DNA from: Bremia lactucae
Lineage: Eukaryota; Oomycota; Peronosporomycetes; Peronosporales; Peronosporaceae
DNA: 64,000 nt
Direction of reading: 5' to 3'
Assembly: GCF_004359215.1 (NCBI RefSeq)
Contig: NC_090611.1
Location: 360,902-424,901, forward strand
The translations under genes were made by a program, and so were the position numbers. The notes beneath the pieces are model-generated. The model did no database searches, was not told the DNA's origin, and saw nothing but the letters and a program-made list of their open reading frames with translations. Positions 1 to 64,000 of the stretch are shown in pieces (position 1 is the stretch's first letter; each line of letters opens with the position of its first letter).

Positions 1-384
1 TTGCGAGTGGTGCCTTACGTCACTTCACGTACACTAGTACGTGCAGAGGAAGACTTCTCTTTAAGACACTTACCTTAAGGAGGGTTAAATGAAAAATGTA
101 TCATTATAATTAAGTTGCTCTTCTTTCTATCTGTTAATGCTAGCTTAATTATAAACTAATACTAAACATGCAATTGAAATCTTATCTGTCTCTCTCTCTT
201 TGTTTACGTTTATAGCTGATTAGTCTGCGGAATAAATAGATAAAACGGCTTATACCTATTTATGCATAAGATTTCCGAGCATTACTATATAAAGTAAGAT
301 TCTCCGAATATTATCTACCTTTTAGATAATATATTAATTAACAACCATAAGTGTTAATTTCATGTAACGATACACCCCGTTACA
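1..384 (-). repeat. LTR-A, truncated by the window edge
   Basis: The stretch matches the complete LTR-A copy at 16938-17374 from its GTGGTGCC block through to the end CCCCGTTACA. Orientation is given relative to pol of the elements that carry this LTR. The outer end is missing at the window boundary. Confidence 0.75.
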
Positions 385-580
385 TCAAGAATCATTGAAT
401 ATTACGAAAAAGCTTAAATAGATATTAAGAAGTTATGCCGTAAAACTTCTTCGTGCACCCAAGACACTGTGCATAACGATAGCCGTTCCGTTCAGCTAAA
501 TTATTTAATCAAGTCTCGCTTTGGCGATAAGGAATGTGCGACCTCTGCATCTTCAGATGATCACGCTGACTCCCAGGCTT

Positions 581-690
581 TGTAACGGGGGGTACCGTTA
601 CGTAAATACTATTATCCGTAAGAGGAATAATAAAGGAGAATAATATATTATCTTTATTCTTAACATTTCCAGTATTTCCGTATACACTCC
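581..690 (+). repeat. LTR-E fragment
   Basis: It starts TGTAACGGGG and then follows the beginning of the LTR of the 41-47 kb chromovirus read on its own strand (AAGAGGAA, AATAATAAAG, TTATCTTTATT blocks). Only the first 110 bp or so can be aligned by eye. The rest of 691-1084 holds no gene I can support. Confidence 0.5.
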
Positions 691-809
691 TCCAGATAAC
701 TTCTAGCCCCATTTATATCAGTTATCAATGTAATTAGTTATCTTATTAAATTAAATTATAGGTTAGAGACCATTGAGCGTCAAATCCTATGATTAAGCGG
801 GAGTTAGAC

Positions 810-843
810 GTTTTCAGGGGATACGTTACTAGAGGAAGGACTG
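810..843. repeat. Short direct repeat, copy 1
   Basis: A 34-bp stretch around TTTTCAGGGGATACGT recurs with few changes at 2222-2255. Both are purine-rich and may be the polypurine tract zone of a lost LTR element. Confidence 0.45.
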
Positions 844-1084
844 TACGGTAATAATCTTGTGGTAATGTGACGGTACTGTTCATTGTTTGATTTGCCTTTA
901 AAGCAACCCCGCCAATCGCTGCTAGACGCGCAAACGTGCGGTGAGCAATGAGTCGTTATACATACTAAGTATAATTTATTTAGTTAGCTATAAAAGATAG
1001 CAACACGTAGAAACTCAATTATATCAATATGTTTACTTTTTTTCTATTCCAAGTCTACCCTAGTACTGACATTTGTTGCTAAGA

Positions 1085-1201
1085 TGTAACGGGCTAAAGT
1101 TGCCCTTCTGTTACTCAATTCCGTTAAGGACACTTTGTGTACTTAAGTGATGGTCTATTACTTAAGTGATGCAATTGTGCCTATGGTTCACATTGTGACC
1201 A
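1085..1201 (+). repeat. LTR-B 5' fragment
   Basis: It begins TGTAACGGGCTAAAGTTGCC like the LTR-B copies at 15351 and 45144, but stops after about 117 bp, where it abuts an inverted LTR-B. Confidence 0.65.
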
Positions 1202-1648
1202 TGTAGGCGAGCACGTCGTAGTGGTGGGCGCGTTAGCGACTCACCCAACGCACTAAGTACTGTAGTTAAGTGTCGTCACGCGAGCGGTAATCCGGCTCCT
1301 CGTGCGCACTTACTAAGTAGAAAGTAGTTTTCAGACTGATTTATATTTAATCGCATTCAATATCAATACCTATTTTTACCAATCAAAATGTCGAGTCTAT
1401 TGAAAACGCTTAATATGTATTGCGAGCGTATCTTTCTAGATACCTCGAGTAACGGATGACGCTAGCTTTCATCCCTCCTAATGTGAATGCACCCATGTGC
1501 ATCACATACACAAGGGTTGGTCACAAATGTGAACCACACCCGAGTGAGGGGTCCAATTGCTTTAGTTAAGTAATTGACCATCCCATTAAGTACACCAATT
1601 GTACTTAACGGGGACTGTGTAACTTTAGAGCAACTTTAGCCCGTAACA
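1202..1648 (-). repeat. LTR-B, inverted, internally shortened
   Basis: Read on the minus strand it starts TGTTACGGGC and ends GCCTACA, the two ends of LTR-B. It shares the GGAGGGATGA, AGATACGCTCGCAATA and GGGTGAGTCG blocks with the copy at 15351-15891. It is about 95 bp shorter, so it carries deletions. Confidence 0.7.
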
Positions 1649-1793
1649 TAACCTTCTCTAAAGTAAGTTTTTTAAAGAGAGTCTTCCTCTCCACGTACTA
1701 GTGCACGTGAAGTCACGTGAGGCACCACTCGCACTGAAGCAGTGCGAAGTGGACTTGTACTGAAGCAGTACAAGTCGGCAGTGCCCAGTTACA
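1649..1793 (+). repeat. LTR-A 3' fragment
   Basis: This matches the last third of LTR-A on the plus strand, including AAAGAGAGTCTTCCTCT, GCACCACTCGCA and the end GTTACA. The LTR-B sequence to its left probably interrupted it. Confidence 0.6.
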
Positions 1794-3365
1794 TAATAGC
1801 TCCAATTATTCGGGTGTATTGTAGTGATTTATACAATAATCCGAAAAATTGTAGTAATGACATGTGCAAAAGTTAAGAGGCTAGTCCAGATTGCATATTA
1901 CATATGGACGAAGCCCCATGAGTGCAAATAAGTCAAAGGAAAATTAAACAGGTTTGGGTTTGCCTCGTTTTTACTGCGGAAATGTAGTAGGAGTTATATC
2001 ATAGTAATCAGTACTTACAAGTCAGATAGTGTCGCGCGCTTTCTCCGTTTTAGATATCTACATGCTTCCATTCACGTTACGCTCGTTGGTTTGTGTTACT
2101 AACAAAAAATAATATTTCTGCTGCTCAATAGGGTAAGTGTCGTCACAATGTGTATACAAAATTATTTTCTGGCAAGTATACGTTTCTCCCGTCAAATTCT
2201 ATAAGTTAGCGAAAGGTAAGAGTTTTCGGGGGATACGTCACTAGAGGGAGGACTATACCTCATTAATAAGAAGTGCTTACAAGTTTCATATGTTATGCTA
2301 CATTCGTACGACTTGAGCAAGGATTATTTATGAAATAGGGTAATCTCAAAGTTGGTGGAAAAGCCGCCATTACAATCCCCACCATGATACCACGTTAAAT
2401 TCCACCGAAATATAATTATTTTTCTGTCAAAACCTGGTCCCACACGAGCAAAAATCAATATCTGAGCTGTCATCACGCCTTTCTTATTTTGTGCAGATGC
2501 CAGCAGCAGCTGCAGTACGATTGTCACTTCCACACCATAGACAGATTTGTGAAAACACAATTTTCATCTTAGATTCTGCTGTCTGAAAGCCAGCACAATG
2601 AATCGACTTGTCAAAAATTTATGGGTACAAGAAATGCTGACTGACAAAGTTCAGTTTCTGGAGATTGTTGCACCGTCTCTTGGAAACTTATATCAAATCG
2701 TCTGCAGCTGATATTTTTACAGTATTTTTTCCTCAATGCAGCAGTTCCGGTCTACTACCGTTTCCAGGAGGCTACAGGAGGATAGAAGATTGTGGGAAGA
2801 TCCGGTCTGTAAGGAAGAATACTGCAAATAATCTTCCCGAGCTGTCATGCGTCATCGTATTTAAACTGATTTATTTCTGCAAGTATTTTCTAAAATAATG
2901 CCGGGTGTCATTATATCTCGCCTAAATGGTCCTTTTAAACACATGTAGATCTCAACTCGGCGTACCCATTAAATACTCCCATAAAAGAGCAGACTCATAA
3001 ACAAGTTCTGCTTTCCGTGTCGTTGATTGATAAAGCATCTAATTGTAACCATTCATTCTTCGACTAAGCTAAAAAGAAACTATCTACGACCGACAATGTC
3101 GCCAAAATCTACCCCAGTGTCCATGTTTTACAAGTTTTTCTTCAAAAGCCTAAGAAATCATAGTAACATAGACAGCTCGACTTTTCAAACAATGGTCCTT
3201 CAAAAAAAAGCAAAAAGTACCGCTTGCTTTAGGAACCATTTGCTCTTTTCGAGTACTGCTTCAACGCCTCATCTGATCGAAAAAAAAAGCCTCAAATTCT
3301 TTCGAGTAAACCTCAAAAAGACCCCACGAGGTCAGTCACGTCACTTCATTAAAGAATTCGAAATC
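1794..3365. other. Gene-free stretch before the P450
   Basis: I see no supported gene here. It contains copy 2 of the 34-bp repeat at 2222-2255, and AT-rich sequence. The open frame that runs into the P450 from 3027 has a TTG start and low-complexity Lys/Phe/Ser-rich residues, so I treat it as 5' untranslated sequence. Confidence 0.5.
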
Positions 3366-4991
3366 ATGGAAGCCATATCAGAGCTCTTGGGGGTCCAAAC
3401 GGATGCTGCTGTTGCCGTGACCTCTGCCGTGGCCGTGACGTTTGGTCTTTCGTTGCTCGTGCATGTAATGAAACCAAAAGCCTCGGTTGAAAACCGACTC
3501 TTGCCGCTCGTGCCTCCAACTACGCTGCCTTTTTTAAAAAACATCCTCGACATTGGTGGCCACGCGGAACGCTTTCACGATTGGCTCAATGATCAGTCGA
3601 TTGCGTTTGAGAATCGTCCGTGGATGTACGCAATTCCCGGTCGTCCCGCCATGATTGTGCTGTCATCGCCCGAATTGTTCAAAGACGTGCTCGTGACGCA
3701 AGCCAACGTGTTTCTACGGGGTCCTGTCGCGCGTTCCATTAGCTTTGATATCTTTGGCAACGGCATGGTCATTTCCGACGGTGCTCTGTGGTTTTATCAT
3801 CGCAAGACGGCCAGTCATTTGTTTTCAATGCAAAGGATGCGTGAAGCCATGGAAACGACGGTATGTGATCTCTTAAGCACGTTTGTCGACGTTTTAAATG
3901 TCTACGCCAAGCGTCGCGAGTCTTTTAGTATGAAAAAAGAACTTAGTCACTTTACAATGGATGCCATTGGTAAAATTGGTTTTGGAATCGACATGGAGAC
4001 GTTAAAAGACACGCTCGACCGGGCAGACGATCATGAATTTCTCACTGCTTTTAATGAAGGATCCGTGGCTTTTGGTGTACGTATTCAATCGCCTTTGTGG
4101 CTCTGGAAGGTTAAGAAATACCTTCATATTGGATGGGAAAAGATCTTGATGGACAATCTTCAGATCATGAATGCTTTTATTTCAAACGTCATTGTCGATT
4201 CCATGAATCGAAAAGCCGCACTTGCAGCCCAAGGCAAAGAAATGGAAGCAAAAGACCTTGTCTCGATGTTTTTAGAAAAACGATTGAAAGAGACGGAAAA
4301 CATACAGATGGAAGACGACGACGCAACAATTATGCGGGATATGGTCATGACCTTTGTGTTTGCCGGAAAAGACTCGACGGCGCACAGTATGGGCTGGTTT
4401 ATTGTCAATATGAATCGTTATCCGAATGTATTGCGTAAAATCCGGGAAGAAATCCATCGCGTCGTGCCTGGATTAATTACAGGTGAGATCAAGGTCCCGA
4501 CACACGCGCAACTTGAGAGTCTCGTGTACTTGGAAGCGACGATTAAAGAGAATATTCGATTGCATCCATCGACAGGATTTATTGTGCGTGAAGCCATGCA
4601 AGATACGACGTTAATTGATGGCACGTTCATTCAAAAGGGACAGTCCATCATGATGTCTTCGTATTGTAATGCTCGAAATCGCAAGACGTGGGGAGACGAT
4701 TGCCTTGAATTCAAGCCCGAACGAATGATTGACGCACAGACGGGCAAGCTCCGGGTCTTTTCGCCGTACGTCTTTAGTGGCTTTGGATCCGGTCAGCACG
4801 TATGCATTGGTCAGAAATTTGCCTTAATGGAGATCAAATTGGCAATGGCCACACTCTTTAGCAAGTTTGACATTACGACTGTCGACGATCCATGGTCGTT
4901 CACGTATGAATTCTCGCTCACCATTCCAGTCAAAGGTCCTCTGAACGTGCAAGTCACGCCTTTCATGGGGTTAGCGCCGCCAGCGGCTTAA
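3366..4991 (+). CDS. Cytochrome P450 monooxygenase (CYP86/CYP704-like, oomycete type)
   Basis: This is an intronless 541-residue microsomal P450, a normal length for the family. The ATG at 3366 is chosen because it puts a hydrophobic anchor (about residues 14-35) at the N-terminus; in-frame sequence upstream lacks similarity to anything I know. The I-helix oxygen-binding motif AGKDST, the K-helix ExxR (ENIR) and the heme-binding loop FGSGQHVCIG with the thiolate Cys480 are all present, so it should be catalytic. The C-terminal half resembles the fungal/plant fatty-acid omega-hydroxylase clan (CYP86/CYP704), which in oomycetes is the main P450 group. The substrate is not visible from sequence; fatty acid hydroxylation is inference. 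The next gene starts 187 bp downstream on the same strand. Confidence 0.93.
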   Translation: MEAISELLGVQTDAAVAVTSAVAVTFGLSLLVHVMKPKASVENRLLPLVPPTTLPFLKNILDIGGHAERFHDWLNDQSIAFENRPWMYAIPGRPAMIVLSSPELFKDVLVTQANVFLRGPVARSISFDIFGNGMVISDGALWFYHRKTASHLFSMQRMREAMETTVCDLLSTFVDVLNVYAKRRESFSMKKELSHFTMDAIGKIGFGIDMETLKDTLDRADDHEFLTAFNEGSVAFGVRIQSPLWLWKVKKYLHIGWEKILMDNLQIMNAFISNVIVDSMNRKAALAAQGKEMEAKDLVSMFLEKRLKETENIQMEDDDATIMRDMVMTFVFAGKDSTAHSMGWFIVNMNRYPNVLRKIREEIHRVVPGLITGEIKVPTHAQLESLVYLEATIKENIRLHPSTGFIVREAMQDTTLIDGTFIQKGQSIMMSSYCNARNRKTWGDDCLEFKPERMIDAQTGKLRVFSPYVFSGFGSGQHVCIGQKFALMEIKLAMATLFSKFDITTVDDPWSFTYEFSLTIPVKGPLNVQVTPFMGLAPPAA

Positions 4992-5178
4992 GAGAAGCTC
5001 TTGACTCGCTTTTTATGTCCTTGTGCATAATTATAATCGCTCCTATTTCAATACGATGTTTGGGTATTTCCATTAATTGGGTGAACGAAAACTTTATTTC
5101 TTAACAGCTTTTCATCTTGTTTCTAAGTTAAACTTTTTATTGGCGTGCACCACATCATGTTCCCATTTTTAAAGAATC

Positions 5179-6459
5179 ATGACACTCGCGAGTGACAATG
5201 GCCAGCTTGATCCACAGCTTTATACGATGATCGCGCTCGAGCATACACGCTACTGCGCATTCTATGCAAAACTAAGCAATGGAGCTAGCAACTCGTGGAT
5301 CTCTCGCACCACAGCTCTGGACTTTTATCGTAAGTCGAGTCTTCCAGAAGCCCAAGTGCAGGAGCTGTACGCCCGTATCAAAGAGCAGCACTTGCTCCGC
5401 GACAAGGACCGCATGAACGAAACCGAGTTTGTCATGGGCATGCACTTGATCGTGTGTATTACGAAACGGAACTTGGTTTCGATTCCGCCCACGTTTCCGA
5501 GTTATTTGTTTCCACTACTGAATCTGACGCCCGAGAGGTTACGAGAGGATCCGTTTCTCGCTCCTTTTCCAGAAATCTCGAAGGCATCAAATGATAGTAT
5601 CTTAAAACCTTCCATCTCTTCCTTTGACGTTTCCAACAATTCTCATTGGTCTACCGCCAAATCTCTCGAACCCTTTCGGAACGCAACGTCGCTACGTGAG
5701 TTTGTCAGTATAGGGATTCATAAAAAACAAGAGGAAGCCAAGATTCTACAAAGTGTGGATGAATCCGAAACAAACGCACTTACGAGCTTCCAGGCTTGTC
5801 TTGTAAATCTATTAAATCAAGTAAACGGACTAGGATATTCCATTCCAACCTCCGCAAGGTCGTTCGAAACAATAACGGATTTAAAGTCCTTGTTGCAACA
5901 ATACGTGCACGAGGCCAAGCAAGAGATTCAAAGTTTGCAAATTGAAACGCAAATGAAGACCGTGGCATCATTGAAAGTGGCCACTTCCGACGATGTGCGG
6001 GACAGTTTATTGGATAAAACAAGCCACTTGACGCAAGAATTAATGATCTTGCAGCATCAGACTGCGCAACTCATGACGGTGAAAGCGAAGATTATTGCAC
6101 GATTACTAGCAGGGAAGCAGAGTGGGTCTGTCGCTACGACTGTTTGCTTGAAATCGACTGATTTAAAGGTACAAGGTCACGTGGAAGCCAAACATTCGGC
6201 GTTGGGATTGTCGAAAGGCGCGTTAACAGTGGGAGAGTTACAGACGATTAAGAAGTCGGCCACGCGCGTAAATTTTGTACTACAACGTGACGCAAAGGAA
6301 GATAAAAACGGGGGAACGTTCCAAGCTGCTACCGCGCCTGTTCCGACACTGGATGACCCATTTGTATTGGAATCCGCTCCTCGTGCGCAAACTGAGTTAC
6401 TTGATGCCACCCACACGACCGAATCGGAGAAGCGTTTTGATTGGGGCGCTTTCAACTGA
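5179..6459 (+). CDS. EH-domain protein with DPF motif (Eps15-like endocytic adaptor)
   Basis: This is an intronless 426-residue protein. Residues about 10-110 form one EH-like domain: the DFYRKSSLPEAQ helix and the DRMNETEFVMGMHLI helix are typical of Eps15 homology domains, which bind NPF peptides on endocytic cargo adaptors. The middle (about 235-310) is a predicted coiled coil rich in Leu, Gln and Glu. Near the C-terminus lies a DPF triplet (393-395), the type of peptide that binds the AP-2 appendage, and the protein ends in FDWGAFN. The classical calcium-loop residues of EF hands are not clear in this EH domain. It is much shorter than metazoan Eps15 and has one EH domain instead of three. 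A role in clathrin-mediated endocytosis follows from the family; partners here are unknown. Confidence 0.85.
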   Translation: MTLASDNGQLDPQLYTMIALEHTRYCAFYAKLSNGASNSWISRTTALDFYRKSSLPEAQVQELYARIKEQHLLRDKDRMNETEFVMGMHLIVCITKRNLVSIPPTFPSYLFPLLNLTPERLREDPFLAPFPEISKASNDSILKPSISSFDVSNNSHWSTAKSLEPFRNATSLREFVSIGIHKKQEEAKILQSVDESETNALTSFQACLVNLLNQVNGLGYSIPTSARSFETITDLKSLLQQYVHEAKQEIQSLQIETQMKTVASLKVATSDDVRDSLLDKTSHLTQELMILQHQTAQLMTVKAKIIARLLAGKQSGSVATTVCLKSTDLKVQGHVEAKHSALGLSKGALTVGELQTIKKSATRVNFVLQRDAKEDKNGGTFQAATAPVPTLDDPFVLESAPRAQTELLDATHTTESEKRFDWGAFN

Positions 6460-6743
6460 CCAAAGAGAGCCGGATGTCATAGAGAGCGGGTCTGGCGGCA
6501 AATCGCTCTTTTGCCATAAACGTGGTTTTGGTGTCGGACAAGTTGCGAATGTTCCTATTTTGTTGCTATTTTGTCGGCAACTGGTTTTTTGCACTGTGAG
6601 TTCCACTTTACTGGTATATTTCGTGTTTAACGACAGGACGATGATTGGAGTGGAAACACAACCGAAAGCCCATTATGTCGCAGAGCATACTGCATGTATA
6701 TATACCAGCCCCGGCATCTCTTTTCCTGCTACAAAAGAGCTCA

Positions 6744-6787
6744 TTTGCTTTTTTGATGAAAATAATTTGCTTTTTTGATGAAAATAA
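6744..6787. repeat. Tandem duplication of a 22-bp unit
   Basis: Two perfect copies of a 22-bp T/A-rich unit (TTTGCTTTTTTGATG followed by AAAATAA) lie head to tail, at 6744-6765 and 6766-6787. Confidence 0.85.
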
Positions 6788-6907
6788 TTTCAAAAGTTGC
6801 AGATCGAGCAAGTGCGCAAATACTAATAACGAGCGTCTTAAGAAATGAAAATTGTGATCGAATGCTTTTCTATACCCTAAGGCTGTTTTAGATTGGTTAA
6901 GAAAATA

Positions 6908-6989
6908 GCGGCCACGAAGCGCTGACCGTCCTTAAAAAGCATACAATTTGTTTTTTAAGGACGATCAGCGCTTAGCGCTTCGTGGCCGC
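6908..6989. repeat. Near-perfect hairpin (small foldback repeat)
   Basis: GCGGCCACGAAGCGCT at the left pairs with AGCGCTTCGTGGCCGC at the right. An inner arm pairs GACCGTCCTTAAAAA with TTTTTTAAGGACGATC around the loop GCATACAATTTG. A further 29 bp to 7018 repeats the inner arm in inverse (TGACCGTCCTTAT, AAACAAATTGTATG). This looks like a MITE-type or foldback element; no target duplication is obvious. Confidence 0.7.
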
Positions 6990-7089
6990 TGACCGTCCTT
7001 ATAAAACAAATTGTATGTAGTTTGAGACGTATAAAAACTGCGAAAAAAGGTTTCTGCCGTGTGTTGTACCCTGAGTCCCTAGCATTAAG

Positions 7090-7167
7090 ATCACTAAAAA
7101 TATATATTTCTTATAAAATATAATAGTTAAAAAAAATATTTTACAAAAAATATATCTTTTTAGTGAT
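7090..7167. repeat. AT-rich inverted repeat, 78 bp
   Basis: ATCACTAAAAATATATATTT at the left end is mirrored by ATATCTTTTTAGTGAT at the right end, giving a stem of about 33 bp with a few mismatches around a short loop. It is probably a tiny MITE or its footprint. Confidence 0.65.
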
Positions 7168-7567
7168 TCATCATTTCATAAAGGTATTTTTAATTAACGA
7201 TATCGCTACGTCGTGCGCCTCATCTCACTCATCTGTGCTATTGTCATTAAATGACAAGCGCATCGAATGAGACAAGTAACGGTCTACAAGAACTAAGAAA
7301 ACTGTAAGAAACTGAAAGTGGTTAAAAATATTGTCGTATTCAGGTATACACATATCTACAGTATCGAAGATACGTATCTAATAGACCTTCGGAAACCCGT
7401 CACGATTTCGGTTGTCAATACTATTAGCGTCCTTCATCACACACTTCGTTTATGTATGCAGCTAAATGGTGGTGATGATCGACTTGTCGTTGCCAAAGTC
7501 CCGACAATTGTATAGCCGTCCTCGCAGTCACTTTAGCTGCGACTTTTTTATGGCGAATTAAGAAACT

Positions 7568-8574
7568 TTGCCGTCTGAACTTGGCCATCATTTTAATCGC
7601 AGTGGCGCTTACACACTAGTGGTATCTGACGGTAAATTCAAGGCTCGTGATGCATCACTTCCGTTAGTTCCTCCGATATCGATTAAGACACAACGAAACT
7701 TCCTTATGCGCTCCACGAGTCGGATTTTGTTGCGAATAAAGGCGTCGGACTCTTGCGTATTGAAACCCCCGCCGGTCCCATTGATGTCTATGTCACGCAC
7801 CTCGTGGCCAACTACAACGCGTTGGGGAAACCCGGTCCTGGGGATTTCTACATGGGCCACCGCACAGGTCAAAGTTACGAACTCGCGCAATTTATTGCCG
7901 CAACCAATCGAAATAACCTCACAATTGTTTGTGGCGATTTTAATTCGTCGCCTAATTGTTTGGAACTTCGCGTACCCAAACAGTTACTCGGGTTACGCGA
8001 CGCCTAAAACGACACAAACGGGATTGACATTTGCGTCCCCTGAGAATAAATATTCGTATAGGGACCACCCAGTATCTTTAAAGGGTTTTTTACCGACAAA
8101 CGAGGCGAAACGACGCCCTTGTCGGATCATTTTGGTGTCCGTGCCGAGTTTGTATTTAAAAAGGCAATTAAAAGCGCTCTAAGTGTCGATCGAGAGACGA
8201 CCCCAGTGGCTCTAGTCGACGCTATTGACGTGGGAAAAGAGACTGAAAAAGCCCAAGCGGATGCGGCGTGTCTTCGAGAAGTCGATCGTATTTTGTCAAT
8301 TGGGCGCACCAAAGCCATTGCAGCGCGGCACCTTCGTTTGTGGCGTGCTGTGGCGTTTTTTGTGGCGGCAGTGGCAATCGTTGCGATGCACGTGCTGTCG
8401 ATTGTGGCTTTCAAGTGGTCGTGGGTCGTGGTCGTGGGTTTAGCGGGTATAAGCGGGATTGAATACGTGCTAGCGTTCTTTTTCTTGACGTTCGAGTGCT
8501 CGGCGTTCACAGAGCTCTTGAATGAAGTGCAGTTGCAACTTCACTTGCAGGAACACCGGATGGCAAGGGATTAA
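7568..8574 (+). pseudogene. Neutral sphingomyelinase-like (endonuclease/exonuclease/phosphatase fold) pseudogene
   Basis: Three frames carry successive parts of one enzyme. The frame near 7710-8007 reads HESDFVANKGVG, DVYVTHL and the catalytic-type block VCGDFNSS, then stops. The frame 8119-8574 resumes with SDHFGV (catalytic His of the fold) and ends with two adjacent hydrophobic segments (about 8340-8490), as in neutral sphingomyelinases. These enzymes cleave sphingomyelin to ceramide at membranes. The 5' end that should hold the metal-binding Asn/Glu is missing or scrambled and at least two frameshifts are needed, so it is unlikely to make enzyme. Introns cannot fully explain the breaks, because the stop at 8005-8007 and the next usable frame are not joined by a good splice pair. 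A damaged gene copy beside LTR-A is the simplest reading. Confidence 0.75.
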
Positions 8575-8805
8575 TTGCCTTTTAGAGACGAAAAGGAATG
8601 TTTTGTTGCAACAACGTGCAAAGGCTATTTTGTGTAAATAAAGCAACTTTTTGGCCACTCTGTAAGTACGTACCCACTGGCGTTTGCAGGGCAACACATT
8701 GGTTGCCTTTTGCTGAATGACTTGTAAGTCGTAACGTAAACTTTGATGTGAATAGTGTATCATTTCGGTTAGGTACGGCACGAGAAGTCTGTACTGTAAT
8801 ATACT

Positions 8806-9158
8806 CCGAAACGGGGTGTGTCGTTACAGAAAATTAACACTTAAAGGTTGTTAATTAATATTATCTAAAAGGTAGAAAATATTTATAAAATATTACTTTA
8901 CAGGATTATATTCAAAAAACTTATCCATTGGTAGATATAGACAATTATATCTACTTGCTCCGCGGTCCAGTCAGCGCTGGACGCGCGCAAAGAGAGAAAG
9001 ACAGATAAGATTGTACTTACATGTTTTATATTAGTTTATAATTAAGTTAGTATTAAAAAGATAGAAACAGAAGAACTTATTAATATTAATACAGTTTTTA
9101 TTTAACCCTCTTTAAAGTAAGTGTTTTAAAGAGAGTCTTTCTCTGCACGTACTAGTGT
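8806..9158 (+). repeat. LTR-A, 3' truncated
   Basis: From ACGGGGTGTGTCGTTACA it follows LTR-A on the plus strand (AACACTTAAAGGTTGTTAATTAATA, CCGCGGTCCAGTCAGCGCTGGAC) up to ACGTACTAGTG, where LTR-B sequence takes over. The first bases are mutated. Confidence 0.7.
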
Positions 9159-9224
9159 TGTAGGCGGGCACGTCGTAATGCGGCCACGCTCTACTTAAGC
9201 ACACACCCTAGCACAGCGAGGAAG
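9159..9224 (-). repeat. LTR-B 3' end fragment
   Basis: Read on the minus strand it ends GACGTGCCCGCCTACA, the 3' end of LTR-B seen at 15891. Only the last 66 bp or so are present. Confidence 0.6.
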
Positions 9225-9227
9225 CGG

Positions 9228-9424
9228 TTTGCACCTGCTAAATCAGCAAGGCTCTCAACAGGCAGAACTGTTGAGGTTACAACAGGAACAGACCCCTGTA
9301 CCTACACGCGTCGTCGCGAAACCTTAAAGATTGACATCTCCAAGTATAGAAGAGTCGAGAAGGACTCTCTTCTAAGGTGGTTCGTCGAATTGGACGATGC
9401 CATCAGGGCTCGTCATATGAAGGA
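9228..9424 (+). pseudogene. Ty3/gypsy gag fragment, inverted partner
   Basis: The plus strand encodes LNQQGSQQAELLRLQQEQTP and following residues also found on the minus strand at 9372-9785. The two gag copies face each other and form an inverted repeat. This copy is frameshifted and short. Confidence 0.6.
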
Positions 9425-9785
9425 CCAATGCCCAAGTTTTAGCACGACCTGCCAGATTTGATTGAGCGAATGCGACTTGCATTTGCTCGTCGATGATGTG
9501 ACGTGCCCTTATGGCATCGTCTAACTCGACAAACCATCTCAAGAGGTAGCCTTCTTCGACTCCCCTATACTTAGAGATGTCAATCTTTAAAGTTTCGGGA
9601 CGACGCGTTTGCGTCATCCCAGGTACAGGGGTCTGCTCCTGTTGTAGCCTCAACAGTTCTGCCTGTTGAGAGCCTTGCTGATTCAGCAAGGCTACTTTTT
9701 CCTTCATCTCGTCAAGTTCATGTTGTATCAACTTGGCGATGGTTGAATGGAGGGCATCCCTGTCCAAATTGGATAGCAATGCCAA
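9372..9785 (-). pseudogene. Ty3/gypsy gag N-terminal fragment
   Basis: A 137-residue frame starts with a charged helix (about residues 15-55, Gln/Leu/Glu-rich, probable coiled coil) followed by LKIDISKYRGVEEG, FVELDDAIRARHI and NLAGRAKTWAL. These are typical of the capsid-type gag of oomycete Ty3/gypsy elements. Family gags are three to four times longer, so this is a 3'-truncated piece without capsid C-terminal half or zinc knuckle. Which LTR family it belongs to cannot be told. Confidence 0.75.
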
Positions 9786-10360
9786 GATTGCATCGTTTCC
9801 TACGTCGAACTCATTCGTTCGACCGCACTCCTTTTCATGTCACTTAGAAAGGAGTAGCTTTCAGGGGAAACGTGATGCGTATTCCCACTATCATCTAACT
9901 TGTCCATGTTAGATGTGGTAAATGTGGTCCTTGGACGGACTACAAAGTGCTACCAGGTGTAACGGGGCACTACGATCTGTACTGCTTCAGTACAAGTCCA
10001 CTTCGTACTGCTTCAGTTGCGAGTGGTGCCCTACGTTATTTCACGTACACTGTACGTGCAGAGGAAGACTTCTCTTTAAGACAAGTAACTTAAAGAGGGT
10101 AAAATGAAAACTGTATTAATATAATTAAGTGTCTCTTGTTCTATCTTTGTAAATGCTAACTTAATTATAATCGAAACCCTATTATCTACCTCTAAAAGTC
10201 TAAATTGGCCTATAGCTAAATCATCCTCTTGTACTATATAACTATCGAAAATTAAAGGTTCATCTGAAAATTTTAAATTATCTGAATATTCATTACTAAA
10301 CATGTAATTGAATTCTTATCTCTATCTAATCTTAACTCTCTTTGATTACTCCTGCAGTTG

Positions 10361-10376
10361 ATTAGTCTGCGGAATA
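10361..10376. repeat. LINE target-site duplication, left copy
   Basis: ATTAGTCTGCGGAATA here is repeated exactly at 12991-13006 on the other side of the LINE. Sixteen base pairs is normal for target-primed reverse transcription. Confidence 0.85.
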
Positions 10377-12990
10377 GCCCAAACTTGTGCACCCTGACCA
10401 AAAAGCTTTTGTGAAAGGACGGTCAATGCACCAGCACGTTCGGTTTCTATCGGATCTACAGAACCTTATTACAAAGTGGGACACAGATGGATATGCTGTT
10501 TTTCTCGATTTTGAAAAGGCGTATGACCGGGTTAATTGGCATTTCATGTTCAAGATTCTCGACAGGATGGGTTGTGGTGGACAGTTCTTACGTTGGGTGA
10601 AGCTCCTGTATACCCGACCTGTAGCGCGTCTCCTGATCAATGGTCATGTACAAGAGGCCATTCACCCCACACGTGGTGTCAAACAAGGCGATCCACTTTC
10701 AGCATTGTTATTTCTTCTAGTAATAGAACCGCTTGGAAACCTGCTTCGGCAACATGATGAACATGGAATCTGCCTTACAGACGACTTCACGGTTACCAGT
10801 GTTTTTTTTGCAGATGATTCGACGCTTCTCAGTAATTCGAGTGCTGGAGTCCAAGCACAGCTTAGACTCGTGGATGAATTCTGCCAAGGGTCAGGTGCGA
10901 AGCTTAACAGGACCAAGTGCGTGTTGATGAGCCTCAACCGGTCGCGGGTCGCGCCTTCCATGGATGACCTACAGCCACTGGGTTTCGATGACACGGTGAA
11001 ATACCTTGGTATTCTCTTTGGCCAGCGCAATACCAGTGATGATATTATCAGTTTTCTTGACCAGCGTTTCTATGATGGTTTTAAAATGTGGCATCGTCGA
11101 GCGCGTACGATTGATGGACGCCTTCTACTCGCGCAGACTATGGTGTTGTCGCGCCTTTGGCACTACACCATGCACGTCGTCGTTCCCGATCGCCTACTGA
11201 AACAATGGCAAGCCGCTCTACATCGCTTTGTGCTCGGTAGAAAGTATGAACGCGGTGAGAGGTACTTTCAACTGGTACCGAATGAATTCCTGCACAAACG
11301 TCGAGATAAAGGCGGACTCCAGCTCCCCAACATCAGCGACCTAGTGCAGCGGCAACGTATACAAACGCTTTTACGGTTTGTAAACGATGCTAACCCAATA
11401 ACCTGCAATTGGACCACGCCGGGGCTTCGACTCATTGCCGGTTTCTTTCCAGACTGGGGACCACAAAGTCCGCTCGATTTCTTGACGGTAAATCCCCGGC
11501 GCCACGGCTTCGATCTCAACTGGACCAGCCTACCGACGTGGTGGCGCATTACTTGGCGCAATTGGTTTGAACTCCGATGGCCAGTGACTTGGCATGACAT
11601 CGCACACGCCACAAGACTCGAGTACGCGATGCAAGAGCCGATCTGGTTTCACGGGGATCCGATCTTTCAGTACGAACCTAAGTCGCGAGTTCCTGGCCAA
11701 CTCACTTCCCGCCGCAGTTTGTGCATGGTGGCAGAGCCACAGCGTAGTTTCCGTCGTCACATGGCACGTGCGTTTCGAATACGTGCCCTTGCCGACGTGC
11801 TTGATGGTGACGGTCATTGGCCTTCTGAAACAAATTTTGCAGAGACTCACATTGACTACAGCTATGCTGCGGTCCACCCGTACAAGCAGTTCCGGTGGCT
11901 CAAGACTCTCTATCGTGAACTACTGCAAGTGTTTCTTAGGATTGCGACCTTATGCGGAACACCTGTGAATAGTGCGATTTCACGTACGTCAAGGATTTCT
12001 GCACCCTATGTGGGTGTACTAGTCAACGGCCGGGTACACGTCGCACCTGATGTTTCCCGCTTGGCACTTCTACATTTAATTCAGAAACCAAGTACACACA
12101 TCAGACCCCACCCGATTACGTTACACGACAACAGACCATCCGACGGGGAAGTAACGCGATTTATACAATTGCGCAAACGACTTCGACAGCTACTTCTACC
12201 AATTTTTGATGACCTACAATTTCGTGTGGCCTTCCGATTGCTTCCAGTTCGCTCTCGTTTCTCTTTCCTGTCGGTGACAGATCCCGACATTATATACTGT
12301 CCGAAAGACGGTTGTGCTTTGGTCGAGACTGAACGCCATTTGTTTTTCGAATGCACTTTGGCTGCTGCTCTGTGGACGTGCATTAGCCATGATTGGAAAG
12401 TTTTTTTCCGGAAAAAACCGAGCTGGTATGCTATCGCTCTCGGGCGTCCGCCGTGTCTCTTTGACAAGTGGGCGACCGATCGATCCGGAATCGAGGACAT
12501 GTGGCATATCCTACGTTCTGTTACTCTTCACCTGCTATGGACTGAACGCAACAGTCGAATTTTCAATAAAAGTCGACCGATGCCACCCATTCCGGCTTTG
12601 CGGGTGATTTACACCACTTTCAGTGCCCATATTCGCGCCTGCTTTCGCCGAAATTATGATGATCTACAACAAACTTCGCTTCGCCGGCTGCTACATGAGC
12701 TCAAGCGAACTCCGTCTTTAGGAGGGTTTATGCAGCAAAATGCTACGCTCTTTCAAGTCCGATTTCTGGATTAACAGCTGTCTTACTGTACTGCCGAAAA
12801 AAAAAAGCTTACATATTGACGCCTTGCATCCCAGCCCATGCAAGTATTAACACACTCGATGTCCAACAATGCCCAACACACCTTTGTTCGTCGTCAAGAT
12901 CGAAACACTGTATTTTAAAATTATTTAGACGAGGTAAATAAGAAGTGGTCGTATTATTAATAATATTTTAATACAGACACCCTAACACAC
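10377..12990 (+). mobile_element. Non-LTR retrotransposon (LINE), 5'-truncated
   Basis: This is a 2.6-kb insertion bounded by a perfect 16-bp target duplication inside LTR-A. It contains one long reading frame that starts within the reverse transcriptase, followed by about 215 bp of 3' untranslated sequence without a poly(A) tail. 5' truncation is the usual outcome of LINE insertion, and the endonuclease domain is missing. Confidence 0.9.
10387..12774 (+). CDS. LINE reverse transcriptase (partial, 5' truncated)
   Basis: This is a 795-residue uninterrupted frame. It opens directly in the RT domain with QKAFVKGRSMHQHVRFLSDL and the catalytic-aspartate block FLDFEKAYDRVNW. It goes on with GVKQGDPLSALLFLLVIEPL and the active-site block VFFADDST, where the pair of aspartates is present. 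Downstream is the long C-terminal region of L1/Tad-type LINEs, with a zinc-finger-like stretch (CPKDGC through ERHLFFEC, about residues 639-660). The GTG at 10387 is not a natural start; the true N-terminus and the apurinic endonuclease were lost. The absence of any stop in 2.4 kb suggests a recent insertion. No functional protein is expected without the 5' part and promoter. Confidence 0.88.
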   Translation: MHPDQKAFVKGRSMHQHVRFLSDLQNLITKWDTDGYAVFLDFEKAYDRVNWHFMFKILDRMGCGGQFLRWVKLLYTRPVARLLINGHVQEAIHPTRGVKQGDPLSALLFLLVIEPLGNLLRQHDEHGICLTDDFTVTSVFFADDSTLLSNSSAGVQAQLRLVDEFCQGSGAKLNRTKCVLMSLNRSRVAPSMDDLQPLGFDDTVKYLGILFGQRNTSDDIISFLDQRFYDGFKMWHRRARTIDGRLLLAQTMVLSRLWHYTMHVVVPDRLLKQWQAALHRFVLGRKYERGERYFQLVPNEFLHKRRDKGGLQLPNISDLVQRQRIQTLLRFVNDANPITCNWTTPGLRLIAGFFPDWGPQSPLDFLTVNPRRHGFDLNWTSLPTWWRITWRNWFELRWPVTWHDIAHATRLEYAMQEPIWFHGDPIFQYEPKSRVPGQLTSRRSLCMVAEPQRSFRRHMARAFRIRALADVLDGDGHWPSETNFAETHIDYSYAAVHPYKQFRWLKTLYRELLQVFLRIATLCGTPVNSAISRTSRISAPYVGVLVNGRVHVAPDVSRLALLHLIQKPSTHIRPHPITLHDNRPSDGEVTRFIQLRKRLRQLLLPIFDDLQFRVAFRLLPVRSRFSFLSVTDPDIIYCPKDGCALVETERHLFFECTLAAALWTCISHDWKVFFRKKPSWYAIALGRPPCLFDKWATDRSGIEDMWHILRSVTLHLLWTERNSRIFNKSRPMPPIPALRVIYTTFSAHIRACFRRNYDDLQQTSLRRLLHELKRTPSLGGFMQQNATLFQVRFLD

Positions 12991-13157
12991 ATTAGTCTGC
13001 GGAATAAATAGATATAGTGGTCTATACCTATTTATGTATAAGAATTCTGAATATTACTATATAAAGTAATATCCTGCAAAAATTATCTAACTTTCAGATA
13101 ATATATTAATTAACAACCTTTAAGTGCTAATCTCATGTAACGATACTCCCCGTTACA

Positions 13158-13702
13158 GGGGGTACAAAGGGCGATCCAAAGACGATTGTAAAAAAACTGT
13201 TGATTTGGATGCAGTGGAATGACCATTACAGTGAAAATATTATATATGATGTTTTGATTCAATACAGACGGGTAGGGGTGGCTATACCAAAGGAGGGGTG
13301 CCAATACCGGTTCGCTTAATTAAAGATAATAATTTTGTACTTTTTCATTTATTTTCTCTCTTAGGGAATAATATTTATTATTCCTATTATAGGAAATAAT
13401 ATTTATGACATAAAAAGAAACATGTTTCATTGATATAGCTACCAGATCAACGGCTCAACGATTTCTAAATGTGCGCGTTCAGTGCTATTGGTTTCGGATG
13501 GACGTTATGAAACTTTCATCGGAGTATTGGCTCCGAATGGACCGTTACGAAATTGGCGTTGGTCGCCCACTCTCGGATTTGCGTGGGTTAAGTTTAGCAA
13601 GGCTGTTTGTGATAGCGCAAGGCATAAAATTAGGGTATTGCTAAATGTATTCACTTCTATTTTTTCTTATCTACCTCTTGTATTTTCAGCAAGTGCAGCG
13701 TT
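13158..13702. other. Repeat remnants downstream of the effector gene
   Basis: Positions 13318-13405 match the 3' part of LTR-E (AAAGATAATAATTTT, TATTTATGA blocks). I see no gene in the remainder. Confidence 0.45.
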
Positions 13703-14227
13703 TTACTGCTTTGGGAAACGATTCTTAAGTAAGTTTTCAACTTCATCATTCGGGGTCTTATTTTTGACAGTTCGAAGTATAAGCTGTTGCCGAAGCGTAT
13801 CACGCACTTTTGCACGATAACTCTTAGGTTGGTCATTAGATCTGGCTATCAGCGCATTTGTCAGGCCAACTTCACTTAATTGAAGCTCTTTCATTAAATC
13901 GTCCAAATAAATCACTTTAAATTTTGAGTTAGAAGCAAGCCACGTTTCGAATTTTTCCGAGGCGACATCATCATGTTTGCCTGCGTTGTTAGCATTCTTA
14001 AGTGAATGAGACGGCGTCTTGGTTGATCCCATTTCCTGTAGAAAGCCTTTCAAGCGGCTCAAAACTCGTTCCTCATCGTAATTAGCAATTGATTTATCCG
14101 ACGGCACCCGCAGCCTCGTGACGAATTTGGTGCCCTCATTATAAGTGGTCAGTTCGTCCGCCGTGCTCGCCAACGTGTTCGTGATAGAAATTGCAGCAGC
14201 AAGCAGCGCGAAGTGACAGACGCGCAT
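13703..14227 (-). CDS. Secreted effector candidate, RXLR-variant with EER motif
   Basis: This is an intronless 174-residue protein. The ATG at 14227 gives a clean signal peptide (MRVCHFALLAAAISITNTLA, cleavage about 20-22); a longer in-frame start at 14245 would add six residues. Instead of a canonical RXLR the region at 37-41 reads TRLRV, followed at 51-54 by DEER. This spacing from the signal peptide is what RXLR-dEER effectors of Peronosporales show, and degenerate RXLR with intact EER is known from downy mildews. The C-terminal 100 residues are hydrophilic and helical, with an isolated Trp (FETWL) that could belong to a WY-type fold, which I cannot confirm. Delivery into plant cells is inferred from the family; the target is unknown. 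It lies alone between transposon remnants, the usual setting of oomycete effectors. Confidence 0.7.
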   Translation of the reverse strand: MRVCHFALLAAAISITNTLASTADELTTYNEGTKFVTRLRVPSDKSIANYDEERVLSRLKGFLQEMGSTKTPSHSLKNANNAGKHDDVASEKFETWLASNSKFKVIYLDDLMKELQLSEVGLTNALIARSNDQPKSYRAKVRDTLRQQLILRTVKNKTPNDEVENLLKNRFPKQ

Positions 14228-15115
14228 GGTAATGCTTAATGGCATATGCGCAGACTTGGATTTGTTGCAGGGCCGTACAAGGGAATAAGGAAATAGTGGC
14301 CAATCGAGAGACCGACCGTAAAGGTGTTGGAACTTTGCGAATAAAAAGACACCATGTCCGGCCTTTACACACATTCTGGCACCCATCATCTTTTTGCACT
14401 TTATCCCTATAAGATAGATTGTGTATTAGATGCAATTAACGTTAAAATCCCATTTTTAAAAAAGTCAAGGAACTCAATATATTCAGCTTGCAGTGTCTAT
14501 CCATAGAGCCAGTTTCCTGATGCAACAATATTTGGGCTGGTTTTTCCCTTGTGTGTGCAGCAAAGACATACGTGTCGTTAAAAAAGTTGCACGATTAGCG
14601 AACGTCGCCTCGACTAACGATGAATACCTTCCAATATTACTTTCTCGCACTTTTCATTCAATAATTATTTTCCTCTTACTGCGACAGTATTGTAATTATC
14701 AGCGTGTATTGCACAAGCCTTTTATTGGTATAAATACAATGCCATTGGCAGCAAGTATTCTTTTGAAATGGAGCTGGATCACGAGAACGAGGAAGTGCTT
14801 TTGGAGAAGGTACCGCATCAAGTCCCTGGAGCGCAGCGCCGTGGTCGAAAAGACTTTTTTTTTGCAATGGCATTTGCTGCTAACTGCGCAATCATCGTCT
14901 TTCTCGCGGTACAATCCCCTTAATTGTCCAATAATTGCGCACGTAGACTTCGTAATCGTATTATTGCTTACTCGGTCGTAATTTTGAAAAAAACAAAAAC
15001 AGTTTGGGGTCGGAATTCCCAACGTTTCGAGTCTTTATTTTACTGCGCACAATAAAGACAAGTCTACACATGGCTTCATATTTTCTTAATCTTTTTTTAC
15101 GAGTTGCATTGGCAG
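14228..15115. other. Gene-free stretch upstream of the effector
   Basis: No supported gene. The first few hundred bases should contain the promoter of the effector gene (reading leftward), but I do not recognise a defined element. Confidence 0.4.
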
Positions 15116-15254
15116 TGTAACGGGGTGTATCGTCACATGAAATTAACACTTAAAGGTTGTTAATTAATATGTTATCTAAATGGTAGATAATATTTGGAGG
15201 ATATTACTTTATATAGTAATATTACAATTCTTATCCATAAATAGGTATAGACGA
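15116..15254 (+). repeat. LTR-A 5' fragment
   Basis: It starts TGTAACGGGGTGTATCG and follows LTR-A for about 139 bp, then joins a chromodomain fragment. Confidence 0.65.
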
Positions 15255-15350
15255 CTTTCTGATCAAACGGGTGGGTCTCGTCATACTGACGGACGAGGCC
15301 CTCAACGTCAACAGCCAGTTGGAAAGAGGCTCCCAGCTGTCATGTGAAGG
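15255..15350 (-). pseudogene. Chromovirus chromodomain fragment
   Basis: The 96 bp match 18567-18660 (GTCTCGTCATACTGACGGACGAGGCCCTCAACG) and thus the end of the pol chromodomain on the minus strand. It is a scrap left between LTR-A and LTR-B. Confidence 0.6.
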
Positions 15351-15891
15351 TGTAACGGGCTAATGTTGCCCAAATGTTACACAGTCCCCGTTAAGTACAT
15401 TTGGTGTACTTAAGGGGATGGTCAATTACTTAATAATAGTAATAAGACCCACTCGGGTGTGGTGCACATTTGTAACCAACCCTTGTGGATGTGATGCACA
15501 TGGGTGCATTCACATTAGGAGGGATGACGCCCAGCGTCATCCGTGATGACGGCTAGCGTCATCCGTTACGCGAGGTGTCTATAAAGATACGCTCGCAATA
15601 CAGATTAAATGATATCTATAGAAATAACATTTTAATTGGTAAAATAGGTATTTGTATTTAATTCATTTAAATATAAATACTACTTCCTACTTGGTAAGTG
15701 CGCACGAGGAGACGGATTACCGCTCCCGAGACGACACTTAACCAGAGTTCTTAGAGTGTTGGGTGAGGTCGCTAACGCGCCCACCACAACTGCCTCACTG
15801 CACGCAAGAGAAGCAGGTTTAACCGCTTCCTCGCTGTGCTAGGGTGTGTGCCTAAGTAGAGCGTGGCCGCATTACGACGTGCCCGCCTACA
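15351..15891 (+). repeat. LTR-B, complete (541 bp)
   Basis: It begins TGTAACGGGCTAATGTTG and ends GCCCGCCTACA. It matches the solo copy at 45144-45673 over its whole length. It holds a tandem of GATGACG/CGTCATCC palindromes at about 15522-15565. A primer-binding-site-like sequence follows directly, so this is a 5' LTR of a plus-strand element that runs into the gap. Confidence 0.8.
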
Positions 15892-15903
15892 CTTGGTAGC
15901 ACT
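15892..15903 (+). other. Retrotransposon primer-binding site candidate
   Basis: CTTGGTAGCACT sits directly after the LTR-B end. It is complementary to a tRNA 3' end ...GTGCTACCA with one extra base at the junction. A similar sequence lies at 47574, at the start of another gypsy element. Confidence 0.5.
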
Positions 15904-15972
15904 TGAAATCCTTCCCACGACCCGCATCTCTGCGTGTGTACGTGAGGATGAGCCTCAATATTGATTGGGCTC

Positions 15973-16072
15973 NNNNNNNNNNNNNNNNNNNNNNNNNNNN
16001 NNNNNNNNNNNNNNNNNNNNNNNNNNNNNNNNNNNNNNNNNNNNNNNNNNNNNNNNNNNNNNNNNNNNNNNN
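15973..16072. other. Assembly gap (100 N)
   Basis: Exactly 100 N, the conventional size for a gap of unknown length. The internal part of the LTR-B element is hidden here. Confidence 0.99.
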
Positions 16073-16402
16073 TCTTCAAAACACTTCTTTAAAGAGGGCT
16101 AAAAGTAAACTGCATTTAATATTATTTAGTTCTTAATTATCAACTAATACAAAACGTATAACAAAGTCTTAATTAGAAACTAATACAAAACATGTAATAA
16201 AGTCTTATCCATCTCTCTCTTTGCGCGCGTCCAGCGCTGAGTGGACCGCGCAGCAAGTAGATATAATGGCCTATATCTAAAATGGATAAGCTTTTTAAAT
16301 AATACAGCGTAAAGTAATATTTTCCATATTATCTACCTTTTAGATAATATATTGATGAACAACATTTTAGTGGTAATTTATGTAACGACACACCCCGTTA
16401 CA
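16073..16402 (-). repeat. LTR-A, truncated by the gap
   Basis: It follows LTR-A on the minus strand from AAAGAGGG to the end CCCCGTTACA at 16402. Confidence 0.7.
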
Positions 16403-16640
16403 TCCTACGTAACGATCGTCTATCTAATACTGACTTTATTATATTATTAACAAGCTATGTATGGCGCCTACTTGCGCTGCACAATCTTTTCTTATATATC
16501 CGATTGATGGGGTTGATTTATAATTAAATCAACTAACCAATAGAACTAATGTCTTATTGCGTCAATTTACCAAATTTGGTAATATTGGAACTTTTAAGTC
16601 AAATTTAACATAGATAATAATTTTGTTCTTCCTTATATAT
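16403..16640 (-). repeat. LTR-E fragment
   Basis: It shares TACGTAACGATC, TATGTA.GGCGCC, AACTAATGTCTTATTGCGTCAA and TTACCAAATTTGGTAATATTGGA with the LTR at 40477-41169. The remaining sequence to 16937 shows no gene. Confidence 0.65.
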
Positions 16641-16937
16641 TTCCACTCAAGCTTAGTTAGATAATTTAGGTAGCAACGTGTTCATGAGCAACACAACTTG
16701 ATTTATAAATAGCATCGAGGCTACTATTTTTGAAGCAACTAACTTTTAGCACTTGTTCAAAGGGCTGAACGCTGGTCCGCGTCATGTGAGTCGAGCTGTA
16801 CCAACATATGTGTTCAAACACAAATCTTTCACTGACTAATGTGGAGTGACTATTTGCAAAGCGCCTGCAAATCTGATAAAGGTTTACGCTGCTCAATCCT
16901 TCTATCGCTTCAATTTCTTTATACGTCTTCTTATCGT

Positions 16938-17374
16938 TGTAACGGGGCACTACTGAATTGTACTGCCTCAGTACAAGTCCACTTCGCACTGCCTCAGTGC
17001 GAGTGGTGCCTCACGTCACTTCACGTACACTAGTACGTGCAGAGGAAGACTCTGTTTAAACACTTGCTTAAAGAGGGTTAGTTCAAATCTGCATTAATAT
17101 AATAAAGGTTTTCTGTTCTATCTACTTTATACTAACCTAATTATAAACTAATACCAAACATGTTATATAGAATAATCTATCTTTCTCTTTGCGCGCGTCC
17201 AGCGCTGACTGGATCGCAAAAAAAGTGGATTTAATGATCTATATCTACCAATATAATGGCTTGTAGAATATTACCATGTAAAGTATTATTCTCCAAATAT
17301 CATCTATCTTTTTGATAATATATTAATTAACAACCTTTAAGTGTCAACTTCATGTAACGATACACCCCGTTACA
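16938..17374 (-). repeat. LTR-A, complete (3' LTR of the left inverted chromovirus)
   Basis: This 437-bp LTR starts TGTAACGGGGCACTAC on the plus strand and ends CGATACACCCCGTTACA. Read in the pol direction its tip is a small palindrome, TGTAACG/CGTTACA around GGGTGTAT. The adjacent bases 17375-17390, read on the minus strand, are the purine tract AAGGGAGGGGTGA, the polypurine primer of plus-strand DNA synthesis. Pol on the minus strand therefore ends here. Confidence 0.85.
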
Positions 17375-17491
17375 TCACCCCTCCCTTAAACTACAATCAC
17401 TCTGACTTTCATTGAATAGAGTTGTCACTTTAAGACCACTTAATTATAACCGATATTGATTGGTCAGAACCATCATTTTTAATTATATCTT

Positions 17492-19189
17492 ATGGTTAAC
17501 AAGTCCATGCGATATGCGAGTAGTGCGGCGCTTCCGGCTGCGGTTCATGCAGCCGCGGGGGACCCATTATTGTCTCTAGCGGCAGACGTTGCGTCTGCTG
17601 TTGTATCGTCTTCTCCCGCAACTATAAATGTTGCGGGTGCACGTGGTGAGTCACCACGTGAATGCCCCCCCCCCCTTTGGAGGTCGACTACGAATGCGAG
17701 TCGGACGAAATGGCCGACTCGGGGAGAACAGAGCAGTCGCCTGATCATCGTCAGGCGGTTGACTATGAGCCTTCGAATGTGGGGGCTCATTCGAGTAGAC
17801 GTGCTGGTGGCATTCGCCACAGCATGTTCGGTTCCGACGATGAAGATGATTCCTCATCGCCAGCACCGTCTCCCGTGCCGTCCACCGTACATATTTCGTG
17901 CGTGGTGATGACGATGGCGTAAGCCATCGTAATTAAAGTTCTTGTGGTTCCCCTGCTTCAGTGGGTACCACTCAGGGGACCGTAGACAATAAAATGTCTC
18001 GTCTTGCCCCTAAGAATCCGTGGCTTTTGTCTAGTACAGCTGATTAATAGCTTGTCCTGAGAGACTACTCCTCACAATAAATATCCCTTGTGACAAAGCT
18101 TCATGGTCTTGATCCCAGCGCGAAGAACTCTCGCGCTGACGAAGATTTTTATCTCGATGCTTTTTTTAAGCATCGATGGTATAGTGGCAACAATAAACGA
18201 GATAAAATCTCGTTGATGCAACCTGGAGCGCGTCCATAGCAATGTCAAAGACATTGGATGCGAAGCCTGGCTTCAAAGACTTAAAGAAATTCGCGTTAAG
18301 TTTGAGAAACGAACTCCAACCGGTGCAAGGTATAAATTGCATCGGTTGTCACGTGAGGCAGGACTTCCATACCTCACATGGGGTGATCCCGGTCCGTGTT
18401 GTGTTGACAACACGAAGCGAGTCAAAGGGGATGTCTATTCCCTTTCTTTGCCCTGGGAAAGGGCTCGCATCTCTATTGAGATTTGCGTTGTAATTGACGT
18501 TTTGCAATCGATTTACATGCGCCAGGAGCGCGTGTTTTTCGATGGAACTTTTTTGGACCTTCTGATCTATCGGATGGGTCTCGTCATACTAACGGACGAG
18601 GCCCTCAACGTCAACAACCAGCTCGTAACGAGGCTCATAGCTGTCATGGGATGGTGGATAACCGCGCCAGCGAACAAGATAACTCGTTCGCTGCCCCTTC
18701 ACATCACAGTGGTTTTGAATACGTTCCACAAGGAAACATTGACCACCTAGGACTTCACCAATGGTTGTGACGGAGGGGGGAAATTCAGATCCGACCCGAT
18801 GTGTCAGATCTAGAGTCGAAAATCGACAAACTCAATCATCTCCTCCATGATTTGGAGGAGGGACTTGATTACGAGGGCGGTAAGCGTCGTTAGCTGGGGC
18901 AGACGGTGCAGGCTCACCATATCGAACGGTTGAAAGACCGTTCGAAGAGTGCGTACTCCATGTTGGAGTACGAACAGAAATATCACGCTCTTCGTGATGA
19001 GCTATCTACCGCTCATCGCGGTTTCGAGGATCTTCGGATCCGGCATGAGAATCTCCAGATATTCAACATGAGAATCTGGCTCGTGACCACAAGAATCTTT
19101 TAAAGATTTTTGAAAAGGGTGGTCAGATCCGTCCTCGGAAGAAACTGCGTACTGATGGAACGGGCGGAGCCGACCAACGTAAAACGTAG
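17492..19189 (+). pseudogene. Antisense accessory ORF of left chromovirus (coiled-coil protein, broken)
   Basis: On the strand opposite pol, one protein can be followed through several frameshifts and stops. The N-terminus at 17492 (MVNKSMRYASSAALPAAVHA) is Ala-rich, then acidic (SMFGSDDEDDSSS near 17825). Next come RLAPKNPWLL (18000-18029), DEDFYLDAFFKH (about 18137-18172) and GCEAWLQRL with FEKRTPTGARYKLH (18258-18338). A charged coiled coil follows (about 18800-19070: ESKIDKLNHLLHDLEEG, YEQKYHALRDELSTAH), and the C-terminus is RKKLRTDGTGG ending at TAG 19187-19189. The same motifs occur in divergent copies at 41316-43386 and 57065-58500. A poly-C run near 17668 is one frameshift point. The 3' half is antisense to the pol chromodomain and integrase spacer. 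Function is unknown; a Gag-like or nucleic-acid-binding role is only a guess. Confidence 0.65.
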
Positions 19190-20781
19190 GATGCGTTTGC
19201 ATCCTATGTGGCAATTCTATGGTGTACGCATTGCCTCTGCGATGCAGTACACAGAAAGGCCCAATGAACTTGGGTAGTCGTTTACTGCTACCCACATTAG
19301 TGGCTACACGCTAAGGTAAGTTTACCTTAGAGAGTAGTACTAGGTCATACATGGAAGAGCAAATGTTCGTCCATGTTTGTCTGCATTCCGGTTCTGACGG
19401 TCCACTGCGTTAGCAATTGAATCCTGTACGAAACGGACAACTGATTCTCGAGCCAGCAGAAATTTCTCTGCCGACTCATTTGTTTTGTCTTTTTGAGTGC
19501 GCTTTGTGTGCACTGCCATGAGATCATTCTCATCTTCGATATCGATAGCTTCGCCAACGACATCATTCACGTCGTTAGTAACTTCGACGCGTGATGAGCA
19601 TGAGCCAGAAATAAATGTGCTCATGCGAGTCTTCCCCCTCCCCTTAAACTAGAGGATCCCTTTAATTGGGTGGATATGCGTAGATGGCGTAAGCCATTCA
19701 CAATGAATGGTGTATGCGTGGCAGACGCAAGCACCGAATATTGATGAAGAATTCGACCATCGTCAAAAACTCGCTCCGATCCGAATACGATTGGACGTAA
19801 TCTCGAATTATCTCTCCGAAGACGCGATTTACGCGTTCCGTCTGATCATCTATCTTTACATGTTCAGAAGTTGACATAGTCAGCCTTGTTCCGAGAGATC
19901 GGAACACGGATTGCCAAAACTTAGCCGTAAATCGTTTATCTCTACCCGAGATCAGTTCACGGGGTAACCCGTGGAGCTTAAAAACCGTGGTGATAAAAAC
20001 GCGGGCACAGCTTGGAGCCGTGATCGACTCTGGTACTGCAGCAAGATATACCATCTTGCTGAAGCTGTCTAAAAAAACAAGGATTCCATTGTTTTTGTGA
20101 TCGTCTACGGGAAATCCGAACACGAAGTCCATAGATACGGACTACCAACATTCTGCTGGAAGTGTTAGAGGTCGGAGAGGTGCACGGGATGAAGGGCTAG
20201 GATTCACCCGTTGACATACCTCGCAAGCACGAATGTACTTGCGCACGAATGTACTTGCGCACGAACTGATACTGGCGGGGCCAGTCAAAGTCGCAACTTA
20301 CTGTGAGATAAGTTTTCTCACGTCCACGATGCCCACTTGTTGGTGCATCGTGACACTCATACATGATGCGCAAGCGCAAATCATTGTGAGTTGGGACGAC
20401 GACACGTGGAGTGTCGCCGGCAACGGCTGTGTAATTAAATAAGCCATTGCGTGTTGTGATCGATCGGATGACGATCGATATAAAGCCGGTAAATCTTTAT
20501 ACAGATTTATCGGATGGATTCAGCAGATCATCTATTAAACGCAGAAGGTCCTTATATTCTTAGTAGACTTCCCTTATGTCATTAAACAAGGCTGCTGACG
20601 GAACACTTGAAATGAGTGTTGCAACGGTGGGATTATTTTCACTGTTTGAATGCGCAGCCAGCTCGAAATCGGGTCGGCGTGATAACGCATCAGCTACGAC
20701 ATTTAGTCGTCCTAGTTTATATTCCATGGATAAAAAATACTTTCCGAAGAAGGATAGCCATCTCGCCATTCTTTGCGATAG
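18573..20781 (-). pseudogene. Chromovirus pol 3' half (RNase H, integrase, chromodomain), left copy
   Basis: Read on the minus strand: the RNase H end with EYKLGRLNVVADALSRRPDF (about 20560-20769); the integrase zinc-binding block with CHDAPTSGHRGREKTYL (20197-20379); the integrase core with MDFVFGFPVDDHKNNG, VFLDSFSKMVYLA and LHGLPRELISGRDKRF (19698-20132); the GPY/F-type module with PFCVLHRRGNAYTIELP and VGRLRPFHQY (about 19140-19295); and a chromodomain at about 18573-18750. Several frameshifts and stops break it. The 5' part (gag, protease, RT) lies in the gap or is missing. Chromodomains direct integration to marked chromatin in this Ty3/gypsy clade. Confidence 0.82.
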
Positions 20782-21476
20782 NNNNNNNNNNNNNNNNNNN
20801 NNNNNNNNNNNNNNNNNNNNNNNNNNNNNNNNNNNNNNNNNNNNNNNNNNNNNNNNNNNNNNNNNNNNNNNNNNNNNNNNNNNNNNNNNNNNNNNNNNNN
20901 NNNNNNNNNNNNNNNNNNNNNNNNNNNNNNNNNNNNNNNNNNNNNNNNNNNNNNNNNNNNNNNNNNNNNNNNNNNNNNNNNNNNNNNNNNNNNNNNNNNN
21001 NNNNNNNNNNNNNNNNNNNNNNNNNNNNNNNNNNNNNNNNNNNNNNNNNNNNNNNNNNNNNNNNNNNNNNNNNNNNNNNNNNNNNNNNNNNNNNNNNNNN
21101 NNNNNNNNNNNNNNNNNNNNNNNNNNNNNNNNNNNNNNNNNNNNNNNNNNNNNNNNNNNNNNNNNNNNNNNNNNNNNNNNNNNNNNNNNNNNNNNNNNNN
21201 NNNNNNNNNNNNNNNNNNNNNNNNNNNNNNNNNNNNNNNNNNNNNNNNNNNNNNNNNNNNNNNNNNNNNNNNNNNNNNNNNNNNNNNNNNNNNNNNNNNN
21301 NNNNNNNNNNNNNNNNNNNNNNNNNNNNNNNNNNNNNNNNNNNNNNNNNNNNNNNNNNNNNNNNNNNNNNNNNNNNNNNNNNNNNNNNNNNNNNNNNNNN
21401 NNNNNNNNNNNNNNNNNNNNNNNNNNNNNNNNNNNNNNNNNNNNNNNNNNNNNNNNNNNNNNNNNNNNNNNNNNNN
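20782..21476. other. Assembly gap (695 N)
   Basis: This run of N separates two inverted chromovirus arms. Frames that appear to cross it are artefacts. Confidence 0.99.
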
Positions 21477-22103
21477 TGCCACGTAGGATGCGAACGCATC
21501 CTACGTCTTACGTTGGTCGGCTCCGCCCGTACCATCAGTACGCGGTTTCTTCTGAGGATGGATCTGACCACCCTTTTTCAAAAATCTTTAAAAGATTCTT
21601 TGGTCACGAGCCAGATTCTCATGTTGAATATCTGGAGATTCTCATGCCGGATCCGAAGATCCTCGAAACCGCGATGAGCGGTAGACAGCTCATCACGAAG
21701 AGCGTGATATTTCCGTTCGTACTCCAACATGGAGTACGCACTCTTCGAACGGTCTTACAACCGTTCGATATGGTGAGCCTGCACCGTCTGCCCCAGCTAA
21801 CGACGCCTACCGCCCTCGTAATCAAGCCCCTCCTCCAAATCATGGAGGAGATGATTGAGTTTGTCGATTTTCGACTCTAGATCTGACACATCGGTCGGAT
21901 CTGAATTTCCCCCTTCCGTCACAACCATCGGTGAAGTCCCAGGTGGTGAACGTTTCCTTGTGGAATGTATTCAAAACCACTGTGATGTGAAGGGGCAGCG
22001 AACGAGTTATCTTGTTCGCTGGCGCGGTTATCCACCATCCCATGACAGCTATGAGCCTCGTTACGAGCTGGTTGTTGACGTTGAGGGCCTCGTCCGTTAG
22101 TAT
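21477..22103 (+). pseudogene. Chromovirus integrase end and chromodomain, right inverted copy
   Basis: The plus strand reads the GPY/F end THPTSYVGRLRPYHQYAV from 21485, then a spacer, then a chromodomain at 21943-22100: GERFLVECIQNHC, RTSYLVRWRGYPPSHDSYEP and RYELVVDVEGLVR. The spacer and chromodomain are in overlapping frames, so a frameshift is present. It mirrors the minus-strand copy at 18573-19300. Confidence 0.82.
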
Positions 22104-22966
22104 GACGAGCCCATCCGATGGATCAGAAGGTCCAAAAAGCTCCATCGAAAAACACGCGCCCCTGGCGCATGTAAATCGATTGTAAAACGTCAATTACAAG
22201 CCAGTCTCGATCGAATGCTTGCCCTTGCTCTGGGCGCGCTCGGGGTTGGACATCGCGTTTTACTCGTTTCTTGTTGTCACTATACCATGGATCTTGATCA
22301 CCGCATGGAGATGGAAGTCTTCGTCACGTGAGAGTTGTTGCGCTTTATCTTGACCGTGGAGCTTTGTCACAAGGGATCTTTATTGTTTGGAGTAGTCTCT
22401 CATGCAAGCTTTGACATTGCTATGGACGCGCTCCGGCTTGTATGGGCAGATTTTACGTTTATTGTTGCCACTATACCATCGATCCTTAAAAAAAGCATCG
22501 AGATAAAAATCTTCGTCAGCGCGGGAGTTCTTCGCGCTGGGACATCGTCATCACCACGCACGAAATATGTACGGTGGACGGCACGGGAGACGATGCTGGC
22601 GATGAGGAATCATCTTCATCGTCGGAACCGAACATGCTGTGGCGAATGCCACCAGCACGTCTACTCGAATGAGCCCCCACATTCGAAGGCTCATAGTCAA
22701 CCGCCTGACGATGATCACGCGACTGCTCTGTTCTCCCCGAGTCGGCCATTTCGTCCGACTCGCATTCGTAGCCGACCTCCAAAGGGGGGGGGGCATTCAC
22801 GTGGTGACTCACCACGTGCACCCGCAACATTTATAGTTGCGGGAGAAGACGATACAACGGCAGACGCAACGTCTGCCGCAAGAGACAGTAATGGGTCTCC
22901 CGCGGCTGCATGAACCGCAGCCGGAAGCGCCGCACTACTCGCATATCGCATGGACTTGTTAACCAT
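21490..22966 (-). pseudogene. Antisense accessory ORF of right chromovirus
   Basis: The minus strand repeats the accessory protein of the left copy. It starts at 22966 (MVNKSMRYASSAALPAAVHA), has the acidic SMFGSDDEDDSSS block near 22620, and continues to the coiled coil antisense to 21600-21850. Its poly-C run near 22786 has a different length, giving another frame. Between about 22200 and 22440 it has diverged from or lost part of the left copy, so the two are separate insertions and not a single mirrored sequence. Confidence 0.6.
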
Positions 22967-23083
22967 GCGATATAATTAAAAATGATGGTTCTGACTAATC
23001 AACATCGTTTTTTATTAAGTGGTCCTATAGTGACCACTCTATTCAATGACAGTTAGAGTGATTGTCTTTTAAGGGAAAGGTGA

Positions 23084-23498
23084 TGTAACGGGGGTATTGT
23101 TACATGAAATTGGCACTTAAAGGTTGTTAATTAATATAATATCTAGAAGGTAGATAATATGTGGAGAATATTACTTGACATGGTAATTTCCAAAAGCTTA
23201 TTCATTGGTAGATATATCTACTTTCTCCGCGGTCCAGTCAGCGCTGGACAAAGACAGATAATACTTTATCTTATGTTTTGTATTAGTTTATAATTAAGTT
23301 TGTATAAAGTAGATAGAACGGAAGACCTTAATTATATTAAAACAGTTTTTAATAAACGTTCTTTAAAGCAAGTATTTTAAAGCGAGTCTTCCTCTGCACG
23401 TACTAGTGTACATGAAGTGACGTGAGGCACCACTCGCAATGAAGCAATGCGAAGTGGACTTGTACTGAAGCAGTACAAGTTGGCAGTGGTCCTTTACA
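23084..23498 (+). repeat. LTR-A, complete (3' LTR of the right inverted chromovirus)
   Basis: It starts TGTAACGGGGGTATTGTTACATG directly after the purine tract AAGGGAAAGGTGA (23071-23083) and ends at GGTCCTTTACA. The bases next to its outer end (ATAAC) do not match those next to the outer end of the left LTR (ATCGT), as expected for two independent elements. Confidence 0.82.
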
Positions 23499-23770
23499 AT
23501 AACGAGGCTGCGAAGTTGCTTCAAGCGTAATTTCTTAGCGCTGGAAAGCTTATTATTTCTAGTGAAAGACCAACGGAACATTTATTGGACTAACAAATGC
23601 ACGTACTTAGTTTAAACGGCAATCCGTGGCCTACAATTGGTCGTTTACCCTTTCAATGTGGACACCGGCATAAAACGCCATATAAGGTCTGGACTAATAG
23701 GTAAAAAAGAACCTCAAATTGAAATCCATTACAACGTATTCTTAAGTACTTAACATCCCAAATAGCAATT

Positions 23771-24202
23771 ATGGGCGATGATGAGACGCTTGACGCCGTC
23801 GAAAAGGAGTTTACATTGGAGGAAGTGAGGCTGCATAATACTGCGGAGGACTGCTGGATGATTATTTGTAATGAGGGTGTACGCAAGGTGTATGATGTGA
23901 CATCCTTCTTGGATGACCACCCGGGCGGTCCAGAAATTATGGTGGATGTGGCTGGTCAGGATGCTACCGACGAGTTTGAAGACATCGGCCATTCAAATGA
24001 TGCGCGCGCTCAGCTTAAAAAGTTTGCGATCGGCAAGATTAAAGGTGATGTTAAGAAGGAAAGTACTACTACGACCACGAGTACGGGTGGCTCCAAAGCC
24101 TCGGCAAGTGGTCGACAGGACATTAGTGGTCAAAATGGCCCAGTCTATGCCGTGCTGGCAGCAGTCGTTGCGTTCGCCGCACTTTACTATAAGTTCCAAT
24201 GA
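23771..24202 (+). CDS. Cytochrome b5, tail-anchored
   Basis: This 143-residue protein has the b5 fold. The axial heme ligands are His50 in DDHPGG and His74 in IGHSNDA, and the N-terminal block [16 protein letters not shown] is conserved. After an acidic, Ser/Thr-rich linker (about 90-115) a single hydrophobic segment (about 122-140) ends the protein, so it should be anchored in the ER or outer mitochondrial membrane with the heme domain in the cytosol. It donates electrons to desaturases, hydroxylases and some P450s; whether it serves the P450 at 3366-4991 is not testable here. Intronless. It is convergent with the Mediator gene, with 344 bp between the stops. It begins the gene island just outside the LTR-A block. 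Confidence 0.93.
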
Positions 24203-24546
24203 TCAGCTAGGCTGCAAGATAAAGAGAATATCATGCCGATATTGACCACGTAGGGAGCGGTATAAAGTATCATCATCAGTACAATCAAGTAAGAAGGTGT
24301 TGTTGATTTTGGAATGCTCTCGCTTTGAACATTTATTCCTATGTATATGGCATTAATTGCCACTATTCCATCACTGTGCATATTAAGAGCCACCGGAGCG
24401 ACCACAAGATGAAGTCGTCCAGTCAAAATACTCGAAACTTTTGACAAGGTAATTTGTTGCTACGCCATTCCGATAACTTCTCGACTATCGTCAAGAACTT
24501 GAAATGGTAGTGTATACAGCATCCTTTAGCTAGAAATTCATGAAGC

Positions 24547-25192
24547 TTAGCGGCGAAGACACGTTTCCGAGATGACACGTAGCGAGTCGCGTGCGCGGCC
24601 TATCCATCGCTCTGCCCCAAATTCATAATTAGTTCGTCATTCACTTCGATTTTTTTAGTACAAACTCTATGTCGCCTATCATACCTGCTTCTTCAGCGAC
24701 CTGACGTAACGTCTGTGCCTCCTCCTCGCTCTGGATTTGTAGCCGTCGCAACTCCTCCATCTGCTCACTGCAGCAGCTTACATTAGAGAGAACTCATTCA
24801 AAAAGTAATCAGCGCGACGCACGCTTCTGTCTTGTCGAGTCCAGGCAGGTCATCAATCAGAACGTCGGTCTCCTGAACCATCCTCAACACGTCATTGGCC
24901 AGTGTAATGATCTATGCAATCGTCGTATAAATATGGTTTGAAACAAAACTGCCTATCACCTCGCAATACCGCATCGCACCGCATCTTTGTTCTCTTCCTT
25001 CTTCGTGTCGTCTCCGTTTGAGGCGGGCAGCAGCCGCAGCGCGTTAAACATGCTCAGTGCTGTCTTGTCTACGCTCTCTTGCAGCAGCGAAACTTTGTCT
25101 AATGTAATTATGCCATCCGTGGAGTCCGCATCGACCATGTTTACATCCTTGCCCTGGTCTGCTTGGTCGCTTGGTATGTTGGCGACTTCCAT
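24547..25192 (-). CDS. MED21: Mediator complex subunit 21 homologue, four exons
   Basis: I read exons 24980-25192, 24823-24911, 24685-24767 and 24547-24611, with introns of 68, 55 and 73 bp, all GT-AG and in phase. They give 149 residues, close to the 140-150 of Mediator 21. After a 30-residue acidic extension comes KVSLLQESVDKTALSMFNAL, matching the N-terminal helix of the family. Then follow IITLANDVLRM, TDVLIDDLPG (the short linker typical of Med21) and a coiled coil EQMEELRRLQIQSEEEAQTL ending RARDSLRVISETCLRR. Med21 pairs with Med7 in the Mediator middle module and links activators to RNA polymerase II. If the last intron is retained, translation stops at 24641 and yields 142 residues; the spliced form continues the heptads better. 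The pyrophosphatase gene lies upstream on the same strand. Confidence 0.72.
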
Positions 25193-25366
25193 TGCAGCTA
25201 GAAAGTGAAGTTTATAAGAAAAAGCCTATTACAAGTCATGTTTCATAACATAGTCAGTATCTGAGGAACTCTTGCATTATAGGATTTGGAATGTTTATAA
25301 TATCGCTAATCTCTGTGCATAACGTCCTCCCCGCTTAGTGTTCTATTAATAGCAGCCGAAGCGTTA

Positions 25367-26258
25367 TCAGTTTAAATTGTTTGTGGTATTGCCTGTCCAT
25401 AGCTTCGTTTTGGAAGTCATTTTGTCTTCAACCAATTTCTTCCAGCTCTGGTGGGTCTGCTGTATGACTTCAATAGCAAAATCTCTCGGCTGTGCTTTAC
25501 CATCAAAGGCAAAGTCACTAGGTGGCTTTCCATCTGGCATCTTGTAGTCTCGGAACCAGCGATGCACGTGGTGCACCACATCGTACAAAGGAGTATTTTG
25601 CAGATCTTTTAGATCGTTAATTTTCGCGGCGAGAGGGTCATTAAGGTTGATCGCGATCACCTTCCAGTCCGTCTCCCCGCTATCAATCATGCCCAGCACT
25701 CCTAGCACTTTGACAGGGTAAATCTCGCCAATTCTAGCTACACAACTGCCAATCTCACACACGTCTATAGGATCGTTATCTCCACCGTATCCTGTAGACG
25801 GGTCTACATAGTTTGGATCCTCCCACGTCTGAGGCAGGCAGCCATAGTTAACCAATGATGCGCTATGATACAGTCGAGGCGCGCCCTTGCGCTCGTCTTG
25901 CTTAATAGGATTAAATTCTTCCGTTCCAGCAATCTCCATCTTTTCTCGCGATCCTTTTGGAATTTCATTGACGAAGTAATAAATAGCGGATTCGTCATCT
26001 TCCAGAGGATTACCGATCGACGAAGGCGCTTTAAGAGGAACATGGTGCCACGGCGACCGCTTTCGTCCCAACTTGTCGAAAACAAAGTATCGACAATCGA
26101 GCGTTCCCGGCTTTCCTTGTTGACGCACGATATGCTAGTGATGCCAAACGCAGAAAGTCAAGAATTATACGTAAAAAAGAACATTTTCTGGCCATTACTA
26201 CGTATCTGCTGGATGCTACGCGGACAGAGCGAATGGAGCGCGAACTCAGCGTCAACAT
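25367..26258 (-). CDS. Inorganic pyrophosphatase, mitochondrial-type presequence, two exons
   Basis: Exon 1 is 26202-26258 and exon 2 is 25367-26134. The 67-bp intron (GTAGTAATGG to CATCACTAG, with a TTGAC branch-like motif) is in phase 0, and the product is 274 residues. Residues 1-19 (MLTLSSRSIRSVRVASSRY) are basic, Ser/Arg-rich and lack acids, like a mitochondrial presequence. The rest is a soluble family I pyrophosphatase: GKPGTLD, SPWHHVPL, YFVNEIPKGSREKMEI and the signature GGDNDPIDVCEIG with the metal-binding aspartates (138-143). It hydrolyses pyrophosphate to phosphate and so pulls biosynthetic reactions forward. Without the intron the frame has only a GTG start after a stop, which supports splicing. 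It is divergent from TPX2 with 136 bp between the ATGs. Confidence 0.9.
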
Positions 26259-26394
26259 AGCAGACTTATATGTTTCCGATTATCGATTCCTGTCTATAGC
26301 GATTAAATCGACGCATCAGTAATTTAAAAAGTTTTTACATTTGACGTTGCCAACACTTTTGAATTCCGCACGCGAGCGCTCGGTGTTCGCGCTG

Positions 26395-28784
26395 ATGGCG
26401 ACGCTTCTGGACTCAACCATGGAGGAGGTTTCGCCGGAGACACACTCGAGCAAAAACTTGCGCATCCTACATAGTGCTGATCCCGAGACAGACGCGCCAG
26501 AAGATGAAGACGATGACGAAGATTTCAACTTTAACGCGCCTTCGTATTACGATCTTAAAAATCCCGCGCTGGAACGCCGCTATGTCAACAACGCTGATGG
26601 CTACTTCTCTTCTCCTACGCGGTCGGCTGCAACGTCCAAGGGATCACCTTTAACAACGGAAATTAGCTGTACATCAAGTATTTCCGAGCCTGCGCTAGGT
26701 GTGACGTTGGACGCAAGTAACGAAATCGCCGGGTCTACACAGTTAGTCAACGGCAAGCAGGATGAAAGTATGGAAGAAATCAACATGTTGGACACTACAA
26801 TGCCAGGAATAGAAGACGTGGAGACGGTGCTTAATACGAGTAACTTACTTGACGACAGAGAAGAGAGTTTCAAAGAGGTTTTCAGGCACTACGCATCGTC
26901 CTCCCAGTCTTCAGCCACCTCCTCCTACCTGCTCCATGATTTGGATACTTCTACACACAGTTCTATTCATGCAGGACATTTTTCTCCTCTTAATTCACAC
27001 GCATCTTCATCCTCAACCTCTATGCGAGCAAACAGCGACTCCATCGCCAAAAGTAGATTTCGAGCTGCTAATACTGCCGTCTCTTCTAACCTCATGCAGC
27101 CCACGCAGTCATATTCAAGAAGAATTCAAGCCGAGCAGATGCTGAGGCAAGAGCTTTACGTGGAAGACGCTCCAGTGGAGAATAAATCTTCCCGTGTGAC
27201 TCGTCCGAGGAGCCCGAAGCTGCGCACAAAAACACGTACAACACACTCGAATGATGCGTCTCGAATGAGCAGCACTAGTCGAGAACTACTGAAAATACAA
27301 GAGGAGCGATTGCTGTTGCAACTAGAAAAGCTTAAAATTCGAGAATTTCATGAAAAGATTCGAGTGCAGCGGCCACCAACTAATGTGCATCAGCGGTCGA
27401 CGAAACAGCTGACGATACCCCAGACTCCACATTTTCAGGTTGATAATCGAATTCGACGCGTTCAAAGTGGGCCGGACACAAGCGAATCAGGACACGTTCA
27501 GAATCAGCCGCCGATTGCTGCTGAAAAATTACTAACTCGTGACTATTCTAAACCATTTCCGCCATATCGCGAAAGTCGGCTCGCACTTACGGTGAATTGG
27601 GTTAACAATTATTGCCTTACTCGCTATGGATTGACTTTTCGTGCTTTTCATAGACCCCGCGCTCTCCTAAGCTCCATACAGCGACTCGTGCGGCTCATCG
27701 TCCGCCACCTGCGCCTGTGCCAGATAAAAAGGTTAAAGCTGCGGTTTCTCGCGTGAATGGCAGCCTGACACAGGTGTGCATGCTTACACCAATTGCTCCG
27801 ATTGTATAATTACCTAACGCTCATTGCTGTATATACAAACAGCCTATGACTCCACAACTGGAAACAAGGCGACGAGCAGCACAACATCGTCGACCAATTA
27901 AAGTCATTGACCAAGATGCAGAGGAATTGGCAAAGAAATTTCATGCCAAACCTTTAAACAAAAGTATTCTCGAGCCTAAGATGTATACTCGCTACGCACC
28001 AGCCAAATCAGACGGAAAAGCTTGTTTGGCTGCGCCGAGAGCGGCTCCGAGCGCTTTTTCAGCAAGTTGCTCAAGTTCCGCCGACCGATCTGCGTCTGTA
28101 TTGTCAGAAGCAGAGCGTCATCGCAAAGAACGCGAACAGCGTTTGAAAACACGTCAGGCAGGCCAGGCGACGCAGCAGCTTAAGTCCGCGCCACGTCCGA
28201 TTCGTCGACCTTTAATAGCAGAAACACCACCACTTAAAAGCATTCAGCTCCATCGAGAATACCAAGAAAAATTTAGTCGCAAAATTAAAATTGAGGAGAA
28301 AGAGAAGGAAAAACAGCGCCAGTTTAAAGCAAACCCTATTCGGGTAGCCTCGACCCCAGCGAAATTTGAGTGTTCTTCGAAGCCACTTACGGAGGTCAAG
28401 CCGTTTGAATTACCTGGAGAGCAGTATTTTAATCAAGCACACGCTCGCCTTGAACAAAAGCGACGAGATGAAGAAGAACGTCTAAAGGCGTTAGGCACAT
28501 TCCGCGCAAAACCAATGCCTGTGTTTGAGTCGGATCTTGTCCAAATAGTAGCTAGTACGAAACCTCTGACTCAAACCGAGTCTCCGATGTTGGCCACAAA
28601 ACGACGAGCAGCAGAGCGGGCTGCATTTGAAGCAGCAGAAAAAGAACGTCGAGCACGTGAAGAAGCATTTCGTCAGCAGCGAGAGGAGCAGGAGCGACGA
28701 TTAAAAGATGAGGAAATCAAGCGCTTGCGCCGGGAGGAAATGGTTTTTCACGCGCGTCCTGTGCCTGACGGCAATTCTTTTTAA
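26395..28784 (+). CDS. TPX2: TPX2-family spindle assembly factor, three exons
   Basis: Exons 26395-27591, 27654-27773 and 27843-28784 join in phase 0 across 62- and 69-bp GT-AG introns and give 752 residues, close to vertebrate TPX2 (about 750). The N-terminus has an acidic stretch and then FNFNAPSYYDL (44-54) and NNADGYF (65-71). These resemble the two segments of TPX2 that bind and activate Aurora kinase. Four to five TPX2 repeats follow: LTIPQTPHFQVDNR (about 340), LTTPRSPKLHTATRA (created by the first splice, about 398), LTQPMTPQLETRRRA (created by the second splice, about 436), KPLTEVKPFEL (about 618) and KPLTQTESPMLATKRRA (about 678), each followed by charged helix. TPX2 promotes microtubule nucleation at the spindle. 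The start is the first ATG; upstream in-frame sequence has only a TTG. Confidence 0.85.
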
Positions 28785-29015
28785 TGATGCTGGAATCCTG
28801 AACCGCTATCTGAATTTGAAGCTGCACACTAACTCTCTGTACAACCTTTAAAGACCGTTACGCCCTTTAGACAATTAAATTCAGCAAAAGCACAAGGTAT
28901 ATTTTTTACTATTTGCGTTGACATTTATGTAGATAATCGCGTATCCCTTTCTTGCCTGTCTTCTTATTCCACTTGCCTCGACAGCTTTTTCTGCTCTTTA
29001 CAGGACAAGATAAGC
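28785..29015 (+). promoter_or_regulatory. Intergenic region before the receptor gene
   Basis: These 231 bp between TPX2 and the receptor must hold the TPX2 terminator and the receptor promoter. A pyrimidine-rich stretch (about 28945-29005: CTTTCTTGCCTGTCTTCTTATTCC) precedes the ATG. I cannot assign single elements. Confidence 0.3.
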
Positions 29016-32000
29016 ATGGATTGGAAACCTCAGAGAGCACTGGTTCTCATATTGTCAGTGCTTGTCTGTTGGTGCAGAAGCGATGAAATTTTAGACATGC
29101 TTTCGCCATTTATCAACTTTAAGGAGCTAGCAGACCAAGTAGCAAAAGAAACGGCGGAAAGTCCGGTTGCTAACAAGGATGTTGATCACACGTACCCAGT
29201 GGCATCAGTGGAAATGGATGCTTTACTGAAAATGTATCGTGAGTGTCGCACACAGAACTCTCAAGCCATGCGCTCGTGGTGCACTGGTTTTGATGAAGAC
29301 TATTACCGTTTTGAGTCAATCGAGAGCACAAATTCTTGCCCACGTGGTGTGACGACCCACCCGTGCACGGGTCAAATACTTAATACCACAAAAAGTCCCA
29401 GCAAACCCGATAGTAAACTCCTATGGTCATGGAAGGGACTTCGGTGCGATGTCTTAACAGAGCCGACCACAATCACACACATGTTTGTTTATACTAAAAA
29501 TGTCACGAAATTCGCTGACAGACAAAAACTTGCTGGTGTTAGCTTTCTTTCAAATGAATCGTTGCAGTGCGAAATAGCTAAGGTCGATCTTAGTGTCATG
29601 GTTTCACTTGAGCAGCTGTAAGTCACACATTAAAACCAAAACAAGCGTCTTGCCTATCGACGTGTTTGATAAGGCATCTTTCAGGAAATAGGCTATTTGG
29701 AGACTTTCCTGACTGGCTAGGCGACATGACAATGCTGAGATTGCTGGATCTTGGAGGAAATAATTTACAAGGAAATATTTCAGCGTCGTTTGCTGGCAAT
29801 GACGCTCTTGAACAGATGTACGTGAGGCAGTAGCTTATGTTTGTCCTATAAGAGACTAGTTTATATGACTTTTTATGCTATGCAGCAATTTATCGAGCAA
29901 CAATCTTACAGCTTCCACGCTGACCTTTTTTGACGCATTTCATCAGCTCCAACACTTGTACGTCCTCATCTAATTGCTTTTTTCAGTCGGAAACGTTATT
30001 TACGTTTTGCTGGATAAGGGACATATCCAATAACAAATTTAAGCAAAGACTTTCCAAAAGTTTGTTTGCGAGCAAATTTTTGCAAAGCATGTATGTATGC
30101 GTATGTATGCGGCCATTGACTTTATCGATTGATTTTGTATATTATTTGATTTTTAGTAACGTCAGCTACAACGCGTTTCATGGAGATCTCTCAATTTTAC
30201 CAGTGTTCCAGTTTCTCGAGTCATTGTAAGACCTTGGGGCCGTCGAAGTCAAACATTATTCTACTAAAAAACTTTGTAGAGATCTGTCGCACAACAGCCT
30301 GACGGGTAAAATTCCACCGCAATTGTCGCTGTGGGGCCGTGAAGACCCTCATGACCCTGACGAAAACTCTTCTCTTTCGATCGTGTACGCAGCGAATGAT
30401 GTATTTTTTGTATTGAATTGTTGACATTTATTACGGCAATGATAGCGATGTTTCTCATAATATGCTCACGGGAGATTTACCACAGCTATCGAATCAGTCA
30501 AACCTACAACGTTTGTACGCCACTGAATGTGATATCGTGACACAAATATTAACAAAGAGCTGACTATTTTCTTTCAGCAATATCGGCAAAAATGATTTTA
30601 CTGGTATTGCTCCAGACTTTCCTCAATCTTGGTAAGGCATTTGTTAATGCCGTAGGCTGTACTTCTGACATGGCATTGTAGGATTAATCAAGAATTTGCA
30701 CGACCCGGTGACTTTGATGGCAATAGATTCTTATGTCCGCTGCCTTCTGTGTTGCTGTCAGGCAACCTCACTTGTACTTGTGGCGACGGTTATACATTCA
30801 AGAGGAAAGACCAAACTTTACCATCACCTGGCCTTAACGCAAGTATTGCATTGGATCAACAAATCCTCGCAAGTGAATTTACTGAGTATTGTGAATTATG
30901 CCCTAAAGGCTCGTACTCGAACTCGAGTACTCGGCAGAAGTGCATACCCTGTCCACCTGGATCAACAGTAAGACTTTCTCTTCGCGAAAGAGCTGACGGG
31001 TGTCAATTTTGCCTTCCAGGTACTTATGCCAGTAATAGTGCTTCCCAATCATGCACACCATGCCCCGCGGGGACATTTTCGACCAGTGATGGAGCGACAG
31101 TATGCTCTTCCTGCAATCCTGGAAAATTTTCCGCACAACCAGGCACCACAAGTTGTTCTGCATGTGGTATTGGGACCTATGCAAGCACAACAGGGGCGAA
31201 AAATTGCACTTTGTGTCCGGCGGGGACGTATGTGAATACTAAAGGCGAAGCCGAGTGTCTACTTTGTCCAGCAAACACATTTCAAGACGAGGCTGCATCG
31301 GCAGGGTGCAAGACCTGTCCAACGGGGTCAGTCGCACCATATCCTGGTCACGTTGAATGCCGTTCGTGCTCTCCTGGAAGCTATTACAACGCATCGATCA
31401 AGGCGTGCATCCTTTGCGAACCAGGTTTTGTAACCAACATGTCAGCTCAAATGCAATGCAACACATGTGCAAATGGAACCGTGGCAGAAAATTTTGGCAA
31501 TGATGAGTGCATTCCTGTTGCGGCTCCTGGGTTAGGATACGACACAATGACAAACGCCATAAAGTGTGAACCCGGCATGTTTAATGATGGCACGTGGAGG
31601 ACTTGTCAACCGTGTCCGCGGGGGACATTTGCGGCGCGAAGGGGATCAAATATATGTTTGCAGTGCCCAAAAGGAAGCTTCGCATCTAGAAGTGGCTCTA
31701 CGCAGTGTGAAATGGCTCCACATGGCTACTGCGTGGCGTTAAAAGGTGCGACTCGACCCGAGCTGTGTGACCAAAATTTTATTGCAGCCACGAGCGGGGC
31801 AACAATGTGCACTCCATGTCAACGGCCTTTGTTTAGTTTTTTGCCTGGTGGCACTGTGTGCAGCGCTGCCAAGCCAGGAGAAATATATGATCATGTAGAG
31901 TGGCCTCGCTTGGCTTTAGAGTTGGCAAGCTTGGAGCTTCAAGATCTCGTTCTCGAGTCAAAATACCATGAATCGCCTATTCAAGCGCTACTACAGGCGT

Positions 32001-32896
32001 GGACAGAGATATTGACAAGCTATTTTGGTTCAGAATGCGTATTGCATGTGTTGCAAGTCGTGCAGCTTGAAAATCCTTTTCAACTAGTTCGCATTCTCGT
32101 TGCAGTAGATATGACAGAGATACCAGATACTGCGTTTACAACGAATACCGACCACGTTATCCAAAAAGAAGTCATAGCAACGAGGAAAATACTGGACGAG
32201 CTTCGAGGGAAATTAAGCGGATCTAGACCTGGCAACGGCAGTGACAATGAAGATGTCGAGCACCTAGCAGATCTGATAGAATCCATGTCGTTTCGAGAAG
32301 CTCTGGTTCGTCGCTTAAATCGTACGAATCAAACGTGGGCGTTGGCATATGAAATGGTCAACATATCGATGGTCAAGCCACTGTTTCATTCAACTCGAGC
32401 ACTAGCGTGTGAACGCGGAACATTTTTCTCAATTACAGAAAGTTGGAATGGAAATGATAGAGTGTGTGTACCATGTCCCGCCGGCTCTTTTTCCAACGTA
32501 CGCGGGGCTTTAAAATGCAAACCAAGTCCTCGAGGAACTTTTGTATACAAACAAGGAATGGCAACATTTGAGTCATGCCCACTTGGTGCCGACGCAAAAT
32601 CAGGCGCAACATCTTGCGTGCAGTGCTCGTGGTTGACTTACGAGTGCAATGGGTTTTGGCAAGACCTAATCATTACTGCTTGCGCGGTAGCAGTGCTCTT
32701 GCGTATGTTTTATCAAAAATGCCGTGCGCTGTGCGTAGGTGACAAAGCTGCGCAGCAGCAAGACGAAAGTGTGGCATTAATGACAACTGTGCGTACTCAT
32801 GGCCGTTCCTTGGAGGGTGTACGATACTCGCCAATGGTAGGATTTGTTGGATATGTATGTAGAAGGGTCTATCCCTTGTCTAACGCTTGCATCTGA
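29016..32896 (+). CDS. LRR / cysteine-rich (GCC2-GCC3) surface receptor, nine exons
   Basis: Exons: 29016-29617, 29674-29817, 29886-29957, 30019-30090, 30157-30225, 30280-30384, 30446-30514, 30578-30631 and 30682-32896. The eight introns of 50-68 bp are all GT-AG and all phase 2, and the product is 1133 residues. A signal peptide (1-22) precedes a Cys-containing cap, then eight or so LRRs of plant type: LHLSGNRLFGDFP, INLSSNNL, LDISNNKF, INVSYNAF, LDLSHNSLTGKIP, VDVSHNMLTGDLP, NIGKNDFTGIAP. From about 410 to 790 comes a run of ephrin-receptor-like GCC2/GCC3 modules (CPPGS, CPAGTFSTSDGA, CNPGKFSAQPGT, CPAGTYVNTKGEAE), then a Cys-poor region and another module near 1000. A single membrane span (about 1057-1075, LIITACAVAVLL) is followed by a tail of about 55 residues with no kinase. 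It is a type I membrane protein, probably a surface receptor or adhesion protein; the ligand is unknown. A further 3' exon with a kinase cannot be excluded, but none is seen before 33450. Confidence 0.85.
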
Positions 32897-33449
32897 GTTA
32901 TTTAGGGCATCATTTCAGCCGATGCGATGTTTGGCAGCAGTTCTGAGACGAACTGCCAGCTGTAACACGTGAAACGTCCAGTATTCAGAGAAGACAATTT
33001 GCTGCTGCAGAGTAAAAAGAGTTGCTGTGCAGAGGTGAGAAAATGGTCTTTGAGGTTTGTGCTGTGCTACTGCGGAGATAAGTATCGACACGATCGCAAA
33101 TGGCTGCCCTGTTTTGCCCATCATAGCAAATCTTTCTATGGACACAAATGGCTTGTATGTATTATGTAACAAAGAAGTAAATGACTTTGTAGTGAAATGT
33201 TGTGATCTCTTTATCTGATCTGGACTCAGACCTTTCGTGCGGGAAAAACACTTCTCAGTATCTAGCAAGAGAAAAGGCATCCCATGCAGGGGTTGCAAAC
33301 TGTTCGCAACGATGACGGTCACTTCACTTGATCTTACTATTCGCGGAACGGGGTAGGTTTACAATATGTCAACCGCATTCTGAATCTGAAACTTCCCCCC
33401 TTCCTTCACTTCCACCAACCTCAGTCGGGGAATTGGCAAAAGAAGCAGA
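32897..33449. other. Intergenic stretch, no gene seen
   Basis: The 553 bp between the receptor and the coiled-coil gene contain no frame that I can support. The last 100 bp include a CT-rich tract (CTTCCCCCCTTCCTTCACTTCC at about 33392) that may belong to the promoter of the next gene. Confidence 0.4.
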
Positions 33450-34146
33450 ATGTTGGGCACTCAAGCGTCAGGTAGTGGCAATTGGGGTTCTTCGTTTGGC
33501 CAGCGCACAGACATGGATAGCGTGCCGCTATTTGAGCGCGAACATAGGAACGACAGCCAACTGGTGCAGCGTCTGCAAAACGAGCTGGCGGACGCCAAGC
33601 GCTTCGTGGAGGCGCAGGCTCGGCGCCAGAATGATCTCGAATATGTAAACGAGGACTTGGAGCGCCGTCTTGAGCAGGAGGCATTCGATCGTATTACTCT
33701 GGACGCTCAGAAAGCCGAGGATGAAAAGTAAGAGATTTTTTCAATTATTTGGTGAATTTTAGATTTTTAATCTTAAATGTTTCAACAGACGATGGCAGCA
33801 AGAGAAGGCATTGCTGCAAGAGCAACTTAAGCAGTGGGAAGCTCGGTTTGAGGAAGAGACGCGCCGTCGTGTTATGGCCGAGGAAAGGCTTCGTCGTGCA
33901 GAGAAGGAGCTTTATCGTATGCACCAGAAGAAGTATGACATTGAGAAGCAGGTTCGGCGTGAAGAAAACGAGAAGCGCAAGCATGAGGCAGTCATAGTGC
34001 GTAGTTTGCAGTCGGACTCGCAGCGTGCACAGCAGATTGCAGCTAATGGCTTCATGGACCCAACAGTGAATCCTAGGGATGTGAAGCCAGCAACAGTCCG
34101 CACTCGGCAGGCGCTGTCTTCTGCAATGGACTTTTTGGGAGTTTGA
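33450..34146 (+). CDS. Coiled-coil protein of unknown function, two exons
   Basis: Exons 33450-33727 and 33789-34146, with a 61-bp GT-AG intron in phase 2 (GTAAGA to CAACAG), give 211 residues. After a short Gly/Ser-rich N-terminus, residues about 30-165 are an almost continuous coiled coil (LVQRLQNELADAKRFVEAQ, LEYVNEDLERRLEQEAFDR, EEETRRRVMAEERLRRAEKEL). The C-terminal 40 residues are less charged and end AMDFLGV. The ATG at 33450 is the first in frame. I do not recognise a family; centrosomal or trafficking scaffolds have this look, but that is not evidence of function. Confidence 0.72.
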
Positions 34147-35615
34147 AGAAGCCATTTATATTATATTGCAGTGGCCTCCTTCAATGAGGCAGTTAATTTT
34201 TGCCTCGATGTTGTTGCGCTCGCTTAGTCACGATAAATCGTCGCGCTCTCGTCGATTCTCTTTGGTCCACAGGCTGGTTAATGCAGCAAAGCTGCCGGGG
34301 ATCTCCATTGGAGATCTGGCCTTAAAAGATAGAGTAGTAGCGATGATTGTAGGAGCGCATCGCAAGGTGGCGCGTGTACAATATGAGCAGGACAGCACGG
34401 GAATGTCGCCAACTTTACAAATTTTAAATTTTGCTTTGCTGGTTGTGATACGTCTTAAATATTGCAATTCTCATGAGATCATGCTCTTAGCAAATGCGCA
34501 GAAAACTAAACTTTGACTTAGAGCAACACTTAACTTCTAAATACGCAATTTTAGGCGTGTCGTGTAGATAAATATTCAGTTGACAATCTTAGCGTTTCAG
34601 TAAAGAAGTATTTCTTTCAGCCAGAGTCTACATGACCCGGGACTTGTCACAATCTTGGAAGCAAAACGCAGGATATAACGAGGAAGTGTGCAATACAAAA
34701 TTTAGTTGTATTTATTATCAATAAGAAATGACTGTTTTTGGAATTTTTTTAAAGGTGCGACTACTGCCACAGACATTAACGTTTTGACAAAACACCTCTG
34801 ATTGGCTTATCGGTTTAAACTGATATGATTAGGTGATAGGGTGCTATTATTGATTTTACGTAATTATACATCATAAAATTTCGTGTTGTTGAAACTGGTT
34901 TTTGCCATCACGTTCACTATGGCGGACACAGTTTTGGGAGCTTAGAATACGGACATGAAGCAGACGCAGCGCGCGCTTTCCCGTATTGCATGTTCTGCAT
35001 CCGCAGCCCCGCGCGCTGATCTTGGGTGAAGTTATCACGCGAGACGTCGTGTACACACTTCTTCATGCCTGCCGACGTCGACCAGCAAAAGCGGCCTCTT
35101 GACGCCTATGACATGCTCAACAGTGCTTCCTCTCTCGATTGACCCATGCACCAAAGTATTTCTATCAACTGTATTATTTTGTAAGTTGTCGCCACGTAAA
35201 GAAGCGACGGTGTGCACCACATTTACACATTAAACGGGCTTTCATTATCTTAGACGTGTGCGGATCTTGCTGATAGATAAAAAAATCGCCATCAAGACGT
35301 GACGGTGCTGCATATCAGTCGGCCATTTGAAGGTGGTCTTGAAATGCGATCTTAGCAAGATTGACGTAGTGACGTTGCGCAAGTATACCGCGATTGTACG
35401 TGCGTCCCGGAAAATGAGCTCGCGATTCATCAACTCGATGCAACAATGCCAAGTGCGATTTCATTCGATGCCTTTTCCATGGCTTCATGAGAATCGCAAA
35501 TACCTTAAACGAGTCTGATTGGTGGGAGCAAGTGAAAAATTGAAGTAATTTACATCTAAAAATAAAAATCAAAAGCTCTTGATCTAAAAATGATCCTTGC
35601 ACTCCTAAGGCTTGC
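34147..35615. other. Intergenic stretch, no supported gene
   Basis: A 116-codon frame at 34166-34516 begins with TTG, and its residues show no domain or bias I trust. The rest has only short frames. The block ends where LTR-E begins at 35616. Confidence 0.4.
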
Positions 35616-35641
35616 TGTAACGGGGAACCCTTTGCTAGTAC

Positions 35642-35824
35642 TGTTGGAATCGAAGGCTACACTTATGTAACCGCAGTTTCAATAGCGGTTCGGCCGACCC
35701 TCTTAGGATCTTAGGATGGGAAGCGCTGAATTGCACGGGTGGTTATAAGGAAGGATGCATGTAAGTAGTCAGCTAGAGAACTACTCACTTCTTAATACAC
35801 AACGGCATCCTCACACAACTATCA
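35642..35824 (+). repeat. Copia 5' LTR (183 bp)
   Basis: It starts TGTTGGAATCG and ends CAACTATCA. It aligns with the 183-bp copy at 40294-40476 without gaps and with about nine substitutions, roughly 95% identity by eye. Confidence 0.92.
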
Positions 35825-35828
35825 GGTT

Positions 35829-36940
35829 ATGAGCCCAACAATTCACACCGTTGCCGGGAGCGAAGCTCCAGACACTCCGAAAGCCATGGTCGACCAGGAA
35901 CAGGACGACGGCCAGTATGGATGTACAGATGAAGTCAAGAAGCCGGCTAAGCCGGTGGAAACGCAGGACAAACTCCTGGATCTCCTCAAGGGCGTTGCAG
36001 AACGCATGGAGCGCCTGGAGACGTCGCAGCAGCGACAGTAGGAGAAGGAGCGTTTCACGGGACGTGAATCAAGCGTGTTTGAGTCAGCCTTAGGACTCGG
36101 GAGGGCCATGGATCGGATGACGTTGGACCAGACGCCTCCACCACGGCACCAGCAGCCAATTTTATACCGTCTACGTATTGCGGCGTGAAGCAACGTGAGC
36201 ACGCTTTCGGGAATGCTGCGATGAAAGTGGAAATGGCCCATCACCTCAGCCAGAGCTGCCGCAGAACTACGTGCCGCATCCTGTCTATTAGCAGCCTGTC
36301 GGAGCACCCACTATGCCTCAGGGCGCGCATGCACATGTAAACAACATTCCACGTGTTCCAGATACTCGTCAGCGTAAGCTCGGGGTACACCATTTCAATG
36401 GCAAAGAGCTCTACCAGGGACTTGGCAGCGGTTTTTTATCGTGGGGAAAAAAGTTTGTACGGCAAATCCAGTTCGCGGAACGTGCGTGCGGATTTCAATG
36501 GACAAAGGAAGTGAAGGTGGATATCCTCGGACACCATCTCGCCGGAGTGGCGGAGAGGTACTACAATCAACAAGTTGAGGCCTGGTGGTTGGAGGAGCCT
36601 ACACTAGAGCACGCCATGAAGCGCTTGCTGCATACCTTTGCAACCAAGATTACTCCTGCGCAGTGTATGAAGATGTTCACGGCCCCGAAGTGCGTGAAAC
36701 GTAGTTGGACGGAGCACTACCTATACTTGGAAGCGGTCAGCGAAGCGTGTGGTGGCGCGGACAATTTGTGCTGGACAACATTGTGCACTATGCAGATCCA
36801 GCGATGCGTGTATCGATGTTATCGCGGCTTGCTTTGGGACGGATTACTTGCGCCAAGCGGAAGAACTGGCGCATTTCGCCCCATCAACGGAGATCGAGCT
36901 TCGCGGGAAACAACTCGGGCGTGACGTTGTAACTGACGTT
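35829..36940 (+). pseudogene. Copia gag (frameshifted)
   Basis: The first frame (35829-36041) begins MSPTIHTVAGSEA four bases after the LTR and ends in a helix rich in Glu and Arg, LLKGVAERMERLETSQQRQ, at a stop. The capsid-like part continues in another frame from about 36313: VHHFNGKELYQGLGSGFLSW and VAERYYNQQVEAWW. At least two frameshifts separate it from the zinc knuckle. Gag would form the particle shell. Confidence 0.75.
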
Positions 36941-37297
36941 CACGAAGGAAAGGTGAACACGCGGAAGTGCTTTAGATGTAGCCAACAAGGGCATCTAAAA
37001 GCGGCGTGCAAGGGAAAGAAAATGGAAAGGAGCCAGGGTGGTGATGTGGATTTTGTACTCACTATAGGCGATGAAGCAGCAGAAAAGGGACTGTGGATCT
37101 GGGATACGGGGTCCAGTCGTCATCTGGTAATTGATGAGCAGCTGCTGGAAAGTCCGGATGACTTTGAAAGTCAGTGCGTGGCCGCGGACGGCGGAGCACT
37201 GCGAGTGACCAAACGTGGCAGCGTGATGCTGACAACTACTGTTTGGGAAGAAAGATTAAAGTGCGACTGCTGGACGTGCAGTACGCAGAGAATTTGA
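36940..37297 (+). pseudogene. Copia nucleocapsid zinc knuckle and protease
   Basis: CFRCSQQGHLKAAC fits the CX2CX4HX4C zinc knuckle of copia nucleocapsid. About 35 residues later WIWDTGSSRHL holds the DTGS active site of the aspartic protease. The frame is lost at 37297. Confidence 0.82.
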
Positions 37298-37457
37298 AGA
37301 GGAACATTATCTCCTACGGCATTTTGGAAAAAAGGGGTTTAAGATTGAGTATATAGGCTCGCACCGCGTAATTGCACCTATGGCTGGAGGACCCGCAGTT
37401 TTTAAGGTGAAGAGACGCAACAATGTACTGATGATTCGTGTAGACGGATAAATTAAT

Positions 37458-38147
37458 GTGAGGAACGCGAGGAACGTGCTGTTGTCGGTGCTGGCGAAAG
37501 ACCAGGACGATGTCGGATCAGACGTACAGACAGGAGCATTAATGAACTTTCATCGTCGACTAGGGCACCTGAACTACGACATCATACTCAAGATGGCTGA
37601 GGCCCCGACTTCTGGAATTCGTCTAACTGATGAGAAGCGTGCTAATTGTCTGGCCTGTGCTCAGGGGAAGCAGACCAAGAATTTGAAAGCTCGGGAAGAT
37701 AGTGGCGGAAATTCGCCTATAGACGTCATCGGGGGCGTAATCTGCTCGGACCTGAAAGGTCCCATGACTCCGCGCGATAGACTGGGAAATCGGTACATGA
37801 TCAACTTCATCGATCATTGCACAAACTACTGCAGTGTCTTCTTGACTAAGACTAAAGACGCGGCGGCACAAAAGTATAAGCACTTTATGGCTTTCTTTGA
37901 AAGGCGTTCTAATGTCCGTATTTACGTACTGCATACGGACGGCGGAGGAGAATACCAGACACTTGACTTGTTTTGTAAGGATACCGGTATCGCAAGGCAA
38001 ATAAGCGAACCAAGAAATCAAGCAAGCAACGGTAAGGCTGAGAGAATGCACCGTACTGTAGTGAACATGGTACGCAGCATGCTGTTTGCGTGTGGTCTGC
38101 CGTTGAGTTTCTGGGGGACGCTGGTGAGTGCGCAGCTTACATTCTGA
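37458..38147 (+). pseudogene. Copia integrase
   Basis: In 229 codons the frame has the zinc-binding HHCC module (FHRRLGHLNY and CLACAQGK) and the DDE core. The catalytic residues are visible in SDLKGPMTP, LHTDGGGEY and NGKAERMHRT. The frame stops inside the C-terminal part; 38090 onward continues in another frame. The enzyme would insert the cDNA into the genome. Confidence 0.85.
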
Positions 38148-38559
38148 ACAGGAGTCCCAGTAAAGTAACCCGGGAAGTAAGTCACCGCTGCATATGTTCA
38201 CGAAGAATACTTCCGATTTGGGTGACATTCTGGTGTTTGGATCACCGTGCACTGTGCACAGAGACGCAAAACAAGTCCTTAGGCGAGCGCGGCAAGCCCG
38301 CACTAATCATTGGTCGGAGCGACGAGATGAAGGGATACAGAGTATACGTCCCGAAAGACAAAGTGGTAATCGTTACACAGCATGTCACGAACGTGGAGAC
38401 TCTCATGAACGTGCAGAATGAGCAGTTGAGACGCGTACACCTCGAAGACTCGGAGGAGGCGAAATATGATGCCGAAGGCGCGGCTGCCGGTGGTGAAATG
38501 ACGACTCGGAAGAAGAAACCCAAAAAGACGAGCAGCTGGACGCGAGAAAGACATCAGAC

Positions 38560-39904
38560 GAGGTCAGCGTCCAAAAAGGAACCTGCTACCGCAGTACAGC
38601 CATCAGCCAATGAGAATCTGGGAGGTCCCGCCCCGGACATAGTGACCAGTGTACGGAAGCCGGACCCGAAAAACTACGGGCAAGCTATGAAGAGCGGATT
38701 AAAGGTAAAGTGCGCCGTGGCGATGCTCAACGAGCTGACGGTACTTATAGAGAATGGAGTATGGACATTAACATTACTGACCACACCGATTGGGAGTCAC
38801 GTACTGCATACAAAGTGGGTGTTCAAGACTAAAATGGACGCCGACGGAGCTATTGAACGTTACAAGGCCAGGCTCATGGCCTGTGGTAACGTGCAGTTGT
38901 TTGGTGTAGATTACAGTCCGACTTTCGCAGCAGTGATGGAATTGAGCACCGTAAAGGTGGTCTTGATACTCGCGAGGTGATGGCGCGTGCCCGCTAGACA
39001 CGGCGATATTCCTAAGGCCTACCTGAAGGCAGAGAAGAAAAAGCACTTGGAAATTTATCTGGCGATCCCGAAGGAAATGGTAATTCCAAATGGTGTACTG
39101 ATTGCCATTTGGCGTAGACAGTTGCACTAAACGGGCACTCAGATTAAAAAATTCACTTTATGGCTTAAAGAAAATGGGGAGGCTATGGGGCCAATTGCAG
39201 CACGCTAAGCTCGTTGAAATTGGCTTTACGCGCGGATATGTGTCTATACGACAAGCGACAAGGAGGCGAGATGACTGCTGTAGGCGTCTACGTCGACGAC
39301 CTTCTGGTCATTGCGTTTAATGGCGGCTTAATGGAAGGTTTTTCGAAAAATGAGTGTTTTGTCCATCAAGGACCTAGGCGAAGTACGGAAATTCTTGGGA
39401 ATGCGTGTGACACACGACGAGTTGTGTAACTACACGCTAGATCAGCAGGCTGCTATCGAGGAGCTTCTGGAACAGTACGGTCTCGAGAGTGCTAATGGCG
39501 TGAGAACCCCGATTGGGGAAGAGGGCAACGAAGTAGAGCCTCAGGAAACGCAACTATTGCAGAATACGGGAAGTCGTGGAGAACCTACGATACGGCTTTT
39601 TCAGTCACTTGTGGGGAGTTTGCTATGGTTTGCCTGGTGCACGAGGCCCGACATTAGTTTCGCCGTCCACAAAGCGACACAACACAATCATCAGCCATCG
39701 ATGGCGGACTGGAAGATGGCGAAGCGAATAGCGAGGTATCTGAAGGCCACTAAGCGCCTCAAGCTTGATATGAGTATCAAGGAAACAAAGAAGACCCAGA
39801 TCAGTATTGAAAGTTTGAGTGATGCGGACTTCGCGGCAGACAAAAACGATAGGAAGTCTGTCACCGGCGGAGTAATCACGATGGACGGGGCGATTATCCA
39901 GTGA
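38560..39904 (+). pseudogene. Copia reverse transcriptase and RNase H
   Basis: Pieces in three frames cover HTKWVFKTKMDADGAIERYK and ARLMACG (38806-38890), the NSLYGLKK block near 39145, the catalytic VYVDDLLVI near 39290, and the connection and RNase H from 39350 (SIKDLGEVRKFLGMRVTH, RPDISFAVHKATQ, SDADFAADKNDRKS). Stops at 38978-38980 and 39902-39904 and frameshifts break the protein. Confidence 0.83.
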
Positions 39905-40293
39905 ATGTGCAAGAAACAGACTGGAGTCTCACTTTCTACAATGGCAGCAGAATTTACTTCTACTTCACACGTCGGTTGAGAGTAACTCGGACTGCGGGAG
40001 CTTTTGCGGGAGCTGCAATCCGAGGTAGCGGAGCCTATGCCAATGTTTATGAGCAACGAAGCTGCTATAAGGCTGCCGGAGTCAGAGGATAGCATGGTGA
40101 GCGCTAAGCATGTTGACATTCGGGTCAAATTCATTTGCGACTTTGCGAGAAAGGGCATACTAAAGCCCGAGTACGTGGATCACGCCTTACGATGGCAGAC
40201 CTTCTTACAAAGGCAATGCCGGCACCCAGGATGGCCGAGCTGCGCGAGATTTTTAAGTTATGGAAGGCTTAGGAGGCGAAGACCGAGGAGGAT

Positions 40294-40476
40294 TGTTGGG
40301 ATCGGAGGTTACACTAGTGTAACCGCAGTTTCAATCGCGGTTCGGCCGACCCTCTTAGGATCTTAGGATGGGAAGCGCTGAATTGCACGGGTGGTTATAA
40401 GGAAGGATGCATGTAAGTAGTTAGCTAGAGAACTACTCACTTCATAATACACAACGGCATCCTCACACAACTAACA
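40294..40476 (+). repeat. Copia 3' LTR (183 bp)
   Basis: It starts TGTTGGGATCG and ends CAACTAACA, matching the 5' LTR in length and almost all positions. Confidence 0.92.
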
Positions 40477-41315
40477 AGTGCTGACAACAGTACTAGTCAA
40501 GCTATACTGATTACAGTGAAGGTGGTGAGGATCGGTCACTTCACGTACACGACGTGCAGAGGATGATTACAGGTAGCTAAGTAGTCTTAGCTACCATAGG
40601 TTAGTTTCAAGGCTTTCAAATTGAAAACTAAAAGGAAAACTATAGATATACAACGTTTCTACGTAACGATCTTCTATCTACTACCGACTTTATAATATTA
40701 ATACCAAACTATGTACGGCGCCATGTTGTGCACCGCACAATTGTGTCTTATAACGAATGGCGGGGTTAATTTAAACTTAAATTAACCATTTATAGAACTA
40801 ATGTCTTATTTAAGGGTCTGTAGCCCAAAGGTCTAGACTAAGGCTTTGGAATAGAGAAAAGAAAAACTGTATTAATATATTTAATTTCTGCGTAACCATC
40901 TTCTATCTACTACTGAACTTATTATATTAATAATTAACTAAGTATTGCGTCTTGTTGCGCACCGCACAACCATGTCTTAAAACGATTGGCGGGGTCGATT
41001 TAGACCTAATCAATCCAACTATAGAGCCAATGTCTTATTGCATCAATATTACCAAATTTGGTAATATTGGAGCCATTAAGCCAAAATCAATAAAGATAAT
41101 AATTTTTTACTTCTTTATTGATTTCCTCTTATAAAAAATAATACTTATGAAACGAGGCACCCCGTTGCGTCATCCCCCCTAGCCAACAGTTACTATAGTG
41201 ACTGATGGAGGGTGACAGAAAGTACAATAATGTCATTCCCTGTAATTTTTGCATTATTGGTTTTAAATTAAGATACTGATTTTATTTTCATCAATTGATT
41301 TTGACCAAAATCAAC

Positions 41316-43386
41316 ATGGCGACAAATAAGTTTGTTCCAGTGGCCCCGTGTGGCTGCAAAGCTGGCAGCTGCACAGATCAGTGCAGCTGTTTGTAATGCA
41401 AATGTTTCCGTAGACTGCTGAAGCCATTGCAGGTGACGGTGACAAGTCACCTGCTACACCAATTGGAGGTGACTGGTCCAAGTCACCGTCATCGCCCGAC
41501 TCAGTTGCTACTGCGAAGGCCGCCGGATCACCCGGGGCCGAGTCCGTTAAGCCTTTGAGTTCTAACGTGACTACCAAAGAGGTGATGACAAGGTTGTTTA
41601 ACTCGTCTGACCTTTTTGGGAGGGAGTCATCATCAGATGACTCTATGGGCGACGACCATTCTGGTGGTGTAAGTATGCGTCACCAGGAACGAAGTGGTCG
41701 CGAAGGGAAGAGTGCAGCTGGTGGTGCTTGTTTGCATCACCAGGAAAGGAGTGATTTTAGGGATCGCTCCAAGATCCAAATTAACGTTAACGTTAACATG
41801 AGCCAACAGGAGAGGGACCACAATACGTTGCGGTTCGCTCCTGAAAAAAGGCCTTGGTTGCTCTTTAAGGATAAACTAATTCGTTGGTCTGGTATGACAA
41901 CGGTCGATATCATATTCTGTTATTTGACTCATCCAGGCTTCCCAAGCCTGGTGAGGATGAGACATAATCTTTTATCAGTGTCCTTTTCCGGCATCAGGGA
42001 TAGTTCTTTAAACGGGCAAAGGATGTCAATCCTTTGTTCCAAGCTTTAGCAGCCTTTGTACAGAATGTACAAAACATAGGCTGTAAGGTCTGGCTTGACA
42101 AGCTAAATGCTTTTCGTGAACGGTTTGAGAAACAGACCGTTATCGGTGCACTCTAAAGCTGCATCGTTTGGCCAATTTATTTTTTGCGCAACAAAGGAAT
42201 CAGATGATTGCAACGAGACCTTAATGACTTCAACATCAATTTCCCATTCCAATACTACCCCTACCCAACTGTGCGACCAGCGAGCCCGTCGGAGCCGACC
42301 CGCTGCCCAATACCGCGATCTGAGGTGCATGAATCTTTCCAAGGCGTCAACACACAAACACGTATTTTCGACTTCAACAACGAGGTCGGCGCGCCCTCCC
42401 GTCAACTGCTAGCCCGGATGCCGCCGCCTACATTCGCCGCAAGTGCGCTGACACCCGCCCCGTCCGCCGATGAAGTTTAGACGCTGTTCACCGTGCCGAA
42501 GCCTCTTTAAATCCGAGCATCGACGGGATAGGGTACGACATCTTCAAAAGATTTTTGCCCGAGTCGGAGATTCTTTGCCTCTCGTGGGGTAGACTCATGC
42601 CCATGCTATTTTAAGAGTGCAGGCCATGCCCTTAAGAAGGCATACTCCGTTACAGACCCTCATTGGTGGACACCCTACTCTTGTATGCTGCGGCAAGAGT
42701 TGAGAACCTCCATCCCTTTTCACGAGCGCGGGAAGCGCTCGTTCTTCGATGGACCTTTTGTCGAAGAGGATAGGTCTCGTCGTACCACAAGACGAGACCC
42801 GGAACGTCCAACATCAGTTGGGAACGAGGTTCCCAACGATCATGCGAGGGTAGATACCCTTGGCAACGAATGAGATAACTCGTTCGAACCCCCTTTACCC
42901 CACGGTAATTCGAAAAGCTTTCAACAAGAGAACGTTTCTCACCACCCGAATCCGTTAATGAATGTGGAGGGAGAGGAACATGGGTTCGCCTCGTTTGATG
43001 AATCCAATTCAACATCGCTATTTGGAGCACACCCTTTATTATTTGAGGGAGGATATTGATCACGAGCGATCCCGTCGCCGCGACTTAGCGGTGACGATTG
43101 ATAACGTTTCTTGTGACCAGTTGAGAAACTGTGCGGAGATTTCGACGGATCAACTGGCGAACGAAAGGACACATTAGTCTCTTCAAAACGAGGTGCTGAC
43201 AGCTCGTCAGAAGATGTCTTACTTGGAGGAAAGAGTGGATCGTCTGGTTTAAGAAAATCAGACTTTGGTCCGAGACAATAAGGCTTTGGCTCGGAGCCAT
43301 CAGGCTTTGACGGATGCCTTAAACCCTTCCGGTGTAATCCGGATCGGAAGAAGCCTCGTACTGATGGTACGGGCAGAGACGCCTAA
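41316..43386 (+). pseudogene. Antisense accessory ORF of chromovirus 2
   Basis: Opposite to pol, the plus strand encodes a broken protein parallel to the one at 17492-19189. The start MATNKFVPVA at 41316 is followed by an Ala-rich and then Ser/Asp/Pro-rich acidic region. Next are SSDLFGRESSSDDSMGDD (about 41598-41650), RFAPEKRPWLLFKDKL (41831-41878), GCKVWLDKL with FEKQTVIGA (about 42080-42155), DNSFEPPLPHG (42874 on) and a coiled coil (43000-43310: LQNEVLTARQKMSYLEERVD, ENQTLVRDNKALARSHQAL). The end RKKPRTDGTG precedes TAA at 43384-43386. Part of the frame (about 42650-43386) is antisense to the chromodomain and integrase end. The N-terminal half lies outside pol. No known domain is recognised. 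Confidence 0.68.
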
Positions 43387-46300
43387 CATAAGACGTAGGA
43401 TTCGTAAGCAGACTACGAGGCAGCTCGATCGTGTACGCAATGCCTTGGCGATGTAGTACATGAAAGGGGCCGGTATACCATGGCAGTAATTTATTACTGC
43501 CTTCATTTGCCACACATGTTTTGGTAGGTTTACCATAGACAGTTGGACTAGTTCATAGACATTATATGATAGCGGTTTGCTCTTAAATTTTTGTCAGATT
43601 TTCGTTTCTGTAGGTCCACCGCATCAGCAATGAAATTCAGTACAAAACGTACCACTGCTTCTCTAGCCATCAGGAAATCATCTGCTGAATCGGTTTTATT
43701 TTTGAATTTCAGTGCGACCGGCTCGCACTGCGGAGATATGAATCTCTTTATTTTTGAGAGTATTATCGTTCTCATTAATAATATTGTTTTCGAAGCGGAT
43801 CGGTATCGTTATTAACATCAGGATTGGCATTACTGTCCTTACTGAGTTTGTCCACTTCAATGCTCATTAAATCAACATTTTTATCCTTCGCATTAACCTT
43901 GGTGCTAATCCGTGATGAGCAAGAGCTTGAAGGTTCTTTGCTCGAGCGGGTTCCTACCCCCTTGAATAAGAGTCACTCTCAAACAAGGTGGGTATACGTG
44001 GGTGGCGTTAGCCATTCACAAAAAATGGTTCATGCTTTGTAGAAGCATGCACTCATTTTTATAAAACAGAACTATTCAAAGTTAGCCAGTCGGTGATCAT
44101 TGTACCATTGGCAAGAACTCGCTCTAACTCTTAAAAAGAAGTGAACGTATCCGCGAAATATCTATTCAAGAATACGGTTTGCCAAGTCCGTCTAACTATC
44201 TGTTTCAGGATGATCAAAAGGTGACATTCTCAACTGTGTTCTAAGTGATTTGAACACAGTTTGCCATAATTTCGCCGGGGATCTAGGGTCTCGATCTGAG
44301 ACCAGCTCGCGAGGTAGCCCATGGAGTCGAAATATTGTGTCAACAAAGACACGAGCACAGCGTTCGGCTGTAATCAACTCCGATACTGCAACAATATGTA
44401 ATATTTTGCTGAAACGATCAACAAAAAACAAGAATACCATAATTCTTGTGATCGTCGTCGTGAAATCCGAAGACGAAGTCCATGGGTATGGACTACCGAC
44501 ACGCTGCCGGAACAGGCAGAGGTTGCAACGGAGCACGGGATGATGCGCTGGGCTTCACGCGTTGACACACTTCGCAAGTACGTATGTACTTGCGGACGAA
44601 TTCATACTGGCGTGGCCAGTGGAAGTCGCGACTTATCGTGAGACAGGTATATTCACGTCCACGATGACCACTTATTGGTGCATCGTGGCACTCATACTTG
44701 AAGCGTAAACACAAATCATATTGGGTGGAAATGACGACACGAAGTGTGTCGCTAGAAATGACTGTGTCACAATAACCATTGCGTGCTGTGTATCGATCTG
44801 TTGCGGATCTATACAATTTCGACAATCATTTTTAAGATTGTTTGAATGTAATTCTTAGGTAATTCATCAACCCTATACGAGCCTTACCATTATGATAAGC
44901 TCTAACGTCGTCGAGTAATGTTGACGACGGAACACTTATGGTTGCAACAGTAGCTTTATGCTCACTGTTGATTAGCGCAGCCGGCTCAATATCAGGCCGG
45001 CGCAAAAAGGCATCAGCGACGGCGTTAAGTCGCCCTGATTTATACTCCACGTAGAGGTTATACTCCGCCAAGGAAAAACAACCATCTCACCATTTCTTTG
45101 CGAGAGGAGTGCACTGTTTACGGCCGTGCGTAAAAACACAGCGTATAACGGGCTAAAGTTGCTTTAATGTTACACAGTCCCCGTTAAGTGAACTTGGTGT
45201 ACTTAAGGGAATGGTCAATTACTGAAATAAAGTAATTAGACCCATAACTCGGGTGTGGTTTTCATTTGTGACCAATTCTTGGGTATGTGATGCACATAGG
45301 TGTATTCACATTAGGAGGGATGACGCATAGCGTCATCCGTTCGCGAGGTATCTAGAAAGATACGCTCGCAATACATATTAATGTTATCTACAGAGATGAC
45401 ATTTTTGATTGGTAAAAACAGGTATTTTTTGAATGCGTTTAATTATAAATCAGTCTGAAAAATTACTTTCTACTTAGTAAGTGCGAACGAGGAGCCGAAT
45501 TACCGCTCCCGTGACGACGCTTTCGTAGAGAACTTCGTGCGTTGGGTGAGGTCGCTGAAGCGCTCACCACAAGTACCTCACTGCACACAAGAGCAGCCAG
45601 TCGGATTGCTTCCTCGCCGTCTAGGGTGTGTGTCTAAGTAGAGGGTAACCGCATTAAGACGTGCCGGCCTACACAGGGTCCGTATATACAATGAACGGTC
45701 TATCTCCCAAGAGACCCAAGAGATAGACCCTAAACTTAGCAAGAGCGTATATATGGCAAGGAGTCCCATGTCGTGCACAATTTATCGTGTTCAGCTGGTT
45801 GAAGCTGGAGCGATTGATAACAGACGACGCGCTCTGCGACGTCTGTTTCATATTGCAATCGGCTGCAATCGCCAAGATTGGCGATTGCATCAAACTTTGC
45901 TTGATACCTCCAAATTAACGCTGACAATCCGCGTTTCATGACCACTTTATTTTTTTCTTCAACATAAAAGAATGATGTACTATCATTTCGGCGTAATCGC
46001 GTGAGTACTTGCCAGGTACGCCGCTAAGCCAAAGAACTTTCTTAGTCCATTTATATCGACTGGCGCAGCCATTCGGTGATTGCCTTGATCCTTTTTTTGG
46101 CGGTTACGGGCGTACACATGGCTTACCCGCAATGCACCCAAGAAGTGGTATTTCGCTTGCAACGAATATCCACTTTTTGAGATTTGCATACAATTTGTGA
46201 TTAGGAATTATTGTGAGACCCTTTTGGGCATAGGTGGGATGTACTTTAACGTCCGACTTTCCGTTCATGTCTCTGTACGAACATATGCATCATCAAAGTA

Positions 46301-47250
46301 ACTAGGTGCGTAATCCCGCACCGATGCTAACAGATTGGTTACACATCTATTAAATGTCGCAGGGGCATTACTTAGTCCCTGTGGCATTACCATCCATATC
46401 CAGAGCATCCCAATGGGAGCGATCACTGCTCTGTATAGGATGTCGCGTTCAAAGGTAATGACCTGATAAAATTCGTCCATTATATCGATAGACGAAAAGA
46501 TGGTACTCTCAGACATACCATCTCCGATTACATGTTTTCTAGGTATCGGCGTTTGGGCCGGTACCGTTGCAGCATTCGGTTTATCGAATGCGTGCACTGT
46601 CCGCCAACCTCATGTCGCCTTTCGCACACAGAAGGTCGGAGAGCGATGTGGAGACGCTGACTCCCTCACCTGGCCCGCTTTGAATCGATCGATAAAGAAT
46701 TTATCGATCGCATGTACTTGTTCACGAGGCAGTGGCCATTGCTTCATGACACAGTACTTCAAGCCCCATTTGAGCTCGATCTCATATCGAGTGCCTTTAT
46801 CCTTAAATAACTCGCACGTAACTGCTTCAGGGAATACATCCTTTAATTCAATCAAATCCTCGTATAAACGATTAGTCTTAAGTGACTCCTAGGATTGAGT
46901 AGTATATCTCTTAATCCGAGACTTCATATCGAGGACACTTTCGTCCATCAATGAGCTGCTGAGAACCCGTTCATTCTCAAGAAATACTATTGCCGACCGA
47001 ATATCGGCCACGTAGTTGTCATCTGTGACAAGTACGCAGATCAGCTTGACTTTGCTACTACGCAGAATCACGCAAAAACCGTTTCGATTTAAAAGTTGGC
47101 AATTGAGTTATTTTCGTAGTTAACTTCGGAGGCGCTATTAGATCAAGTGTATAAGTGCATACACTTGATCGATTGTGTACCAAGACATTTATTGTCTCAG
47201 TTTCCTCTTTAGATCTTATTTCCAAATGTACTTGAGAACCGTTGACCACA
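42650..47250 (-). pseudogene. Chromovirus 2 pol (protease region to chromodomain)
   Basis: In minus-strand order: a degenerate protease/linker (46889-47249); RT with YEIELKWGLKYCVMKQWPLP, FSSIDIMDEFYQV, MPQGLSNAPATFNR and the YFDD-type catalytic block (46265-46855); RNase H split by a solo LTR (GDRPFIVYTDP at 45669 and VEYKSGRLNAVADAFLRRPD at 44832-45071); the integrase zinc module (44580-44825), core (44192-44540) and GPY/F module (43319-43513); and the chromodomain at about 42800-42955 (RTSYLIRCQGYLPSHDRWEP). Many stops and frameshifts show it is dead. The expected gag and 5' LTR are not found to its right, where another element starts. Confidence 0.83.
45144..45673 (+). repeat. Solo LTR-B inside RNase H of chromovirus 2
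   Basis: The 530 bp start TATAACGGGCTAAAGTTGC (first TG mutated) and end GTGCCGGCCTACA. They match the copy at 15351-15891 throughout. The 5-bp flanks CAGCG and CAGGG are a target duplication with one mismatch. RNase H coding resumes on either side. Confidence 0.82.
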
Positions 47251-47573
47251 ATTTTTTGGGCACTTATTCCCGCAGATGCCTCCGATAGACAGGCGCTTCA
47301 AAATTCTTAGATGATGCTTTCCAAGCAAGCATCCTTGTTTCGTACCACTCGACTTATTCGAGTGGTCGAACTTCGACGCTGTCTTTGGCTATGCAGAGCC
47401 ATCGGTATCTAATTCCACACTGTGATGGGTTTTCACACTGAGGTCTTGTGCTGTCGTGCAAATGACCGACACATTAGTGAGGCCATCGCACTCACTCGTA
47501 GGACATCCACATGCTTGTGGACGCTCTAAGACTTTATCAGACGATCCTCTGTTGAACGAGAGAGCTCCGCTAC

Positions 47574-47585
47574 ACCTGGTAGCAC
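47574..47585 (+). other. Primer-binding site candidate of chromovirus 3
   Basis: CCTGGTAGCACT follows an LTR-like end GCTACA and resembles the site after LTR-B at 15892. About 50 bp later a gag frame begins, so this may mark the 5' junction of the plus-strand element. The 5' LTR itself is not recognisable in 47250-47573. Confidence 0.4.
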
Positions 47586-47639
47586 TCGTAGTCAATCTAC
47601 GCCTGAGTCTTAACAAGACTAAGCCTTACTGAAATGGGA

Positions 47640-48498
47640 GAGTTTTCAGAACTTTCAGAGGCGCAACGCACAGCGTATGACAAGCTCAAGACTTTGGTTG
47701 GGCTTAAACATATTGAGTTCATCATGTCCCAGTAACCAGAGGTCCTGCATGCAAGGCTTGAAAAATTTATGCAATATTAATCCTCCCGGAATGGACAGGT
47801 TCAGGATCACCTAGCGGTATTTATGCCAGCTCGGTGCATCTCTGTACCTGATTTAAAGCCTAAGGCTCGCCCTCTAATCGACAATGTGAAGACATTTGAG
47901 GGAAACGAGGGAGAAAATCTCCTTTTTTATTAAGCAGATGGAAATGTCCATTGTTTCCGCCTTGGTCTGAACAGAACGGCAAAAGGTGGCGATGGCCTAT
48001 TCCAAACTTGGAGGTAGAGCCATGGAGTGGGCACTATCGTGCAGCACGTCCATAAACGACGCTTTTCTGTCATGGGATTCGCTGAAACATCAAATGACCA
48101 GCATGTTTGCAACGCCTGATCAGGATTTTTGCATGCGAGCACGGCTCCTAGCGACTCGACAGGGTAAAAGAACCCCAAGGGACTTTGTTTAGAAGTTGAG
48201 AACTCTCATTGCATCTATGCATCAAGACCCGGTGCAAGAAGCAATTGTAGTAACCATCTTTATGGGGGGTCTCAATGAGGGCGTTGCCCGAACGGAATTA
48301 TACCGATCGCTTTCTGCTACTTTCAAAGAGGCACTTGCCATAGCTCCACGTGCTGAGTTCGACTTTAAGTATGCTCGTGTTAGCACGCCTGTTTACCGTA
48401 TGAGCTCTTCGAGCACATGGGTATCGTCTAATAGACCAAAACCCATGGATTTAAGCCTCGTCAAGGAAGGAGAAGATGAACTGCAAGATGTGGAATAG
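47640..48498 (+). pseudogene. Chromovirus 3 gag
   Basis: From MGEFSELSEAQR near 47635 the frame drifts through stops and frameshifts. 47986-48178 reads AMEWALSCSTSINDAFLSW, and after one stop 48196-48498 reads VVTIFMGGLNEGVARTELYR, a typical Ty3/gypsy capsid C-terminal block. No zinc knuckle is visible. This shows that this element, unlike chromoviruses 1 and 2 as preserved, keeps gag on the pol strand. Confidence 0.78.
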
Positions 48499-48749
48499 CA
48501 TAAGAATATCCGTAGATGTAAAATGAGTGGAAGCACGAAATATTTACAACCGGCCTACCCCCTACGAAATACGCGTAAAGCTCGAAAGAGCTCCAACTTT
48601 GACCTATACCAGAGATCTGGTACGGTGCGGGAAAACGTCGATACCCAGTAAGTGCGGGACGCCCTACTGGGGAAGATCTAGGCTCTGTTGAACCTCTAGG
48701 AAGTGAGAATAAACAAAACCTAGCCCCGATTAGCTCGGTGCTCAATGGC

Positions 48750-51700
48750 ACGGGGCGTGAGTACAAGTCTGACTTGTTTGTCGCTCAGGTGAATGTGAAG
48801 GGTTTTGATAAGCCATTATAAATTTTAATAGACACAGGAGCGTCTTGCAATTATGCTCGACATCGTTCCCTTGAGGAAAATTAACAATACGTTGAGGTCC
48901 TTAAAGTGCATAAAAGTGATACAATCACTATTTGCTTAGCGACTGGGGCTCGTGTCACTGTTTCTAAAGTTACATTGAACTTACGCATAAAGCTTCTGGA
49001 CTTTGACAGTATGGAATGCTGCCTCGATCTTGATTATGATTCCAGATGTGATCTCATCCTTAGTATGGCCTGGCTTGAACGCTATGAGCCATGGATCGAT
49101 TGGAGGTCTAAGAGCTTAGGCGCCACGCAAAATGTTCCTAGCAAATTTTTTGGAGAGTCATGAACCCACCTTTGCTAGGCAACAAAAGCGCTATTGGCGC
49201 GGATCATCAACTGAGTCTGTCAGTTTTGTAGACATCAGAATGTCTGAATTAATAAATTTCAATGTTGGAAGCATTAATCTGAACCCGACTCAGAAGTAGG
49301 AAGTGGAACGGCACGTACTCCGTCGAGTGACACTTGTTGTAATAACGATTCACTGAATGCTGAAAGCACTGAAGGCCTAAAGCCGAGTCATCATGGGTGT
49401 AACATCGCTGAGATACGTGGAGTGGCACGTCTAAGCTTGCCGAGTTTGGTCGGTCGAGGTGGCACCGTAAGGAGTGTCAGTAGTGACACTGTTGGCGGTT
49501 CGCCAGGGCATTTCGGGTCAAACCTTTCTAATGCACGTGAATTGACACGTTAACGGTCACTGGACAAGGAAGTTGCGTTACGTAACTCCTGGTCGGATGT
49601 CGGATTAGACACCAGCTCTGGTATATAACCAATACAGGCTGAAAAATTTGGAGACGTGAATGTCACGGCCTCTAAGAGGTGTATTGTCTCTACATTGAGA
49701 CAGGGGAGACGCGAAGCGTCTATACCCTCACAAAGTGATACAAGCGAGCAATTGCATACGCTTGTAATGGTGTAATTGGTAATATCGAGGAAGAAGTAAG
49801 CCTTGCGGCAATCCCTTCATTACATGCTCTTTTAGAGCTAGACGCAATGTCTATTGACGAGTGCGGCCGAGTCTTACAGGCTAGCGACTTATCTGAGATA
49901 ATGGTCATTCAACCAACATTAGAGTTAAATTCATCGTCGCTTCTGGACGAAGCTATCCTGGAGGATACAAAAGCTGCGATTATTGCGCGTAGTGGATCAT
50001 CGATTCTTATAGATCCTATGGATTCATTCTATTCCTTGATTAAGGAATTCCAAGATGTGGTATGTACCAATACACCATCTGTTTCACCCCCGGATAGAGG
50101 CGTCTGTCATGAAATTGACTTGGATCCTGGAACCAAATACTGTGTCACACGACAGTGCCATTTACCAAAGGGACAGTGTAACGTCATTGACGATTTTTTT
50201 CGTGCTAAGCACGAGGCTGTTATGGTACGAAAGAGCAAATCTCTCCATTTGACACCGATATTTTGTGTCAAAAAGCCAAATGGTAAATGGCACATTGTAC
50301 ATGCTTAAATTAAGTTTAATACTAGTACTTTACCAACACAAACCCTCTTCCCTAGAAAGGATTATCTTTTGAACAATATAATGGGATGTAAAATGTATAG
50401 TGCACTTGACTTAGTCGATGACCAACTGCTCATGCGAGCGAGCGATATTCCTCTTACAGCGGTTATAGAAGGTTGCCACAAGGGCTTTCCAACGCCCAGG
50501 CAACATTTAATCGTCTTGTGACGCAACTGTTCCGCCCTCATCTAATTTATGCACAGACTTTCTTGATGACATACTTGTCCACAGTCGTGTGAAGCAGGGC
50601 CAAATGGATGTGGAAAACCACATAGACCATTTACGAGCAGTGCTTGAGTGCATGCGCTCAAATAAATTGTATGTCAATGTATCAAAATGCATTTTTGGCG
50701 TAAAAGATATTCCCTTCTCAGGGTGCTTCCTTGGGAAGCGAGGCCTTTGAGCGGATTTCGCTAGCAGATTGGCCGATTCCTAAGAGCCAAAAGGATTTGC
50801 GTAAGTGGTTGGGTCTCGCCAATTATTTACACAAATCTAGCGAAAATTACGCTGATATGGCGAGGCTATTATCTAATCTCCTTAAAAAGGATAAAGGTTA
50901 ATGCGGGACTAGCACAGAGCATAATATTTTTCAAGCCGTCAAGGGTAGTCTCATCTGCAACTATGTCGCCCCATCTCTCACAGAGAATGGCTCGATGCTA
51001 TCCTTTTTCGCCGAATACAACTTCGACGTGAAGTATAAGCCTGGCAAGCAGATTGCATTGGCTAATGCTTTATCACGCAGACCGGATAATGAGCTCTCTT
51101 AATTTCGAACAATGTCGCCTATTACCAAATTAATCCGTTCGGCTTACGCCCAGGATGTAATGTGTGTAGCTCTGCTATAAGCTCTAAAATAATTGAATCA
51201 GGCTCTAAATTGACGGCATGTTGCGTGCAAGGTTACATCGAAATTCTATCTATAACGACCTGTTGCTTTATTGCACGGACGCTGCGGATCCTCCGCGCGT
51301 CGGTGTTCCTCATGACGAGGATTTGAAGTACCGAATCTTCTATATGGGACACGATACTGTCCTTGGTGGTCATCTCGGTTGAGAAAAGACCTACGGCTCT
51401 GTAAGCCAGATTTATTGGTGGTCCAAACCTTACAAATGGGTAAGCACATACGTTCACACATGCGAAACTTGCCAAAGGGTTAGACCCTCGGCGCATGCTG
51501 CTGCACCACTGGCAAGTCTGCCTATACCCACAGGGTGTTGGGAGTCCATTAGTATGGAATTATTTTCGGCCTACCGAAAAAATCGGCCGGTAACATCGGT
51601 ATAGTAATTTTTGTTGACCGATTGAGCAAAGTGACTCATTAAGCGGCTGTACCGATTATCATCGATGGTGAGGGTACAGCAAGGCTGTTCATTGATCGCG

Positions 51701-52790
51701 TATTTTGACAACACGGTTTGCCTGTCACAATTGTCTTTGATCGAGACCCCTGTTTCACGGGTAAATTCTGAAAATCAATTTTCGAGTGCTTGGCACCTGA
51801 TCAAACATGACCACCGCGGTCCATCCGCATATCGATGGTTTGACTGAACTTGCCAATCGCGTCATTGAAGACGATTTACGCGGTGTGTGAGCTCAGAAAC
51901 CAAAACACTGGAGCTCAGTGCTCCCAGCAGTGGAATTTGTACAAATAACGCTGTCCATGCCTCAACACGCTACACTCCGATCAACGCCAACGGTCTCACC
52001 CACTCACGCGTTCCGTTAACGATACCAATGCGTGGCTCAGCGCTGATGTCACCATATAAGTAAGTTTTTCGCGACGCGGTTTAGTGTCTTAAGGCATGTA
52101 CGTGGCACGATGACAAATAACCAAGACAAACAGAAAGAACAAGCAGATGCCAAAGGAAGAAGCTGTATAAATCTTATTGCGGTCGAAGACAGAATTTTAT
52201 TGAACGCTAAGAATCTACCCATACTGCGGTCTTCGGGCCCAAATTGCGCCCGCGCTTGATTAAACCATTTACGGTCGTGGCCAAGAAGGGCCTAGCTTAC
52301 ACGCTAAACCTTCCTAGCAAGCTGCGAACACACCCAGTGTTCTACGTCGGCTTGCTCAAGCTATTTTGCAACTTTTCCCACGTGGACTAGAAGCGTTTGC
52401 GCCGAAAAAGACGGCCATGCCGCAGATTGCTGTATCATCACCAGGATGTCCAGCTGACCCTCTTAGCGAAGTTGCTGACGGTATATCATTAAAAGACGGT
52501 TTTTAACCGCCTCAAAAGAGCCCACAACCCGAGCAAAGCCCTCGCGAAGAAGTTGTACCTCGTGTGCTTTGGAGCCTCAAATGCTTTCGCCGAGATTTCG
52601 GCCACCTCCGGCGCTGCTTGATGCGCGAGGGAACCTTCAGTTTCACATGGATAAACTCTTAAAGCGACGGCCTCACAAGGGCTAGTACCAGTATCTGGTG
52701 AAGTGGCTGGGGTACCCCTCTTCTTAAAACTCTTGGATGTTTGATGTACCTCTTCCGCAAGATTGACCGTACGTTGACGTTTTTGAGCGC
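48750..52790 (+). pseudogene. Chromovirus 3 pol (protease, RT, RNase H, integrase, chromodomain)
   Basis: In order: the protease with ILIDTGASCNYA (about 48820) and CDLILSMAWLERYEPWIDW (49049-49105); RT from about 49990 with FCVKKPNGKWHIV and FLDDILVHSR (about 50550); the RNase H end with FDVKYKPGKQIALANALSRRPD (about 51018-51085); the integrase zinc module with YVHTCETCQRVRPSAH (about 51445-51495) and IFVDRLSK (about 51608); and a chromodomain with QYLVKWLGYPSS (about 52690). Numerous stops and short indels mean it is long dead. Confidence 0.8.
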
Positions 52791-53706
52791 CAAGCTCAGG
52801 GTCAACTCGCGTCAAATGACGATCCCCACCACTAGAATTGAGAAAAGGTGGATCTATAGCCTCAGTGCGGCTTCGCTTTATGGTTGCACGGTCAATCGAA
52901 GCACTGAAATATCGGCTAGGCCTTTCTTCGTTTTGTGGCATAAATGCCGAACGTTACTGGCCTTTGGCCTTAAGCTTAGCGAAATCGAAGCGAACCTTCC
53001 GTTCCAAACGAGCATCAGCCACATCCGCAGACTCTCTAATATTCCACTATTGCGGAGGCGGCTACCCAGTTCTCAAACGAAGCGTCTTTTTCACTATTTA
53101 ATTCGTTTGAAAACAAAAACGATCGGAATTTTCCTCATTGAGGTCACCGAAGCCCTACGGGCCTGATACCGGAATCGCGTCAGATACTGACCTTGAGTCA
53201 TTATTTTGGGCGTCAGGTATCGCTTATGAAGAGCGTCGCGAGCATCGAGCTCCTCCGGCGTCCTTGCCGTGAGTTTGAAGATCCAGGTGGCCAAGCTGTG
53301 ACCCAAGATCTCTTTGAGACGCTCTTCCACACTAAGTGGAGTGAATCGGTATTCACTCTGAGCTTTTGTCTTCGCTATCACTGCAACTCGACGACGAGCT
53401 TGTTCCTGTATGAGGATTGCCCGCTCTTGCTCATCATCGAGCGTATTCGTGATGATATTGGACTCAGGGTCTGGCGTCCGGTGTAATGAAGCTAAACTGC
53501 CATGCCTGCAACACCACGTTTTGGAAACGGATTTGGAGCCCGACGGAACTCGCTACACGTCGAAGCGTATATGAGCTAGGCTCTTCTAACTCTTCCTCCG
53601 ATAGAGTGTGACTCATATAGGCTACCTGCAGCTCAATGTTAGGGTTGTAGCTAGGAGTCGGTGACCCACGCTTTGTTGTCAATAGACAAGGAAATGCAAA
53701 ACACAA
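52489..53706 (-). pseudogene. Antisense accessory ORF of chromovirus 3
   Basis: Downstream of and overlapping the chromodomain, the minus strand codes for a long protein in three or four frame pieces. Near 53640-53470 is VAYMSHTLSEEELEEPSSY. From about 53465 to 53094 an uninterrupted charged helical stretch runs (DDEQERAILIQEQARRRVAV, LSVEERLKEILGHSLATWIF, TPEELDARDALHKRYL). Then ARLERKVRFDFAKLKAKG near 52990 and a basic, Ser/Thr-rich end in the frame 52489-52941. The last 300 bp are antisense to the chromodomain. I find no residue-level match to the accessory protein of chromoviruses 1 and 2, but position and orientation are the same. Confidence 0.6.
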
Positions 53707-53798
53707 TCAAACAGTTAGTTGCTCATATGCAACCTCAAAGAGGAAAGGAAGCGAATGTTGTCACTAGGTGTCAACAGCCTGAGGGGGGTAATGGGGCA

Positions 53799-54110
53799 GA
53801 CATCGGTTAGTGAACCGTTGCTGTGGTACGTTTACTTTATGGGTAAAACACCCTTTTGTTCTATTTTAAAATTAGATAATTACTAAAACCCCATTCATAT
53901 GGGTAACATATGCGCAGCCACCATTTATAAATCTGGCGGCCGAGTGCTACGTTAAATTAGCTAGGGTAAGGTTAAAGATTAAAATAGGTAAATATAGCTC
54001 AGTTCTTCTTTTGAGCTTCTGGAGAAACGTGAGCAGAAAGATTTCGCATCATCCATTGAACGAAGTCCTTACGCATTCAGTTCCGTACAGCACAAGCAAC
54101 TATATATAAA
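53799..54110 (+). repeat. LTR-D (3' LTR of chromovirus 3), end uncertain
   Basis: A purine tract GAGGGGGGTAATGGGGCAGA precedes CATCGGTTAGTGAACCG at 53801. The same beginning (CATCGGTTGGAGAACCG, GGTAC.TTTACTTTATGGGTAAA) is found inverted at 58505-58640. The 3' end cannot be fixed without a second full copy. Confidence 0.5.
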
Positions 54111-55900
54111 CTGACCACATTTTGCTTCCTGTAGGTTTTCAAGCAGGCCCGAAAGGCTCTATCAATGTACTACAATGATAGGATCACAAGCACCAAAGGA
54201 TCACCGTGCTCTCATGCAATTCAACAGCTGCGAAAGATGGAATTAGCATTGCATAAAGCTCATTTCCACAAGAACTGGTGGCTTGATGAACCCTAAATGT
54301 CTCACTGCGACACTTGTGCAAGAAGAGAAGCTTTTCGGAATAATAGCCAAGTTGCAAGGGCACATCCAGGCTTGCTTCCCGCAGCGGCAACGCCTCCTGG
54401 AGCAAGATCTCAATAGCCTTGCGTCTGTTTAGGCACATCGATTAATGATCCTGCCTCATTGGCTACACGTGAACGGCCAAAATGATCAAAAGGTACCAAA
54501 CGCGGTCCGTCAGCATTTGAGTACATTGAAAGGACAGGGCGAGGGCCACAAAAACGGAGATGCGGCGTTGCGATCAAGAAGGTCACAAGGACAGGGCAAG
54601 GGCCACAAAAATGGAGATGCGGCGTTGCGATCAAGAAAGTCACAACAAGTGCAAGTGTCGTCAAACCAGAAGCAATTACTAAATCTGCGCCGGTTAATGC
54701 CGTCATTTTGGCAAATGCTCTGCCTTGCTACTCTGGTAACAGGAGTTGGTCTAATGAGAAACTGTGAGTTTTTCATGCAGTTTTCTCGAGATAATTTTCG
54801 CTTAGCAAGCAGCTTCTCGTGAACAAAGAAAGCGAAGTTCAAACCATCAGACCTTTCTTGAGGTCTTGAAGAAATTACGAGTGTGATACAGCTTGCAGCG
54901 CAGATGTACTTGAACACTTGAAAGCCAACCGTCATCGGACGTCATCACAACCAATATTGGGAAAGATGCTCATTAGGAGAATGTATCATCACGCGAACAA
55001 TAAATATGTTGACTTCAGTGAGCGACTGACAAAAATATTGACACGTTGCCTGCTTTCGATTTGATGCTTGTATATTAGCTAGCGCAGTGTGTGAGCAAAA
55101 TTGTGCTTTCGCACTAGGAAGCAAAGATTGAAAAGCAAAAAATATCTTAATTCTGCCTCATCGATCATGCTGATAGCTCGCATATGCTTGCACTCCTAAA
55201 TACGTGGTCGTCATGACCTTTTCTAGGGGCAAAGCAGCTTAATGCTTAGTTTTTATCTATTTTTTAAAGAGCTTCTTGGAGCAGTTCTTGGTGTTCGAAC
55301 AAGGGGAAACTATTAGAAATAGGTTGATGACATATTATTTTGCTTGCTTGTTGTCATGCATACTTCTCCTTTGGTTGCTCCATACAAATATTGCTTCTAA
55401 ATGCTTAATTGTAAGCACGTTCTGCTTAGGACGTGCAGCGTTGCTATTACTCCGTCAATCTTCTGCTCATTAGCTTTAAACACGTCAGTGTGAGAGCACT
55501 TATCCAATCTATGAAGCTTGATGGTCTCGTCGACACTTCTGCAAACCTTAAAAGATTTTATGAAGCGAAGCTACCTCGCTCCTTAAGTCAGAGAAGGAGT
55601 TTTAGACTAAAAGAATCTTTTAGTTCTAAATAACTAATTGGTACAACAACTCAGGGAGTCGTAGAGTCGTACAAGCTAACAAAGCTTAAAGGATCCTAGT
55701 CCAACAAATTCAGGGATTCGTAGAACTAAGTGGCAAGTAGTGCCCGAGAGTATGTACCTTCGAAAGCCTTCTATCTCTCACAGATCAATGCGCAAGCCTT
55801 AGACAGGCACTAGACAGGTATAGATTCCACCAAGGAACGACCGTATGCAATTTCTTGACTGATTCTTTGGCGCTGCTTTAGAGCTGCTAGAACCAACTAC
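54110..55900. other. Decayed sequence, no supported gene
   Basis: Apart from a tandem repeat at 54532-54645 I find no coherent protein. Some minus-strand pieces toward 55500-55900 may be the far end of the MULE remnant to the right. Confidence 0.4.
54532..54645. repeat. 57-bp tandem duplication
   Basis: Two copies of a 57-bp unit (54532-54588 and 54589-54645) start GGACAGGGC and differ at four or so positions. The length keeps the frame, as in coding repeats, but no protein around them is recognisable. Confidence 0.8.
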
Positions 55901-55939
55901 TCATAAACTTTAATCTAGTCGCCCGTTGATTCCGATCCA

Positions 55940-57080
55940 TTTCTTTAAAGTTGCATGTCCACCTTCAGCGCGAGATATCAACATGCCCAAAATGCTTCAG
56001 TTTTTTTGTCCAAGCAAGAATAATTTTTGCTTTGTGCACGATCCATGTAGATAGCGATGGTGCATTGCTAGTCCGATTTATAGCATCCCTGAGAAGCATC
56101 CAATTATTTTTGAATTCCAATACAGATGCAGAGTGGTACAGCTCGCCACTTTGTGTAAAGAATCCAGTCTTTATCCTTCGAGTTATGCTTAATAGTGTTT
56201 CTCAGCACGTGTTTCGCAATATGACATATGCCAAAAAAATAATTTCTTGAGGTAGATTTAGTGCGATTTTAGTCATCGAGGCCAATTCTATGTTAGTGAC
56301 AATGACAATAGGTCCAGCGATTCTGTCTTGATAGAAGGGTCTCATATTGCTGAAGTGCCCAGATGTAATGATCCTATGATTCGCGTAGCAAGAGATATAA
56401 CGACGGAACTATGACTGGGTTGTGCATGCCACACCCATGACATGGAGCAGTGGCAGTTGAAATCTGGAGATTTGTCCGCTCTCAGTTCAAGTTGAGATAT
56501 ATTGTGAAAAAAATCCATCCCGTCAATTTCGCATGTCGAATCCACTATAAGAACGCCTCATACAGAAAAATCCACATCTGTTGGGATACAAGGTTCTAGT
56601 GCAATTAAGAGGCGTTTGAGGTTATTCGACGAATACTCTCGATCAAATTTATGGTGAATTGCATTTTTCTTCAGTGTGTCAAGTAGCGCTCCAAGAGGGC
56701 TACGCCTAAAGAGAAATTCTGCTCGCTTACGCATTTTTACATTTTAATGTCTTGTTTAGTGGCATGTCTTGTCCAGTAGCAAGAAAAAGAGGATCTGGTC
56801 GCATCACGGTGCACAAAAATAACCAAGGAGGTGCTCCACCTACCTTTTGAAAAGTCCAGAACCTGCTGCTTTTGCAAATGATTTAATGCCCTGGCTTCCG
56901 AAAAGGCTGCAACTCTATCGGTTTTCTCATAGTTGTGTGCTGCAACGACCACACGTACTCTACATTCTTGCACAGCATTTTGATGCAGTTGGCGCTCATA
57001 GTGGCTGCCCATGAGCACATACTAAGCTGTATTGACGTTTGACAAATCTTTGTGCCCTTGCTTCTGTACCAATGCAAACA
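55940..57080 (-). pseudogene. FAR1/MULE-type transposase remnant
   Basis: Read on the minus strand, scattered frames give one protein. A middle part contains VDSTCEIDGMDFFHNISQLE (about 56480-56545). A C-terminal part (about 55940-56130) contains NNWMLLRDAIN, AWTKKLKHFGHVDISR and EGGHATLKKWIGI. The last block closely follows the conserved AWT...HFG..TTSRVEG.HA.LK motif of FAR1-like Mutator transposases, which are common in oomycetes. The many stops and frameshifts mean it is inactive. No terminal inverted repeats were found. Confidence 0.68.
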
Positions 57081-58500
57081 CATTAGTAGACGCTCAGGTG
57101 TCTACTGCGGGAAGCAACTCGCCTCCATCTGCGACAGGAGGTGACATGTACGGGTCGGCGTCATCGTCCGACCCGGTGGCAACTTTAGAGGTCTCCGGTT
57201 CTCCCGGGGCCCAATCCGCCAAAGCTATTGTTCCGGCACGACACTCAAAGAGTTGTTCGTGACGTTGTATAAGTCGTCTGATCTTCTTGTTGTGTTGTTG
57301 TGGAGTCATCTTGAGATAACTCCATTAATAATGACAATTCCAGTGATGTAACCTTGTATTACTAGGTATGAAGTGATCGTAAAGATCACTTCGAGAGCAC
57401 TCTTCGCACCAATGCTAACATTAGTTAAAGGGCGAGGGGCCACAATATATATATTCGCTGCGATTTGCTACCGAAAAGCAATTCTGGTTGTCTTCTAAAG
57501 GCAACTTATGTTGTTATATTGGTATGGAAAATGTGCGTTGAAAAACACTGTTCGGCTCATCCAAGCTTTAAAAACCTGGTGCAGACGAAAACGAGTTCTT
57601 TATCGATGCCTTGTTTCGGCACTGATCTAAATTATCGATGGCACACTGGCAAGCGTGATAAGGATGTAACTTCTTTATTTCAAGCTTAGGAAACATTCAT
57701 ATAGAATGTGCAAAGCGCATTGACAAACTGGATATTTTCTCTGACCGAATAGTTCAACGGTCCGAAGTCGGTGCACGCTATAATCTGCATATTTGTTTAG
57801 AGAGGCAGGTTTACCTTGCTTCTCGTGGGGGCCCTGTCTAGGCTGCTTATTGGGTGCAATCCATGTCCCTAGGGAGGCGTGCTTCCTGAAATACCCTCAT
57901 TGGAGGACGTGCATCTCTTCTGAGATGCGCGAAGGGATTTCTGACTTAAAATCCTTTTACGAGCGCGCGAAGTGCTCGTCTTTCGATGGACTTCGACCTA
58001 TAGGATGGGTCTCGTCATACTGTTGGACGAGGCCCGGAACGTCTGTCATTAATTGGGAGCAAGGTTTCGAACTATCATTCCGGGGATGTATCCTCGCCAT
58101 CGAACGAGATAACTCGTTCGGACCCGCTTCACCTCGCAGTGGTTCAAAAAATGTTCAACTAAAAAGCGCTTGTCACCATCCGAGTCCTTTAATGGATATG
58201 GAGGATAAATCGGGTTCGACTGACTCGTTGGACCCGACTATTAATTAACATGTCGCATCTTCCGGCACTTGCGGGAGGACGTTGATCATAAACATCCCCG
58301 TGCGGATTTAATCCTTATGATGACGCTAGAATTTTTTTGATGTAAAATTTTATTCAGTTGCTATCCTTATTATTATTTTTGATTAGAAGCTGTGTTTGTT
58401 TTTCCTTGGGGCGCATCAAACCCTTCACGACGAGCTAGCGACAGCTCGTCATGAGATTACATCCTAGAAGGATGAAGTGAAACGTCTGGTTTGAAACTTT
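57065..58500 (+). pseudogene. Antisense accessory ORF, chromovirus 4 fragment
   Basis: The plus strand starts in NANTLVDAQVSTAGSNSPPS and SSSDPVATLEVSGSPGAQSA, matching NANVSVD and SPDSVATAKAAGSPGAESV of the copy at 41.4 kb. It continues with RFATEKQFWLS (57461-57493), DENEFFIDALFRH (about 57590-57625), RSEVGARYNLH (57763-57795), DNSFGPASPRSGSKNV and HHPSPLMDMEDKSGS (58108-58215), and a coiled-coil piece HDELATARHEITS (about 58420). Frameshifts and stops are numerous. The LTR and the 5' portion of pol are missing. Confidence 0.62.
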
Positions 58501-58760
58501 CAGTCTCCAAACGACCACATTTGTTACCCATAATAAATGGGATTTAAGTAACTAACTAATTTAAAAATTAGATAAAACGGTATTTTTTTTTTACCCATAA
58601 AGTAAATGTACCACAAGAACGGTTCTCCAACCGATGACATAGTACGTCCGACGTAAATGTAGGATTCGCACGTACCCTACGAGGCAGCTCAATCGTGAAC
58701 GCATTGCCTTAGCGGTGCAGTACACGGAACGGGGTGCACATTACACTTTATTTGCGCTTT
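58015..58760 (-). pseudogene. Chromovirus 4 chromodomain and integrase end
   Basis: On the minus strand 58015-58190 encodes DKRFLVEHFLNHCEVKRV and RTSYLVRWRGYIPG, a chromodomain. 58645-58760 corresponds to the integrase GPY/F end of chromovirus 2 (VLHR..A.TIEL at the nucleotide level), cut off by decay and by an LTR-D fragment. Confidence 0.65.
58505..58640 (-). repeat. LTR-D 5' fragment
   Basis: The reverse complement starts CATCGGTTGGAGAACCG and follows the LTR at 53799 for about 135 bp (TTTACTTTATGGGTAAA, AAATTAG, CCCAT blocks), then stops. It interrupts the chromovirus 4 fragment. Confidence 0.6.
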
Positions 58761-58965
58761 TAAATTGGCCACGGGGGTTGGCAACCGATATCAAACTTTT
58801 TCCATGACCGTGCTGGCGCGTCACAGATTAAATATGCATATTTATCGAATTTACGAGTTCAAAGGTTTCGAAGAATTATTAAGAAATAATACAATGTATC
58901 AGCCAATAACTCTCGTTAGGCTACATGTATTGGGCTTTTTTAAATAATAAGTCCCTTCATACTTA

Positions 58966-61287
58966 CTACAAACGAGAATTCGTTTTGGTGGAATACTGCC
59001 TGTCAAGTTCGACACACCAAATGGCAAGCCATGCACGTTTTTCAGCTTCACAGTCTTGCGAGATCCGTTCATAAAGAGCATTTTTCAATTGACGCAACAC
59101 AACGGGATTGCTACCGAATTGCGCGATGAGCTGTTCAACTTCCACCGCTGTGGCTTTTAAAATCGTCATAGGCGCCATTTTTAGTAACTCGAACACCAAC
59201 CCTGCAAGATACATGCCATTCGTTTCGTTGGCATTAGCGGGTTTGATAGAATTTGCAGGAAGTCCATCGATCTCAAGAATGTCGGTCGCAACAGACGTTT
59301 TGACGAGCTTTATTTCTTCAGCTAATATTTCGATGCAGCGTTGACAGCACTTTTGAATTGCCCAGAGCGTCATCCGCTCAGCAGTCTCAACAGATGTATA
59401 ATCCTGCTCCGATGGCAACATGAGTGCTTTCGAGTAAAATAGAGAGCCGAAAATGGTACCGCACACTTTTGTCAAATCATGAGAGCATGCCAAACTTGGA
59501 TAGGCAGCAAGCGTGACTTGAAGGTAATAGGGAAAAATTGAATAAATTGGGAGTAATTGACCGAAACGTGCCAGACACAAACCAAGGAATTGATGCGCAA
59601 ATGCATCCGCAGGCTCAAATACATTGAATAGGCTCAAAAAGACGATTGCAAGTGCGTCATCAATCAGTTCTTGGCACTGCATCAGAAGCACACGAATCTT
59701 ACGTTGCATTACAAGACCTACAGCTAGCATCTGGCATCCAGCAACAATATCGGCTTCGATAATAATCTCAGTCATCACACGGGTTGTCGTAACACTTCGC
59801 AAAACAGGCGCTACAAGTGCATTCATAGACACTGTTGACTGCTCTAATTCTTCTTCCATTTGCTGTGTGATTGCTAACATGCACTTGTTCATATTCGGTG
59901 ATGTACATGCTTCGCGGATGAACTCAATACGAGAAAGTGCGACAAAGACTCGCACAATATGGTGCGCAGAGTACGCTTTCAGCAGCGGTGCTACTCTGTT
60001 GTAAAATTGATTTAGAAACGCCACAATGTCTGATGAAGAAGCATTAAGCTTCTCATCGTGGGGCAAGGAATTAGCTGTCAGCTTGAGCTCATGTAAAACG
60101 CTTTGGCGAATGAGATCTTGCGACAGCGTAGTCTTCATCGCTTCCACTAAACAAATGTAATTTTGGCGCGAAGATTGATAAAAATTGATTGTCTCCTCGA
60201 TACAGCTCTCCATCATTTGAAGCGAGTATTCTTGCAAACCTGCGCACGAGGAATCTAGCATTAAGGCCTCAACTTTACACCGGACATGATCAAAATGTTG
60301 TGATATTGCAACATCATCGTAGGGAATCAAGCGTGACGAGAGGAGTTTCAAATTGACAACCCGCAAAGCTGCGAATTGACACAATACAGCAACATTTCCA
60401 GATTCTACCAAAACAGCCAATGAATCCGAATCTTTGGCATCGTCAAGGTAGATGAGACCCTGCGCCATTGCAACAGCAGCGATGGGATGATGCGGCTGGG
60501 GAAAAGGATCACGTACCAGCTCTTTGACAGTAACAGCGCCTAATAGGCTGAGAAACTTTGCAGCGTCTCGAGCTTTCTTGGTAGAATTTGTCGAGCTCAA
60601 AATTAAAGCAATTACCGAAGTTTTTGGTGCATTGTTCGTTACATCTTCAGCTTTCAGCTCGACCGATACAAAGTCCAGCCACGCATCGACTAATGGCGAG
60701 TTATTTATAAATTGCTTATTGACATGTTTTCGAATAGGCGCGGCTACATTTGCGATAAAAATCATTTCATATCCAAGCATTGCATTTGCCATCCAATGCA
60801 GAAAAAAATCTACCAACTTCGGCATCGCTTTTGTTGCATGATCCACTGAAGCTCCTAACAGAGGCCTGACAACTGCTGCGTCCCAAAACCTGCAACTAAA
60901 TGCCGCCTGGTTCTTCTTGTCATACTGTGTTTGCAATATCGGCAAGTCCCTTGGTGGCTGAATATTAATAAAAAAATCCACTTCAATCTCCAAGTGCTTC
61001 TCTATCTCACAATAGCGAAGCATGGACAGTTTGCAGCATAGCTCCACCCATAACATCCATAGCCGACCATTTATTGGCGTGTCTGTCGTCTGAAATAATC
61101 CGTGCAAATGCTCGACAACTTGTTGCAATTGCGCTGCGATAGCTTGCAGTACCGAAGCCACATCATGTCGGTATAGCCATGCTAACATGCAAGACATAGC
61201 CTCGACTACATCTTCAGGAGTCTCTGACGCTAGATTCTCGCAAGACGCACTTCTTAGTAAATGCAAAGACGACTCGATACTTTCCAT
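58966..61287 (-). CDS. Large helical-repeat protein, possibly karyopherin-like
   Basis: This is an intronless frame of 773 residues from the ATG at 61287; the frame is open 15 codons further but has no ATG there. The whole sequence is alternating amphipathic and hydrophobic helices with few charged runs, like HEAT/ARM solenoids. The C-terminal third (PADAFAHQFLGLCLARFGQL, YYLQVTLAAYPSLACSHDL, LKMAPMTILKATAVEVEQLI) recalls exportin/importin C-termini, but no diagnostic motif is present. Importins are usually 900-1100 residues, so this could be a shorter relative or another solenoid protein. It is head-to-head with the hydrolase gene, 197 bp between the ATGs. Function is unassigned. Confidence 0.8.
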   Translation of the reverse strand: MESIESSLHLLRSASCENLASETPEDVVEAMSCMLAWLYRHDVASVLQAIAAQLQQVVEHLHGLFQTTDTPINGRLWMLWVELCCKLSMLRYCEIEKHLEIEVDFFINIQPPRDLPILQTQYDKKNQAAFSCRFWDAAVVRPLLGASVDHATKAMPKLVDFFLHWMANAMLGYEMIFIANVAAPIRKHVNKQFINNSPLVDAWLDFVSVELKAEDVTNNAPKTSVIALILSSTNSTKKARDAAKFLSLLGAVTVKELVRDPFPQPHHPIAAVAMAQGLIYLDDAKDSDSLAVLVESGNVAVLCQFAALRVVNLKLLSSRLIPYDDVAISQHFDHVRCKVEALMLDSSCAGLQEYSLQMMESCIEETINFYQSSRQNYICLVEAMKTTLSQDLIRQSVLHELKLTANSLPHDEKLNASSSDIVAFLNQFYNRVAPLLKAYSAHHIVRVFVALSRIEFIREACTSPNMNKCMLAITQQMEEELEQSTVSMNALVAPVLRSVTTTRVMTEIIIEADIVAGCQMLAVGLVMQRKIRVLLMQCQELIDDALAIVFLSLFNVFEPADAFAHQFLGLCLARFGQLLPIYSIFPYYLQVTLAAYPSLACSHDLTKVCGTIFGSLFYSKALMLPSEQDYTSVETAERMTLWAIQKCCQRCIEILAEEIKLVKTSVATDILEIDGLPANSIKPANANETNGMYLAGLVFELLKMAPMTILKATAVEVEQLIAQFGSNPVVLRQLKNALYERISQDCEAEKRAWLAIWCVELDRQYSTKTNSRL

Positions 61288-61484
61288 ATGGGCACTTTTC
61301 CACACCGTTTGAGCTTCCAGTACCAATTCCAAATTTGTTTCGTATCAGCCAATGATTGCGATTTAATAGAACTTGCCAGCACACAGGGAGCAAACTTGTA
61401 TCTTGCGAGATTTACTACGAAGCGTGAAGCAGTCTGTCTACTGGGTCGAACAGTATATTTGCGTACGCAGTCTCGAACGATCTC
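61288..61484. promoter_or_regulatory. Short bidirectional promoter region
   Basis: The 197 bp separate two divergent ATGs. A CCAAT pentamer lies at 61349-61353. Such compact shared promoters are usual in oomycetes; the individual start sites are not visible. Confidence 0.4.
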
Positions 61485-62666
61485 ATGATGGCTTTATCAA
61501 GTGTGACTGCTTTCGTTGAGTTTCTTAAGCTGCAGGCGCAACAGTACAGTGTGTTGATGCCCATCTTTGCTTTAGCACTTGCTCGTTTCATACACCTACG
61601 TCTGCGAGGTCCTCTTGACCAGCTGAATTTACATCGAGCACTGCGAAGCCAATTGACCATCGAAAGTAAACACTTCGAGCACGACAATGCCGTATCTCCC
61701 AGATTAATTATCCCCCTTGCTGAGGAATGGCATATTGTAACGGAAGATGGCGCAAAGGCTCATTCATTGGTTTATTACCCAACGGTGACGCCCGACACGC
61801 ACAGATTGTTAGTGCTTGTCATACCGGGGAACCCTGGCGTCCCGTTTTATTACCTACCACTCATGCAAGAGCTTATGAAGAAGCATGGACAGCGTCATGA
61901 AATCCGATGTTTATCGCACTCCGGTCATTTCATGCCGTGGAAGAACAACGGACGCGCCTTTTCCTTGCAGGAACAGCTGGAGCACAAAGCATTTTATCTT
62001 AAGCAGCGTCTGCATGACGATCCATCTCTGCAATGCGTGCTGATTGGACACTCAATCGGGAGCTACTTTGCCCTAGACATTGCACGGCGATTCCCTCAAC
62101 ATATCGCCAAGTTGGTGCTTATGCAGCCGACAATTATGCAAATGGCTCAATCTTACAAGGGCAAGCAAATGATGCCGCTATTTAATCACTACGAGTATGG
62201 TGTAAAATTGGTAAAAGCCGTGGAGTTTTTAGTACCTCCTCTGCCACGTCGGTGGATTGTTCGCCGTGTGTTAGGATTTAAGACGCCGGAATTGCTGCAA
62301 TTGGCCTCATTGTCGCTGGTCGACGCAAGTGTAATGCGCAATGTGTTGGGAATGGCTCAAAACGAATTAGAGGAGGTGACAGAGTTGGACAATAAACTAA
62401 TCAAAAAGTTTGAGACCAAAATTCTGTTTGTCTACTCGACAGTGGATGAGTGGGTTCCTGCGGAGTTCGTGCAGAAGCTTCAAGTACTCTTTCCAAACGC
62501 GCAGCACCGCGTCGTGCTGCAGGCTCACGCGTTTATGATGGAAGCGAACGGAACGCGCGACATGGCTGCGCACATCTCGCAATGGATTGGCGACCTGCTC
62601 GATTGCAAACCGGTTGTGCGCGACAGTCGTGCCACAGGAGCTCACACTTGTGAATTAGCAATTTAA
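61485..62666 (+). CDS. Lipid-droplet-associated hydrolase (LDAH/C2orf43 family)
   Basis: This is an intronless 393-residue alpha/beta hydrolase starting MMALSS. An N-terminal hydrophobic segment (about 20-38) could anchor it. The oxyanion-loop block VIPGNPGVPFYYLPLM (about 112-127) and the nucleophile elbow GHSIGS with Ser190 are typical of the LDAH family (formerly DUF2305). Asp321 in STVDEWVP and His348 in QAHAFM complete a probable catalytic triad, at the spacing expected for the fold. LDAH proteins sit on lipid droplets and are thought to act as ester or lipid hydrolases; the natural substrate is debated. The last 22 residues are hydrophilic and not conserved-looking. Length matches the family (about 325-390). 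Confidence 0.9.
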   Translation: MMALSSVTAFVEFLKLQAQQYSVLMPIFALALARFIHLRLRGPLDQLNLHRALRSQLTIESKHFEHDNAVSPRLIIPLAEEWHIVTEDGAKAHSLVYYPTVTPDTHRLLVLVIPGNPGVPFYYLPLMQELMKKHGQRHEIRCLSHSGHFMPWKNNGRAFSLQEQLEHKAFYLKQRLHDDPSLQCVLIGHSIGSYFALDIARRFPQHIAKLVLMQPTIMQMAQSYKGKQMMPLFNHYEYGVKLVKAVEFLVPPLPRRWIVRRVLGFKTPELLQLASLSLVDASVMRNVLGMAQNELEEVTELDNKLIKKFETKILFVYSTVDEWVPAEFVQKLQVLFPNAQHRVVLQAHAFMMEANGTRDMAAHISQWIGDLLDCKPVVRDSRATGAHTCELAI

Positions 62667-62998
62667 CAGCTTCTTTTGTTTTTTTGTTTATGCAAGAAGT
62701 AATTTTATAGAAATTGTCAACGTATTTGCCACATTCAATTTCGGCAATAAAGAAAAACAAATTAGCGATTGCTATAATCCTACGTTTTTCTATACCTTCT
62801 ATTCAGCAATCTATTTGCGAAATGGAAGCCTTCTTCCCTCTGATATAAAATGCATACTACAAACATATTTCATTTATTTCACGATAAGAAAATTTAATTT
62901 CTTTCAATTTCCAACCTTTATGTGCGAATCTATTTCACAGTGACCAGAAAATTGCTGGGAAAAAAGTTGTAATCTTGGCAAATACCTTGCGGGTAGCA
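62667..62998. other. Intergenic stretch
   Basis: This 332-bp AT-rich spacer lies between the hydrolase and the LicD gene. No gene is seen. An AATAAA sits at 62749, compatible with 3' end formation of the hydrolase transcript. Confidence 0.4.
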
Positions 62999-63889
62999 AT
63001 GATGATGCCACCGCGATCAAATATTATATTTGCGACCATTCTGGTTTCCCAAATGCTCCTGTTTGGAGTGTACTTGCAGTACTCGTTTACTCATGAGGAC
63101 GGCTTAATAGGTGATTACCAATTAAATTCCAATTCGCTACGTCGCTGCATCTCCACCGCGCATCGAGACGCTCGTTATGTTAAACAAGGAATGTGTATCT
63201 ACTCGAGCCAACGGCTTCATGCTCTGCAAGACCTGGTTTACTCAGTGAAGGTCATGTTAGAAAACGCGGACGTGATTTACTGGATAGATAGCGGAACTCT
63301 TCTGGGGGTCTACAGGGCCCGTCAGCTCGTGCCATGGGATTACAATGCCGATTTCGGAATCACTATGACTGGGTTGGAGTATCTACGCACCACCAATAAG
63401 GAACAGTTAGAGGTTCCAGACGGTTATGAGCTGACAGTATTTAACAGCTCACTGTACGAGGTCGGCGACACGTCGCCAGCTATTCCGGTAAGATTCGTAG
63501 ATATGAAGTTTGGTTTGTATGCCAATATCTTCGCGTTCAAGGAATTCAAGGGTTTATTTAAGGACAACATTAAACCGGCCGCTGCGCTAGAAATTGAGGA
63601 CGATACCGTGGGAGATGGAGCTATTATTGAGAATCTCATGGGACCTGATCCGTCTGGAATCTGGCAGCGATGCGCTCACTGTCAGTATGTTGATGAAGAT
63701 GAAGATAATGTCGAAACTAAAGCATCGAACGCATTAATGTTGAAACACTTCAAGGTGCCACGTGATTGGATTTTTCCATTGCGAACATGTAAGCTGGAGC
63801 TATTTGAAGTCATGTGCCCTGCCCAAATCGCTCCATATCTTATGATTATTTTTGGGAATAGATTCCTGACTCCAGAGCTGTGGGAGTAG
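62999..63889 (+). CDS. LicD/fukutin-family protein, type II membrane
   Basis: From the ATG at 62999 this is a 296-residue protein; the frame is open eight codons further up but only from a TTG. It has an N-terminal membrane span (about residues 10-30, IIFATILVSQMLLFGVYL), so it probably faces the Golgi or ER lumen. The motif YWIDSGTLLGVYRARQLVPW (about 102-121) followed by NADFGI is the LicD/fukutin-related signature (GTLLG, then PWD and D.D type metal-binding residues). Here the second part reads PWDYNADFGI, retaining the two aspartates. Family members transfer phosphocholine or ribitol-phosphate to glycans. The donor and acceptor here are unknown. Confidence 0.82.
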   Translation: MMMPPRSNIIFATILVSQMLLFGVYLQYSFTHEDGLIGDYQLNSNSLRRCISTAHRDARYVKQGMCIYSSQRLHALQDLVYSVKVMLENADVIYWIDSGTLLGVYRARQLVPWDYNADFGITMTGLEYLRTTNKEQLEVPDGYELTVFNSSLYEVGDTSPAIPVRFVDMKFGLYANIFAFKEFKGLFKDNIKPAAALEIEDDTVGDGAIIENLMGPDPSGIWQRCAHCQYVDEDEDNVETKASNALMLKHFKVPRDWIFPLRTCKLELFEVMCPAQIAPYLMIIFGNRFLTPELWE

Positions 63890-64000
63890 ATTTGTGCTTC
63901 CATCTCGCCAGTCAATTTATTTAATTGCTTTCTTTAATGAGTTGCTAGTTCTTCATGACGCAGATGTGAGATGGTTGCTTCTGGGATTGTTATGCATTTG

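What the first reader, a model, noticed from the sequence alone, without database searches (positions are those of the whole stretch)
17492..19189. Chromoviruses carry a conserved long ORF on the strand opposite pol
In chromovirus 1 (two copies), 2 and 4 a coiled-coil protein is encoded antisense to the 3' end of pol, between the 3' LTR and the integrase. Motifs are shared in the same order: R(L/F)AP.K.PWLL (18000; 41831; diverged at 57461), DE.(D/E)F..DA.F.H (18137; 57590), GC..WL..L then FEK.T..GA (18258; 42080), GAR Y.LH (18318; 57775), a C-terminal coiled coil, and RKK.RTDGTG just before the stop (19138; 43346). The first four lie outside pol, so conservation of pol cannot explain them. 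The polypurine tract next to the LTR fixes the direction of the element and confirms the frame is antisense. Extra antisense ORFs are known in some plant Ty3/gypsy elements; I know of no description for oomycetes.
Basis: partly seen in the sequence, partly recalled or inferred. Interest (0 to 1): 0.82.

Follow-up and report, generated by a model that had tools for sequence, protein, structure and literature searches.

The report
Antisense gene inside oomycete Gypsy retrotransposons
A common family of jumping genes in downy mildews carries an extra protein gene written backwards across the end of its enzyme gene, and natural selection has kept that backwards protein, for which no relative of known role was found.

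Summary
Elsewhere in this genome 13 of 70 copies have stop-free one-frame matches of 340 residues or more. Homologues are predicted in Peronospora effusa and P. matthiolae (593 and 529 aa examples) and, cut short, in Hyaloperonospora arabidopsidis.

In 69 copies dN/dS of the antisense core is 0.39-0.52, as low as the integrase core where mappable (0.43-0.65). In the overlap constraint alternates: the predicted coiled coil (0.48-0.54) lies opposite a weakly or un-constrained pol linker (1.26-0.76); the chromodomain (0.45-0.54) lies opposite a predicted disordered antisense stretch (0.70-0.79). Nine further proteins still bear the antisense imprint of the chromodomain (0 of 5000 simulations each).

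Best reading: a separately transcribed accessory protein, dimeric through the coil, probably nuclear and regulatory. The gene is well supported; transcription and function are inferred. Antisense extra ORFs are known in plant and fungal Gypsy elements; my ten paper searches showed none for oomycetes.

The parts
16938..17374 (-). 3' LTR of element copy 1a, 437 bp, ends TGTAACGGGG...CCCCGTTACA
   Evidence: Termini read; similar stretches elsewhere in the window
17375..17389 (-). Polypurine tract next to the 3' LTR (purine-rich on the - strand), fixes element direction
   Evidence: Sequence read
17390..17491 (+). Leader between polypurine tract and the antisense start codon; candidate antisense promoter
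   Evidence: 46 copies aligned: blocks just before the ATG 0.90-0.93 identical, blocks upstream of them 0.85-0.88; the blocks at the LTR and polypurine tract are as high (0.93-0.94). Function inferred
17492..19189 (+). Antisense ORF of copy 1a, broken here: homologous pieces in three frames (17507-17677, 17671-18546, 18555-19061, 19049-19186), stop at 19187-19189
   Evidence: tblastn with P0001; motifs; 28 stops in a single frame
18000..18546 (+). Stretch encoding the conserved helical core (P0001 residues about 165-350)
   Evidence: AlphaFold core pLDDT 83.5, pTM 0.78; dN/dS 0.39-0.52
18555..18797 (+). Antisense stretch around the chromodomain; predicted disordered
   Evidence: pLDDT under 50 for residues 349-427; dN/dS 0.70-0.79 for residues 351-415
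18798..19117 (+). Antisense coiled coil (P0001 residues 431-536), opposite the pol linker
   Evidence: single helix, pLDDT about 96; dN/dS 0.48-0.54 for residues 416-559
19118..19189 (+). Basic C-terminal tail RKKLRTDGTG...RKT and stop
   Evidence: last 39 codons dN/dS 0.37, lowest of the 14 windows
18556..18715 (-). Chromodomain at the 3' end of pol, copy 1a
   Evidence: Readable in one - frame up to a stop just after it; Pfam Chromo in homologous copies L050, L072, L081
19701..20141 (-). Integrase core of copy 1a
   Evidence: Pfam rve 6.8e-08
20200..20496 (-). Integrase zinc-binding domain of copy 1a
   Evidence: Pfam Integrase_H2C2 2.2e-12
21504..22951 (-). Antisense ORF of copy 1b (inverted), broken
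   Evidence: tblastn pieces; 89% DNA identity to copy 1a
41423..43395 (+). Antisense ORF of the second element (chromovirus 2), broken and diverged (25-47% identity by piece)
   Evidence: tblastn with P0001, P0010, P0017, P0019, P0043; motifs and tail
42653..46609 (-). pol of the second element: RT 46268-46609, integrase zinc 44496-44825, core 44195-44554, chromodomain 42653-43084
   Evidence: Pfam RVT_1 and Integrase_H2C2 over cut-off; rve (30.1 bits, cut-off 32.6) and Chromo (18.0 bits, cut-off 25.1) under it
57458..58209 (+). Antisense ORF remnant of the third element (chromovirus 4)
   Evidence: tblastn with P0017 and P0019; motifs

Best explanation
These chromodomain-bearing Ty3/Gypsy elements carry a third gene, read from a point just inside the 3' LTR backwards into pol. 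It encodes a protein of about 490-600 residues: a disordered, acidic, serine-rich N-terminus, a helical core with a conserved CLSWGDPCPCC stretch, a disordered linker, a coiled coil of about 100 residues, and a basic tail (PRKKPRTD) that looks like a nuclear localisation signal. SHOWN: the frame is under purifying selection, in its core and coil at a strength like that of integrase. In the overlap the structured part of each gene lies opposite a loose part of the other. Homologues in two other downy mildew genera bear the imprint of the same overlap. INFERRED: an antisense transcript starts at a promoter between the 3' LTR and the ATG; the protein dimerises through the coil and enters the nucleus; there it acts as an accessory factor of the element, most likely controlling its transcription or silencing, as proposed for the antisense proteins of plant Grande/Retand elements and as HTLV-1 HBZ does (recalled).
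For: Long open frames in genome copies. Homologues in H. arabidopsidis, P. effusa, P. matthiolae and unnamed ENA contigs, with 45 invariant columns in 9 aligned proteins, 39 of them in the core. dN/dS of the core 0.39 [0.30-0.50], 0.50 and 0.52 in three divergence bins, against integrase core 0.43, 0.55 and 0.65 in the 43 copies where it mapped. Disjoint pairs: core pS>pN in 33 of 34, N-term in 26 of 27, coil in 23 of 25. Alternating constraint: pol linker 1.26/1.01/0.76 opposite antisense coil 0.48/0.48/0.54; chromodomain 0.45/0.46/0.54 opposite antisense 0.77/0.79/0.70. In L081 the chromodomain lies opposite residues 358-408 and the pol linker opposite 408-549, which are the predicted disordered linker and the coil. 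Chromodomain imprint in 9 of 9 further proteins tested (8 distinct segments), 16-18 of 18 positions, none of 5000 simulations reaching it. Both genes open over the overlap in one copy, L081.
Against: No transcript or protein evidence was available. The core has no sequence or fold relative found here, so the regulatory role rests on architecture and analogy. Nuclear entry rests on a basic motif alone, found by a loose pattern in 48 of 70 proteins of 480 aa or more. Only 1 of 70 copies examined has a stop-free one-frame match over nearly the whole protein; decay after insertion raises pooled dN/dS. The N-terminal third is less clear: 0.60/0.62/0.80, and with disjoint pairs 0.70 against 0.74-0.98 in the other frames. 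The stretch opposite the chromodomain shows little contrast between frames (0.73 against 0.77-0.86), and its limits reach about 1 in two of three bins. The pol linker is not free in the most diverged bin (0.76, limits 0.64-0.92).
Confidence: 0.55

Rival explanations
1. The antisense frame is a by-product: conservation of pol, or base composition, keeps the opposite strand open and makes it look conserved.
For: Antisense frames of conserved genes are often open; one other frame, which shares wobble positions, also shows low dN/dS (0.65 in the core).
Against: Constraint is as strong outside pol (residues 161-320, 0.50-0.55). Opposite the coil the pol frame is weakly or not constrained (1.26/1.01/0.76). 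The wobble-sharing frame is neither the pol phase nor open (2.8-7.7 stops per 100 codons across the four regions).
Confidence: 0.03
2. The protein works at the particle or integration step rather than on transcription: a coiled-coil partner of Gag or integrase that helps nuclear import or chromatin tethering of the cDNA.
For: Its gene is interlocked with the chromodomain; coiled coil and basic tail.
Against: Separate antisense expression would give poor stoichiometry for a structural role (inference); no similarity to a known tether turned up.
Confidence: 0.2
3. An element-encoded counter-silencing factor, like the VANC proteins of plant VANDAL transposons (recalled), made from a promoter that escapes silencing of the 5' LTR.
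For: Own leader with a conserved block; very high copy number in P. matthiolae (clusters of 1335 and 524 member sequences).
Against: No direct evidence; no match to a chromatin family above cut-off.
Confidence: 0.15
4. The antisense RNA, not the protein, is the functional product: dsRNA with the sense transcript feeds small-RNA self-limitation.
For: Antisense overlap with pol makes dsRNA likely; discussed for plant elements in PMC7264820 (passages). In Phytophthora infestans, small RNAs of both strands map to LTR elements (PMC3522703, passages).
Against: An RNA role does not predict amino-acid constraint of 0.4-0.5 or conservation of a folded core across genera.
Confidence: 0.07

Closest known systems
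Antisense additional ORFs (aORF-3R) of plant Tat-lineage Gypsy elements: maize Grande gene23, rice RIRE2, Silene Retand (PMC7264820 and PMC11963269, passages including parts of the abstracts; the Tat label is recalled)
   Same: Long ORF antisense to gag-pol, next to the 3' LTR, present across copies and species, protein of unknown function; Grande protein reported nuclear
   Different: Retand elements are described as non-chromoviruses with a long pol-to-LTR region and mostly a TRP28 (PF04195) domain. Here the element bears a chromodomain, about two fifths of the ORF overlaps pol, and no TRP28 match appears
Boty-like elements of Botrytis cinerea with antisense gene brtn (Zhao et al. 2011, not read; mentioned in PMC7264820 and PMC8365987, passages)
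   Same: Non-plant Gypsy element with an antisense gene between pol and 3' LTR
   Different: Fungal; brtn sequence not available here, so homology and pol overlap could not be compared
Chronos elements of oomycetes (PMC5348765, passages and section 5)
   Same: Oomycete Gypsy elements with a chromodomain after integrase; found in Peronosporales
   Different: Chronos has dual RNase H. Copy L075 shows one RNase H match, then integrase. The word 'antisense' occurs 0 times in that paper's text
HTLV-1 HBZ (recalled; the HTLV antisense promoter in the 3' LTR is mentioned in PMC7264820)
   Same: Antisense from the 3' end, C-terminal coiled coil, nuclear regulator by analogy
   Different: HBZ is a bZIP factor and does not cross integrase (recalled); homology was not tested by direct comparison

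Membership tests
Antisense aORF-3R of LTR retrotransposons | ORF antisense to gag-pol, adjoining the 3' LTR | tested here: met
   LTR, polypurine tract, strands; second family L077 with LTR, polypurine tract and start codon
Antisense aORF-3R of LTR retrotransposons | Present in many copies and in several species, conserved like other element proteins | tested here: met
   69 copies measured; homologues in two named genera besides the window's own organism. The copies were chosen because they matched, so the fraction of all elements that carry it was not measured
Antisense aORF-3R of LTR retrotransposons | Antisense transcript | not testable with these tools
   No RNA data at hand
Retand TRP28 proteins | Transposase_28 domain PF04195 | tested here: not met
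   Not among the Pfam matches of P0001 up to E 5, nor among the 25 shown of 28 families for 9 proteins; not among matches up to 0.1 of 9 proteins. The genome search rang in no control genome, so it is not informative
Chronos | Dual RNase H (Gypsy RNH plus aRNH) before integrase | tested here: not met
   One broken copy, L075: RT_RNaseH match, then a piece without any Pfam match that ends the RNase H (by eye), then Integrase_H2C2; about 95 residues between. Window element 2 leaves about 98 residues, its RNase H end recognised by eye only. Copy 1a lacks this region in the window
Chromovirus (Ty3/Gypsy) | gag, RT, RNase H, integrase, then chromodomain | tested here: met
   (pieces of broken copies; protease not matched)
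Chromovirus (Ty3/Gypsy) | RT phylogeny inside the chromovirus clade | not tested
   Long parts of pol in several copies read N; no tree was made
HBZ-like antisense retroviral protein | Basic region plus leucine zipper (bZIP) | tested here: inconclusive
   Long helix predicted and coiled-coil chains matched weakly; no bZIP family among those shown; the basic cluster follows the coil rather than preceding it
Tyrosine-recombinase core-binding domain (UniRef name of P0006) | Core-binding helical domain | tested here: inconclusive
   Name from one source; no Pfam match and no usable fold match

The most novel reading that the evidence does not exclude
An antisense gene that is interlocked with the integrase gene: coil opposite linker, disordered linker opposite chromodomain. 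It has been kept by selection on both strands since before the downy mildew genera split, and encodes a new fold that these elements use to control their own expression or to escape silencing. The pol linker would then owe its length to the antisense coil rather than to any role in integrase.
Probability: 0.4. Interest if true: 0.8.

Novelty: new variant of a known kind. Interest (0 to 1): 0.64.

Why it matters
Antisense overlapping genes with selection shown on both strands are rare and often disputed (recalled). Here one can be measured on dozens of copies in one genome and checked in other genera. Gypsy elements make up much of downy mildew genomes (53.3 of 91 Mb assembled sequence in the Bremia paper PMC6570648, passages), so a protein that governs such elements would bear on genome expansion in important crop pathogens. 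It also explains many 'uncharacterised' predicted proteins (clusters of 1335 and 524 member sequences for P. matthiolae) and three H. arabidopsidis proteins named 'RxLR effector candidate' as transposon products. Together with the plant and fungal cases it suggests that an antisense gene by the 3' LTR is a recurrent solution in Gypsy elements.

Tried and rejected
Rejected: chance or pol shadow as the cause. Rejected: Chronos as the element class, on one copy and one window element. Rejected: TRP28 kinship at sequence level.

Own errors: the first simulation of the chromodomain imprint had an off-by-one shift and is void; one search replaces it. The segments printed are shifted by one residue; its scores stand. 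One search failed on a file name.

Full report
WHERE. The window lies in a 116 Mb assembly of 220 contigs. The antisense protein is closest to an unnamed ENA contig and then to downy mildew proteins; from the assembly size, recalled, I take it to be Bremia lactucae, which is an inference, not a test.

ANATOMY. Copy 1a is the 3' end of a Gypsy element on the - strand: LTR 16938-17374 with inverted ends, then a polypurine tract. Integrase core and zinc domain lie further right on the - strand. The chromodomain is at about 18556-18715, readable in one frame and found by Pfam in homologous copies. The antisense frame starts at 17492 on the + strand and ends at 19189. In this copy it is broken: one frame has 28 stops, and the pieces lie in three frames. 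An inverted second copy (1b) and two more diverged elements (41-43 kb and 57-58 kb) carry the same motifs in the same order.

OPEN FRAMES ELSEWHERE. Of 70 copies matched by P0001 (69 loci and the window copy), 13 have a stop-free one-frame match of at least 340 residues and one, L050, of residues 1-556, though with a locally shifted piece in the coil; the others are broken by stops or frame changes within the protein, or end at withheld or unmatched sequence. Stop-to-stop frames reach 608 and 607 codons in L050 and L051, but that of L051 leaves the protein's frame after residue 443. L078 and L079 are open from about residue 140 to the end. Copy L081 has the antisense frame (367 codons) and the pol frame (314 codons) open together. 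A separate family, L077, 47% identical to its nearest relatives, has the LTR, the polypurine tract and a start codon in the same layout, with one stop inside. These copies were picked because they match well; the share of all elements that carry the gene was not measured.

OTHER GENERA. The protein search returned 111, 107 and 97 matches in three runs. The named ones come only from Hyaloperonospora arabidopsidis, Peronospora effusa and P. matthiolae; the rest are unnamed ENA contigs. Two P. matthiolae clusters stand for 1335 and 524 sequences. The H. arabidopsidis protein P0006 (463 aa) stops at the start of the coil. Nine aligned proteins share 45 invariant columns, 39 of them in the core (residues 167-350), and identity to P0001 is 37-55%.

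SELECTION. Codons of 69 copies were compared pairwise (Nei-Gojobori, codon bootstrap). In three bins of divergence the antisense core (166-350) gives dN/dS 0.39, 0.50 and 0.52; the N-terminal part 0.60, 0.62 and 0.80; the coil part (416-559) 0.48, 0.48 and 0.54. The integrase core gives 0.43, 0.55 and 0.65 in the 43 copies where it mapped. Antisense windows that lie wholly outside pol (residues 161-320) give 0.50-0.55. With disjoint pairs, so that no copy counts twice, pS exceeds pN in 33 of 34 pairs for the core, 26 of 27 for the N-terminus, 23 of 25 for the coil and 22 of 30 for the chromodomain-opposite stretch. Of the other five frames of the core, four lie at 0.94-1.04, or 0.89-0.97 with disjoint pairs. 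The fifth (0.65 and 0.67) shares wobble positions with the antisense frame, is not the pol phase and has 2.8 stops per 100 codons. The contrast between frames is weaker in the N-terminus (0.70 against 0.74-0.98) and slight opposite the chromodomain (0.73 against 0.77-0.86). Left out before counting: loci that repeat another (L001-L004, L009, L032, L038), the pol-side stretches L072-L076, and pairs outside the divergence bins or with too few shared codons.

TWO GENES IN ONE STRETCH. In the overlap the constraint takes turns. Pol residues 76-200, mostly the linker between the integrase SH3 domain (50-92) and the chromodomain (233-283), give 1.26, 1.01 and 0.76; the last has limits 0.64-0.92, so the linker is not wholly free. 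The antisense coil part opposite gives 0.48-0.54. The chromodomain part of pol (201-275) gives 0.45, 0.46 and 0.54; the antisense stretch opposite gives 0.77, 0.79 and 0.70. In L081 the chromodomain lies opposite antisense residues 358-408 and the linker opposite 408-549. AlphaFold, which knows nothing of the overlap, calls residues 349-427 disordered and residues 431-536 one long helix.

THE OVERLAP IS SHARED. If a protein of another genus is encoded opposite a chromodomain, its residues must allow codons whose reverse strand spells that domain. For nine further proteins (eight distinct segments; four of the proteins are named, from H. arabidopsidis, P. effusa and P. matthiolae) the best place in the pol phase allows 16-18 of 18 chromodomain residues. 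Mutating the P0001 segment to the same distance at random gives means of 6.0-12.0, and in none of 5000 trials per protein was the observed value reached. In six proteins checked, the second-best place gives 10-12 and the other antisense phase tried at most 7. So the antisense overlap with the chromodomain is very likely shared by Hyaloperonospora and Peronospora elements, although their DNA was not at hand.

EXPRESSION. The leader between the LTR and the ATG, from 46 copies, is 0.90-0.93 identical in the two blocks before the ATG and 0.85-0.88 in the blocks upstream of them; the blocks at the LTR end and polypurine tract are as high, 0.93-0.94. The window's leader holds TGATTGGTCAG and CATCATTTTT, which recall a CCAAT box and an oomycete initiator (recalled, not tested).

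MECHANISM. I think it most likely that an antisense transcript from this leader makes a dimeric, nuclear accessory protein that controls the element's own transcription or silencing. The gene itself is well supported (about 0.95); the regulatory role is an inference (about 0.55), with a particle or integration role (0.2), counter-silencing in particular (0.15) and a pure RNA role (0.07) as rivals. In P. infestans, small RNAs of both strands map to LTR elements (PMC3522703, passages), so an RNA effect beside the protein is possible.

KNOWN OR NEW. Antisense extra ORFs beside the 3' LTR are known in plant Gypsy elements and in Botrytis Boty (PMC7264820, PMC11963269 and PMC8365987, passages). Retand elements are described as non-chromoviruses, with TRP28 as the usual domain. 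For oomycetes, ten paper searches, six of which named an oomycete term, listed none that describes such a gene by its title or by the passages I read; most listed papers were not opened, and one search listed 12 of 46. The word antisense does not occur in the text of the main paper on oomycete retroelements (PMC5348765) or of the Bremia genome paper (PMC6570648). Subscription journals are largely outside that library.

VERDICT. A real, selected antisense gene of oomycete chromodomain Gypsy elements: a new variant of a known kind, with an unusually clear two-strand division of constraint.

Noticed in passing
window 13706-14389 (-): ORF with a signal-peptide-like start followed by TRLR and DEER, looking like an RxLR-type secreted protein candidate (translation).
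   Followed up: no
P0105, P0168, P0179 (H. arabidopsidis, UniRef): Proteins named 'RxLR effector candidate protein' match the antisense transposon protein, so the names are probably misannotations.
   Followed up: partly
window 17390-17491: TGATTGGTCAG and CATCATTTTT just before the antisense ATG recall a CCAAT box and an oomycete initiator; the two blocks before the ATG are more conserved than those just upstream, though not more than those at the polypurine tract.
   Followed up: partly
window 19213-21504: Two 3' ends of the same element family face each other across a run of N (20782-21476), as if an inversion or deletion joined them.
   Followed up: no
L081 rev 668-1609, pol residues 93-232: A pol linker of about 140 residues between the integrase SH3 domain and the chromodomain, weakly or not constrained, lying opposite antisense residues 408-549, that is the coil and its ends.
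   Followed up: partly
window 10378-12771 (+): Long ORF (798 aa) that reads like a LINE reverse transcriptase; not searched.
   Followed up: no
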